Positions 1 to 64,000 of a stretch of DNA of 64,000 nucleotides are shown here, piece after piece. The translations under genes were made by a program, and so were the position numbers. Every line of letters begins with the position of its first letter. Position 1 is the stretch's first letter. Below the pieces are notes generated by a model, which was given only the letters and a program-made list of their open reading frames with translations, did no database searches and had not been told where the DNA came from. Source of the stretch: Pseudeuparius sepicola (Eukaryota; Arthropoda; Insecta; Coleoptera; Anthribidae); the NCBI GenBank assembly GCA_963920635.1, contig OY987298.1, forward strand, positions 2,480,001 through 2,544,000, given 5' to 3'.

Positions 1-1207
1 CTCAAAACATACGAGGGGGCCTATAAGCATCTATTTCCCGCTGGAAAATTGTTAATGCAAGTTAAAATGCGCATTTGCACGGTTTTTTAAGTTTTCGGAT
101 TGAGGGGTGAAAATGGGGTAAGTAGAGGGAAGCAAATTCTGAGATTCTCAGAACATACGTGGGGGCCTATTAGCATCCATTTCCCGCAGGAAAATTTTTC
201 AAACAATTTAAAATGCGCATTTGCACGTTTTTTTTATGTTTTCGGATTGGGGGGTGAACAGTTGGTAAGTTGAGGGAAGCAAATTCTGATATTCTCAGAA
301 CATTCAAAGGGACCTATTAGCATCCATTTTCCGCAAAAAAATTTTTCATACAAGTTAAAATGCGCATTTGCACGGTTTTTTTATGTTTTCGGATAGAGGG
401 GTGAAAATGGGGTAAGTTGAGGGAAGCAAATTCTGAGATTCTCAGAACATACGTGGGGGCCTATTAGCATCCATTTCCCGCAGGAAAATTTTTCATGCAA
501 TTTAAAATGCGCATTTGCATGGTTTTTTTATGTTTTCGGATTGAGGGGTGAAAATGGGGTAAGTAGAGGGAAGCAAATTCTGATATTCTCAAAACATACG
601 AGGGGGCCTATAAGCATCTATTTCCCGCTGGAAAATTGTTAATGCAAGTTAAAATGCGCATTTGCACGGTTTTTTAAGTTTTCGGATTGAGTTGAGGGAA
701 GCAAATTCTGATTTTCTCAGAACATTCAAAGGGACCTATTAGCATCCATTTTCCGCAAAAAAAAATTTCATACAAGTTAAAATGCGCATTTGCACGGTTT
801 TTTTATGTTTTCGGATAGAGGGGTGAAAATGGGGTAAGTTGAGGGAAGCAAATTCTGAGATTCTCAGAACGTACGAGGTGGCCTACTAGCATCCATTTCC
901 CGCAGGAAAATTTGTCCTGCAAGTTAAAATGCGCATTTGCACGGTTTTTTAATTTTTCGGATTGAGAGGTGAAAATGGGGTAAGTTGAGGGAAGCAAATT
1001 CTGATATTCTCAGAACATTCAAAGGGACCTATTAGCATCCATTTTCCGCAAAATTTTTTTTCAAACAAGTTAAAATGCGCATTTGCACGGTTTTTTTTAT
1101 GTTTTCGGATAGAGGGGTGAAAATGGGGTAAGTTGAGGGAAGCAAATTCTGAGATTCTCAGAACATATCATCCATTTCCCGCAGGACAATTTTCCATGCA
1201 AATTAAA
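1..1207. repeat. ~147-bp tandem satellite, about 8.3 copies
   Basis: Unit boundaries, marked by the ACATAC/ACATTC motif after TTCTCAGA, fall near 7, 153, 300, 447, 594, 722, 869, 1015 and 1163. Steps are 146-148 bp except one 128-bp unit lacking about 19 bp. Shared core words are AAAATGCGCATTTGCAC and TTTTCGGATTGAGGGGTG. Two main variants alternate irregularly: one with GTGGGGGCC and one with CAAAGGGACC. Units starting at 7 and 594 share a distinctive AAGCATCTATTTCCCGCTGG version, so higher-order structure exists. The array runs off the left edge of the window and ends in a partial unit. Small open frames inside it are artefacts of the repeat. Confidence 0.95.
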
Positions 1208-2393
1208 ATACGTACGTTTTTTGTTTTTTGAAAGAACTGGCGGCCTAGACTATCCATGCAGGCGGTATTGTCCCGCCCGCGGGGACCACCGCGCGACGCG
1301 CAACAAATCCGTTGCTAGAAAATTCGTTGCTGCTTTCACGCTCATTGTAAATCATCTCCAAGCACTATGTTGGACATATGACGGAACATTGCTTCACATG
1401 GAAAGTGAGGAGAAGAAGTTGCGCTACAAGAGATGAAGAAGCCTGTAACATGAGAGGAAATCTACAATCCCAGGAGAATGAATAGGGACGATCCCCCAAA
1501 TTTGAGAGAGATTGGGAAGGTCCATACACAGATCGAAGGTTGTGAACATCATCAGATTGCGTCGAGAAGATAGTTTTATCGCGCAGACTAGTAATTTTTA
1601 CTTGGAGCTGTTATTCGTTGCAGCTTGCGCACATTCAGTGTTTTTCAGGCCGCTGCAAGGCAAGAGTCACACAATTCGCGAATTGTGCGCGTGCGCAATG
1701 AGTAAGCATTTATTTCATCGGTTTTATGTGAACTTGCGCAGAACAGCGCTGGGGTAACCGGTAACAACGTCTGCATATAGACAAGTTTTAGTATCGGGGC
1801 AAATATTACGAGGTTAAAGTACGTTGGAATAATTCTAACAGGAAATATCGTCAATATGGTAATAAGTTTTTTTGGAGTGGATCATATTTATATCATTAAT
1901 CGAACAAAAAAAAAAGAGTAAAGACGGGGAAGCCCATGCAGTGTCGGGGACGGAAGATGAGATGGGAGAGGTCGTTTATTTTTTTGTTGATGTCTCTTCA
2001 TTTTTCTTTAAATAATAATTAAAAGGTTAAATGAAGAGTGTTAAAATCAACCACAGATTATATTTGTTGGATTTCTATGACTATAAGTCAAATTAGAGAA
2101 TTTAGACGGATTCTTCTCTCAGAGTAACCTTCAATAGCCTACGACAAACTAGAAGCGAGGTACGGAATTTCAATTAGGAATAAAATGAAAACTGCAGATG
2201 AGAAAGTTTATTTTATTTATTTTATATGTGATATCTCAAAGTTCGTCGAATGTTGACCGGTGAAGATGGACAAACTGGAATTTCGTCAAAGCTGTCCTTG
2301 TCGCGGCACGTATAGTTACAGGTGAATCTGGAATTCAGAGAAAATTTTGAGTTGGAAAAGAAGCACATTCTAAATATAATATGGTCTCACTCA
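1208..2393. other. Unassigned sequence, no gene seen
   Basis: A GC-richer patch lies near 1260-1320 and an 18-bp perfect palindrome (CACAATTCGCGAATTGTG) at 1670-1687. Short open frames here lack recognisable domains. I see no transposon termini or tandem structure. Confidence 0.5.
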
Positions 2394-2868
2394 TATCAAC
2401 CCAGGGACTCTTTAAAATAAGGGGACCCAGCATGTCACAGTCTATCAGCCTTGAGGGGAAGTTTGTTTTCTGTTGACTCCAAGGAGACCACAAGGGGGCT
2501 GATACAAGGTTATGTTATGTCAGTGTCCAACTGCCATCAGGTTTTATAGTTTTATGTGACATGTCAGATGCCAGTGCCATAGATTCTAAAGGAGGCAAAA
2601 TATTTCCCATCATAATTCACAATTTTTAATTTTTTTAACTTCCAGATACTGAGATGTGACAATTAAAGGTAATGCGGCCGCCTGTAGTAGTCCCAATAAT
2701 TGCAACCAGATTTTTCCTGTATCACCTTTAGTAATTCTACAATTCCCATTACGTGGGCATTACGTAAAAGTAGGTAGTTCAAAACAAAAATCGTATTTCG
2801 AAAATTTTAAATTATTAAGCAGGTAGCTTCAGTCGGGTATTTTTTTAATGGTATATTACATAGCGAGA

Positions 2869-2964
2869 GTTGTAAACAGCTTATTACGTATGAGTGGAAA
2901 AGTTGCGCACTAGCCGCGCAGCGGCGAGTGCTGTAATTCCACGAGTATGTAATAAGCTTACAAC
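2869..2964. repeat. Imperfect inverted repeat (stem-loop)
   Basis: Left arm GTTGTAAACAGCTTATTACG pairs with a right arm ending GTAATAAGCTTACAAC; the loop is GC-rich (GCCGCGCAGCGGCG). It lies inside the 2402-4936 element. No target duplication is seen directly beside it. Confidence 0.75.
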
Positions 2965-3060
2965 TCGAGTTTTGTATTATAATTTTTCTTCGACGAAAGA
3001 TGCCGCGGTAACAAGGCACCCCTGATAATTGCGTTTTAAGAACAGAAACGTAATTTTTTT

Positions 3061-3102
3061 ATTACGTGTCAGTCATTACGTGTCAGTCATTACGTGTCAG
3101 TG
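3061..3102. repeat. 14-bp tandem repeat, 3 copies
   Basis: ATTACGTGTCAGTC is repeated three times head to tail, with the last base changed in the third copy. Confidence 0.9.
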
Positions 3103-3415
3103 TTCGTAAGAATGAACTTACTTATAACCTAAACCGTCACTTAATGGGTATGTTACTAGCATAGGAGTAGAAAAACAGTTTTTATCTACGCCTACAAGTT
3201 TATTTTAAGTTTGTGAGGTACCTTGGGAGAGAAATAAAATTACAAAAATTTTATAATGAACACCGAGAAAAACTACATCATTAGAACTACTAGACCTAAT
3301 CTTATTAGTTCATCCCGAAATCTACGAAAGTTCTTTGGGTAGATACATTCAACAAGGGAAGAAAGTTCAAGTATTCATATTACAGATTGAGGAACCTGGT
3401 AACAAGATGCAATAG

Positions 3416-3450
3416 CAAAGTTTACAGAATATTTTATTCTGTAAACTTTG
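3416..3450. mobile_element. 35-bp hairpin insertion with 7-bp direct repeats (family alpha, copy 1)
   Basis: CAAAGTTTACAG and its exact complement CTGTAAACTTTG enclose an 11-base centre; pairing extends a few bases into the centre. The hairpin is bounded exactly by GCAATAG at 3409-3415 and 3451-3457. The same 12-base arms and a related centre occur at 24679-24713 with a different 7-base flank. This pattern is what a mobile element with a 7-bp target duplication would leave. Confidence 0.75.
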
Positions 3451-3789
3451 GCAATAGCGACAAATTCTTAAATAAGCAAAATCGGCACCACTGACTTACC
3501 ATAATTATTATTTAAATTCGTGGAAATAATTGCTGGAAATCAATTTCAACTATAAAATAAATTTCTTTCATTTGACAGTTGCCATATTCTGCACTTGTAT
3601 CTTACACAACATTGTCAAGTCTAATTTTTAGAAATCATGGAAACCATTATTAATTTTTATTAACAATCAAAGTACCTGTTTTATTCATAGATTCTCCAAT
3701 AAAATGGCATACTTGGCATCACTGAGACCATTAGAATGAGGAAAGAATAGGCCTCACTTTGGAAAGTATAATGCTGGGTCCCCTTACTT

Positions 3790-4915
3790 CACGGGCGTAG
3801 CCAGGATTTAGTTTTGGGGGGGGTTTAGTTTAAGAAGTAAATAAAACAACAAAAATATACTTACATGAAATTTAATATCTATATATTCATCCGAAAAACT
3901 ACGACATATTTATAAAGTTCTTAACTTTAAATGAAATGGATAAATTAATTTCGTTCCTCTGCGCTAAATCTAAAACCATTAAAGAAGAAATCTTCGGCTT
4001 TTTCTTTTAAGTATATCCACTACTTCATCTGCATGAATTTCTGTTCCATAGTGAATGTTCATTAACCATTAAGTCTGTTTTCACTTGTAGTGTTTCGTAA
4101 ATAGTTTTTCAGTCTCCTTAGGCTCGAGAAAGACCTTTCTGGGGTAGCAGTGGATACAGGAATGGTAGCCAAGATTTGTAGTAATGTGTAAATACCTATT
4201 AGGATAAAGGTTTTTATCGCACATATCTAGGCATTCCAAACTAGATTTCGGGGTAGGCAGTCTTCTTATCAGCATGCAAGGTAGCTGAAGCTTTGATAGC
4301 TAAATCCAAATTTGTTTCTTTATTAGAAACCCCTTGACCTTGACTACACCACTTTTTCCAGTAGTCCATACCTTTAGGTTTATCACCCTTCCTTTTCTTC
4401 CCCTCCATTTTTCGACAGTAATAATGATTCACGTATCTATCCTTAACAAGGTCATCGAATAACAGTGCACTAAAATTACTCACTTACACGGTACACTTAA
4501 TTCTCTTCACTATTCGTTCACCACTTTTCACTTTTATTCGCTTCGAGTTCGCATGGAACAATACTGCCGTAAGCGCGGTCACGCGCCGCGGCGCCGCTTA
4601 TATAGCAGCCCAGTAGCCGTCCAGAAACTTCCACGAACTTTCACAAAGTTCCGCTCATTTCGACCGAGGGGCGTGGCGAATAATCGAGAAACAACGCAAA
4701 GTGTCCCTACAATACAAAATAGTTCGGCTGCAACTGCGTCTGCCTCTCGTCAAAAGATGGCGCTAGGCGCTACTATTACTACATATATTCAAACGTAATA
4801 ATAATTTAACTCTTCACTCCTCGTATTTTTTCGGTATAATATTAGGTAATATTTTGCTTATTTCGGGGGGGGGGGGGTTTGAACCCCCGAAACCCCCCCC
4901 TTGGCTACGCCCGTG
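3790..4915 (-). mobile_element. Nested hAT element with G-run ends
   Basis: The termini are CACGGGCGTAGCC on the left and GGCTACGCCCGTG on the right, followed inward by long G or C runs. The flanks are CCTTACTT (3782-3789) and CCTTACTG (4916-4923), an 8-bp duplication with one mismatch. It sits inside the right terminal repeat of the 2402-4936 element, so it is the younger insertion. The coding remnant is on the minus strand. A TATA-like word (CTTATATAGC) in a GC-rich patch near 4600 could be the old promoter region. Confidence 0.88.
4069..4483 (-). pseudogene. hAT transposase remnant (ZMYM1-like), C-terminal dimerisation motif
   Basis: Read on the minus strand, about 4172 down to 4073 encodes ATPERSFSSLRRLKNYLR followed by a NTTSENRLNG segment. 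This is the classical C-terminal hAT dimerisation signature (ERSFS..R..KtyLR) seen in ZMYM1-like insect elements. A frameshift just after it (near 4070) moves the continuing LMNIHYG-type segment to another frame. Upstream, 4241-4483 is an 80-codon open frame with a lysine-rich W-K-K-W-C region that may be its N-terminal part. The catalytic core between them is missing, so the element is internally deleted and cannot encode an active enzyme. Recognition is from family motifs, not a search. Confidence 0.8.
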
Positions 4916-5089
4916 CCTTACTGTAAAGAGTCCCTGTATCAACCACTAATCTTTGTAAGTACCTATACACAGTTTTTCAGTTTGAGTTACTCTATCATAA
5001 TACTATTTTTTATGTAGCTCTTGTGTTACAACTTTAAACGTCTTCTTTGTCTCCTACATAGTAGGATTACAAGCACATTATTTATTGCA

Positions 5090-5640
5090 ACGCAAATGCG
5101 TACATCAAAAACGCAGCAGGCTAGCAGCGCGCGATGGACAGATGAACATCGGAACATCGGCCGGTCGCGCCTACCGCGACATACGAACGCTCGCACGCAA
5201 CACCTGCGCCATCTGTTATCCCGCGTCTCATCCCTCGCCCCCTTTGCGCTAAATTCCTTCTGAATCCGGTACGCCGGTCTTCCCCCGAAAACGGCCGCCT
5301 CTCTTTTCCCCGCCGTCGCGCCGGCCGTCGGAAATTTTCGAATTTCGATATTGTCCCGCGCCCGGCCGCGTTTCGAAATTACCCATTCGACGGCGGCGTG
5401 TAACTAGCGCAGCGGGCCTTGGAAACAGTCGGCGGCCGGCGCTTTGTCGGGCGGCCGGCGCGGCCCGCTCGATTCGGCTGGGCGGCTGTGCAGAGAAATA
5501 GACTGGAGGGTCGAAGGCGGCTGGCAGCGTGCCGCGTAGCGGTGACGTCAGCGGAGCGAGATGGGGGCATCGGCGGAGGGCGGGTGGGAGAGAGACGGGA
5601 CGGTCCAGCGGCGTGCCCAGAGGTTGGGTCGAAGCGGTAA
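5090..5640. promoter_or_regulatory. GC/CpG-rich island with CRE-like site
   Basis: Base composition changes sharply from AT-rich to CpG-rich (GCGGCCGGCG, GGCCCGCTCG). TGACGTCA is at 5543-5550 in the context TAGCGGTGACGTCAG, shared with islands at 30340 and 31497. Three overlapping open frames here run through in several frames, which is expected of GC-rich noncoding DNA. Most likely a promoter-like island; no transcript can be assigned. Confidence 0.45.
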
Positions 5641-6665
5641 CCATATTAGGGATTTTTAGTCGCGTTTATTAGTGCGAAATGAAATAAACCAAGTTGAGAA
5701 TGACCACAGTTAGTATATATCCTGTTGAAGCGCACTGGTGGTTTCTATCGAGGAGCCTCGATCATCTATTGCATGGTTCAAATGACTGTTCTTCTTCAAG
5801 CACATCCTGTGACGATGACCTATTTGTCTACTTTTGACATTTCTTCTGCCTCAGACTTCTGCCTCTGCGAGGTTACCGAGATAGTTTTGAGAAAAATGTT
5901 ACCTCGAGTAACTACTACTAACGGATCTTATTCTTTAACCTCCTCCTCCTCAACACATTAATGAACTCTCTCCTCGTAACATAAGTGTAGAAGAAGAGGT
6001 GAACTCTGATCTACCACGTTAACTAAACTTTAAACTACACCTGGGGCTTCCAAACTACCGCCGGCCCTTCTTCAAGAATGACTTTTTGTCGAAAAATTAA
6101 ATTTTTGGTCCATTTGTCCTCGTATTTACCCCATCCGTGGACATACTGTATATAGCTCATGGTTTTAGAACACGGATAATAATCTACGAGACTGAAAGTC
6201 ACATTTTCAAAGGGTTTTGGTGCATTTAGATATCTACCGGTAAAGTTTTCGTAAATGCCAATTATTTCTTATTTGCCTGCCTACATACAACTAAATTCGA
6301 ATAAATAAAACCATAAAACTTACTGATTTCAAGGTGGTTACGTTTAATCACGTAAAATTGGCAGGTATAACACTCTCCAACAATCCAAACCAAAATCCTG
6401 GAAAACTGTGTAGGAACAAAATCTCTTTTGATCGCCTTAACCCACTTTTCCCTTAAAAAGGGGTCTTTATGGAGGAAAAAGGGGACACATTAGGACCGCC
6501 TTTGTAGTTTCCCTTGCAGTTTGGAACGGAACACGTCCACGGCATGATTTAAATTAGTCCGAAACCTATAAACTAAAATTGAACTTTAATCACTTTATTC
6601 TGAACCACTGCTGTTTTACCACCTTATTAATAAAACTCCACGTCCTATATTACTAAAAAAACACA
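5641..6665. other. Unassigned AT-rich sequence
   Basis: A stretch at 6080-6150 resembles 6900-6990 (GGTCCATTTGTCC...GTGGACATACTGTA), words typical of decayed TA-flanked element ends. No gene is recognised. Confidence 0.4.
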
Positions 6666-6673
6666 GTCCAACA

Positions 6674-7092
6674 CATGATACAACAAAAGAGAGATATGAT
6701 ATTGCGCAGGTTGGACACCATATTGGCGCGTCACGCGGTTATAAACAATGATACAAGTTGTATCATCTGGTTATTAACAACCGAAACGTCAGAAACGTCT
6801 GAGTGTCATTGTAGTGTGTTCTCTGCATTTTCAGCCGATTTGCGGAAAAAAAAAATGAAATTGCTCTTTGTGAACGTAAATTCTAACCAAGCAGAAACTT
6901 TTATGACGAATGACTTTTTTTGCATCTTATTTCACTCTTTGGTCCATTTGTCCCTTTGTAAACTCAATCAGTGGACATACTGTAATACTTTGCATGTCAT
7001 AAGTGGGCAGGAACTTACCGCGTGACGTAATTGCACAGAAGGGAACGAAATTGAGGCGGCTAAATATCATATCTCTCTTTTGTTGTATCATG
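6674..7092. mobile_element. Non-autonomous element, TIR CATGATACAAC, 8-bp TSD
   Basis: CATGATACAACAAAAGAGAG at the left end is mirrored at 7064-7092. The perfect 8-bp duplication GTCCAACA occurs at 6666-6673 and 7093-7100. The element is 419 bp; the internal 116-codon open frame has no recognisable domain. The 8-bp duplication suggests a hAT-type mover in trans. Confidence 0.85.
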
Positions 7093-7101
7093 GTCCAACA
7101 C

Positions 7102-7823
7102 ACAACAAACGTTCTTTAAAACAGGAAAATCGCCAGGCAAGTAAACGTAAACAACTTCAAAAAGCAACATCCCGACCTCCCTGTGATGACGTAGTGACGT
7201 TTCACGTCGCCAGCTGGCAGGCCTTTATCATTGCGACGGTACCGGTCCAACTCCCTAAGAAAATACTTCTTTTGCTTAACTCCACACACCAAAACTTTTT
7301 TTTTGCATTCGATGCGCGTTTCGCTAACCATGTTAGCATCATCAGGAGATGGTTAAGTAATCAGGATTTGATTAAGACGCGGTGACCAACTCGAAAGAGA
7401 TCTTGGGTTCGAGGAAAATCGCGATGGGAAGCGAGAGGAAGGTCACTTTTTCGGATTTTTAAAGAGGAAATGTCGGGAGATATTAAGTTTTACCGCGAGA
7501 AATCTGATTGTTCTCTACGTCTCAGCGCCCCCTATAATTAATTATTAATAATTACTTGTTCCTACCACAGTGATCGGAGTTATCGTACGCACGCAGGGGT
7601 TCAAAATCAAAAGACAACTTGCGTAGATATTAGGTATAATACACACCTCGTATTTAGTTTGTAGTTAAGCTAGAGGCCATCCTCCACATCACACCACCCC
7701 GGCCCTAACATTTTACCAAGAGCCCTGACTACAGCTCGTGCCACTATTTTGAAAGTATATAAACAATAAACAGCAAAGCACTAACCGAAAGTCGAACCAA
7801 CCGCGTGGACCACATTTGTGCGT
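7102..7823. other. Unassigned sequence
   Basis: I see no gene. The last few tens of bases (from about 7800) belong to the dispersed repeat that resumes at 8294. Confidence 0.4.
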
Positions 7824-7831
7824 GTTCTTAC

Positions 7832-8285
7832 CGTAGATAGAGGAGGGGAAGATACTTGAATAAACAAAAATATATGATGCCAACACGATCGGTGTTTTTG
7901 TTGTTGATTTGTCGGTTTTCTATTTATGTTTCCCAAGAGGGAAACCGATATGATTGGCGGATGTACTTACGAGACTATGTCGTGTGACCAAGCCAGAGAT
8001 ATGGAGTGAACGGAGTGGTAAAGTCCTGCGTGTTGTTTAGAAGTGTGGAGAGCGTTTTATACAGTACAAAATACTTTTTGTTTTACCGAAATGGATAATA
8101 ATTGTGTTTTGTGCAGCAGATGATGAATATAGGCACGTAACCTGAAAACTTAAAAGTAAATAAACATATTTACTTTTTTGGTGTGTTTTTAATGTTTGTT
8201 TACATTGTTTGGATGCTTATGTTGGCATAATACAAAGGTACTGATGGACAACGGCAATGCGGTATCTTCCCCTCCTCTATCTACG
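7832..8285. mobile_element. 454-bp MITE, TIR CGTAGATAGAGGAGGGG, 8-bp TSD, empty site present in window
   Basis: The inverted ends CGTAGATAGAGGAGGGGAAG and complement are flanked by GTTCTTAC at 7824-7831 and 8286-8293. The flanking repeat exists elsewhere without the insertion: at 34427-34434 GTTCTTAC occurs once in the context TTGTGCATGTTCTTACAGAG. This is direct proof of insertion and target duplication. No coding content. Confidence 0.92.
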
Positions 8286-8293
8286 GTTCTTAC

Positions 8294-8545
8294 AGAGTAT
8301 GGTAATGAATACAGAGTATGTATGTTAATGAATACAACACGATTACAAAAACGCCGGCAAAAACGTTAAACACACGAAAAAGACCTTAAAAAGGCAAGTA
8401 AGAAGTGTAAGCACGTCAAAACGTAAACAAACTACAAGACAAGACTGGGTTAAAATGACGGCCGTCTAGGCTCCCAATGTGTCGCCGAAAAATCGGCTGC
8501 GCAGTAGGTCAAAGCGCATCCTCCTCCTCTGTATCTCTGCTTGGC
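8294..8545. repeat. Dispersed repeat R1, copy a (split by the MITE)
   Basis: From AATGAATACAACACGATTAC through ACTACAAGACAAGACTGGG to GTAGGTCAAAGCGCATCC it matches 34450-34640 closely. It includes an AAAAATCGG.TGCGCAGTAGG stretch. It continues left of the MITE at about 7800-7823. I do not recognise the family; it may be the 5' part of a larger element. Confidence 0.8.
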
Positions 8546-8960
8546 GCTCGTTCTTCCCACCTCCAAACCTCCTACCGTTCTTGGTCCTAACCCGCATATT
8601 TTGCGCCTTTGTCCACCGCGGTCCTCGCCGCCACTGCGTTTGGAAACTTATTAGGCGGGGAGGGGGCAGGGGGGGCCGCTCGGCGCGGCGGCGGCGGGCG
8701 GGCGGGCGGCCCAACCTAAGCGCACCCCGGCCCGTCCGCCAAGCGATTCCGAATGCCGGAATAGACGAGGACGGGGCGATGTTTTATGCGGCGCACCGAT
8801 TTGTGGACGGGCCGGCCGACGGGCTGAGTCACAGTAATTGATAATAACTTAGGCGGCCGCGGCTGCCGGCGTTTGTTTTTTCCGAAAAAATATGCCCTCT
8901 TCTTACGGGCGGACGGCGGGGGGGATGGCCGGCGACGTTTGACGGTTTGACGGCCGGCGT
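8546..8960. promoter_or_regulatory. GC-rich island
   Basis: This is a strongly CpG-rich block (GGCGCGGCGGCGGCGGGCGG near 8680). Open frames on both strands overlap it without domain content. No core promoter element can be assigned with confidence. Confidence 0.35.
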
Positions 8961-9456
8961 TTGACAGGAAACGGCGCGAATATTCGAAATGGGCGCGATT
9001 TACAGTATCGAAATTAATGTCTATTGAAATCTGCCATTGGAATATAATTGAAGGCACAATAATTTATTTGTGAATGATATTTGACGGAAAACGGCGCGGT
9101 TGTTTGAAATCGGGCGGAGACGATTCGTTTTGTACCTAATTAGAATTAATTGGGACTTATTAAAAAAGTTATGATTGAAATGAGAATAAAAACTAAAAGA
9201 TAGTAGGTACAAATGAAAATTGATACCACCTGTCTAGGCATTAGGAATGAAAATCAAAAAAATTGACAATTAAAAAAGGAGTGTAAATTATTGAAGTAAA
9301 TTAGAAACTTATATTGCTTTTCAAATTTCTTTACTTACCTACCTTTCCTCTCACATTGAGATAAACAAAGCTCCTAACAAAATAATACAAATTATAGGCA
9401 TAAATATGCGCTCTGAGTAGTAGGTAGGTAGATATAATGAGTAATAGCACAGATCA
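8961..9456. other. Degenerate repeated motif, otherwise unassigned
   Basis: TTTGACAGGAAACGGCGCG (8960s) recurs as TTTGACGGAAAACGGCGCG (9080s), a diverged direct repeat. The rest is AT-rich with no gene seen. Confidence 0.5.
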
Positions 9457-9464
9457 CTGGTAAT

Positions 9465-10634
9465 CAGGGCCTCGTGGATAAGGGGGTGTTTTGGGGGTTC
9501 AAACCAACCTCCCCCAATTAAAAAAAAGAGGAGGAAATAGATCATAGTGATATACCTAATTTTGTACTATTTGCCTTTAAAATTTCTAAAAAAATTTGCT
9601 TGCGGTGCATTTTAATAAACAAACACCCCATTTTAAAAATCAATAATCTTGTTTATGGGCCCACCAGGAAATAAATTTCAATAGGTAACACTTTTCTGTC
9701 GTATAACAGAGCTTATCCATTTCGTCGCAAAAATAAAATAACTTATTTCTTAGGCAATTATTTATATTTAAGTACCTATGTTAAAAAAAATAAAAAAAAA
9801 TTAACTAAGTAAAAACAAATAATAATATTTAAAAATAGTGTCTCTTAGGTAGGTACCTATAATAAGAACTTCATAAATTAGCAGTGTAGAGAAATGGGTT
9901 CTATAGTATGTTGTTCTATAGTATGTTTACACTTGCCCCTTGCCTTATATTTGCGTGTAAAACTACCTAAAATACTTCTAAATTCTAATTTAAATGGATA
10001 GTTTATTAGTGAGCCTCTAAAACATTGTTTGTTAGATAATATGAATACAAGAAACCAAAAAGAACTTACCTTTTTTTTACTTTAAAATTAAGGATTTTTG
10101 AAATGCGTTGTCCTTAAAATCGAAGTGACAGCTAGTGGTTAGTATTAGTATTTACAAGAAAATGCTATATAGGCAACCAAAAATACATATTGATGTTTTG
10201 CGTGTTGATAGGCTTTCAGGGCGTATAAATTAATGCTATGGGTAACTCATCTGTTTCCTATTAATATTTTTCTTCTTTTGGCACACCTGTTTTACACTTA
10301 CCCCATTTATACACTTGCCCCAGTCTACCCTATACCTATTTTTACTTCAACTTCACTCAAAAGCAGTTCTGAGTGTCTGTCTGTCTTCTCTGTCTACCTA
10401 CATACTTCTTATACTTATTGCACAAGTATAAATCATTATGGTACCTACCTACCTACCTCAGTTAACAACCAAAAACATTTTGACTTACGTAATATTTTTT
10501 GATAATATTAGGTTAAGTACCTACTTAGAATTCTTTCAGTCCTGTGTGACCTTGAAAATTTTTACATTTTTCAATTTATTTTCCTTTTTAAATTTGTGAA
10601 CCCCCTCCATCTACAAAGTCTATCTACGGCTCTG
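9465..10634. mobile_element. hAT element, 8-bp TSD CTGGTAAT
   Basis: The left end is CAGGGCCTCGTGGATAAGGG with a GGGGGTT tract; the right end is CTATCTACGGCTCTG. The flanks CTGGTAAT are at 9457-9464 and 10635-10642. Length is 1170 bp. No transposase is recognised. It has captured, or been invaded by, the R2 repeat (9685-10332). Confidence 0.85.
9685..10332. repeat. Repeat R2 copy, interrupted
   Basis: 9685-9755 and 10172-10332 match the continuous stretch 13350-13566; about 416 bp between them is absent from the other copy. The right end TTGCCCCAGTCTACCCT is the terminal repeat of the complete R2 element at 12992-13566. Confidence 0.8.
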
Positions 10635-10654
10635 CTGGTAATAGTAATATAATA

Positions 10655-11137
10655 ATGCAGGAACCGGCAGAAAGTTGGACACAAAAATTTAATATTTTTA
10701 AACTCTGATTTCGATTAATTTAAATTTCTAGCTGCTAATCGAACAAAATTAAAGTTTAGTAGCAAATTCATGTGTTATCCGATGATAAGTTGCGCTTGCG
10801 CTAGGTATTTTGTTTTTTTGTAATACACAGGGTGGTCGAAAAAAATACAAAAAAAAGTTACATTTCTTTTTTTTTACTAGGTGGCTGTGACTTTAAATCT
10901 GACATCCACCTTTGATTCCAAACAACTTTTGTAAGTAACTTTTTACCATATTTTAAAAAATAAGGGTACCTTTACATTATTTGAGTTATTTTGACATTTT
11001 TTAATCTACCTCGTATCTAAAAGGAGATATTTTTGAGTTTGAAGTGATGCACCAACTTTTATTAAGAATAAAATTTTCTGAGAAATTAATAATAAAAAAG
11101 TTTTCCATTTGTGTCCAACTTTCTGCCGGTCACTGTA
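10655..11137. mobile_element. MITE with TIR ACCGGCAGAAAGTTGGACAC
   Basis: ACCGGCAGAAAGTTGGACAC at 10663 is mirrored at 11111-11130, the latter continuing to CACTGTA. A TA-bounded TACAGTGACCGGC-type end suggests a Tc1/mariner relative; the left extremity is altered. No coding content. Confidence 0.7.
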
Positions 11138-12782
11138 TAGTTTAAAAATTTGCAAGGTGTGTATTATTACACCCAATTATCCAGTGAGTGCTTTCAGCTT
11201 AGCGACGGTGACAATACGGCTAGCTAATCGTTCTGTGGGAGAAGAAAACATACATAATAAATATTATGGTCATTATACTCTATTATGCGTGGGTAATCAT
11301 CGTCAATTGTGAGCCAAATTATTTCTGTCGAGGAGATCCCAATAATAATGCATGAAAACAAGTGGCCACCGGATTTATTATTTATTAAATGAATGACGTG
11401 AAACGAGAACTGGCCAGAGCGTGATCATCTCCCTACGTCATCACCTCTTTAGACATTCCCATATTTTGGTTTTGTAAAATTTCTATAAATGTAAACAACA
11501 CACGACCAAATAGGCTGTTCAAACTATGTATTTTTTATTTGGACTACAATTCGTATATTCATTACTACTTGCTCAAAAAGCAATAGAAAATACAACAAAG
11601 GTGGGTACCTACCTATAAACTATAAAGATGGAAAATATGAATGGAGTGAATTACATGACATAATAAAACGATAAATTATTACGTACGCATACCGCTGTAA
11701 AAAATGTGCTCTACTGTGTTCTGAATGAGTTTAACCAGTGACGTAATACGGCTAATAGGCTAATAAAAGATTATCGGGCAATCAGTTTGTCCGGATCGAA
11801 TGCGAAGTGCTTTCGGCAAAAGCTGGAGGTGACAAAAGCTGTTTACCAATGTCTTTGAGTGTATGCTGTACTCTAAGCTAATAAATTCATTCATCATTAT
11901 TTATAAATCATTTATAAACGGCGATTTTGATAGCTCCCAAGGAATTTATCAGAAAATGAAGAATACAATTTGGAGGGAACGATGGAAACATTGACAATAA
12001 TGAATTAATTCATCATGAATTGATTCAATACAAGTTCTATTTTACGCTGATGAAGAAAGTGAAGAATTTTTTGTGTTCAGATTTTTAGCAGACACAAGAG
12101 ACCAAATAACAGTTTTTTGTGAATTTTCTTGTACCTAGCTTTACTTCATCCTTGATGTCGAAACTACAGAAGACCAGAGTACAAAAATCTACGTTAAAAG
12201 TATTACATCGCGACCCTGAATCTGAAGTGTTACCTATTTCAACAAATTGATGCATTCATATTTGGAAACTTTTTTGACATTTTCAACACGTAATTTTAAT
12301 ACAGTTTAAATTGTATCTTATCTTCTGCCTTATTAGATTTTTTCCTCACTAGTAATACAAAGACAAACAGCTACTTTTCTCTCAAAGTGTAGCACAGAAA
12401 GAAGTGTTTTCCCTCAATTCCTATTCTAGGTAAGTACCCACTTAGATACCAAGCGTTTTATTCATCAGAAAATCCATACGTTGATATTTTGTTTAAATAA
12501 TGTGTTGGTCTGAGTCGAGTATTTAGAGTAGAACCGAGCAGCGCAAAACAACGGCGGGTTGCTGCGATCGATGTGACTATTTTTAGGACGGGCCGCGTAA
12601 CAGGCCGGTTCTGTACTCCGACTACAGGGCCGGACTGCATCAATTTGGAATATTGCGTCGTTCAGAATTCGAAACTTCTGCGCAGTTTGGATTTAGGGGA
12701 TACTTTATTAAATTTCGAGTATCTTTTTTTGTCAAACTGAGACCACCATGGTGTAGCCAAAATGTAAATGAATTGAGGTTTT
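11138..12782. other. Unassigned AT-rich sequence
   Basis: No gene is recognised. GAATTAATTCATCATGAATTG near 12003 resembles the palindromic words at 29640-29750. A small GC patch is at 12530-12640. Confidence 0.4.
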
Positions 12783-12945
12783 TATAGGGAATTTCGAATT
12801 TCAATAACTGAAATGAACTTTTTCTCCAAGTTAGAAAAATCGAAAACTGGGATTCTACACTATTTTTAATATGATGTTAGGCATTTTTTCTGTACTTTTT
12901 AACCATCTCAGAATTTTCCAAAGTCAGTTTATCCTAACCTTCAAT
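12783..12945. repeat. Dispersed repeat R3, copy 1
   Basis: TATAGGGAATTTCGAATTTC through TTTTTAACCATCTCAGAATT matches 15718-15886 in the same orientation with scattered substitutions and small indels. Confidence 0.85.
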
Positions 12946-12991
12946 CAAAAAGTTCGTCGACTATTTGTTTTTTGTCCAAAAATAAAATATA

Positions 12992-13566
12992 GGGTAGACT
13001 GGGGTAAGTGTCAAGCCAAAATTAAGAGTGTATCATTCAGTAGGGAAAAAAATATTTACAGTTTACTTAGAACATTTGTTTTTGCTGGACGGACTTCTTA
13101 GGGATTTATATGCCTTATGCTGCAACATGAACGAACCAGCTAACATTGAGTTCAAGTTATGATAAAAAAAATATTTTGGTGTCCGACATTTTACACTTAA
13201 CAACAAGGGGTAAGTGTAAAATGGGTCAGGAAACACTACAGAGTGTGTTTCTATTTTCACTGGGGTAAGTGTAAAACATTGCCATAATCAACACAAACAC
13301 ATAACACTGAATCAAACAAATATCTTTATTAGAAAATAAGTTACAAACTTTTCTGTCGTATAACAGAGCTTATCCATTTCGTCGCAAAAATAAAATAACT
13401 CATTTCTGTCCTAAAAATACATATTGATGTTTTGCGTGTTGATAGGCTTTCAGGGCGTATAAATTAATGCTATGGGTAACTCATCTGTTTCCTATTAATA
13501 TTTTTCTTCTTTTGGTACACCTGTTTTACACTTACCCCATTTATACACTTGCCCCAGTCTACCCTA
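12992..13566. mobile_element. R2 element with TIR AGGGTAGACTGGGGTAAGTG
   Basis: The left end AGGGTAGACTGGGGTAAGTG is mirrored as CACTTGCCCCAGTCTACCCT at the right. GGGGTAAGTGTAAAA-type words recur inside. I could not define a target duplication (TA is possible). The second, partial copy is at 9685-10332. Confidence 0.75.
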
Positions 13567-14105
13567 AGACTAAATAGAGTTTATATCTTGAATATTTGTT
13601 CTTTATTCTGCTTTTTCTTTCTTTTAAATGTTACCCATTTCCAAAAAAATCTTTATTAGTAGGTGTAGCATAAATGATTTCACTTTATTTGTTTTATTTA
13701 AATGCTCTAAAAAGGAATAAAATAAACTTTGAAATAATTCGAACCAAAGCAAACCAATAATTCTGTTACACACAAAACAACACCACACAAAAATCTATAC
13801 ACAAAACCAAAATCCGTAAAATAAAGCGCAATCCTTATTTCCGTGCACGGCACTGGTTATACTGGCCTAACTGGCCCACGTCTGCTCCGTGGATCTCCGA
13901 AACGTCGACCAATCAAATCGCTACGCCAGCTTTCTTACCGGCTGCGTCCTTGACTAGGTCGACGTCGACCGCATAAAAACCTTTGAATTTTATACGGGTG
14001 ATTTCTGCTGATAGGTCTGGTATTTTTACCAGTAGCAGAGCGTGGTAAATGTTATGAAATAGATCGCGCCCCGTACATCACTGGGTTCCAAGTTCCAAGT
14101 GAGTT
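13567..14105. other. Unassigned sequence
   Basis: It is AT-rich, with a moderately GC segment at 13840-13980 containing repeated GTCGAC. No gene seen. Confidence 0.4.
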
Positions 14106-14328
14106 CATTTATACTATTACTTACTTGCTTATCAACCAATCACTATCCAATAAAATGGTACCTACTTTTACAAACATTTCGCGCGACAAGCATTTTGATT
14201 TACAAAAACTTGTCGCAATTAGGCATTGAATTATATCAAAACGAAACCCTAAACTTATTTTATTCGTTTTATTACGTGGCTTAAGAATCAATGTACAGCA
14301 CGAGCGTAATGATTCAACATTTTGACCC

Positions 14329-14619
14329 ATAAAATGGCTTTTTTCGATCTGTAGCGAGTAACACGCCCAATTTTAAACTTTTGGTCAATACAAATTTTAA
14401 TCTAAGTAATTACTCACATTTTGAGACAAAAATTATTTAAAAATATTTCTCACAATGGCAGTTATTAGCATTTGCGCAAAAAACCTAATAACGGCCATTG
14501 TGATAAATATTTTTAAATAATTTTGTCTCAAAATGTGAGTTAGACTTAGATTAAAATTTGTATTGACAAAAATTAAAAATTTTATGTGTTACTCGCTACA
14601 GATCGAAAAAAGCCATTTT
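14329..14619. repeat. Long near-perfect hairpin
   Basis: Arms of roughly 135 bp, from AAAATGGCTTTTTTCGATCTG inward to ATTTCTCACAATGGC, mirrored from GCCATTGTGATAAAT outward. The loop is about 20 bp. Confidence 0.9.
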
Positions 14620-14641
14620 AAAAGCTTTTATTTAACTTGCA

Positions 14642-14673
14642 ATGTATGTATGTATGTATGTATGTATGTAATT
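14642..14673. repeat. TGTA microsatellite
   Basis: About seven tandem TGTA units next to TTATTTAACTTGCAA. Confidence 0.95.
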
Positions 14674-14710
14674 TGTTCGGGTGGAATCTTGCAACTCAAT
14701 TTTGAAGCAG

Positions 14711-15190
14711 ATATCTTCAACCGATCGAGCTGAAATTTTGTACACACGTTTAATTTGGATGACAATGCATGATTATATGTGTGACGTCATTCTAAATCCA
14801 ACATGGCGGATCACCCAAGATGGCGGACTAGTTAAATTTCAACCGATCGAGCTGAAATTTTGTACACACGTTTAATTTGGATGACAATGCATGATTATAT
14901 GTGTGACGTCATTCTAAATCCAACATGGCGGAACACTCAAGATGGCGGACTAGTTAAATTTCAACCGATCGAGCTGAAATTTTGTACACACGTTTAATTT
15001 GGATGACAATGCATGATTATATGTGTGACGTCATTCTAAATCCAACATGGCGGAACACTCAAGATGGCGGACTAGTTAAATTTCAACCGATCGAGCTGAA
15101 ATTTTGTACACACGTTTAATTTGGATGACAATGCATGATTATATGTGTGACGTCATTCTAAATCCAACATGGCGGAACACCCAAGATGGT
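14711..15190. repeat. 122-bp tandem repeat, four copies
   Basis: The unit start CAACCGATCGAGCTGAAATT occurs at 14718, 14840, 14962 and 15084, exactly 122 bp apart. Units are almost identical and carry GTGTGACGTCATTCTAAATC and ACATGGCGGA. The high identity implies recent expansion or conversion. Confidence 0.97.
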
Positions 15191-15312
15191 CATTAGAAGG
15201 TCTCCTCATTGAAGAGCTAGACTGTTCTAAACTAACCGGCAAACGACCTTGCAACAATGATGCGTTAACTGAGATGAATAGACTCAGACACCTGGCCAAA
15301 CTAAAAATTACA

Positions 15313-15631
15313 AAATAAATTAAAAGTAAAAAAATATTTTTAAAAAAAGCTTTTATTTAAATGCGCTAAAAAGAATAAAATAATCTTTTCTTTTAAAACT
15401 TTTACTATCAACTTATAACGTCATTCCACAATTTATATGATATAAAAGCTTGTCGCGAGATTTAAGTTTTCAAACTAAGTAAATACCACTACAAGCTTTT
15501 ATATCATATAAATTGTGGAATGACGTTATAAGTTGATAGTAAAAGTTTTAAAAGAAAAGATTATTTTATTCTTTTTAGCGCATTTAAATAAAAGCTTTTT
15601 TTAAAAATATTTTTTTACTTTTAATTTATTA
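15313..15631. repeat. Long near-perfect hairpin
   Basis: Arms of about 140 bp: AAATTAAAAGTAAAAAAATA... inward to GATATAAAAGCTTGT, mirrored outward. The arms contain AAAGCTTTTATTTAAATGCG, a word family shared with 34980-35280 and 47035-47400. Confidence 0.92.
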
Positions 15632-15717
15632 TGGGTCAAAATGTTTAAACACCACATACGTGCTGTATATTGAGCCTTAAATAAAGCTTGGCTTTAAAAA
15701 GGTTTTTTATTTTATTT

Positions 15718-15886
15718 ATAGGGAATTTCGAACTTCCACTGAAATGAACTTTTTCTCTAAATTTGGAAAACCGGAAATTGGGATTACTGGGATTACACTA
15801 TTTTCAATATACCTACCTAATGTTATGCATTTTTTCTGAACTTTTTAACCATCTCAGAATTTTTCAAAGTGAGTTATCCTTACCTT
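15718..15886. repeat. Dispersed repeat R3, copy 2
   Basis: Direct copy of 12783-12945 with a few indels; nothing coding. Confidence 0.85.
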
Positions 15887-16001
15887 TTTGAAATTGAAAT
15901 GCAAACATTAAAATAATAAATTTAAATTGTTAGCTGGCAAGTTATTGTTTTTATTTCCTAATGTATTATTCTTATACATGGTGTCTAGTAGTAGGTATGT
16001 A

Positions 16002-16669
16002 CAGGGTGTCCCATTTTGGGTGTTTTTGGGTGTTTTTCTCAAAAATCTCGGTTATTATTAAAGCTAGAGGGTTGCGGTTTTCACGTCACTGTACTACTTT
16101 TTTGAGAGGAATTTGGTGGACCAATCAGATTTTAGATAAGTTTTATAGTTTCCGCGCATTGGCGCATGAAATTTTCGATTTTTTGGAAACCTCTCTCCTG
16201 GCTACAACTTATATATATCGACAAATATAATAAACTATTTTTATAGATTTTTGGCGTAGAATCGAATGGAATAATAAATTTTTTGGTAGCGTTAATAGTT
16301 TTTGAGATATGAACCAAAGTTATATTTTTTAAAATTGAAACCATAGTTCATATCTCAATAACTATTAACGCTACCAAAAAACTAATTATTCCATTCGATT
16401 CTACGCCAAAAAATCTATAAAAATAGTTGATTAAATTTGTCGTTGTCGATATATATAAGTTGTAGCCAGGAGAGAGGTTTCCAAAAAATCGAAAATTTCA
16501 GTCCTGCGCCAATGCGCGTAAACTATAAAACTTATCTAAAATCTGATTGGTCCACCAAATTCCTCTAAAAAAAGTAGTACAGTGACGTGAAAACCGCAAC
16601 CCTCTAGCTTTAATAATAACCGAGATTTTTGAGAAAAACACCCAAAAACACCCAAAATGGGACACCCTG
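16002..16669. mobile_element. TA-flanked foldback element, CAGGGTGTCCCATTTTGGG ends
   Basis: The entire 668 bp is one palindrome centred near 16335. The ends CAGGGTGTCCCATTTTGGG and complement are flanked by TA at 16000-16001 and 16670-16671. Two open frames, one per strand, translate the mirrored arms and are not genes. A truncated second copy is at 37793-38245. Confidence 0.9.
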
Positions 16670-16671
16670 TA

Positions 16672-17630
16672 CATACTTAAAAATTCGACAGATCTCGCTA
16701 AAAAATATGTGCGTAAATAAAAAAATAGCAAAGAAGATTTTTATTAAATAGGAAATTTTTATTAAATAGGAAATGTCAAGGTCCAATAAAAGATTTGCGT
16801 TAGGTATTTTCTGAAGTTTTTCTGAAACACCACGGGCGAGTCCGTCCCTGCCTTTCGCGAGCAGGATGGAGAGAGCGCCGGAGACAAGGAACCCGTTCTC
16901 CAGCGCCTTCGCCTTCTAGATGCTCGATCCTAAAAACTTCCTCTTCTCTCTCTCCGTCCCCTCATTTATTTTATTACAAAACGCATTTTCATTTTCTACT
17001 CCTATATTCGTTGTTATATTACTGTAGGTAGGTACTAGTTTTTTCTCCTTACGCGTCGCAGAAAATTCAATTTTCCAACACGAACGCTCCCAATTATTAT
17101 TGTAGCCGCAACCGCCGCAACCTTGATAAAATTTCAAAGCTCGCTGGCTCGATCGCCAAGTTTCGGGCGTTCGCCGCCAGGGGCCGCCATCTGCCGGGCG
17201 CGCTCGCACAGCCGCCTCGGCGCGTTTTTTTCGATATTGTATCCGTCGTTTCCAGTTTCTTCGGCAAATTTTCGACGGAACTTGGAAAAAAGACGGCGGC
17301 ACGTCGACGCGAGGCGGTTTCGAGGCGGTTTTCGGCCGCGGTTCGGTAGTTACCGGCCGAAATGGGTGGCGCAATATAAAATATTGGTCGGAAAGCTTCG
17401 GCTGCCGGCGCATTTCGTAGGGTACACTTTCAAAACGCGGCGTTCGGTGACGTCGGCGCATGACTGAGCGCGTGATGTCGCTTCCTAGAATTAATTCGCT
17501 AAAAATATATACCGAGGAATGTTTTAAGAGGTATAGGCGAGGATTGGGATGGTGAATTGGAATTGACACATTTTGTGGAGTTTGCGCATATCATATACTA
17601 CCTACTCCTGGAAAACATTTAGATTGATTA
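16672..17630. promoter_or_regulatory. Unassigned sequence with GC island at 17100-17470
   Basis: An 18-bp direct repeat (TTTTTATTAAATAGGAAA) lies near 16739-16774. The CpG-rich part has TGACGTCG at 17448-17455, a possible TATA word CAATATAAAAT near 17373, and CCGGCCGAAATGG. The longest open frame in the window (217 codons, minus strand) spans this island; its Arg/Pro-rich composition and lack of domains point to a GC-island artefact. Confidence 0.4.
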
Positions 17631-17632
17631 TA

Positions 17633-18810
17633 CAGGGTGTAACTAAACTGATGGTCAAAAATGAAACCACGTATTCTTGGAGTCAAAATAAGGGCACTTC
17701 GTCATATATTTTTTTCTCCTACGGGCCATAGTTTTTTTTATACAGAGCGTAGAAATTTGGAGAAAAATACACATATTTCTTAGTATCTCTAGAAGTATAC
17801 GAGATATTTTCTTCAAACTTGGCGTGTCACATGAGCGGATAAGTTGTCAAATTTAAGGTTAATATGAAGCTGAGGCCTCCAGTTGCGGAGATACAGGGTG
17901 TTATTAAAATTAATTAGTTCAGAAAAATATGAATACCCTGTATAATCGCATTTTTTAAATTTGTTTTGATTGGTAAATTCAATGGTTAACAAAAAGTATC
18001 TCTTAGTATTTTTTCATTCTCAGCCGTTTTTTAATTATTTTCAAATAAATCTAACAATCTGTGGATGTCAATTAAACTTGGCATTATTTGAATCATTTGG
18101 CTGCCAACTTTGCACCTTAGTATCAATATTTTGAAAAATTATGTTTTCATTTGAAGAATTGACTGATATGCACTTTTGCTATGGACTTGCGAATGGCAAT
18201 AATAAACATGCGGAAACGCATAGTTGAAAGAGACGGCGGTCATTTCGAACATTTAATAATAATTTAATTTTCTAATGGCAATACGTTTCTTTTATTATGG
18301 TTTTTGCTTTTGTATTTTGTTAAATAAAGTTTAATTGACATCCACAGATTGCTAGATTTATTCTTAAAGTGACTATTGTTCATTGCAGCGTTGCCGTTCT
18401 TTAAAAATAATTAAGAAACGGCTGCGAATATGAAAAAATACTAAGAGATACTTTTTGTTAACCATTCTATTCACCACTCAAAACAAATTTAAAAAATGCG
18501 ATTATACAGGGTATTCATATTTTTCTGAACTAATTAATTTTACTAACACCCTGTATCTCAGCAACTGGGAGCCTCATGTGTCAACCTTAAGTTTGACGGC
18601 TCATCTGCTCATGTGACACGCCAAGTTTGAAGAAAATATCTCGTATATTTCTAGAAATACTAAGAAATATGTGTATTTTTCTCCAAACTTCTACGCTCTG
18701 TATAAAAAAAACTATGGCCCGTAGGAGAAAAAAATATATGAAGAAGTGCCCTTATTTTGACTCCAAGAATACGTGGTTTCATTTTTGACCATCAGTTTAG
18801 TTACACCCTG
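17633..18810. mobile_element. TA-flanked foldback, CAGGGTGTAACTAAACTGATGG ends
   Basis: Long inverted arms are bounded by TA (17631-17632 and 18811-18812). Each arm contains, in mirror position, a ~50-bp mini-unit that itself begins TACAGGGTGTTA and ends ATACCCTGTA (17892-17942; 18507-18556). A second copy is at 43220-44407. No coding sequence. Confidence 0.9.
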
Positions 18811-19029
18811 TATGTTTGTGTGTTGGCTACATGACGAGTTTGTTGTTCTGCTTATTGCATATTGAAGTGTGTGTTTGGCCCACAGCCAAATTTAGATAGT
18901 AGCAGGCGACTCGTGAAATTGTTTACAGGTGTTTTGGAAAGGAATGTTTCAAATTTTCGAAGTTTTTCGACTTCTCCCGCAAAGGCAGTAGGTACAACAA
19001 ACAGTAAATGACATGGGGATATGATTATA

Positions 19030-20541
19030 CAGGGTGAGTTTTTTCGATGACCACTATGGGGATCTCGGAAACTAGCAGAGCTAGAACAAATGTTAAATGG
19101 GGAAAGAATTGCAGTTTTGAATGCTCAATCTAATGCCCCTTTTGGATTTTTAAAAAAGTTCATGGCTCACTAGATATTTTGAAAAAAGTTATTTTTTGCT
19201 ATTTCATCAGATCTCTGTAGCTCCGTTATTTCTGATTATACAGAAAAACTGTAGAGACAAAATTTGTAGATACTTTTGGGCTTAGTAAGGTAACCTTATT
19301 CAATTTTTTATATTGTTTGTGATTTTTTAGTTATGACATGAACTTGTGTTTTTTAAATGTAAATCATAGTTGGCTGTGGCCTTATAAAATCGGCCATTTT
19401 TTGTGCTTTCCAAGGATATAATACTCGGCATAGTTATTATAAAAAATAAAAGAGCTATGGCTAATTTTCTGTTTTTTTTTTTTAATTTTCACATAGTCAG
19501 CCATGGAATATTTTCAAAATTACGTTCTATTTTATAATAAGATAAGACATATTTCAAATTTTCGAATATTTTATTTTTAGCTGGTAACAAAATGTAACAA
19601 AATAAAACGAAAATTATCATGATGGAGCTCCACCACAAATATTTGCCCGTAAGAAATTACCTAGATCAGCTCTATCCAAATAGTTGGATAGAAATAAACC
19701 TATTTCCTGGCCGCCCCGATCCCCCGATTTGTCTGTTTTGGATTTCTATTTGTATAAAAGTATGAGACAATTGTTGAATTAAGAGCAGCTGTTTTAGAAG
19801 CAATTGCCAGTATTGACAGGCGCTCTCTAAGAAAGGCGACAAATTCAGTTTTAAAAAGATGCAATATTTGCATAAATAATAATGGTGGATTGTTTGAACA
19901 CCTTTTTTTATTTTAAAAGGTGACCTTTTAACCCTTTTAAAATAATAATAATTTGAATTTGAGTTCTTAATTTTTGTTACATTTTGTTACCAGCTAAAAA
20001 CAAAATATTAGAAAGTTTGAAGTATGTCTAATTATAAAATAGAACGTAATTATGAAAATATTCCATAGGTGACTATGTGAAAATTAAAAAAAATCAGAAA
20101 AATAGCCATAGCTCTTTTATTTTTTATAATAACTACGCCGAGTATTATATTTTTGGAAAGCTCAAAAAATGGCCGATTTGATAAGACCACACAGCCAACT
20201 ATGAGTTACATAAAAGAAACACAAGTTTATGTCATAATAAAAAATCACAAACAATATAAAAAATTGAATCAGGTTATCTTATTAAGCCCAAAAGTATCTA
20301 CAAATTTTGTCTCTACAGTTTTTCTGTATAATCAGAAATAACGGAGCTACAGAGATCTGATGAAATAGCAAATAAATCACTCTTTTCAAAATATCTAGTG
20401 AGCCATGAACTTTTTTAAAAATCCAAAAGGGGCATTACATTGAGCATTCAAAACCGCAATTATTTCCCCATTTAACCTTTGTTCTAGCTCTGCTAGTTTC
20501 CGAGATCCCCATATAGTGGCCATCGAAAAAAACTCACCCTG
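19030..20541. mobile_element. TA-flanked foldback carrying transposase relic
   Basis: The ends CAGGGTGAGTTTTTTCGATG and complement have TA on both sides (19028-19029, 20542-20543). The arms are about 550 bp; the loop (about 19600-19985) holds the C-terminal half of a mariner-type transposase gene. A truncated copy is at 41929-43215. Confidence 0.9.
19621..19918 (+). pseudogene. Mariner/IS630-type transposase C-terminal relic (DD34D)
   Basis: In the loop of the 19030-20541 foldback, GAT at 19621 starts DGAPP and GAT at 19726 lies in WPPRSPDLSVLDFYL. The two aspartates are 35 codons apart, i.e. 34 residues between them, as in DD34D mariner-like transposases. The intervening VRNYLDQLYPNSWI is in another frame, with compensating shifts, and there is a stop. 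Downstream, an open stretch reads LEAIASIDRRSLRKATNSV and later CNINNNGG-like residues, then FEHLF before a stop, resembling the C-terminal tail of this family. The first catalytic Asp and the whole N-terminus are absent. Inactive. Confidence 0.85.
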
Positions 20542-20681
20542 TATTTTTGGTATTTCGAAAGTAGCAAAACCTCTTCAGGAAATTTGTATTTTCTCTAATA
20601 GCACGTGGGTGTCCCGGCTTCGACGGCATTGTGTAGCAGGACCACAGCTCCAGCCCGAGGGGAAGAAAGTACCCCTACAGG

Positions 20682-22855
20682 CATATAGGCGTGCGCAGAC
20701 TTTTGTATTAGGGGGGGCACAAGATAAAGGTAAATAAAAGGTACCATTAAATAAAAATGTGTACTTAAAAATAACAAAAATAAATATAAATATTCTTTAA
20801 AATAACAAAAATAAACAAGAACGTAACCAAAAACACTAATATACAACACAAACATTAACTTTATCGCACATATCGCCTCCATCGAATTGATAAGTACAAT
20901 GGAAGTCGCACAGGTACCACTTTCATTGTTGTTTGGGGCAGCCAACTCTAGAGAGAGATAGGTTTCAAATGGCAATAAGTAAGACAAGGACGCCTAATGA
21001 ACGTGTCAGCTGATTCAGGCAAAGGAGGTATATAGGGATGTTGCATATTAATGGGCGAATTTAATGGGCGAATTTAATGGGCATGTTCCGTAATTCTCTT
21101 TATTGTATGATCTGTATTGCGAAATTCGGGGCTTGTTTGTAGGAATGAGAATTTTTCTATACTATAACCACAATTATGTAAATATTGCACAGAAAAAAGT
21201 AGTTAATCGATTAAGAAAAATTACCTACATGGCAATTTTATGTACCTGAAAGTAAATTGAGACAAATAAAATACAAAATTCCAAAATAAAAGTTTATTTT
21301 AAAATAAAGGTGACAAAATATCTAGGATAAGGTATTCATTTTCAACTTTAATTACTTTTCTTAACTGATTTATTAATTTTAAAATTCAATTTAATAGGAA
21401 AAGCATGTAAGACAGGTAGCTTTTACATATTCTTATAGGTATAATTTTTAATGTTTAGGCATCTAACAAAAAGAATTACAAATAATTACCTTATTGAAGG
21501 GACCAGAACCTCAAGATTAATTCCATCTTTGACTACGAAGAGCTAGGTTCATTAGCACAATATTTTGCCAGTTTTTCCCTTGATAGAGTTTCTATCATGA
21601 CTTGGAAAATAAAAAACTGTAGTAATTACATACTTTTTAAGTTTGCACTGCCCAAAATTCTCTATGAAATTGCTCTCAATAAATTGTTGACTACAAATGC
21701 AAGTAAATACTTGTAGACAGTACAAAATGTTTCCTTTTCATTGCTGCAATCCACTTGTCTCTAATATCACCTTATCTCTTGGAAAACTGCAAAGTTTTTA
21801 GCAAAGATTTTTAAGACTTACGAATGAAAAGAAACCCCACTATTCTTATTCTTTCCGCCCCGTTTGGTACATCCAAATACACAACAGGAGTTGACCCTCT
21901 TTTTTGTAATTTTCAACTTAAACAGAGAGAACATAGCCACATAGCTAAATTAAATTTTCTCTCCAATCTAAAAATAATATTAAACCAACTAAGACAACTC
22001 AACGCCGTTTTATACGAAACTGCCACCACGACACGAACTCAAATCAAATATAAATAATACAATAATTACTCCTCTTCGTATTGGGACTTGGGACGACAGA
22101 AGGAAAATTAAAATGACGTTTGACAACGGAACTCGTTTGAAGCACAGGACACAAAAATAGAAAGTTAGGACAAACACCTCTTTTGTGTTATGTGGTTTTT
22201 GCCGGAATCAGCTGATTTATTCACTATTTCACTTACTCAAGTTTGGCTGCCAGTTTCTCTTTCTACACTCCTTCCATCTACTTGTCAATTCAATGATCTC
22301 CTCACATTCGTAATTCACCTAACCTAATGCGACACTGACATATCCTAACAAATAAAATCCAACAACCAATTACTTACTACTTTGAACTTCAACGTCAACT
22401 TGTCTGTTGCCACTTGTAGTAGGTACTACTACTTGCCGAAGTTGATGTGGTTGTGGTTTGCTTTGATTTACCGTTAAAAAAGTTTCTAATATCCATTGCA
22501 ACCTGCTCGTACTAAACACAGAAAATCACAAAAACAAATATCTAAGCTAGCACCTAACCTAGACAACGGATTAAGTGAGTGAGACACTTGGATTCTCATC
22601 CCCACCGACGAATGCCCAGTCAAGGGTCGAGCGCCATCTTTTGCCAATGATTTAAACTTACAGCGTAACAGAAATCTGCCGCAAGCACAAAATCTTGCTG
22701 TAGAAATCAGTGGCGTCGCAAGTCGCAAGTGCATTAATTGGTGATAAATGGTTTACAAGTTTTACATAGGTAGATATAGCATTATAGCCTAGACCTCATG
22801 GGTATTAGGGGGGGGGCCAAGGCCCCCCCTGCCCCCCCCCCTGTGCACGCCTATG
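20682..22855. mobile_element. hAT element, 8-bp TSD CCTACAGG
   Basis: Left end CATATAGGCGTGCGCAGAC then a G-run; right end a C-run then GTGCACGCCTATG. The perfect duplication CCTACAGG is at 20674-20681 and 22856-22863. Length is 2174 bp. Internally there is a 14-bp direct repeat (GGGCGAATTTAATG near 21053-21080). I could not identify transposase motifs, so it is probably non-autonomous or badly decayed. Confidence 0.88.
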
Positions 22856-22863
22856 CCTACAGG

Positions 22864-23207
22864 TCGTGAGAAGAGGGAGGGTAGCAAAAACTGGGCGAAA
22901 CAGAAAGGGGAGGGGGGGGAACAGGGGGAATGTTTTCGGTTATGAGGGGGGGGGAGAGGGAAGTTTCGTAATGAAATGGAGTAGTTTTCAGTTCGCTGAT
23001 GTTGAAGTGGAGCGGACTTTTTTAACGGTAGGTATAAGCATAGGCAGAGACAGAGGAGTAGGTCTGTGGCCATAGTTAAATATCGTAAAAACGCTTGGAA
23101 TTATCATAAACACTGCCCCAGAAAAGGGACACACTGCCTAGGTAATAGGGGTACCTACTTGACGAAATTTTACAATCTTGATAAAACAATTCCTGGACAC
23201 TTATGTA
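22864..23207. other. Purine-rich unassigned sequence
   Basis: A G/A-rich stretch at 22866-22990 produces mirrored open frames on both strands; no gene recognised. Confidence 0.4.
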
Positions 23208-23209
23208 TA

Positions 23210-24528
23210 CAGGGTATCCCAACGAAAACTTGACCCCCCCAAAATTCGAAAACCGAACAATATTTGAAAATTCGCCGAGACCCGTCTATTTTTGTTTTTG
23301 GGGGGAGCTTTTTTGACAGTCAAGCCAGCCCGATATGTTCATCCTCCTAATCCCTAGCAACCCCAACTTTAAAATTTCAAATGGAACTACCCCCCTTGTG
23401 GCGCATCATTTTAAAGGCCTTTTTATTGCGAATACAGTGATGTGTATCGTTTTTAGAATTCTGTTGAGATTTGACAGAATTATTGGCTAAAAACGGAAAG
23501 TTGACAATCTACTGTAGGTACGCGTAGTAATTTCTACACAAATGCCCGCCACTATTAAGTTTTTTATCTACTACACACTACACACGACCAAATTACATAG
23601 TTTTTATTGACGTCTCGATCAGTTTTGAAAAAGTGACAAATGAAAAAGCAGAAGCAAAAGAAAAAAAGTTCATACGAATTCAAACCTTATATCTTTTTAA
23701 AATATGTAACAAAAAGTCGCTGTCACAAAAAAAGTTCCGGTTTTTTTGCTTCTAACCACGAAATCGTTACTTTCAGCCTGCTATTGAAAGTGGAAACGTA
23801 TTTTCGAAATGGTTTGTTTATTTTATCGCGGAAAGGCTAGAAATTGTTGCAATTTGTTATCGAATTCATGATTGCGCTAAAGCTACAGCACGAATTGCAA
23901 CAATTTCTAACCTTTCCATGATAGAATAAACCATTTCAAAAACACGTTTACACTTTCAATAGCAGGCTGAAACTAATGATTTCGTAGTTAGAAGCAAAAA
24001 AACGGGAACTTTTTTTGTGACAGTGACTTTTTGTTGCATATTTTAAAAAGATATAAGGTTTGAATTCGTATGAACTTTTTTTGTTTTGCTTCTGTTTTTT
24101 CATTTGTGACTTTTTTGTAAACTGATCGATACGTCAATAAAAACTATGTAATTTGGTTGTGTGTAGTGTGTAGTAGATAAAAAAACTTAATAGTGGCGGG
24201 CATTTGTGTAGAAATTACTACGCGTACAGTGGATTGTCAACTTTCCGTTTTTAGCCAATAATTCTGTCAAATCTCAACAGAATTCTAAAAACGATACATC
24301 ACTGTATTCGCATTAAAAAGGGCTTTAAAATGATGTGCCACAAGGGGGGTAGTTCCATTTCAAATTTTAAAGTTGGGGTTGCTAGGGATTAGGGGGATGA
24401 ACATATCGGGTTGCCTTGACTGTCAAAAAAGCTCCCCCCAAAAACAAAAATCGACGGGTCTCGGCGAATTTTCAAATATTGTTCGGTTTTAAAATTTTTG
24501 GGGGTTAAGTTTTCGTTGGGCTACCCTG
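23210..24528. mobile_element. TA-flanked foldback, CAGGGTATCCCAACGAAAAC ends
   Basis: Near-complete palindrome of 1319 bp centred around 23870, flanked by TA at 23208-23209 and 24529-24530. The right terminal sequence reads GTTTTCGTTGGGCTACCCTG. No coding content beyond mirror-image frames. Confidence 0.9.
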
Positions 24529-24530
24529 TA

Positions 24531-26394
24531 CTATAAGACCCTACTATTATATCTAAAAATAATATTTACGTAATTAGCAAGTTTTAGACGTTCTTGGAAA
24601 TTTTGTCGGGTAAGCACGTATGACGTCACAAGTGTTTTACAAACGCAATTGGCAATGTGGCGATACCATGCACTGAAGCAAAGTTTACAGCTTATTTTAG
24701 TCTGTAAACTTTGACTGAAGTGTTCCGAGACATAACCTTATTTTGCGGTGAAAGTTGCAAGGAAATTTGAAATTTTAACATTCTAACTTCAGACCCCCAG
24801 ACTTAGGATGCCCCGTGAAATCACAGAAGTATTTTTTCGTAAATGTTCATTTTGTGCAATTTTTTTTGGCAAGGTTGGGTCTAGGTATGGAATTCGGGCT
24901 CAGTACTTCTAAGCACTGTGGCGCCTTCATAAAAGTTCTCCGTTTATTAATAACTCATAATAGCTACTTCACTAATACTACAACATACAAACCTTTGCAG
25001 TTTTATTCCAGGAATTTCGGTAGATGTGAACATGAACCTCGGATATGAAAGGCATCCAATTTCGGCAAATTATCGGATTGCCCTTTCACGTAATCTTTGT
25101 CCATGATTATCTACCTACACCACACAATTATAACAACACGATAACTACAAAAACAATATAATAATAAATAAGAACAACACTATAATAAATCGAACAGATA
25201 TCTACTAATGTTTTGATGAGCGGCATACGGAATGACAGCATGACGGGACGTCGGGTGCGGCGGCGTTGCCACATAAGCGAATATTTCCGCATTATTAAAG
25301 TCGAAGTCTAGATATGTATCGTATATATAATATGTTCCATCTCCATCGTTGATTAAATATTTCAGTTCCACATACATATACTTTAAACAAAGTGTCACGT
25401 GAAAGAGATAAAGGATATAGTTTCCAGCGTGTGCAGACATTTTAATAGAAAAGTACAATTTGCCTTTGTTCCACGAATTACTGCAAACGGGCACCGGCAA
25501 CATTGCAATGCCGTTTCTCCTAACAGGCACAGAGGTTGCCACGTTTGGCGTTCTAGGCAATAAAATGTCGAAACTGTAGATTTCAGCCTGAAGAAAATTG
25601 TGCAACTTCGTCTTTAATTATCATAAATAATAAATATAAGGGTTAAAAGCCGTTTTTCATTTATTACGTGTTATGCTGGTGCATCTACTGTAAACTGAGT
25701 ACCATTTTAGAGCAATTAAAAATATTCTCAAGTAATATTATTTAAATCCGACATGAAATAAAGATAAACACACCGCTCCGCGTGTTACCTACAATATGAG
25801 ACGTTGCCCGATTATCTCAAGCCGTATACTGGCAGAGACAAAACGATTAATTATCAAGGCTTTTGTTGCCCTGCTTGTCAATAGATGGCACTGATAAACG
25901 CTACGTCATTGTCGGAGTCCGCTGTATTTTTATCAAAAAGCAATCTTAAGTAGACGAGTAAACAAGCTAATTTATACCTGCTATCTAGGTATTTATGTCT
26001 AACCAAATGAACAAACAACGGACAATGAACATTAGCAAAAATAAATTGTTGCTGTGACGACCGGAGTTACGTCACTGTCACTATATAATTCCACTGGTGT
26101 AACCGGTCGCACGTCATTATGCCCCATCAGAATTTGAATATTCATAGGCGCTATATTCATGTTGGTGGATAATCGCTAAAGTTTCGGCAAGATAAGATTT
26201 AATAGGAGAATGGTTGAGTAATTTATACCACTAGAAGTCATAATAGAGGTTGCCGTTATTCATTTAGGCGCCTCTAATTCAAAACACAGGGTGTTCAAGG
26301 TTGAAGCATAATTTTATTAAAAACTCCTCCGTTCTTAAAAGATATTTATTAGTTGAAATTTGGTACGGACGGACACAGGCCTATATATAATATA
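24531..26394. other. Unassigned region with one unexplained open frame
   Basis: It contains the hairpin insertion at 24679-24713. On the minus strand 25180-25605 is open for 141 codons with normal-looking composition, but I recognise no domain and see no clear splice context. A decayed element end (CACAGGGTGTTCAAGGTTG) is at 26285. Confidence 0.35.
24679..24713. mobile_element. 35-bp hairpin insertion with 7-bp direct repeats (family alpha, copy 2)
   Basis: The same CAAAGTTTACAG / CTGTAAACTTTG arms as 3416-3450 with an 11-base centre that keeps TATTTTA. Flanked exactly by ACTGAAG at 24672-24678 and 24714-24720. Confidence 0.75.
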
Positions 26395-26396
26395 TA

Positions 26397-26780
26397 CAGG
26401 GTGACCGTATTTCGAGTCTATGCATGGGGATCTTGGTTATCTTAAGAGATAGGAGGTCGGTTAAATTGGGGCAAAGTTGCGGAATTTGATGCCGAGTAAC
26501 ATGGTAAAAAAATTTTGGCTGGCCCTTCTCGTTTTGAAAATAATGGGAAAAAACTGAAAATCGTCGTTTTCATTTTTATTTTTTTAAACGAAAACGAATG
26601 GGGCTGGACATTTCTAAGTTAAACATTATTAAGGCACTTTTTTACAAGGAATCTAAATATGACTTCACATTTTTTTTTCTCGCCTCCCTGGACAAAGAAA
26701 TGTTTTATTTTTCTTATGGGCGCCATATTGGTTTTTAACATTTTTGAAAAGCAATTTTTTCTGGTTGATGATCAGTCATT
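26397..26780. mobile_element. Half of a TA-flanked foldback (single arm)
   Basis: Begins CAGGGTGACCGTATTTCGAG after TA (26395-26396) and matches the arms of 60944-61873, but the second arm is missing. The 77-codon frame here is arm sequence. Confidence 0.8.
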
Positions 26781-27516
26781 CACTTCGTCCGGAAAACGTT
26801 TAGTAAAAACTGCTGTCCCCTCGGCTGTCCCATTAAGATTATTGTCAGAAGCTTATGGTAAGACCCATGCTTGTGTAGGTACGTATGCGTAATATTTGGT
26901 TCTGTATTGTTTATGTCAATTTAAATATCAAAATATTTACTACAGGTTGAAAAAGTAGATATGACTAGTAACTCTGTCTTTGTTATTTATGTTTTTGTCT
27001 GCTCTATGTTTTGTTAGGCTTTATTAAAAATGAACGTAAAACATAAAAAAATTGCATTTTTATTCATGTTCCAACCAAAGTCTACAGATATACCTAATTA
27101 ATTATGTAGATTCAGGTAATAGCTACCTTGTATTTTAATTTAACTGTACCAACCAAAAACTAACACTTACTACATTTACTACTACACTTACCTACACAAA
27201 TAATCTTGTACCAAAGTCTACAAATAGGTATACCTACTAATATTTGTAGACTTTGATAAATAATGGAAAGTCAATATGAACCTGCCCCCGTATAACTAGC
27301 TTGACGGCGATTTCGTTTAGTCGCCCTCGTAAATGCGAAGCGTGCGAGGTGACGCTGATTTACGACCGGTCGCAAAAAATTGTCGGCTTTTCCGAGAGAT
27401 CAAAGAAGTGAGCGGACTTAAGTATTTCTAGACTTTGCTTATACACTATAGCCATATCTCCGCTACCCTTATAGAGCGCAAAATCAAAATCATCTCTATA
27501 CGAAATAAAGACAGCC
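26781..27516. other. Unassigned sequence with short hairpin
   Basis: A hairpin at 27212-27255 has arms CAAAGTCTACAAATA and complement. CAAAGTCTACA also occurs at about 27073. No flanking duplication seen, unlike the alpha hairpins. No gene. Confidence 0.45.
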
Positions 27517-28398
27517 GAACATCGAATGTAAACGAGAGGATAAATCCCACTTAGGGTTCCACGTTTTCATTGGTCGACTCAAGGTTACATGAATTTGAAC
27601 ATTGTACGCTTGTGAGGTTGTTTAGAATCATATTGCAATATTTCCTTTCAGCATAATAATGGCTTAGTTAATCACTTATCTGAAGAACATATGGTAATTA
27701 TGGAACATACCGTCATTTTCTTGAAATTTTGGCTACCCCCACATTTTCGAGGTCCCTGAACACGAATCTGACCTCTATAATAAATGGAGATGAATTTAGC
27801 TCAAACTCATCACCACCCTATTTTGCACCTTTCGCAACATCGAAACTTCGCGAATTTCGGGCGAAAACAGCGGACGGGCCGGACGTAAACACGGCACAAA
27901 TCTTTCAAAATTTCGGTTTTTCCGCGGGTATTCGCGAAGTTTCGATGTTGCGAAAGGTGCAAAATAGGGTGGTGATCAGTTTGAGCTGCATAGAATAAAA
28001 ATTCATCCGGATTTGGCGTTATTTCTTAATTCATTTGCATAATTTATGTCACAACGAGCGTATACCGTAGTTTCACCGTTTTGGTAGACATAGGGGAATA
28101 GGCCGCGCGTCGCCGTGCGTCCAGCTAGGTTTGTCAGTCGTTGGCGGGGGCAGTACACAGTAGTCCCACACCGCTTATCAGTCGAGTTTTGCGAGCAAAA
28201 AACACGCCCCGCCCCCCGCCAACGACTGACGAACCTAGCCGAATACACGGCGGCGCGCCGCCCAGCCATGGCAATGTCTACTAAAACGGTGGAAGTACGA
28301 TATATTTTCTATGACCAGAGGCTTAATATTCAGGTAATCTTGAGTCGACCAATGAAAACGTGGAACCCTAAGTGCGATTTATCCTCTCGTGAATGTAA
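27517..28398. repeat. Cluster of nested palindromes
   Basis: Outer arms 27517-27604 and 28325-28398 share CCACGTTTTCATTGGTCGAC and complement. Inside are two independent palindromes: 27800-27857 with 27927-27986 (GCACCTTTCGCAACATCGAA), and 28055-28152 with 28206-28310 (TCAGTCGTTGGCGGGGG). The two open frames over 28003-28492 share ARFVSRWRG only because they read the same palindrome. Confidence 0.9.
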
Positions 28399-28572
28399 GA
28401 CCCCCGGACGTCCAGCAAAGCGGCGGCCTCGGCCGCCCCCGATTCCCATTCCCACCGCCTCTTCTTCTCCTGCCAATTCCCAAGAACGGTAGACGCACAG
28501 GATTGCTCGATCTCGTAAGCGTAATGTTCGCCAGTCGGCAGATGGGTGTGACGTCAGCGCTAGACTAACGGT
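28399..28572. promoter_or_regulatory. GC-rich island with CRE-like site, inverted relative of 30331-30412
   Basis: ACGGTAGACGCACAGGATTG and TGACGTCA (28549-28556) are found in reverse complement at 30331-30412 and again at 31488-31564. Possibly the promoter-proximal part of the element that carried the THAP frame at 28850. Confidence 0.45.
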
Positions 28573-28849
28573 GTTATTTGTACATCAGGGGTGCGAGTTT
28601 TGACGCGGGTTTTGACTGTGTTTTCTTTATTTTATGTAACCTGTTTTTAGTTTTCAATCTATTATTGAATATTTAAGTATACTAAATTAGTACCATCTTG
28701 CATAGTATTAAAAACGTAAGAACTAAATATATTTTGTCAAATTATCTCTCTAATATCGAATGTTTTGTGCCATTATAGGTACTTATATTTTATCATTTTA
28801 AATACACTTTACCCTATACTTTATTTTTATTATTTATTTAGAATACATT

Positions 28850-29104
28850 ATGACAGGAACGAGGTGTGCTGTTTATGGTTGTAATACAACTTACGCTTTA
28901 AAAAAAGCAGGCGAAAATATTATGTTCCATACCTTCCCCAAGTCAAAAGATATGGTTTCACAAACGATTAGGAGAGCATGGGTGGCAAGATGTAAAAGAA
29001 TGGACAGTTTCAACCCTAACAACAGTCATATTTGTTCTCGTCATTTTACGGAAAATGACTATGAAAGAGATTTACAGAGTGAACTGCTAGGTAAAAGAGT
29101 TTAA
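28850..29104 (+). CDS. THAP zinc-finger domain protein, transposon-associated
   Basis: An 84-codon frame starting MTGTRCAVYGC. The C2CH pattern of THAP domains is visible: Cys6 and Cys11 near the N-terminus, then Cys62-x2-His65 in CSRHF, with the conserved Phe29-Pro30 and Trp44. The usual AVPS box just after the domain is missing; the frame stops soon after LLGKRV. THAP domains bind DNA and occur at the N-terminus of P-type and some other insect transposases. About 20 bp downstream lies a DDE_Tnp_4 remnant, so this is probably the DNA-binding end of a decayed element with the middle deleted. An intact frame could also mean recent decay or a small retained protein. Confidence 0.7.
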   Translation: MTGTRCAVYGCNTTYALKKAGENIMFHTFPKSKDMVSQTIRRAWVARCKRMDSFNPNNSHICSRHFTENDYERDLQSELLGKRV

Positions 29105-29126
29105 CCTTTCCATCTTCATCCAAAGC

Positions 29127-29285
29127 TTCTTTAACTACAGACTAAATCTGGCAAGAAGAGTAGTTGAAAATGCATTTGGCATTTTAGCCAAACGATTTAG
29201 AGTTTTTTGACTAAAATTAATTTGAATGTGGAAAAAGTGCAAACCGTAACATTGGCATGTTGCACATTACATAATTTTTGAGACA
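29127..29285 (+). pseudogene. PIF/Harbinger-type transposase fragment (DDE_Tnp_4 C-terminus)
   Basis: The translation begins NYRLNLARRVVENAFGILAK then RFRVF, the conserved end of the HARBI1-like nuclease domain (ARR.vENAFGiL..RwRvf). A single-base shift after RVF moves the continuation VEKVQTVTLACCTLHNFLRH to another frame. Upstream catalytic motifs are absent. Together with the THAP frame before it, it represents a THAP-plus-DDE element with a large internal deletion. Confidence 0.85.
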
Positions 29286-29619
29286 CGAATGTCCTACTTC
29301 CAACCTAGAAGAGCTTGATAAAGACTATATATTTCAATTTGGACTTTCTTACCAAACATGCTCACCAAGACATGCTTGCGTTGCTGAACAAGAGGAGTTT
29401 GTGATTATTTCGTGAATGAGGGAGCATAAATAAAACATATTGTAACATTTCACACACTTTTTATCTAAGTATATTGTCTTTAAAACTATGTAGGTACTCT
29501 CCTCTTTCTCGTCTAATGCCTCAAACAAAACTAGTATCAATATATAACCTTTCTTGTGTTCAAATTTTCAATGTTACTACTCCTGAAGTTCACGCAAAAC
29601 TTGACGGAAAATAGGACAT

Positions 29620-29775
29620 GCTCTAATCCGTGAAGTAACTTCATGAAGAAATTCATGAATTAATTCATGAAGAAATTGCCAGTGTAATACACGACTTTTT
29701 ATAATAATTTGCCCTTGAAGTGACTTCATGAATTAATTCATGAAGAAATTGTCAATGTAAAACAGGCATCACAGA
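29620..29775. repeat. Palindromic TTCATGAATTAATTCATGAA words
   Basis: Two diverged direct copies of a segment containing TTCATGAATTAATTCATGAA; 29724-29745 is a perfect 22-bp palindrome. It may be the terminus of the THAP/Harbinger element (the segment ends AATGTAAAACAGGCAT), but no mirrored partner is proven. Confidence 0.6.
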
Positions 29776-30018
29776 GTGTGTACCAGTACAGGTGCAATAA
29801 GACCAAATGTCAAGTCCTATAAGCGCCTTTTATCGAACCTTTTGTGAAACATAATTTTCATAGTGTTTATTAAGAGTATTATACTCGTAATAAATTGAAA
29901 CTAAAATTTGGCATACATTATTTTTAATATTAATTTATAAAATAATATCGCAAAAGATTAGTATCATACTTACCGTATTTCAAACGTTCAAAATACTTTG
30001 TATAATAATAATATTTTA
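29776..30018. other. Unassigned AT-rich sequence
   Basis: Nothing recognisable. Confidence 0.4.
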
Positions 30019-30930
30019 TATTTGCCTCAGCCAGAGGCCTCGGCAACTAAATTCCACATAAGTCATAAAAAGTTGAACTTCAGTGCCTTGGTACATAAAT
30101 AACTATTTTCGAAATTTTCTTCTATGCAATTATTCCATATATTGGCAATTTTATAAATTAATCCCTTAGTCTTGATACATTCTAAGTAAAAAATAAAAGT
30201 TCTCTGTACTCTTAATAGTGTATAAAAATCAAAGGATTGGCAAAAGTAGCTCAAAAACACAGAACATCGACAGAAAACCCACCCTTTCTATATTTTAAAC
30301 GGTAGCTCCCGGCGCGCTTAGCAGATAGCAGTCTAGCGGTGACGTCACGCCGGCGGAGAGATTTGCCCGATCGAGCAATCCTGTGCGTCTACCGTTCTTG
30401 GCCAATTCCCACACGCGGCCGCGCTCAAAAAACACCAACGGAGCGGGCCGGCGGTGGTAGGAAAATCCCAGCCGCGCGGCGAGGTCGGGGCGAGTTGCGA
30501 CCTACAGACAAGGTTGGAGAGACTTAGTAGGCGGTGGTCGGAGAGAGAAGGAACCGCGAGCGCCGAGGGCAGGGGAAAGAGACAGACGGCGGCTGACAGA
30601 TGCGGGACTGGCGGCGTTGCCGGATGAAGGTGGAGCGTTTAAAATGCGTCGGTCTGGAACTTGGGAACTCTGTGTGGTCATTCTTACGAGATTTAGAGGT
30701 GGGGAAATATTTAATTCATAAATAGTAGGCACTTGATATAGAATAGGTAATTTGTATACCTAATCATTTTAAGAAGGAACTTACTCTCAGAGAAATAACC
30801 AAGGATTGAAGGAGTAAGAACAAAAAGTAAACAGAGCCAACATCTTTTTGAGTGATGCCACGTACTCCATTGTTTACAGCATTTCATTTCAAAATAGAAG
30901 GGTTTAATAATAGGATTAAATGAAGGCACA
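30019..30930. repeat. Direct duplication, long copy
   Basis: Starts TTTGCCTCAGCCAGAGGCCT and ends GGATTAAATGAAGGCAC; matches 31175-31860 nearly base for base. Contains a CpG-rich island (30300-30610) with TGACGTCA at 30340-30347. The 228-bp part 30413-30640 is missing from the second copy. Confidence 0.93.
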
Positions 30931-31135
30931 ATAGATTTGTTGTGTAAGATGCACAATAAGCAGCAGTTTGGTTTTTCTGTCAGAAGGTGCCGTACATCAT
31001 TATGCTTGTGCTAGGTAGAGCGATCGGTAAAGTCAAGCAACGCCGCGCGTAGTCGGTTCGTGGACGGGTGATCCCTTATTATTATTTTCTTGCCTAATAA
31101 AACATTTTTTTCCGATTTCAAGAAAAATATAATAT

Positions 31136-31252
31136 GTACCTCGGCACTGAAGTTCTTTTTATGACTCATGTGGTTTATTTGCCTCGGCCAGAGGCCTCCA
31201 CAACTAAACTCCAAATGAGTCATAAAAAGTTGAACTTCAGTGCCTTGGTACA
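31136..31252. repeat. Short palindrome at the left edge of duplicate 2
   Basis: GTACCTCGGCACTGAAGTTC is mirrored as GAACTTCAGTGCCTTGGTAC, with CTTTTTATGACTCAT also mirrored. The loop contains CCTCGGCCAGAGGCC. Confidence 0.85.
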
Positions 31253-31860
31253 TAAATAACTATTTTCGAAATTTTCTTCTATGCAATTATTCCATATATT
31301 GGCAATTTTATAAATTAATCCCTTAGTCTTGATACATTCTAAGTAAAAAATAAAAGTTCTCTGTACTCTTAATAGTGTATAAAAATCAAAGGATTGGCAA
31401 AAGTAGCTCAAAAACACAGAACATCGACAGAAAACCCACCCTTTCTATATTTTGAACGGTAGCTCCCGGCGCGCTTAGCAGATAGCAGTCTAGCGGTGAC
31501 GTCACGCCGGCGGAGAGATTTGCCCGATCGAGCAATCGTGTGCGTCTACCGTTCTTGGCCAATTATATAAATTAAATAAATAAAATGCGTCGGTCTGGAA
31601 CTTGGGAACTCTGTGTGGTCATTCTTACGAGATTTAGAGGTGGGGAAATATTTAATTCATAAATAGTAGGCACTTGATATAGAATAGGTAATTTGTATAC
31701 CTAATCATTTTAAGAAGGAACTTACTCTTAGAGAAATAAGCAAGGATTGAAGGAGTAAGAACAAAAAGTAAACAGAGCCAACATCTTTTTGAGTGATGCC
31801 GCGTTTACAGCATTTCATTTCAAAATAGAAGGGTTTAATAATGGGATTAAATGAAGGCAC
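31175..31860. repeat. Direct duplication, short copy
   Basis: Second copy of 30019-30930; the GC-rich segment after CTACCGTTCTTGGCCAATT is replaced by a short AT stretch (TATAAATTAAATAAATAAA). TGACGTCA is at 31497-31504. The identical 65-codon minus-strand frames at both copies are not evidence of coding. Confidence 0.93.
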
Positions 31861-32181
31861 ACCTCCCATAACGCTAAATTAACACATGTAGTTATTAATT
31901 TCTTGTATGTAACAATTTTAAACTAAAACTAAATTGCGCTGTATTTATAGTAGCTAATTATGACTTTAATAAAATCGTCACAGATACCTCAAACCGCCCA
32001 ACATGGCAACGCCGACGTTGCTGCCGCGGGCGCCGGGTTAACTCGGCGGTTTTTGTTTTGTGTTTGCCCAGCAGTCAAGTTTTCCGATTGTTTACGTAGG
32101 ATGCATTTTTCCTGTTTTTTTTTCTGTTAATTTATAGACTATTTATTAGTATTTAGGATACAGTGACTGATTTTGTATACA
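31861..32181. promoter_or_regulatory. Possible promoter/5' region of the THAP exon
   Basis: A compact GC-rich patch (31990-32045, GCCGCGGGCGCCGGG) precedes the THAP-like start at 32182. Function inferred from position only. Confidence 0.3.
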
Positions 32182-32248
32182 ATGGGACGCAGAAAGTGTG
32201 TGGTATGTGGCTAAATTGATATTTCTCAGGATGTAACCTATCACAGGT
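32182..32248 (+). pseudogene. First exon of a THAP-domain gene, with a stop
   Basis: The ATG at 32182 opens MGRRKCVVCG, then a TAA, then IDISQDVTYHR running into CACAG|GTAAAC, a good splice donor. The C-x2-C start and the VTYHR before the donor match first exons of insect THAP genes. The in-frame stop shows it is broken, or that an allele or sequencing error is present. I cannot see exon 2. Confidence 0.55.
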
Positions 32249-32516
32249 AAACGTTGTACACACGGGCCAAATGTTTGTTTACTTCGGTACTTACTTGCAT
32301 AAGATGTTGGTTGACTACAAACTTGTGTATTTTGATGCTGTTGCTCCCTCTGTCCTTGGTTATTTCTCTGAGAACTTACTCCAAATTTTGAAAAAAAAAA
32401 AATTCTGACAACCAAGTAAAAATAAGAATCGGCTTTCTTTTATAAAATATGCCTCAAAATGCATGGTTTTTCTACGAATTTCAAAAGTTTTTCTTTAAAA
32501 CTAAAATAATGTAGGG

Positions 32517-33319
32517 GAAAGGTGGGTGGATTGGGACGGTTTTGGTTTGGGACACTTTCAAATTTCCCTCTTTAAATATGTCTGTGAGTAACTACACTTT
32601 GTTACTAGATGACGCCCAGCCTTAGAGTTATAATGCAATACAAATCTGCAGTCAGCTGTTACTAAAGTCTATCCAAGATACACCGGCAGTGGATCAAAAC
32701 ATTGGCCACCACGTGACCTATTCTCTTATTGGTCTGGCCGTCATAAAATGTCAAGTGTTTACGCGGCGAGCAGAATGCAGGGCCGGCTCTTCCCTCAGTC
32801 GAGTTTTCTGCATATTTTAGATCGGATCGCGAGCAGTATATTCTGTAAATTTATTTTGCTAATTAATTTAAGGAAATTTATAAAGATCCCCGAAAGGCAG
32901 AAACACACATTTTAGAACTTCTAGAAGAATTAGTTGAGAATTACATGCCAGTTGGAATCTCATATTAGTCCGACCCTGGTAATAGATCGCAAGGCGGTCA
33001 TGTGACTTTGTTTATATCTACTGCCGCTGTATCTTGGATAGACTATAGTTGGTGCAGTAGGAGGTATATATATTTATTGATACGTTTTCTAAAATTTTTG
33101 CTTTGGCACATGCTTTTTAATATAACATAACCTAACAAAATTGTGGAAAGTTGAATAGGCTTGCAGTATTGCGTAATTTGGTGCACATTTATCGCCAGTT
33201 ACGGTGTCCCTGAAAACTAACCTCAACTTTGTGTAATCCTGATTTGTGAAATGTGTAGACAGCAGGAAGGTTTGGACCACTCAATATAGGGAGGTTTGGG
33301 ACACTGTCCCAAACCTCCC
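32517..33319. repeat. Element bounded by TTTGGGACAC words, ending in a 31-bp hairpin
   Basis: Begins AGGGGAAAGGTGGGTGGATT..GGTTTGGGACAC. 33289-33319 is a perfect hairpin (GGGAGGTTTGGGACA, one-base loop, complement), which looks like two such termini joined head to head. A MITE lies inside at 32663-33049. Confidence 0.6.
32663..33049. mobile_element. MITE with TIR AGTCTATCCAAGATACA
   Basis: AGTCTATCCAAGATACACCG on the left is mirrored as TATCTTGGATAGACT on the right; the next ~30 bp of the arms also match weakly (GGCAGT...CACGTGACC). Target duplication unclear. Confidence 0.75.
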
Positions 33320-34104
33320 TCTGCCAATGATTATCTAAAATTACTGGATATTTCAGGATTTCAAAACAATTATCATGCTTCGTAAATATAAGAACAAAGG
33401 AAATAGAGAAATTTTACCTCGAACGAATTTGTCCATTCCCAAAGGCAGCTCCACGTATTAAAAAAAGTGGTGGCCGAAGACCTGGAAAGTCAAGGGTAAT
33501 AACGAACGGGGACACCCGAAAAAATGAAATAGAGGAACAACAACTTTGCAGAAAAAGGAAAAAGAGGCAGAGAAAAGAAAAGCTACAATAAGAAAGCCGA
33601 TAGTGACAACAGAATATTCTTCCTCTGAAAACAAAGACATTAAACTTCTTGGGCTTATATTTTTTTTATTTCAAGAGACACCCAAAAAGTTTCTGAATGA
33701 AATATGTGGTCAAAACTGATTACTTTAAGCCTACTTTATCAGAAATTTGCCATGAGGGTGCTTTCTTAGCACCCGCTTCTTAATAGTCACTATTAGGTAT
33801 TAAAGGAAAAAAACATTTTTACTTACCTGTCTAATGTAATTTTACAGCCTAGAGATAACAGAACTCCTTTGCATTTTTTAAGTTTTTAGGAATCACATCA
33901 ATCACACCATCGTTTATTAGAACACTATTGAACCTAAACTAAATGAATGATTTTCGTCGAAAAATAAATCCTTTTTAGGCCCTTGAAATCCCAACACGTG
34001 CGGTCGCAAAGGAGTTCACCTGACAACGTTGCAATTACCCCTCCCTACGCTCGTGGTTTGAAAACAGATATATAGAGGGGGGAGAATGCTTGTCAACGTG
34101 CACA
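33320..34104. other. Unassigned sequence
   Basis: AT-rich, purine-rich around 33480-33600. No gene recognised. Confidence 0.4.
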
Positions 34105-34642
34105 AGACTGCTAATTTTTCTACCGCCATTTTAACCCACGAAAGTGCGACAAATTCAAAATAATTTGCTTTTTCAAATTTTTGTTGCATTTATTTACGTT
34201 AGGTATAATTTTATATTGATGTGGAAGCAACTTTAGTCAAAAAAGTTTATTTTTACCTGGACCGTTCTCGTCGAATCTGCCTTGGTGCCTCATTAGGAGA
34301 AATCATTGAATCTGTTGAAGTTGAAGCTTGTGGTAGGATCGGACCACTTTGTTGTTGGTCAGATTCATTTTCCGACGGTATAGAAGTTGATTGGAGGCAT
34401 TTCTTATTGCCCACCAATTTGTGCATGTTCTTACAGAGCAAGACATGTTAATGAACACAAAACGATTACAAAAACACGCCAGCAAAAACGCTAGACACAC
34501 GAAAAAGACCTTAAGAAGTAAGCACGTCAAAACGTAAACAAACTACAAGACAAGACTGGGTTAAAATGGCGGCGATCTAATTTAAGCGCCCTCTGTGTAG
34601 CCGAAAAATCGGATGCGCAGTAGGTCAAAGCACATTCTCTTC
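34105..34642. repeat. Dispersed repeat R1, copy b (split by the 34651 element)
   Basis: 34450-34640 matches 8310-8535; 34427-34434 is the uninterrupted GTTCTTAC site. R1 resumes after 36992 (ATCTCTGCC, compare 8535-8545). Minus-strand frames at 34253-34530 begin MSCSVRTCTN, weakly THAP-like, but they are frameshifted and short; I do not call a gene. Confidence 0.75.
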
Positions 34643-34977
34643 CTCCATATCTCAGAAAAATAAAAAACGTAGAACTGGCTTTGTTTTGGCAAGTTTGTTC
34701 CCATAATAAAAAAATAATGTTTACAGTTCGGGTGACAGATCTGGTGCTAACGATTACAAAGCAGTGGCGTACTTCTTATTTTTTTAAAATAGTTATAAAA
34801 ATGGGAAAAAATATATTTGCCTTTATATCTCATTTTTTTTTATAAAAATTGAAGTTAACCCCCAGGTTCAACTAGTACGCATCAATTCTAAAATTCAAAC
34901 TTATCAATGTTATAGACAGTTACTATAGTCGGGGATTGTTTGGCGAATACAATATAAAAAAAAATAAAAACTTTCTA

Positions 34978-35278
34978 AAAACAAGCTTTTATTTAAGCCA
35001 TGAACTAAAACGGATAAAATAAGTTTAGGTTTTCGTTAAGATAATTCAGTACCACACTGTGGCAAATTTTTATAAAAGTAGGTACCAATTAAGTTTATCG
35101 AACAGTGATTGGTTGATAAGCAAGTACATTCCAAAGAATATATTTTCTTTACAGTTTGCGCGACAAGCTTTTTTGATTTAAAAAAGCTTGTCACAGTTTT
35201 CTTAACGAAAACCTAAACTTATTTTATTCGTTTTAGTAAATGGCTTATTTAAATAAAAGCTTGTTTTTAAAAAGGTTT
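34978..35278. repeat. Hairpin inside the 34651-36984 element
   Basis: Arms AACAAGCTTTTATTTAAGCC...GGTTTTCGTTAAG and complement, with an inner small hairpin (GACAAGCTTTTTTGATTT...) near 35160-35192. Confidence 0.85.
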
Positions 35279-35699
35279 TTTTATTATTTATTTTATTTTG
35301 TGCTTTTTTAATACCTATTTGATTCCCATCTCAGAAGGGTGGTAAAGAAATTTAGTACGCCATCTTGGGGCATGGGGCATCGGGCATCCGCCCTATTGGA
35401 TTTAGTATGACGTCAGTCACCTTATCGTTTTCTACTCTTCAAATCCTTTCCTTTTTCCATGTCGAGGATGTTTATTATGACGTCATTCACCTTATGGTTT
35501 TCTACCCGTCGAGCCCTTTCGTTTAGGTAATACCCATGTTGAGAATTATTTTCCCTCTGGTGGTAAAGGTATCCTTACCATGCCCCGAACTAGGTACGCC
35601 TATGTACTTACGCATGATATGTAACCTCCTTTGGCGACATGCTTGATTTGCAAACAATACACTTTTTTTTGCCCATAACGTATAACTTAATTGTCTATA

Positions 35700-36396
35700 C
35701 AGGGTGAGTCACATCTAAAGTCAGAGCCGAAAACACAAGGTAGAACTCGCTAAAATAAGCACATATGCTTAATAAACATTAGCCCAAAAAAGCTTGGTTC
35801 TCCATATACAGCGTGTTGAAAATTTTCCAAAAATAACATATTTTTTTAATTTCTTTCGATCCCATTTAGGAATTCCAACCAAATTTGGTACACGTTATAC
35901 ACTGGACGGTTGCCATTTTGTGGAATAATTTGACCCCGTTCCGATCACCAGCGGCGTAGGTACAAATAGTTACTGTAAATAATTGTAGAAAAAAAGTAGT
36001 ACGGCCCTGTGCAAAACCAAAAATTTTGGATTTTTCGGATAGCCCATTTAATTTGGAACAAAAAGTGCCTCTTGGTATTTTTTTTATTTCTGGTACAGTT
36101 TCTTCGTAATTTCGGATTTTTTAAACTAGTGTCAAGGTGATTATGCTGGCATTTTAAATAAAATTATTTGTATCATCTGAACAGGGCCAAATTATTGCAC
36201 AAAATGACAACCCATAATATGTATAAAATAATTCCTAAACGGGCTAGAAAAAAATTAAAAAATATTTGGACAAGTTTCAACACTCTGTATATGGAGAACC
36301 AAGCGTTTTTGAGCTAATGTTTATTAAGCATATGTGCTTATTTTAGCGAATTCTACCTTGTGTTTTCGGCTCTGCCTTTAGATGTGACTCACCCTG
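35700..36396. mobile_element. TA-flanked foldback with demonstrated empty site
   Basis: Ends CAGGGTGAGTCACATCTAAAG and complement; TA at 35698-35699 and 36397-36398. In copy 2 of the host element the reverse complement near 46560 reads ATTGTCTATATAAGC with no insertion, exactly the predicted pre-insertion sequence with one TA. Confidence 0.95.
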
Positions 36397-36992
36397 TATA
36401 AGCTTTTTAAACCGACGAATACTTAAGAAACGCTTAAAAACAGCGAAAAATTGCTTCTAAAAGACAAAAGACACAGCACCAGTTATGTCAAACAGAAGGT
36501 GAGGCACACTCTTGACCGATTTGCGCGTTCGTCAGATTGTGCGATTGGTATTGGTAATTGTAGGTATATTATTGTTTCGTCAGTTGTATCACAGATTAAA
36601 GTACTACACGTAGTATAGAAATACTGCCTAATAAGTGTCTAGATAATTATAAATACTAGATTCACCTATTAGTCAGGCAGACCTTATCTCATCAATACAT
36701 AAATATCATCATATTATCTACCATTATTTACTTCAAAGCAAACGTATTTGCAACTGATTGGGTATGTCCCTAGTCCCTACATACAACGGAAACCACTGTT
36801 GCAAAACTATTAATTTGACCTTGAAGATTACCTTCATTTACCAGAGAAATAAGTTTTTCATTATGAATTATTGGCAACGCTGTTAAACTTTAACTAGTAA
36901 ATAAATAATAGAGTATAAAAAGTGTTACCCCTTACAAACATTTCAATCTACAGATGCCATTTCTATGTTTTTTATTTTTCTGAGCTCCATAT

Positions 36993-37598
36993 CTCTGCCA
37001 TAACCTCAAAGGCGTAAATGACAGCCGTACAATTGGCGCAACGTTGCCGCACTTTCCCGAAATTCTTGATTTCTTATTCATTTCTCATACCTAGCGGAAA
37101 CATTTATGAGGCCGCGCGTGTACCGACCTATGCCTATTAGAGAATTTAACCACAGCTTCACAAATTTACAAAAATCAAACAAATCCAACTCGTCAGTGTG
37201 ACGCCCACGACCACTGATGTAAGTGCCACGATTCGTAATACTGTGTGCGGGACGTCTCCCACAAGTTATCGGGTCCGGCAACGTCGCGTCCGGCTGTCGG
37301 GGGTCGTTCTCGCGTTGGCTAGAGATGGGCGCGCGACCGGATTTATACAATTTAGAGGTGAGCGCGTGGTGGTGGTATTCGACGCGCGAATACTCAACGA
37401 AGTTGGGAGGACGTTCCGCTGGAGCTGGAACCCCCCCGGCCGTTTAGAAGACGCCGTGTCGGCCCTCGGGGCCGAACTTCCAGCCGTCGCCGACAGAGGG
37501 CGTTGAGTGGAGCGGGAAGCGGAGTTTGCACATCGCGTGCGGCGTGGGGCACAGTATAAGCAGTCTAAAGAAAGATTACTATTCTCTAAATTTTTGTA
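36993..37598. promoter_or_regulatory. R1 remainder and GC-rich island
   Basis: CpG-rich from about 37180 to 37560 (GGCCGAACTTCCAGCCGTCG etc.). Three overlapping open frames, none with a recognisable domain. Confidence 0.35.
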
Positions 37599-37660
37599 CA
37601 GGGCCTTATCTGAGGGGGGAGTTTTGGGGGTTCAACCCCCCCCCCCCCGAAATATCACCA
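37599..37660. mobile_element. Solitary hAT-type end
   Basis: CAGGGCCTTATCTGAGGGGG, then GTTTTGGGGGTTCAA and a long C run, closely like the left end of 9465-10634. No matching right end or duplication found in the window. Confidence 0.6.
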
Positions 37661-37675
37661 TTTTATATGCTTTTG

Positions 37676-37717
37676 CCACAGAAAATATACGCGTAGCGTA
37701 GCGTATATTTTCTGTGG
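37676..37717. mobile_element. 42-bp hairpin insertion flanked by CTTTTG (gamma)
   Basis: CCACAGAAAATATACGC, 8-base loop, exact complement. Adjacent direct repeats CTTTTG at 37670-37675 and 37718-37723 (seven bases, CTTTTGC, if the first hairpin base is shared). Same architecture as the alpha and beta hairpins but a different sequence and only one copy seen. Confidence 0.55.
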
Positions 37718-37792
37718 CTTTTGCACCACTAGAATGAGCTCTCCGAGCATCAGTGAGTGTACCTACCTAATAATTTATTAAACTGGTTTTCC

Positions 37793-38245
37793 AGTGGGTG
37801 TCCCATTTTGGGTGTTTTTCTCAAAAATCTCGGTTATTATTAAAGCCAGAAGGTTGCGGTTTTCACGCCACTGTACTACTTTTTTGAGAGGAATTTGGTG
37901 GACCAATCAGATTTTAGATAAGTTTTATAGTTTCCGCGCATTGCCGCAGGACTGACATTTTCGATTTTTTGGAAACCTCTCTCCTGGCTACAAGCTACAA
38001 CTTATATATATCGACAAATTTAATCAACTATTTTTATACATTTTTTGGCGTAGAATCGAACGGAATAATTAGTTTTTTAGTAGCGTTAATAGTTTTTGAG
38101 ATATGAACTACCTATGTTTCTATTTAAAAAAAATATAACTTTGGTTCATATCTCAAAAACTATTAACGCTACCAAAAAACTAATTATTCCATTCGATTCT
38201 ACTCCAAAAAATCTATAAAAATAGTTGATTGAATTTGTCGATATA
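37793..38245. mobile_element. Truncated copy of the 16002-16669 foldback
   Basis: Left arm complete except the first bases (GGGTGTCCCATTTTGGGTG); right arm stops at TTGTCGATATA where the next foldback begins. Confidence 0.85.
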
Positions 38246-38247
38246 TA

Positions 38248-38980
38248 CAGTGTGGCCCGTTTGGAATGGAGACACCTCTGTAAAATTGTTATTTTTGCTC
38301 CGATTTTGAAAAACTTTTTTTTGTTAGATAGGTCTCTGAAAATACCATTCGACACACCTTCCAATTGTTTTGAAAACCAAAACCAACCTGGCTAACTGCG
38401 ACATTTTTTATACCCCCCAAAATTCAAGAAATCATATTAGGCATTTTTTTATAAAAAAAAAATTACTAAAAAAAGTTGTTTAGAATGAACCAAAAATCCC
38501 AAATCCAAAGTTTTATCAAAATCAAAAAATAAAAAATTTCCGAAAAAAATAAAGTGAAGGTCCAAAAATCACATTTTAATGAATTTCTACGGATAGCAAA
38601 GTGTGCCATGGAAATTTGAAGTTAAAAAATTAGCTTCGCTAACCGTAAAAAATGAATAAAATGTGATTTTTGGACCTTCAATTTTTTTTTTCGGAATTTT
38701 TTTATTTTTTTGATTTTGATATAACTTTAGATTTTTGATTTTTGGTTCATTCTAAACAACTTTTTTTAGTAAATTTTTTGATAAAAAATGCCTAATATGA
38801 TTTCTTGAATTTTGGGGGTATATAAAATATCGCAGTTAGCCAGGTGTTTGGTTGTCAAAACAAGTGGAAGGTGTATCGAATGGTATTTTCAGAGACCTAT
38901 CTAACAAGAAAAAGTTTTTTAAAATCGGAGCAAAAATAACAATTTTACAGAGGTGTCTCCATTCCAAACGGGCCACACTG
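38248..38980. mobile_element. TA-flanked foldback, CAGTGTGGCCCGTTTGG ends
   Basis: 733-bp near-complete palindrome; TA at 38246-38247 and 38981-38982. It interrupts or abuts the truncated element on its left. Confidence 0.9.
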
Positions 38981-38983
38981 TAT

Positions 38984-39440
38984 ATACAGTGTGTCCACGG
39001 ATAGAGTTCACGTAGGGTGTAAGTTGAAATTTGAGCTTCTGGGGATCAGCCCTGTTTGGTTTTAAACTAATTTGTGACATAATTTTACTTTCGAAAAATC
39101 AAGTATGCCTTGGGAATTTTGAAAAAACTAATTTTCCACATCAGTAAAGTGCCCTTTCTGTGGGTTTTATGACAAAATCTTATTAAGGAAACTTGTTCAG
39201 AATGAAGAACTGAGTAGGTTTGCGAAATTTCGAAAGTCTAGGCCTACTTTGATTTTTTGGCATTTTCCCCACTTTTCTTTAGAAAAGTGTACTTTGTGTA
39301 GCTTTCACATTAAAATGTTATTAAGAAAACTTGTTCAGAATGAAAAACTGGATAGGTGTGAAAAATTTCAAAAGCCTAGGTCGACTTTGATTTTTGTGCG
39401 TTATAGTTTTTTTAGCAATTTTTTAAACTGCTAAATACTG
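38984..39440. mobile_element. Partial element starting TACAGTGTGTCCACGG, with internal direct repeat
   Basis: One end only. Inside, AAACTTGTTCAGAATGAA and about 78 bp around it are repeated 136 bp apart (39180-39257 and 39317-39397). Mirror arm not found. Confidence 0.6.
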
Positions 39441-40136
39441 GACGCAAAGACAATTCGTTACCGTAAAAAGAAGGCTAATCGTAATAAAGCCGTATATTTA
39501 AAATTTTGGACATTTTAAACGTCAGTAACTGACATACCAATAACCACAGAACACTCCCCTATAACCTATAATAAGTCGCCATTTTTTTTCGTCGAGTGGC
39601 GCCACCCCAGTCCGTAAACAACAATGAAATATGACGTAATGCTCGGGTCTTTAATATAGTGTCGGTCCAGGTTTGGCGGTATATTTCCCAACCTCTCAGA
39701 ATCATCTAATACAAGACACTATGGAGGCTAGCGCAGTCAAAGCGGAGGAAATGTAGGTTGGTCGGATCGGTGTGAGACCCTCGCGGTCGTACCGTTAGCG
39801 GCGAGGCTCCTCGGGTGCCGGCCCGAGCGCTCGGCAGAGAAAACCAACAAGGTTGTCGGCCGACGACGACGAAGTCACAGGCCGGCGCCGCAGTTCGGAA
39901 TTTCAGGCAGGATATTGATCTTTTGGAACGGTGGAAGATTTCCAGTGTTTGTATGGGCGAGCCGGTACGGGGTTGTGAGGTTTTACAACGCAATCGGGCG
40001 TTCTATTTTTATTTTTACCGATATAGGATAGCGACAATGCTATGGAAAATGTGGGAAATACGGACGATAAACGTAAATGGGAAAACAATAAAGTATGAGT
40101 ACGAACTAAATAAATAAATACAATTTTAATACAGTA
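39441..40136. promoter_or_regulatory. Unassigned sequence with GC island at 39740-39985
   Basis: CpG-rich block (GGCGAGGCTCCTCGGGTGCC) with overlapping frames on both strands; no gene recognised. Confidence 0.35.
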
Positions 40137-40138
40137 TA

Positions 40139-41237
40139 CAGGGTGTTTCATCTTAAGTGCGAACACCCCCGTAAAATTTGCATACTTCACCCGATTTTAG
40201 CCGGTTTTTATGGCCTACTACAATTTTTTTTCTAGTAAAAAATTAAGAAAATCATTTAGCAATTTTTTTATTTAAAATCTGACACCACAGCGTTAATTAG
40301 GACACACCAAAACCTCCACATACCAAATTTGAACAAAAAATATACAGGGAGTTCCATTCCGCAAGGTGTGAAAGTTGAGCAAAATAGGGTGTGCCATGGA
40401 ATTACTTCGAAACAGTTGGATGATGAACAGGACCACTCACAGTGTCGATGTGCAAAGATCCAACAAAAAATATACAAGATGTTCTTCTCTGTAGCAACTC
40501 GAAATGCTGAATTTTAATAAAAAATTTAAAAATACAGAAGCCTGCATCAGTAAGTTCATCTAAGTTAAGGTGGCTGGTGTGCCACAACAGGAAACGCGCG
40601 GAAAATGTATCATCTTAGACAGTGACTTTATTAATAAAGGAGCAACAATTTGAATTGTTTTTATTTGTTGGTTGGATGATGTAAAGAAATAAATTGCTTT
40701 TGTGTTTAGTAATATTTTTTCAATGATTCCAGAGCTCTCATGACCAGTATAAAGTTTAAAAAAAATTCAGCATTTTGAGATCGCCCAGAAAAAAAGACCC
40801 TGCACATTTTTGTATTGAATCTTTGCTCACCAACACTTTGGGTAGTCCTGTTGATCATTCATCTGCTTTGACGGGATTCCATGGCATACTTGAGTCTTCA
40901 GATGCTTATAAAATTCCTATTTTGCTCAACTTTGACACCCTGCAGAATGGAACTCCCTGTATATTTTTTGTTCAAATTCGGTATACGGGGGTTTTAGGTT
41001 GTTCTGATTAACGCTGTGGTATCACATTTCAAATAAAAAAATCGCTAAATAGCTTTCGTCATTTTTACTAGCAAAAAAAAATCGTAGTATAGGCTTTGAA
41101 AATTTAGATTAAACCTGAAATTTTGCACCAACGTAAAAAGAGTTTTTTGTGGACTATTTTTAGAAAAAAACGCGGCTAAAATCTGATGAAGAATACAAAT
41201 TTTACGGGGGTGTTCGCACTTAAAATGAAACACCCTG
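40139..41237. mobile_element. TA-flanked foldback with a second foldback at its centre
   Basis: Ends CAGGGTGTTTCATCTTAAG and complement; TA at 40137-40138 and 41238-41239. The outer arms stop symmetrically at GAACAAAAAATA, and a second palindrome (40345-40959) fills the middle. Confidence 0.9.
40345..40959. mobile_element. Inner foldback, CAGGGAGTTCCATTCCGC ends
   Basis: TA at 40343-40344 and 40960-40961. Arms diverged but clear (GGAGTTCCATTC, AAAGTTGAGCAAAATAGG). Location exactly on the symmetry axis of the outer element is notable. Confidence 0.88.
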
Positions 41238-41239
41238 TA

Positions 41240-41928
41240 CATAAGAATATTCGTCCATAAACTGCTTTCGAATTTGATCTACTATGTTCGTGGGTGGAGT
41301 TTACAAGGAGGTGAAATGGATACGAAAAAAGTCATTTTTTGATAAAATTGTATACAAAAATGTTATTGTGGGTATTTTGTCATTTTGTATTTTTTACGCA
41401 TCCTGTACAATAAAATTGAAGTTTCTTATGGTGAATTGGTGAATAGTGTTTTTGAAACAAGCAAAACCTTTTACCAAGGAAGACTTAGTGCTCTTTCACT
41501 CTTTGATCCCTTCCACCTTTTGTAAACTCCATCCACGGACGCATATACGCAGGTACCTCAAAAATTACAAAAAAATAGAAAACATTAGTGTTTTTACCAT
41601 TAGCATCTTCAAAAATAGATTTGGTCCATCATAATTAATGCATTAATTAATTAAAATAAGGTATGAATCAGAGAGTCATCCTGGGTTCTTCATATGGAAA
41701 ACTGAGTTTTCATTTATTCGAAAAATATGCGTTTTGATATGATTTTAGTCAGGCTGCCATCAAAATTCCTCAGGAAACCATTAGGCATAGGTACCGTTAG
41801 CGTGGGCCCAAAGGGCTAATACCTATATTGCCACGTGAACTTTTAATAATTAATTTTTCCACGTTTCTGAACAGGCTGCCTATGAGAAGTATGCAAGTTC
41901 TTGTTATGAAACTGCAGACTAAAAAGGA
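41240..41928. other. Unassigned sequence
   Basis: A short inverted pair GGGTGGAGTTTACAA / TTGTAAACTCCATCC hints at a decayed element at about 41290-41535. No gene. Confidence 0.4.
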
Positions 41929-43215
41929 TTGCAGTTTTAAATGCTCAATCTAATGCCCCTTTTGGATTTTTTAAAAAGTTCATGGCTCACAAGATATTTT
42001 GAAAAAAGTGATTTTTGCTATTTCATCAGATCTCTGTAGCTCCGTCATTTCTGATTGTACAGAAATACTGTAAAGGCGAAAATTGTGGATAATCTAATCC
42101 AATTTTTTATGTTGTTTGTGATTTTTGAGATATGACATAAACTTGTGTTTTTTTAAATATAAATCATAGTTGGATGTGGCCTTATCAAATCGGCCATTTT
42201 TTGAGCTTTCCAAAGATATAATAATATAGTTATTATAAAAAATAAAAGAGCTATGGCTAATTTTCTGATTTTTTTTTAAATTCTCGCCATGGATTATTTT
42301 CATAATTACGTTCTATTCTACAATAAGACATACTTCAAACTTTCAAATATTTTATTTTTAGCTGGTAACAAAATGTAACAACAAAATAAAACAAAAATTA
42401 TCATGATAGAGCTCCACCACATAATTATTCGCCCGTAAGAAATTACTTAGATCAGCTCTATCCAAATAGTTGAATAGGGAGAAATAGAACTATTTCCTGG
42501 CCGCCCCGATCCCCCGATTTGTCTGTTTTGGATTTCTTTTTGTGGGGAACAGTACAAAATATAGTATGCGACAATAATAATTGTTGAATTAAGAGCAGCT
42601 GTTTTAGAAGCAATTGCCAGTATTGACAGGCGTTCTCCAAGAAAGGCGACAAATTCAGTTTTAAAAAGATGCAATATTTGCATAAATAATAATGGTGGAT
42701 TGAATTTGAGTTTTTTAATTTTTGTTTTATTTTGTTATATTTGTTACCAGCTAAAAACAACAAAATATTAGAAAGTTTGAAGTATGTCTAATTATAAAAT
42801 AGAACGTAATTATGAAAATATTCCATGGCTGACTATGTGAAAATTTAAAAAAACAATCAGAAAATTAGCCATAGCTCTTTTATTTTTTATGATAACTATA
42901 CCGAGTATTATATCTTTGGAAAGCTCAAAAAATGGCCGATTCGATAAGGTCCACAGACAACTATGATTTACATTTTAAAAAACAACGTAAAAAATTGGAT
43001 CAGATTATCTTATTAAGTCCAAAATTATCTACAATTTTTGTCTTTACAGTTTTTCTGTATAATCGGAAATAACGGAGCTACAGAGATCTGATGAAATAGC
43101 AAAAAATCGCTCTTTTCACAATATCTAGTGTGCCATGAACTTTTTTAAAAATCCAAAAAAGGCATTACTTAGATTGAGCATTCAAAACTGCAAATCTTTC
43201 CCCATTTAACCTTTG
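41929..43215. mobile_element. Truncated copy of the 19030-20541 foldback
   Basis: Arms and loop align with 19110-20480 but both CAGGGTGAG termini are missing. It abuts the next foldback at 43220. Confidence 0.88.
42411..42690 (+). pseudogene. Mariner/IS630-type transposase relic, better-preserved copy
   Basis: From about 42405 the frame reads DRAPPH, VRNYLDQLYPNS, a TGA where Trp is expected, then IGRNRTISWPPRSPDLSVL and DFFLWG, without the frameshifts of the copy at 19621. These are the second-Asp motif, the spacer and the SPDL/DFFLWG block of DD34D transposases. After LWG the frame breaks. The C-terminal LEAIASIDRR part follows in another frame. Not functional. Confidence 0.88.
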
Positions 43216-43219
43216 TATA

Positions 43220-44407
43220 CAGGGTGTAGCTAAACTGATGGTCAAAAATGAAACCACGTATTCTTGGAGTCAAAATAAGGGCACTTCTTTATATATTTTC
43301 TTCTCCTACGGGCCATAGTTTTTTTTTATACAGAGCGTAGAAATTTAGAGAAAAATACACATATTTCTTAGTATTTCTAGAAGTAGACGAGATATTTTCA
43401 TCAAACTTGGCGTGTCACATCAGCGGATGAGTTGTCAAATTTAAGGTTAATATGAAGCTTGTGACGCCCCCAGTTGCGGAGATACAGGGTGGTATTAAAA
43501 TTAATTAGTTTAGAAAAATATGAATACCCTGTATAATCGCATTTTTTAAATTGGTTTTGAATGGTAAATTCAATGCTTAACAAAAAGTATCTCTTAATAT
43601 TTTTTCATATTCTCAGCCGTTTTTTAATTATTTTCAAAGAACGGCAATGCTGCAATAAAAAAGTAATTTTAAGAATAAATCTAACAATCTGTGGATGTCA
43701 ATTAAACTTGGCATTATTTGAATCATTTTGCTGTCAACTTTGCACCTTAGTATCAATATTTTGAAAATTATATTTTCATTTGAAGAATTGACTGATATGC
43801 ACTTTTGCTATGGACTTGCGAATGGCAATATTAAACATGCGGAAACGCATAGTTGCGTGTATTGAAAGAGACGAACATTTAATAATTTAATTTTCTAATA
43901 ACAATACGTTTCTTTTATTATTGTTTTTGCGTTTGTATTTTGTTAAATAAAGTTTAATTGACATCCACATATTGCTAGATTTATTCTTAAAGTGACTATT
44001 GTTCATTGTAGCGTTGCCGTTCTTTAAAAATAATTTAGAAACGGCTGCGAATATGAAAAAATACTAAGAGATACGTTTTGTTAACCATTCTATTCACCAC
44101 TCAAAACAAATGAAAAATGCGATTATACAGGGTATTCATATTTTTCTGAACTAATTAATTTTACTAACACCCTGTATCTCCGCAACTGGGAGCCTCAGAA
44201 GCTTCATGTCAACCTTAAGTTTGACGGCTCATCTGCTCATGTGACACGCCAAGTTTGAAGAAAATATCTCGTCTACTTCTAGAGATACTAAGAAATATGT
44301 GTATTTTCTCCAAACTTCTACGCTCTGTATAAAAAAAAACTATGGCCCTTACTTTGACTCCAAGAATACGTGGTTTCATTTTTGACCATCAGTTTAGTTA
44401 CACCCTG
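43220..44407. mobile_element. TA-flanked foldback, second copy of 17633-18810
   Basis: CAGGGTGTAGCTAAACTGATGG ends with TA at 43218-43219 and 44408-44409; the mirrored mini-units are present here too. Confidence 0.9.
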
Positions 44408-44409
44408 TA

Positions 44410-45070
44410 TACATTGCACGTTTGTAAAAAGCCTGTAATCATTTATTTGGGTATGTTTTTTTAACAAATCGTAAATTTTTCAGCCGTATGCGATTAATTT
44501 GGTGACATTTTCTTCCATTTTTATTCACAATTCGGTACCTTTTCTTTATTTTTACTACCCACTACTTTTCGGGTCATGGCGCAGGCCCGCCAACCCGGCA
44601 GGCCTTGCGGCCGCTCGAAAAACATTCCGGCCGCGTGTGACGCCTACCATCCGGCCCAGGCCGGCTGCGATTTTACGAAATAACAACGACGCATCGACCT
44701 TCCCATTCCCCGGCCCGCTGCGCTGCTGGATACGCTCCGGCTACGCCGCTGCCGCGCCGCGTCGGCCGGTTTTATGAGTTTTGCCGGCGATGGAAATTTT
44801 TAGAGAATGTTGGGCGATGCTCTGCAAAGTTGGCGATGGTCAACAAACAAGAGATGAAACGTCAGATTTAAAATCGGCGACCGCCATATTGTAGAGCAAA
44901 AAAAGTCGCCTTAAGAAGGTGCTTCAGTATCTGTTTAAATTAATTAATTAAAAATGAAAAACATTTAAAATTTTTGTTTTCGAACATTTCAAAACCGAAA
45001 ACAAAAATTGAAAGTTTCTCAACGGTTAATTACGCAACTACTGACTGACCCAAGACTGAATCGTGTACTA
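44410..45070. promoter_or_regulatory. GC island at 44560-44790 in unassigned sequence
   Basis: Rich in GGCCGG/CGGCCC words; a 92-codon frame across it has no domain. No gene called. Confidence 0.35.
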
Positions 45071-45072
45071 TA

Positions 45073-45947
45073 CAGGGTGGTTCACTTTTATGTGGTAGGA
45101 CTTTAACATTAGATAGAAAAAGATAATCTAAAATGAAAATTTTATATCAACATATATCGGGGAAAGCTTAGTTTCCCAGATACAGGGCGTTGAAGTGTTG
45201 GAAAAAATATGAAGTATTTTTTACACTGTCCGAACCAGTGGAGATATTTAAACCAAATTTGGCGGAAGAATCATGTTTTACTCGTCTTGGTATAATTTAG
45301 AATTCTACAAATTTAGAATTATAAAAATTATTAAGAAATAATACTAGATTTGATAAAAATGTTAAAATGATAATAAAGTAATGTACCTCAAACCAAGTGC
45401 CAGTTTATTTTTAAAATTGTTTCCATAAAATTGAAATTAAAATAGCTGAATCCGATAAGTGTTCCATAATTAATTTCTGTTATTTGCGATATTTATCAAT
45501 AATCTTAGAAAACACATTTTTAGGCAAAAAAGGCTGAGATGGAAACGAAATAATTTATTTACTACACAACCGTGGCAGATACAAAAAAATGTCAAGATAC
45601 ACTTTTTGTATCTTGTAAATTTACGTTGATGTGAGACAGGTCCATACTAATTACTTTTTAAATTTAGTGATAGTGAAAACCCATAACTCCACCACTGGTT
45701 ATTTCAGGACCTTCATATTATCACTAAATATCGTAGTCAAAAAGGTGGTACTACACATCAAATTTGGTTTAAATATCTCCACTGGTTCGGACAGTGTAAA
45801 AAATACTTCATATTTTTTCCAACACTTCAACGCCCTGTATCTCGGAAACTAAGCTTTCCCCGATATATGTTGATATAAAATTTTCATTTTAGATTATCTT
45901 TTTCTATCTAATGTTAAAGTCCTACCACATAAAAGTGAACCACCCTG
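45073..45947. mobile_element. TA-flanked foldback, CAGGGTGGTTCACTTTTATG ends
   Basis: TA at 45071-45072 and 45948-45949; arms of about 205 bp (to AAATTTGG) with a diverged AT-rich middle. Confidence 0.9.
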
Positions 45948-45974
45948 TATATACCACAGAATCTGTGACTATAC

Positions 45975-47725
45975 CTCAGAAAAATAAAAAACATAGAAAA
46001 TGGCATCTGTAGAGTGAAATGTTTGTAAGGGGTAGCACTTTTTATACTCTAATATTTATTTACTAGTTAAAGTTTAACAGCGTTGCCAATAATTCATAAT
46101 GAAAAACTTATTTCTCTGGTAAATTAAAATAATCTCCAAGATCAAATTGCAAATAATAGTTTTTCAACAGTGGTTTCCGTTGTATGTAGGGACTAGGGAC
46201 ATACCCAGTCAGTTGCAAATACGTTTGCTGTGAAGTAAGTAATGATAGATAATACCTATATGACATTTATGTATTGATGAGATAAGGTCTGCCTGACTAA
46301 TAGGTGAATCTAGTATTTATAATTGTCTAGACACTTATTAGGCAGCATTTCTATACTACGTGTAGTACTTTAATCTGTGATACAACTAAGGAAACAATAA
46401 TATACCTAAAATTACCAATACCAATCGCACAATCTGACAAACGCGCAAATCGGTCAAGAGTGTGCCTCACCTTGTGTTTGACATAACTGGTGCTGTGTCT
46501 TTTAGAAGCAATTTTTCGTTGTTTTTAAGTGTTTCTTAAGTATTCGTCGGTTTAAAATGCTTATATAGACAATTAAGTTATACGTTATGGGCAAAAAAAG
46601 TGTATTGTTTACAAATCAAGCAACTCGCCCGTAAGGAGGAGGTTACATATCATGCGTAAGTACATAGGCGTACCTAGTTGGGGGCACGGTAAAAGATACC
46701 TTTACCACCAGAGGGATAATAATTCTCAACATGGGTATAAAACGAAAGGGCTCGACGGGTAGAAAACAATAAGGTGAATGACGTCATAATAAATCTATTA
46801 TGGCGGCCTCCCCAAGACGGCGGATTGCCTACATGGGTATCAAAGGAAAGGATTTGAAAAGTAGAAAACGATAAGGTGACTGACGTGACGTCATACTAAA
46901 TCCAATAGGGCGGATACTCGATGCCCCAAGATGGCGGACTAAATTTCTTTACCACCCTTCTGAGATGGAAATCAAATAGGTACTAAAAAAGCACAAAATA
47001 AAATAAATAATAAAAAACCTTTTTAAAAACAAGCTTTTATTTAAGTAAGCCATTTACTAAAGCGGATAAAATAAGTTTAGGTTTTCGTCAAGATAATTCA
47101 ATGCCAAACTGCGACAAGCTTTTTCAAATCAAAAAGCTTGTCGCTCAAACTGTACCTACAGAAAATATATTCTTTGGCATGTACTTGCTTATCAACCAAC
47201 CACTGTCCGATAAAATTAATTGGTACCTATACTTTTATGAACATTTCGCCCGACGAGCTTTTTGATTTAAAAAAGCTTGCCGCAGTGTAGCATTGAATTA
47301 TCTTAACGAAAGCCTAAACTCGTTGACTGAAGGTTTAAATCTTCACCCAACGCTAAACTTATTTTATCCGTTTTAGTTCATGGCTTAAATAAAAGCTTGT
47401 TTTTATTATTTTTTTATTTTTTGTATTGTGTTCGCCGAACAATCCCCAACTAGTAACTGTCAATAACATTAATAAGTTTGAATTTTAGAATTGACGCGTA
47501 CTAGTTGTACCTGGGGTTATACTTCAATTTTTATAAAAAAATTGAGATATAAAGGCAAATATATTTTTTCCTATTTTTATAACTATTTTAAAAAAATAAG
47601 AGGTACGCCACTGCGTTGTAATCGTTAGCACCAGATCTGTCACCCGAACTGTAAACATTATTTTTTTTATTATGGGAACAAACTTGCCAATACAAAGCCA
47701 GTTCTACATTTTTTATTTTTCTGAG
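45975..47725. mobile_element. 8-bp-TSD element, TIR CTCAGAAAAATAAAAAACA, copy 2 (inverted)
   Basis: Perfect duplication GACTATAC at 45967-45974 and 47726-47733. Reverse complement of copy 1 at 34651-36984 along its length, lacking the foldback there but carrying the small hairpin insertion 47321-47352. Confidence 0.92.
47321..47352. mobile_element. 32-bp hairpin insertion with 7-bp TSD and empty sites (family beta, copy 1)
   Basis: CGTTGACTGAAG, 8 bases, CTTCACCCAACG (two mismatches in the stem). Flanked by CTAAACT at 47314-47320 and 47353-47359. The same context has a single CTAAACT and no insertion at 35213-35219, 14249-14255, and (as AGTTTAG) at 35022-35028 and 47074-47080. Confidence 0.88.
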
Positions 47726-47733
47726 GACTATAC

Positions 47734-48312
47734 TAAAATCGAATAAATCTCTGACGCCTGATGTAAACAAAAGAATGTGCGTGAGATATTCGCCAGAGTC
47801 ACACTGAGGCACGACCTTTATTTAATTTTAATTTTACAATTGTTTGCGTCAAAATATTTGCGAAAAAAATGTATTGGCTTAATTAAAATGGTTCAAAACA
47901 TCGATAGAATCATTTGTGGCAGTGTCTAAATAGCTGAAAACAACAAGATAAAACCGCATAAATACGCTGTTGCGATCGAGTACGTCCCTGTAGCCAGGCG
48001 CGCTGATATTTTATGGCGTATTGACCTCAGACTAAGTATTGACCAGTCGCCTTATTTATTTATTTACGCTAGGCGTCAGACTTATTTGATATTAGTATAG
48101 TTAGTTCGAGCGTGGACTGCTCCATAATATTACATAGACTCACGAGAAAAAAAATCTGTCCACTCTCACAATAAATAAATATATTTACTTAAACGGTCGA
48201 AAAGCAAACCCTAATAAACGAGATTGACAGCGACGTAATAATTGACAAGATTGCAGAAACCAGTAACTAGCTTTAAATATTTTCCAACAGATTTTTTGAA
48301 ACGTTGAAACTA
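47734..48312. other. Unassigned sequence
   Basis: No gene or element end recognised. Confidence 0.4.
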
Positions 48313-50238
48313 CACAGGGTGGCCCACCACGAACTGCATTGATCTATATATGGAAAACTAAAAGTAGGAAAATTCTGAAAATTTGGCATCTCACCAATGC
48401 CGATGGGCGCTGCTCAACTAAAATATTTTGGTGAATCTGGCACTTCCGGTTATACCGGAAGTCGATATCAACTTTCTTATCTCAAATGGAACACCCTGTA
48501 TATTATTGCAATTATACTCAAATTATTTTAAGAAGTCCTTACTGGGACTGTCAATTATTGGTAATTTCGATATCCTAAGTTGGCACCAATGCAGCAAAAA
48601 CTGCAACCGGGTCATAAGTTCAGGTCAGTAACTATAGCCATTTGCACTAATAACACGAAAAGTAACACGAACAAGAACAACACAGATGATGGTAAAACTC
48701 ACGAAACGTAGAAAACCCGCGAATATTTTCATTGCCGAATGTTTGAACCAGTTTGAACGATCTGGAAAACCTTCACTGTCACTTTGACACACCGAAGCTA
48801 AATTTGCCCAAGTCCGCCCCTAGACGCTGCCAAAAGCAGCTGATTATTACAAAATACCAAAATGAAAAGTGTTTCCAAGACGTTTGAAATTATTATTAAA
48901 ATGAGTTGTAGTCATAGTTATTGTTATTTATAGCGGTATAATCGTGATTGCAATGGGGTTTTTATTTTATTATGCTCTTTTTTCGTATCACTTGGGTAAC
49001 TTTTCACATCATAAATCAACGAGTGACGTCATTAACTGGTTGAGACACATATACCAATCTTATACCCATGGTTAACAAAAAATCCCTAGGGATTTTGTGG
49101 AGAATGTCATCTGACAAAATCGGGACTTCTTACAGTAATCGGGGTATACATTCAAGGATTCAAAATGTTATTTTCAAATGGAAACCCCCATTTTTTTTAA
49201 TGCGATCTTATTCACCACTGACAACTTTGTGTAAGGTTTCCTATACCTAAAAGCAGTAATTTTCGATTAATTTACGAAAAACCCACTTTTCGCCCATAAA
49301 ATGCGGGGTTTGCGTAACGCTTGGAAAATCATATTAGCCGTGGACGTTGAAAAGACAATCGCGGCTGAGGAAATGTCACCTGGTTTATAAATTATTGTCA
49401 ACAATAATGCCGGCGCACTTAAATTACACAAACGAAGAATTATTTAAATGTTTTATTATCTACGGAGAATGCAATACATAATCTTCGTTTGTGTAATTTA
49501 AGCGCGCCGGCATTATTGTTGACAATAATTTATAAACCAGGTGACATTTCCTCAGCCGCGATTGTCTTTTCAATGTCCACGGCTAATATGATTTTCCAAG
49601 CGTTAAGCAAACCCAGCATTTTACGGGCGAAAAATGGGTTTTTCGTAAATTAATCGAAAATTACTGCATTTAGGTATAGGAAACCTTACACAAAGTTGTC
49701 AGTGGTGAATAAGATCGCATTAAAAAAAATGGGGGTTTCCATTTGAAAATTTAGAGATTTAAGCGCATTTTGAATGTAATTTTTATTCATACTTTGTGAA
49801 CACCCTGTATAAAAACGGATTTATTTCTCAGCAGAGATCACTAGGTCAGGGCTTCTGTTACACGATGCCAAAAATTCGTTTTGAAATTTCGCGGTTTCCT
49901 CGTATAAATTGCTAATTGACTTTAGGTCTGCACCTGTACTTTTTTTCGGAAAAATGCAAATATCTCAAAAACGGTTGGATTTAGTTAGACATAGGACATG
50001 TTGCATGTTTTTGTTCCAAAATGATGCCTAGAATAAAAAAAATGCAATAATATTCAGGGTGTTCCATTTGAGATAAAAAAGTTGATATCGACTTCCGGTA
50101 TAACCGGAAGTGCCAGATTCACCAAAATATTTTAGTTGAGCAGCGCCCATCGGCATTGGTGAGGTGCCAAATTTTCAGAATTTTCCTACTTTTAGTTTTC
50201 CATATATAGATCGATGCAGTTCGTGGTGGGCCACCCTG
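48313..50238. mobile_element. Multi-layer foldback, CAGGGTGGCCCACCACGAAC ends
   Basis: Outer arms about 170 bp; then a second pair of mirrored ends (ATGGAACACCCTGTA near 48487 and TCAGGGTGTTCCAT near 50053); then a long inner palindrome (about 49065-49800). Right TA at 50239-50240. Confidence 0.85.
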
Positions 50239-50240
50239 TA

Positions 50241-51119
50241 CAGGGTGTCCACGAGATATTTGACCCCCCCACTAACTTTTTTATTTTTTGAGCTAAGAAA
50301 CACGAATAAAAAAGCATTTTGTAGAGAATTTTATTAATTTTTTTGCGGTTTTATTGCATTTTATATAGGGTGTTTAGAAAAAGAGTGGCAAACTAAACTT
50401 ATGTTTTTTTAAATGGAACACCCTATATATTTTTGCATTTTTGAAATCTGCTCATCAAGGCAATTAAAATGATGTTAAACTTTGTGGCATTATCTTTTTC
50501 CGTTTTTGAAAAATTCCGTTTTTAAATTTTATACTAAATTTATTTAACTCGAATTTGTGGATCTCTTGATAAAGATAGATGATCGATGAAATAACAAAAA
50601 ATATTGGTTTTAAACAAGAGAGTAACATAGTGAAACTCCAAAATACTTAGGAGCTTTTACGATTTTCCTGAAATTTTTTATTTCGAGAATATAATCAGTA
50701 AAATTTGAAAAGGCTCCTAAACATTTTGGAGTTTCACTATATTACTCTCGTGTTTGAAACAAATATTTTTTGTTATTACATCGATCATCTATCTTTATCA
50801 CGAGATCCACAAATTCGAGTTAAATAAATTTTGTATAAAAGTTGAAAACGGAATTTTTCAAAAACGGAAAAAGATAATGCCACAAAGTTTAATATCATTT
50901 TAATTGCCTTGATGAGCAGATTTCAAAAATGCAAAAATATATAGGGTGTTTCATTTAAAAAAACATAAGTTTAGTTTGCCACTCTTTTTCTAAACACCCT
51001 ATATAAAATGCAATAAAACCGCAAAAAAATTAATAAAATTCTCTACAAAATGCTTTTTTATTCGTGTTTCTAGCTCAAAAAATAAAATAGTTAGTGGGGG
51101 GGTCAAATATTTCGTGGAC
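50241..51119. mobile_element. Foldback abutting the previous one
   Basis: Begins CAGGGTGTCCACGAGATATT directly after the TA that ends the 48313 element. Near-perfect arms centred about 50692; the right end stops at GTGGACAC without CCCTG. Confidence 0.88.
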
Positions 51120-51147
51120 ACTACAGATCATTGGTTGTAACCATAAG

Positions 51148-51179
51148 CGTTGACTGAAATATTCGGATTTCAGTCAACG
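51148..51179. mobile_element. 32-bp hairpin insertion with 7-bp direct repeats (family beta, copy 2)
   Basis: CGTTGACTGAAAT, 6 bases, ATTTCAGTCAACG, a perfect 13-bp stem. Flanked exactly by CCATAAG at 51141-51147 and 51180-51186. Same length and same CGTTGACTGAA end as 47321-47352. Confidence 0.8.
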
Positions 51180-51186
51180 CCATAAG

Positions 51187-52099
51187 GGATTTTTTTATTT
51201 TTGGGCTAAGATTAAACTACTCTGGGACGATCATCTCTGCTTCCAAAAAGATTCGAAATGAGACCATTAAACGCCGTGACGTCATTTGACACATACCTGT
51301 CATTACATTTAATTAAATAAATGGTCAAAATAGGCCTTATTTGTTATTTTATGGAAAAATTGAGAAATTGTGTCACAAAGGTCTATTTATTTGTTTTCTT
51401 GTCTCCTTTTTGGAAAATATGAATAACCCACTAGGGGGACCCTCTCTAGTTAATTTATCGAAAAAAGTTATGTGAAAAAGTTCATTGGAATTTCCTCCTA
51501 TATCTACATTTTCAAGTAAAAATTCCGACAATGATAAATGTTTGTTTTTCTAAAAACTAATAAATTTCATTTTTTTCGGCGTGTCATAGATTTGACTTTA
51601 GAAAATTGCTTGTCTTATCATCCAAACGTGATATTTTTTGTCTAGTAATTGGCTAGTTTCAAGAAAACTCAACTTGACAAGGTGCAATTTTGGACGATTT
51701 TCCTATTTCTAAAGAACCATTGCCAATTTTTTTTTAAGTTAGATGATCCTATTTATTACAGAATTGTTTTTAAAACTTCACAAGTCAATCGATTGGCACA
51801 CCGATTTTCCAAAAAATCAAAAATGTATCATTGTCTGAATGTTTGCCTGACAATTTTCACCTAGGGGGCAAAATCACATTCCAAGCATATTTTTCAAATA
51901 ACTTTTTAGAAAGAATAATAAATAGGGCCTATTTTGGCCATTTATTTAATTCAATGTCGTTTTTGACGACAGGTATGTCAAATGACGCCACGACATTATT
52001 TAACACAATTTTTTTTTAGTTTTTCTATCGAAGAATGTTTTTAAGAGGCAAAGTTATTAGATTTCACAAAATGTTACCACATTATGGGCCACCCTTTAT
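51187..52099. mobile_element. Decayed foldback
   Basis: Mirrored arms around GACGTCATTTGACA...ACCTGTC and AATAAATGG.CAAAATAGG (51290-51350 with 51930-51995). The right end GGGCCACCCTTTATTA resembles a mutated CACCCTGTA terminus; left end unclear. Confidence 0.7.
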
Positions 52100-52494
52100 T
52101 AGCATTCTTAATAGCCAATATTTTCAAACCTCTGTCCTAAAAAGTGGACTTTTGTCAGTTTCCATGTTTTTGCATGCGTGTATTGTGTTGTTTGTTTGAC
52201 CATCAGCAAACTTTGAGGTTATGTCACCTCGTCCAATTAAAGACAGTTGATTAACCCTTCCATGGCCTACTATTCACCCGCAGTGTCTTGTTTTGACAAT
52301 TTCATGGCCATCTTAGGAAATCATAAAAAAACTGATCTAGGAGGCAACTTCTTAAACAAATGCTAAATGTATATGTGTCATTAGAAAGAAAACTGAGCAA
52401 AATTCAAATTTGAATCAAAATTAATTGCCATGGTGTTTAAAATAAAAAAGCTGAAGAGGGTATTTTAGCACTGGTAAGTAAAACTCTGAAAATT
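52100..52494. other. Unassigned sequence downstream of the host gene
   Basis: No repeat structure or gene recognised. Confidence 0.4.
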
Positions 52495-53241
52495 TCAGCT
52501 TTATTTAAAAAAACTGATTTCATTTAATTTGATTTAATTTTGTCCTGACTTTTTTGAGTTTTCGGGATATTTTTACAAAATGGATACAAACAACAAATAA
52601 AACCTCGAAAGTAAATTCTATATTAATTTAATCTAGAAAAATATTGCCACAACATAAACTTACACTAAAAATATCTACACTAAGTTTTTTGTTACATTAT
52701 CAACTAGAGTATAATAAAAAAAAAATGTTTGATCCGTTCTCCCACAATATATTATTACATTTTCCAAAATTTCGATTTTCGAAAACTATTTTTTTACAAC
52801 AAAAAAAGTTCGTATAGAAAAAATAAAAATCTGTACAGGTAACAATAAATATTCAAGTAAACCAATTAATTATTGCTTCGACTATATACAATTTTATGAC
52901 AAAAAAATTAATGTCTTTCCAGCTTAAAAAACGTTTTTCGCCCCACGTACCCACAACAAACTTTTTCGAGTCATTTTTCACTTAAAATCGCCAAACGTTT
53001 AATACCTTCCCTTTTCCAAAATCAATTTTTAACGCCTAGATTTGTACTTTTTTTGGAAATTAACGCTAGAAATCAGTCTTGACAACCGGGGGAACGTGAG
53101 GCCGATTTTCGAGACTAGTACGTAATATAAAAAAAAAACAATTGTGTCTTACGCTCTAGATAAAAAAAAATCTCGATGGAAAATTGAACAGTTACAGTGG
53201 TGTCCTTAAAATTTACTCGATTCCTCCCACTAGGATTTCCG
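52495..53241 (-). other. Putative 3' UTR of the host gene
   Basis: AT-rich, free of the repeats that fill the rest of the window, directly after the TGA at 53242-53244. A minus-strand AATAAA is at 52500-52505. Extent is inferred. Confidence 0.45.
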
Positions 53242-53503
53242 TCACGCGCAGGCCACCTCCTGTTTGGCCGCCTTAAGAGCTGCAAGAATAGAACGGTAAG
53301 AATAGCGGTCTCTAGAAAGACGAAAATTTGAAAATGGACGGGACGGAACAGGGATGACTCACCCTCGCGCTCCCGCCGCCTGATCTTCTTCCGCCGCCTC
53401 TCGACCGCCGCCAGTTCGGTCTTGACGTCCGCGTACGCCCTCCGCAGGTCCGAGATCTTCTGCTGGAGGATCGCTATCCTCTGGGTGCTGTCCAAGCTGG
53501 GAT
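53242..53503 (-). CDS. 3' coding exons of a host gene, basic coiled-coil C-terminus (ARID4/RBP1-like?)
   Basis: Minus strand: exon 53503-53363 (141 nt), intron 53362-53280 (83 nt), exon 53279-53242 ending in TGA. The first exon is preceded by CTCGTCGCAG and followed by GTGAGT; the intron ends ATTCTTGCAG. Both junctions are phase 1 and join cleanly: ...RRKKIRRRERE / ALKAAKQEVACA stop. The first exon encodes PSLDSTQRIAILQQKISDLR then RAYADVKTELAAVERRRKK, a heptad-like coiled coil running into a basic tail. GC-rich third positions contrast with the AT-rich surroundings, as expected of conserved coding DNA. From memory this resembles the C-terminal coiled coil of ARID4-family chromatin proteins, but that name is tentative. 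Upstream exons lie beyond 64000. A 155-codon frame reading through both introns is an artefact. Confidence 0.75.
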
Positions 53504-53634
53504 CTGCGACGAGCGAAACGGTCAGAAGTAACAACAAACTTGTAAAAGCCCTGTTTAGAGTCGCAATTTTTATTGCCGGCAATGAAAATTGCTGACATTT
53601 TTGTTGTGCGCACGCGCATTAACTCCGTTTTGAG

Positions 53635-55143
53635 CAAGGGCGCCCATAGAAAATATTTTAGGGGGGGGGGCAAAATTATCTCATCTAACCTTGTTCTTTT
53701 TAGAACTACCTAGCTCTGAATCGATAATTGGTTTATGTGATTGTGGCCCAGTTAAATTTTGTATAAAATATCTCAGGGGTTTGTTTTATAAAGGGTGTCC
53801 CGAAATTAGCCTGCCATAATTTACCAGCGTGTTCTACGGCCTAAAAAAATGAAAAAAGTTCCTATACCTAAACATGGCCTCAAAAATGCCCCCTAAATTC
53901 TGAAATTTGGTATGTGATGTTCCTGTGAGATTTGACATTTAGCGAGGTAGCTATAGTTAGACATTCTTAATCATAGGCGTCCCAAATGGGGGTTCAGGAG
54001 TTAAAATTACCCCAATTTTTTTTGTATAATTTTTTCCAGATTTCTTGCAAAATTATGAAAGTTGAAGGTATTCTACGAAGAAAAGGTGCTCTTGTCGAAC
54101 TTCAATAGCATGCATCGTTTTCGAGTAAACTCGTTTTGAAAATTTTTGCAGAGTGCCATGAAAATGTCTATTAGAAATTAGCCTGCCATAATCTACCACC
54201 ACATTTTTTGATACAAAAAAATGAAAAAAGTTCATATAAACATGGCCTCAAAAAAGTCCCCTAAGAGGGCTATAGCCCCCGAAATGGACACTTTGGCAAA
54301 CGTTTTTTTCTAAATAAATATTTCCAGAACAAAGATAAAATTATGAAATTTGATGTGTGATATATCTGTGAGATTTGACGTTTACCGAGGTAGAGAGAGT
54401 TTGACATTCTTCATCATAGGCGTCCCAAATAAGGGGGTCAAGGGGTTAAAAATATCCCAAATTTTTTTCTGCGCTTTTTTCCTGGTTTATTCTCCCAGGT
54501 ATGTCACATACCAAATTTCTGAATTTTATCTTTGCTCGTTCTGGAAATATTTAGAAAAACCATTTGCCAAAGTGTCAATATGGCAGGCTAATTTCTAATA
54601 CGCATTTTCATGGCCCTCTGCAAAAAAATTTCAATACGATTTTACTCGAAAACGGTGCACGCTATCAAAGTTCAACAAGAGGCCCCATTTTTTCGTAGAA
54701 TACCCTGAAATTTTATAATTTCGCAATAAATTTGGGGAAAAAGCACACACAAAATATTTATGGTATTTTTAACCCCTTAACCCCCCATTTAGAATGCCTA
54801 TGATTAAGAATGTCTAACTATCGCTACCCCGGCAAATGTCAAATCTCGCAGGTACATCACATACCAAATTTCAGAATGTTACCTTTGTTCGTTCTGGAAA
54901 AAACCGTTTGTGAAACTGCCCCTTTTCGGGGCTATCATTAACTTTTTTTCATTTTTTTAGGTCGTAGAACACGCTGGTTAATTATTATGGCAGGCTAATT
55001 TCGGGACACCCTGTATACCTGCAAGGATATGAAAATAATCTTTTCCTCAACTATAATAATATAAAATATAACGCGAAAGGATTTTGAGAATCTCCAGGGG
55101 GGGGGCATGTGCCCCCCCTTGCCCCCCCCTATGGGCGCCCATG
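53635..55143. mobile_element. hAT element, 8-bp TSD GTTTTGAG
   Basis: Left end CAAGGGCGCCCATAG plus G run; right end C run plus CTATGGGCGCCCATG. Perfect duplication GTTTTGAG at 53627-53634 and 55144-55151. Its interior is mostly a foldback (53791-55013). Confidence 0.9.
53791..55013. mobile_element. Foldback inside the hAT element
   Basis: Left end AAGGGTGTCCCGAAATTAGC (first C mutated), right end GGGACACCCTG; TA at 53789-53790 and 55014-55015. The mirrored arms share ATTAGCCTGCCATAAT. Confidence 0.88.
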
Positions 55144-55296
55144 GTTTTGAGTCATCTATGGCAAGTTTTATTGCATTGCAAAAAGTAGCTCCAAGACATG
55201 GGCGTCCGCAGAAATTTTTTTAGGGGGGGGGCAGTAAGAATTATTGACAAAATAAAGAAGGCAATAAATATTTAGTGTTATAAAAAATATAATAAA

Positions 55297-56344
55297 CTAG
55301 AGATGGGTTTTGGGTTTACACCCATCGATGGGTTTAAATCCTTTATGGGTGCCAACCTATGGGTGCCAAACCTTTGACACCCATAGGGTGTTTTCATTTT
55401 TAAAATAAAGGGTGGATTCAAAGGGTGGAAACGTTTGGCACTCAAAAATGGGTGGTTTCAAAGGGTGGAAACTAATGACACCCAAAAATGGGTGTTTTCA
55501 ATGTCACCAAAAGCCAAAATGTATCCTGGAATGGATGGAATTTTTGAAGGGAAGCAAAGCCACTGGATTTGGAGCAAAGAAGAAGAAACGCGATTTTTGT
55601 TTTTTTTTTGTCAATGAAACCTAACTATTATATTTTGTAAATATGTCAAATATCAGAACAGAAATAATAATAAACCCTATATGGCTTTTAGATGAGAAAG
55701 TGGAGAAAATGAATTGAAAGAAGGGGATTTCTGCTTTAATTTTCAATTTTAGATCCTTGAAAATTTATGAAATTTGAGGTTAAGTTATTTTTTCCTCTCC
55801 ATGTTGTTGAAAAAAAGATTTTTTTAAAAAAGTTTGACACCCTGTATCTTGAAAACGAAGCTATACCGGATCTATGTTTATATAAACTTTTCGTCTTAAA
55901 ATCACTCAAAGAATCGCCCCTTAAAGTTTGGCTACGTACTTAAATAACACCCTGTATATACTGATGACCTTTTTTTTATTTCTCGTTAACTAGTTTATTA
56001 AAGTTAATAATGCAGGATGAATCTTGTTTTTGTATGCCCTAGAATACATTTATTCATTTATTTAATATTTAGTCATCGTTATTTTAATTTAGGATAATGT
56101 AATAGATAAACGACTAAATTTCTAATTCGCCTGCAACATATTTTTTACTTTTTATATCTTCTTGCAATATTTTTGTTGTTTATAGCTTTTAGATATGAAT
56201 ATTTGGTATTAAATTAAACGTCTAGATGTCACCAATCAAAATATGCCAAAAACTAGTGTCATAATTTGACACCCGGTGCCAAAAAGGGTGGAAACCTTGA
56301 CACACTTTCCAAATATGAAAAAAACCCGGTGTAAACTCATCTCT
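55297..56344. mobile_element. Element with AGAGATGGGTTT ends, 8-bp TSD ATAATAAA
   Basis: Left end CTAGAGATGGGTTTTG, right end AACTCATCTCT; ATAATAAA at 55289-55296 and 56345-56352. Rich in repeated ATGGGTG / GGGTGGAAAC words. A short frame with WIWSKEEETRFL (55435-55617) could be a Myb/SANT-like fragment; this is weak. A piece of another element (55812-55954) lies inside. Confidence 0.7.
55812..55954. mobile_element. Foldback end fragment (also at 60895-60943 plus 61876-61946)
   Basis: TTTGACACCCTGTATCTTGA to TTAAATAACACCCTG. In the second copy the middle is replaced by the 60944-61873 foldback. Confidence 0.8.
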
Positions 56345-56673
56345 ATAATAAACCATATAAAAACAAATCACAGATCAATTGCGAAATCTCACAAATAAAA
56401 ATAAAACAATATTCTATATTCTAAATTAAATTCACATTAATTAGGTACCATATTATCACTATTATCAGTCTCAGACTTCCGTTTTAAATAGTTTCTAATG
56501 TCCATTTTCAATCTAAATCATGAACCTACCTACAACAATAATAAGTAATGCAGGACGACAGCAAGAGTAAAGACTATACTAACACTTATTATATTGTTAT
56601 ATTACATACCCGGAAATGATCTTCTCAGATCGTAATCCTATTTTAAGTCAGCACATATAAAACCATAGATATA

Positions 56674-57503
56674 CAGTGTGTCCCCAGATGGGGTACCGCA
56701 CTCTTGTAAAGTTTCTTATATTTGATTTTTCGAGAAAAAGTCATTATTGATAAAAAGTTTTGCTTGTTCTTAAAATAATATTGGCATGGAAAATGGTAAT
56801 ATTATTTATACTGGGTGACCAGAAAATTGAAAAAACGTTAATTAACATAAGAGTAAACTGCCTCTATTTGTAGAGATACTGAAAAAGTTATAAAGAAAAA
56901 ATTTTTAGCGTGTTAAGTTACTTAGGTGTAGAAAATTTCAAAGCTGATTAAATGGTTTTCTGCAAATAGTATGACAAAACTGTATTAACAAAAGTTACCC
57001 AGAATGGAAAACTGCGCCTGATGACAAAATTTAACAATTCTAGCTCGATTCTAGGCCTACTTTGTAGTTTGGAAAATATTGGAAGAAACTCAAAGTAGGC
57101 CAGGATTGTCAAAATTTTTTCATAGTACATAGTTTGCTACTCTGAGTAACTTTTGTTAATACAGTTTTTAGTGTATTTACAGAAAAACATTTTATCGAAG
57201 AAAAACAAGAAAAAATCAAAGTAGGCCTTACACTTTGAAATTTTGTACACCTAAGTAACTTAAGACGCTGAACAAATTTTCTTTATAACTTTTTTCAGTA
57301 TCTCTACAAATAGAGGCAGTTTACTCTTATGTTAATTAACGTTTCTTCAATTTTCTGGTTACCCAGTATAAATAATGTTAACTTTTTCCATGCCAATCTT
57401 ATTTTAAGAACAAGCAAAACTTTTTATCAAGAATGACCTTTTCTCGAAAAATCAAACATAAGAAACTTTACAAGAGTGCGGTACACCATCTGGGGACACA
57501 CTG
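56674..57503. mobile_element. TA-flanked foldback, CAGTGTGTCCCCAGATGG ends
   Basis: TA at 56672-56673 and 57504-57505. A second mirrored pair (ACTGGGTGACCAGAAAATTG and complement) sits at matching positions in both arms. Confidence 0.9.
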
Positions 57504-57552
57504 TATTTGCCTACTACTTTTAACTTTTTGTTGTTTATAGAAAGATATTATA

Positions 57553-58990
57553 CAGGGTGTCCGGTAAGTTCGGGGAAATCTCTCGCCAGCGTGTTGGTGA
57601 CGTCAAAATATACCTGGTGTTTCATATATTTTTTTCCCCTAAAGTACTCCGTAACAGAACTACAGGGTCCCAAAGGGGTACTCACTGCTTTACATTTTTT
57701 GATTTAACTTTTGAACGCCCTTGTATATTTTGATGAAATTTTGGAATTTTGCATAGACGGTAAAAACCAATTACCTCATATTTGAATCATGCTTGGACAA
57801 TGCCGTGGAAGTCAGGAACGGACTTCACGCAATACCCATGGGCTCAAAATTTTGACTGGTATAAATTTAAAAAGCCGAAAACAAATTTTTTTAAAGCCTT
57901 GAACATTTCTCTTCAAAAAAGGTACTCTTTATTCGTTTCGAAAAAGTCAACCGTTTTCATGGAAAAATCGCTTTTTTGAAATCCGTAACTTAAGATGCAA
58001 TAATGGAAACTACCAGAATTTAGTGTTTTCACCTGACGGATAACAACAATTACGTGTGACAAGATTTGTCAATAATTTTTATTAGCAATGGAGCATTTTT
58101 ATACTTATGCCGAATATGCAGACATGCATTTAATTTATGGACAAGCACACTGCAATTCTCTGGAGGCAAGCAGAATTTATGCTCAAAGATTTCCAAATCG
58201 CAATTTGCCAAATCGAAAAACATTTGTGAGAGTTGATCGTCGTTTAAGAGAAACAGGTAGTAAACAAACCGAGTTTAGAATGTCTTAAATCAGTCTCCTA
58301 AAATGTACATTAGGTAGTTTTTTACCTCGTCGTGGTGGGGAAGGGCCGCAAAGGAGAGCAAGAAATCAAAACTTAGAAGAGCACATATTGGATGAAATAT
58401 CCAAATATGTTTTTTTTCATTTTCTCGATATTAATGCCTCCTGAAAATTGCAGTGTGCTAATAAAAATTATTGACAAATCTTGTCACACGTAATTGTTGT
58501 TATCCGTCAGGTGAAAACACTAAATTCTGGTAGTTTCCATTATTGCATCTTAAGTTACGGATTTCAAAAAAGCGATTTTTCCATGAAAACGGTTGACTTT
58601 TTCGAAACGAATAAAGAGTACCTTTTTTGAAGAGAAATGTTCAAGGCTTTAAAAAAAATTGTTTTCGGCTTTTTAAATTTATACCAGTCAAAATTTTGAG
58701 CCCATGGGTATTGCGTGAAGTCCGTTCCTGACTTCCACGGCATTGTCCAAGCATGATTCAAATATGAGGTAATTGGTTTTTACCGTCTATGCAAAATTCC
58801 AAAATTTCATCAAAATATACAAGGGCGTTCAAAAGTTAAATCAAAAAATGTAAAGCAGTGAGTACCCCTTTGGGACCCTGTAGTTCTGTTACGGAGTACT
58901 TTAGGGGAAAAAAATATATGAAACACCAGGTATATTTTGACGTCACCAACACGCTGGCGAGAGATTTCCCCGAACTTACCGGACACCCTG
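57553..58990. mobile_element. TA-flanked foldback carrying transposase N-terminal relic
   Basis: Ends CAGGGTGTCCGGTAAGTTCG and complement; TA at 57551-57552 and 58991-58992. Arms of about 500 bp are nearly identical, giving paired 65-codon frames (57782-57979 and 58564-58761). The loop holds the frame at 58088. Confidence 0.92.
58088..58400 (+). pseudogene. DUF4817-type N-terminal domain of a mariner-like transposase
   Basis: A 66-codon frame begins MEHFYTYAEYADMHLIYGQA and continues to RIYAQRFPNRNLPNRKTF and RVDRRLRETGS, the helix-turn-helix domain (DUF4817) at the N-terminus of many insect IS630/mariner-like transposases. After a stop near 58286 another frame gives PRRGGEGPQRRARNQNLEE, typical of the linker region, until about 58400. 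The catalytic part is absent. It complements the C-terminal relics at 19621 and 42411 and ties the TA-flanked foldbacks to this transposase group. Confidence 0.85.
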
Positions 58991-59278
58991 TATATTATGC
59001 TCAAAAGCCAGGGGGGGGCGTGCGCCCCCCCTGCCCCTCCTTCAGATGATGCCGGTAGCTCCAGACCTATTTTTATTGCAATTGCAATGGCAATTCTAGT
59101 ATTTTTTTAGAGATTTTTGTGCTAACAATCTTAGTAATAAAAACACTACATAAAACCTCATTTTCTACGTTACTATTAGGATCTTCTATGTTATTATTAG
59201 AATCTTTGGTAAAATTAATATAACCCGAAACACTACGTATACAACAGTCTACACAACTTTGCATCAAACATTGTGTGC

Positions 59279-59343
59279 AATAAAAATAAAAATAAAATAA
59301 TAAAAATTATTATTAATAATAAAATAATAATAATAATAAAAAA
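59279..59343. repeat. AAT/AAAAT simple repeat
   Basis: Runs of AATAAAA and ATTATTAATAATAA. Confidence 0.9.
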
Positions 59344-59985
59344 TTGCCGCAATCTTTGTTGTATGCAACTTTTATTGCAAAAACGAAATTGATTGATTCA
59401 GCCAGCAATCTATGAGTGCAACTTGTCTTGCAAGGAAGCAGAAGATTAGAATCTTTGGTAAAATTAATATAACCCGAAACACTACTATACAGTCTACACA
59501 ACTTTGCGACAAACATTGCGTGCAACAAAAATGTCAGCAATTTTTATTGCCGGCAATAAAAATTGCCACAATCTTTGTTGTATGCAACTTTCAGTGCCAA
59601 AACGGAATTGTTTTCCAGCCAGCAATCTGTGAGTGCAACTTGTCTTGCCAATATACCTAATTTTAGAAGACATTTATTCTGACAGCAGAGCAGGGTGTGT
59701 GCATTTAAAACAACAGTGGAAAAAAAGTTTATTAATCAAATCAAAACACACACATGCTGGCGAAGATAGGTTCATATAAAGTTCACCACCATTTGCCAAA
59801 ACCACGCTTGGTAATTGATTTATACCCAAATAAATCCCTAGAATTGTATTGCAACTGCAATAAAAATGGCGCCTGCCGCAAGAAAAATTGCAAACAGCTG
59901 ATCAAGAATGACATTGTGCGCATGCGCGCAATAAATATTGCGGCAATTTTCATTGCCGGCAATAAAAATTGCCATCTGTAAAGTG

Positions 59986-60424
59986 GCCTTTAGGGTTAAA
60001 AATAGTGATGGGAAAAAACCGGGTTTTTATTTTTTGAGGAAAGAATCCGTTTTTTTCCTGGGTTTTTTCCGGGCAGTGTTTTCATATGTACAATTTCTGG
60101 TTTCCTTCATTTTAAAATTACTTGTTAAACGATTATTTTGATACCAAATAACCCTACATTTAAAATTTGTAATTTATTATTTTCAAATATTTATTGTTTT
60201 TTGGGATTTTTCAAGAGTTTTTTCCCTTGTAAAAACGCGCAAAAACTCTTGAAACTTTTTCATGTCTTGCTGCGTTTTCGAGAGAGAAAATAAAAACCAC
60301 TTTATTGCATGTCATTGCTTTGTTGTTGCATTGCTGCTTTCTCGAAAACGAAGCAAGATACAAACAAGATTCATGATACCAAAAAGTTGTATTTTTAGTT
60401 GCAGTAGATTACAATTATTATCAA
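59986..60424. other. Unassigned AT-rich sequence with partial palindrome arm
   Basis: 60262-60358 is the mirror of 60553-60655 (CTTGCTGCGTTTTCGAGAGA), so part of the next element is duplicated here. No gene. Confidence 0.6.
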
Positions 60425-60793
60425 GTCCAGTGGCGTTCCTTAACTAATATTTTTGAGAAAAAGAAATTGGGCGCCACTGACTTTTTTAAAATTTTTATAT
60501 TTTTCGCATTAAGCAACTAAGAATACAATTTTATGGTCTTTTGAATCTTGATCGTATCTTGCTTCGTTTTCGAGAAAGCAGCAATGCAACATCAAAGCAA
60601 TGGCATGCAATAAAGTGGTTTTTATTTTTTCTCTCGAAAACAAAGCACGACACAAAAAAATGCAAGAGACCAAAAAGTTGTATTCTTAGTTCCTTAATGC
60701 GAGAAAAATATAAAAGTTTTAAAAAAGTCAGTGGCGCACTTTTTTTCTTCAAAAATATTGGTCACGGTGCCCCCCCAGACGCCACTGGACTTA
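60425..60793. mobile_element. Foldback MITE with AAGTCCAGTGGCGT ends
   Basis: AAGTCCAGTGGCGT and ACGCCACTGGACTT bound a palindromic body with CTTAGTTGC/GCAACTAAG words. Target duplication not resolved. The mirrored open frames are arm sequence. Confidence 0.75.
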
Positions 60794-60943
60794 ATAATTT
60801 GAATCTACTTAGGGCTAAATTAACCCTTCTCTACCGTAAATAACACTGCCAGATTTAAACAAAATCGGCTAAAGGATTATTAAGATGTTGAAAAAAAAAA
60901 AAGATTTTTTTAAAAAAGGTTTGACACCCTGTATCTTGAAAAC

Positions 60944-61873
60944 TATCTTAAGAGATACGAGGTCGGTTAAATTGGGGCAAAGTTGCGGAATTTGATGCCG
61001 AGTAACATGGTAAAAAGAAATTCTAGCTGGCCCTTTTCGTTTTGAAAATAATGCAAAAAACTGAAAATTGTCGTTTTCGTTTTTATTTTTTTAAACGAAA
61101 ACGAATGGCGCTGGACATTTCTAAGTTAAACATTATTAAGGCACTTTTTCACAAGGAATCTAAATATGACCTCGCATTTTTTTTTCTCGCCTCTCTGGAC
61201 AAAGATATGACGATCAACTTTTATTTTTCTTATGGGCGCCATATTGGATTTTTGCATTTTTGAAAAGAGGATTTTTTTCTGGTTAAAATGATATGTCACA
61301 CATTATGCTTTACTTTGTTTTTCTTGTCATAATATCAAATTAATCGTTTTTGCATAGAGTGCCTTGGAAACTATGCAAAATCGTCAATCATTATGGGGCT
61401 TACATTTCCAAGCCACTCTATGCAAAAACAATTAATTTGATATTACGGCAAGAAAAACAAAGTAAAGCATAATGCGTGACATATCATTTTAACCAGAAAA
61501 AAATCCTCTTTTCAAAAATGCAAAAATCCAATATGGCGCCCATAAGAAAAATAAAAGTTGATCATGATATCTTTGTCCAGAGAGGCGAGAAAAAAAAAAG
61601 TGAGGTCATATTTAGATTCCTTGTGAAAAAGTGCCTTAATAATGTTTAACTTAGAAATGTCCAGCGCCATTCGTTTTCGATTAAAAAAATAAAAACGAAA
61701 ACGACAATTTTCAGTTTTTTCGCATTATTTTCAAAATGAAAAGGGCCAGCCAAAATTTCTTTTTACCGTGTTACTCGGCATCAAATTCCGCAACTTTGCC
61801 CCAATTTAACCTACCTCGTATCTCTTAAGATAATCAAGATCCCCATGCATAGACTCGAAATACAGTCACCCTG
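60944..61873. mobile_element. Foldback, right end CAGGGTGACTGTATTTCGAG (complement), left end lost
   Basis: Long arms from ATCTTAAGAGATACGAGG inward; right TA at 61874-61875. About 45 bp of the left terminus is missing. One arm of the same family is at 26397-26780. Confidence 0.85.
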
Positions 61874-61875
61874 TA

Positions 61876-61946
61876 TAAACTTTTCGTCTTAAAATCACTC
61901 AAAGAATCACCCCTTAAGTTTGGCTACGTACTTAAATAACACCCTG
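61876..61946. mobile_element. Right-end fragment of the 55812-type element
   Basis: TAAACTTTTCGTCTTAAAAT through ATAACACCCTG matches 55884-55954; it continues the fragment at 60895-60943 on the other side of the foldback. Confidence 0.8.
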
Positions 61947-62030
61947 TATAGTGGATATCGCGAATCTTGGTCGCTGCATCGCAATGGTCGACAATGGAAA
62001 TTGCATTGTCGACCACTACAGTGTGTCCGT

Positions 62031-63440
62031 CTTAAGGACTGACCACCCGTGTAAAATTTTTATTTATAGTTCGATTTTCATAAACTTTTTTTTGTTGGAT
62101 AGAGCTTCAAAAATGGCATTAAATGCATAATTCAGGTGCCTCGTGCGTTAAATTCATGGCCCACCGAGACGGTGTTTTAGTGCTGAAATTTCGAGAAGTA
62201 TTATTAGGGATTTTCTTAGAGGAAAATTAATGCCGGATTCCATTCAGCGTTGTTCGAAACCCAAACGTACCAATTTACATTACCTTAGCTCTACAGGGTG
62301 CTTCAAAAATTTTAATACCCCACTTAAGGACTGACCAACCCTGTAAAATTTTTATTTATAGCTCGATTTTCAGAAACTTTTTTTTGTTGGATAGAGCTTT
62401 AAAAATGGCATTAAATGCATAATTCAGGTGCCTCGTGCGTTAAATTCATGGCCCACCGAGACGGTGTTTTAGTGCTGAAATTTCGAGAAGTATTATTAGG
62501 GATTTTCTTAGAGGAAAATTAATGCCGGATTCTTATTCAGCGTTGTTCGAAACCCAAACGTACCAATTTACATTACCTTAGCTCTACAGGGTGCTTCAAA
62601 AATTTTAATACTACACTTAAGGACTGACCAACCATGTAAAATTTTTATTTATAGTTCGATTTTCATAAACTTTTTTTTGTTGGATAGAGCTTCAAAAATG
62701 GCATTAAATGCATAATTCAGGTGCCTCGTGCGTTAAATTCATGGCCCACCGAGACGGTGTTTTAGTGCTGAAATTTCGAGAAGTATTATTAGGGATTTTC
62801 TTAGAGGAAAATTAATGCCGGATTCCATTCAGCGTTGTTCGAAACCCAAACGTACCAATTTACATTACCTTAGCTCTACAGGGTGCTTCAAAAATTTTAA
62901 TACCCCACTTAAGGACTGACCAACCCTGTAAAATTTTTATTTATAGCTCGATTTTCAGAAACTTTTTTTTGTTGGATAGAGCTTTAAAAATGGCATTAAA
63001 TGCATAATTCAGGTGCCTCGTGCGTTAAATTCATGGCCCACCGAGACGGTGTTTTAGTGCTGAAATTTCGAGAAGTATTATTAGGGATTTTCTTAGAGGA
63101 AAATTAATGCCGGATTCCTATTCAGCGTTGTTCGAAACCCAAACGTACCAATTTACATTACCTTAGCTCTACAGAGTACTTCAAAAATTTTAATACCCCA
63201 CTTAAGGACTGACCAACCCTGTAAAATTTTTATTTATAGTTCGATTTTCATAAACTTTCTTTTGTTGGGTAGAGCTTTAAAAATGCCATTAAATGCATAA
63301 TTCAGGTGCCTCGTGCGATAAATTCATGACCCATGAGACTGTGTTTTAGTGCTGAAATTTCGAGAAGTACCATTAGGGATTTTTTACAGGAAAATTAATG
63401 CAGGATTCTTATTAAACGTTGTTGGAAACCCAAACGTACC
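62031..63440. repeat. ~292-bp satellite, about 4.8 copies, dimeric
   Basis: CTTAAGGACTGACCA recurs at 62031, 62323, 62616, 62908 and 63201 (steps 292/293). Odd units read TTCGATTTTCATAAAC, even units CTCGATTTTCAGAAAC, so the true period may be about 585 bp. The first unit is preceded by TACAGTGTGTCCGT and each unit carries CTACAGGGTGCTTCAAAA, linking the satellite to the foldback elements. Confidence 0.95.
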
Positions 63441-63646
63441 AATTTGTATTACAAAATGGAGGACTAATTGAAATGACTGAAATTTGAGTTTATCTTATGT
63501 TGTGTTGTTTGTTCATATAAATGGCAACGAAGACAAAATAATAGTAATTGCCCCCCTCCTTCGCACAAGCATGTGGTTGCTTCTGGGGTACTCCTAGTTT
63601 GGGAGTATTGTGAACGTGAGAATTATTATTATTATATTTGTCGATG
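63441..63646. other. Unassigned sequence
   Basis: Nothing recognised. Confidence 0.4.
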
Positions 63647-63993
63647 TTAAGAGGGGGTTGCCGACAGCGAAAGTGACAGTAGATTTCGTATTTTTTTAAG
63701 TTGTATAGCATAAAATCTAATAACATTTTACCTGGCAAAAATTTAGTACAAACATCTCTGTCTTCATTTTAATCATAAGATATTACAAGCAGTGTTTTGT
63801 TTTATAGGTTATGAAAACCTTGGGAAAAATAATAATTCCAGTGCATATGCTTTTAAGATCTTATGATTAAAATGAAGACAGAGATGTTTGTACTAAATTA
63901 TTGCCAGGTAAAATGTTATTAGATTTTATGCTACACAACTTAAAAAAATACGAAATCTAACGTCATTTTCGCTGTCGGCAACCCCCTCTTAAT
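63647..63993. repeat. Long hairpin at the right edge
   Basis: TTAAGAGGGGGTTGCCGACAG is mirrored as CTGTCGGCAACCCCCTCTTAA. Arms of about 135 bp with few mismatches; loop about 63785-63857. Probably a foldback MITE; flanks cannot be judged at the window edge. Confidence 0.88.
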
Positions 63994-64000
63994 AATTGAA

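Follow-up and report, generated by a model that had tools for sequence, protein, structure and literature searches.

Short hairpins between 7-bp duplications in a beetle genome as probable excision footprints of P-superfamily-type transposons

Introduction

How does a 32-bp hairpin come to lie between two copies of the same seven bases inside a transposon? The question is raised by a 64,000-nucleotide stretch of contig OY987298.1 (positions 2,480,001 to 2,544,000) of the anthribid beetle Pseudeuparius sepicola, the whole of which we call the window. A first-pass annotation offered two readings: either an ultra-small class of element is mobilised in trans, or DNA repair left a product resembling a transposition event. 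Our analysis indicates that the hairpin is very likely a footprint, end-joined after the excision of a cut-and-paste transposon of P-superfamily type.

Results

The structure at the locus (A1 in Table 1) is as the first-pass annotation described it, an imperfect hairpin between two copies of CTAAACT. The four single-copy sites that it named are all present in the window, and four stretches align uninterrupted across the junction; the insertion and its 7-bp duplication are real. The host transposon belongs to a family with three copies in the window and the TIR CTCAGARAAATAA. When the 769-Mb assembly (16 contigs) was searched with the host stretch, the best 40 of 1262 candidates were scored, and the best places continue through the hairpin. 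The identical hairpin, mismatches included, is present at 8/8 host-repeat loci fetched, the window's own among them, in a set (best 40 of 1262; 8 fetched) that is biased towards hairpin-bearing copies because the query contained the hairpin. The annotation had also raised the case of a hairpin fixed throughout the host repeat; this holds for the host subfamily as sampled by these 8 loci, but the paralogue at 34651-36984 is empty at the equivalent place. The simplest reading is that the A1 hairpin was gained once and then multiplied with its host transposon.

Table 1. Hairpins and transposons discussed in the text; positions are those of the window.
Feature	Position	Strand	Description
Family A copy 1 (A1)	47314..47359	.	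TSD CTAAACT (47314-47320), imperfect 32-bp hairpin (47321-47352), TSD CTAAACT (47353-47359)
Family A copy 2 (A2)	51141..51186	.	TSD CCATAAG, 32-bp hairpin (51148-51179), TSD CCATAAG
Family B copy 1 (B1)	3409..3457	.	TSD GCAATAG, 35-bp hairpin (3416-3450), TSD GCAATAG
Family B copy 2 (B2)	24672..24720	.	TSD ACTGAAG, 35-bp hairpin (24679-24713), TSD ACTGAAG
CACAG-ended hairpin	37669..37724	.	40-bp hairpin (37677-37716), 8-bp direct repeats GCTTTTGC
A1 host transposon	45967..47733	+	1751 bp (45975-47725), TIR CTCAGAAAAATAAAAAACAT, 8-bp TSD GACTATAC
Paralogous host transposon	34643..36992	-	2334 bp (34651-36984), without hairpin, 8-bp TSD CTCCATAT
Third copy of host family	30786..32372		8-bp TSD AACTTACT
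P-like element	6666..7100	.	419 bp (6674-7092), 30-bp perfect TIR CATGATACAACAAAAGAGAGATATGATATT (CATGATACAACAAAAGAG...), 8-bp TSD GTCCAACA
Convincing hairpin, sampled stretch			38 bp, CACAG end, TSD GCAATAG
Convincing hairpin, sampled stretch			40 bp, CACAG end, TSD CCAAAAC
Convincing hairpin, sampled stretch			32 bp, CAAAG end, TSD TAAGTAC

We scanned the window for hairpins in which 10 or more of 12 arm positions pair and which are directly bounded by an exact 7-bp repeat. This gave five matches, one of them of low complexity, and none in 20 first-order Markov resamples. With the low-complexity filter on, four window hairpins in two families stood against three in total over 200 Markov resamples. 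The annotation had overlooked a second family A copy, CCATAAG-CGTTGACTGAAATATTCGGATTTCAGTCAACG-CCATAAG, and likewise the two family B hairpins with their 7-bp TSDs. The abutting direct repeats are of TSD length, exactly 7 bp in A1, A2, B1 and B2 and exactly 8 bp at the 37677 hairpin. If flanks are ignored, the window holds 27 short hairpins, five of which have an abutting 7- or 8-bp repeat (A2, B1, B2, 37677 and one at 14450 with the self-palindromic repeat AAATATTT); A1 is absent from this list, presumably owing to its arm mismatches.

Twenty further 10-kb stretches, placed at chosen round-number positions rather than drawn at random, contained five matches with exact 7-bp repeats, three of which we judged convincing (Table 1). 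Scans of viral contigs gave 0 matches to the family A and B hairpins. The window also has hairpins without TSD, namely a 30-bp form close to GCAATTTTTATTGCCGGCAATAAAAATTGC that occurs three times (53563-53592, 59537-59566 and 59942-59973) and a B-like hairpin, CAAAGTCTACAAATA...TATTTGTAGACTTTG, at 27209-27258.

The family A hairpins have the ends CGTTGACTGAA...TTCAGTCAACG. A1 and A2 are equal in length (32 bp), as are B1 and B2 (35 bp), which agree at 32 of 35 bases with the centre included; a discrete element would likewise show equal lengths and near-equal centres within A and B. We dropped the 32-bp length alone as proof of a 17 + 15 joint, because any 32-mer divides in this way. A search of the window for longer elements that combine A or B ends with a TSD of 7 or 8 bp found none, no parent with the exact family A end CGTTGACTGAA was seen in the window or the sampled stretches, and no family B parent was found. 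Right ends CGTTGACTGACGTATTAATAAAGACT do occur in the sampled stretches, and a related 109-bp element (L010:6055-6163) with the end CGTTGACTGAC has an exact 7-bp TSD, GTCCTAC. Its first 10 bases equal those of family A at the right end only, the left end differing at 2 of 10. Since the window A ends diverge from CGTTGACTGACGTATTAATAAAGACT-type ends beyond ten bases, we regard this element as a near relative and not as a proven parent. A hairpin of 32 bp at L016:9025-9056 shares this end type but has no TSD.

CACAG-ended hairpins could be compared at many more loci. Exact copies of the arm CACAGACCTATATAGCTT number 2264 genome-wide (1164 forward, 1100 reverse), and the backwards control has 0. 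We read 60 loci, all on contig C1, comprising every listed match from its start to 18.92 Mb and one at 23.7 Mb; the exact 18-bp left arm was demanded, which sets a retention floor of 18 on one side and no ceiling. Two-armed hairpins with a 7-bp TSD were found at 35 of the 60 (32 exact, 3 with one mismatch), and the 32 exact TSDs comprise 31 different 7-mers. By our own grouping, the other loci are 5 full-length element ends, 3 internal end copies and 17 unpaired loci (17/60), at which we found no TSD pair and no parent. The pairing rule undercounts, with exact 7-bp repeats also present at L040 and L046, outside the 35, by another end pairing.

The 35 hairpins range from 29 to 98 bp and their centres are variable; the fixed length and colinear interior of an ultra-small MITE were not found in this sampled family. 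Retention is at most 24 nt of the parent's 34-bp TIR on either side in 35/35, and the longer side retains exactly 23 nt in 20/35. By our split of the table, the junctions fall into 17 with overlap, 8 blunt and 10 with an insert. Some inserts are repeated TIR pieces, and one insert case, L075, may reflect arm decay rather than insertion. Not every one of the 35 is an independent jump, since L075 is itself contained in a full-length element. Five of the 35 paired loci share one 39-bp hairpin sequence. Among the 60 loci, which are exact 18-bp arm copies, footprints outnumber elements by roughly 7:1 on our count (35 against about 5), and extrapolation from this sample would give about a thousand scars for this arm genome-wide.

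The TSDs of the CACAG hairpins have a near-palindromic preference, CTANTAG after symmetrising. An ending in WA[GC] is found in 23 of the 32 exact TSDs, compared with 12.1% in a background of 7-mers from the 20 sampled stretches, and in 4/4 of the window A and B TSDs; the preference was spotted in the window and the first CACAG loci and counted afterwards. It does not extend to the 8-bp repeat that flanks the hairpin at 37677.

Two full-length CACAG parents were identified. The element at C1:14728873-14733449 is 4577 bp long; its TSD is GTAGGGG, and 33 positions of its 34-bp TIR match. The one at C1:9611929-9621646 is 9718 bp long, with TSD ATATCAG; both have the ends and the 7-bp TSD length of the CACAG hairpins. 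A third CACAG element, spanning L046 to L090, is flanked by GCAACAG on either side, and its right end is decayed. Both full-length elements contain a footprint near one end; ATATAAA borders this footprint in the 9718-bp element and also at L075, inside the 4577-bp copy. The 9718-bp element itself appears to be inserted in another copy of the CGTTGACTGACGTATTAATAAAGACT-ended type. A tblastn search of these two full-length CACAGACCTATATAG elements (4577 and 9718 bp) gave no match to five P-type transposases, and the window likewise gave none. The interior of L043 was considered as a parent and rejected, a different repeat beginning at its base 24.

P-type transposases are abundant in the genome. 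For PF21787, the RNase H domain of these enzymes, 150 of 1302 candidate places were scored, each of them passing the threshold; numerous open frames measured 700-866 aa, and no such place was found in the 14 control genomes. An intact 821-aa ORF lies in a 4597-bp element with CACAGAC ends, TIR CACAGACTAAACAGACTTGCCG and direct repeats GTAAGAAC of 8 bp, not 7. This ORF has five P-type Pfam domains and a match to THAP9_C; against 6p5a, a P transposase of solved structure, it scores an E value of 2.6e-22. None of the P-type transposases found is linked to CGTTGACTGAA or CAAAGTTTACAG, of families A and B. We take the end consensus of the P superfamily to be CANRG, which CACAG and CAAAG fit and CGTTG does not, and give this no weight.

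Several observations lie beside these results. Some PF21787 copies are less than about 30 kb from contig ends (C1:12844, C2:26342, C9:23581, C11:20047, C7:53697111 and C9:33970727) and are perhaps subtelomeric. The TIR of the 419-bp element at 6674-7092 closely resembles the fly P end, and a 26-bp hairpin matching this element lies between GTCGAAAAC copies in L093, near base 796. The window also contains a 1920-bp element (28481-30400) with a 30-bp perfect TIR, CAAGAACGGTAGACGCACAGG..., and 9-bp direct repeats GCCAATTCC, and a 2535-bp element (2402-4936), presumably hAT-like, with TIR CAGGGACTCTTTA and 8-bp TSD TATCAACC.

Discussion

For A1, the excision-footprint model would run as follows. 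A transposon with ends CGTTGACTGA... would have inserted at the CTAAACT site within the host transposon, creating the 7-bp duplication. Its transposase would then have excised it by widely staggered cuts lying deep within the TIRs, leaving a stretch of TIR on each flank, and end joining would have fused these remnants using microhomology or short inserts. Because the joined TIR remnants are inverted copies of each other, a hairpin of about 30-40 bp would result, bounded by the TSDs. In a last step, particular to A1, the host transposon would have multiplied and taken the scar along. That a P-type transposase cut family A, where it cut and by which pathway the break was repaired are points that we infer.

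The "repair product" reading of the first-pass annotation comes close to this model, with a real insertion followed by excision and end joining. Its other reading would make the 32-40 bp hairpins themselves the mobile unit, with a P-type transposase in trans recognising their outermost 10-12 bp. The lengths that are equal within the window families (32/32, 35/35), the agreement of B1 and B2 at 32 of 35 positions, centre included, and the single 39-bp sequence at 5 of 35 paired CACAG loci would all fit such an element. However, microhomology joining also predicts recurrent identical junctions, as in flies, where 14 isolates share one junction. We consider the ultra-small element very unlikely, because CACAG lengths and centres differ widely, arms are trimmed on one side with TIR pieces repeated, and longer parents share identical ends and TSD length. 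A 32-bp unit would also be without transposase binding sites, since those of the Drosophila P transposase, as described in the accessible text of PMC7776569, lie internal to the TIR. These arguments concern the CACAG family; to families A and B, each seen in two copies (independent ones for A), the ultra-small reading may still apply.

TIR pieces on both sides and the existence of parents would also be expected if larger copies had lost their middle without transposase excision, through abortive gap repair or slippage between inverted ends. Such ends should scatter, often far inside the element, whereas retention stops at 23-24 nt of the 34-bp TIR in 35/35, and the product classes agree with measured transposase excision junctions; we hold internal deletion to be highly improbable. 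Some CACAG junctions do resemble snap-back copies of one end, as they might if the hairpins were chance palindromes or independent snap-back repairs at 7-nt staggered breaks, with no transposon involved. With the same ends at unrelated window sites, one arm present 2264 times in the genome and Markov resamples that seldom yield such structures, the probability of this account is close to nil.

A further variant starts from the footprint itself. If some 32-40 bp footprints that keep both transposon tips were recaptured by a P-type transposase and reinserted as extremely small cut-and-paste units, scars would become a self-spreading repeat class. We keep this idea alive because the B1 and B2 centres are near-identical and 39-40 bp hairpins recur, and we give it only a slim chance.

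If the excision-footprint model is right, the hairpins form a fossil trail of P-type jumps, in which every scar marks a site that a transposon once occupied and preserves the way the break was repaired, and many natural repair junctions are open to study. The ratio of about 7:1 between footprints and elements would suggest that ends were frequently joined to each other over refilling from the homologue. For TSD-flanked hairpins in general, parents should be looked for before such sequences are catalogued as miniature transposons.

Comparison with known systems

Very small mobile hairpins exist in bacteria and cyanobacteria. The hairpins described here are like them in size and form, but here the junctions vary, the TSDs are of transposase type and longer parents exist. 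That transposons leave excision footprints is already known; what is added here is the 23-nt retention and a natural archive of junctions, and the unusual aspect is the number of scars. Literature searches on tiny TSD hairpins, P-superfamily palindromic footprints and genome-wide footprints gave no report of such an accumulation, which is a weak negative given that most subscription journals lie outside their coverage.

Among the systems compared, zebrafish Pdre2 / THAP9 (PMC10983969, in its accessible text) has a P-type transposase and short TIRs, and the 821-aa ORF here matches THAP9_C, but its TSD is 8 bp and its 13-bp TIR is of another sequence. In Galileo, another member of the P superfamily, most TSDs are 7 bp and a few 8 bp, with the consensus GTANTAC (PMC4168063, PMC2775673). 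The CACAG family has 7-bp TSDs too, and its target resembles that of Galileo in being near-palindromic, although the sequence is about CTANTAG here; the ends of Galileo differ, and the available portions of those papers do not describe an accumulation of footprints. A two-genome footprint study in rice (PMC4423477) deals with whole-genome excision scars repaired through microhomology and filler. That study covers other superfamilies and compares species, and long joined TIR remnants are not described in its accessible part.

The closest parallels come from P elements in flies. P transposase is unusual in making a 17-nt staggered cut, according to the accessible text of PMC7776569. By our count, 66 isolates appear in one junction table for P excision in spn-A flies (Chan et al., 2010, PMC2895639). 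Of these, 23 consist of TSD, joined ends and TSD, with joined ends of 30 bp (n = 14), 32 bp (n = 5) and 35 bp (n = 4), while 20 of the 66 arose via long microhomology and have far shorter end remnants than our hairpins. As presented in that part of the paper, the TSDs are 8 bp in flies compared with 7 bp here, and the longer side most often retains 23 nt in CACAG hairpins, compared with 17-nt tails in flies. The fly events were also selected in repair mutants, whereas ours are natural genomic copies. In both cases, to the extent of the fly data given there, a TSD is followed by about 14-17 bp of each TIR head to head and a second TSD, with 1-3 nt of microhomology and small or templated insertions. 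Our hairpins share the anatomy of the 30-, 32- and 35-bp fly isolates.
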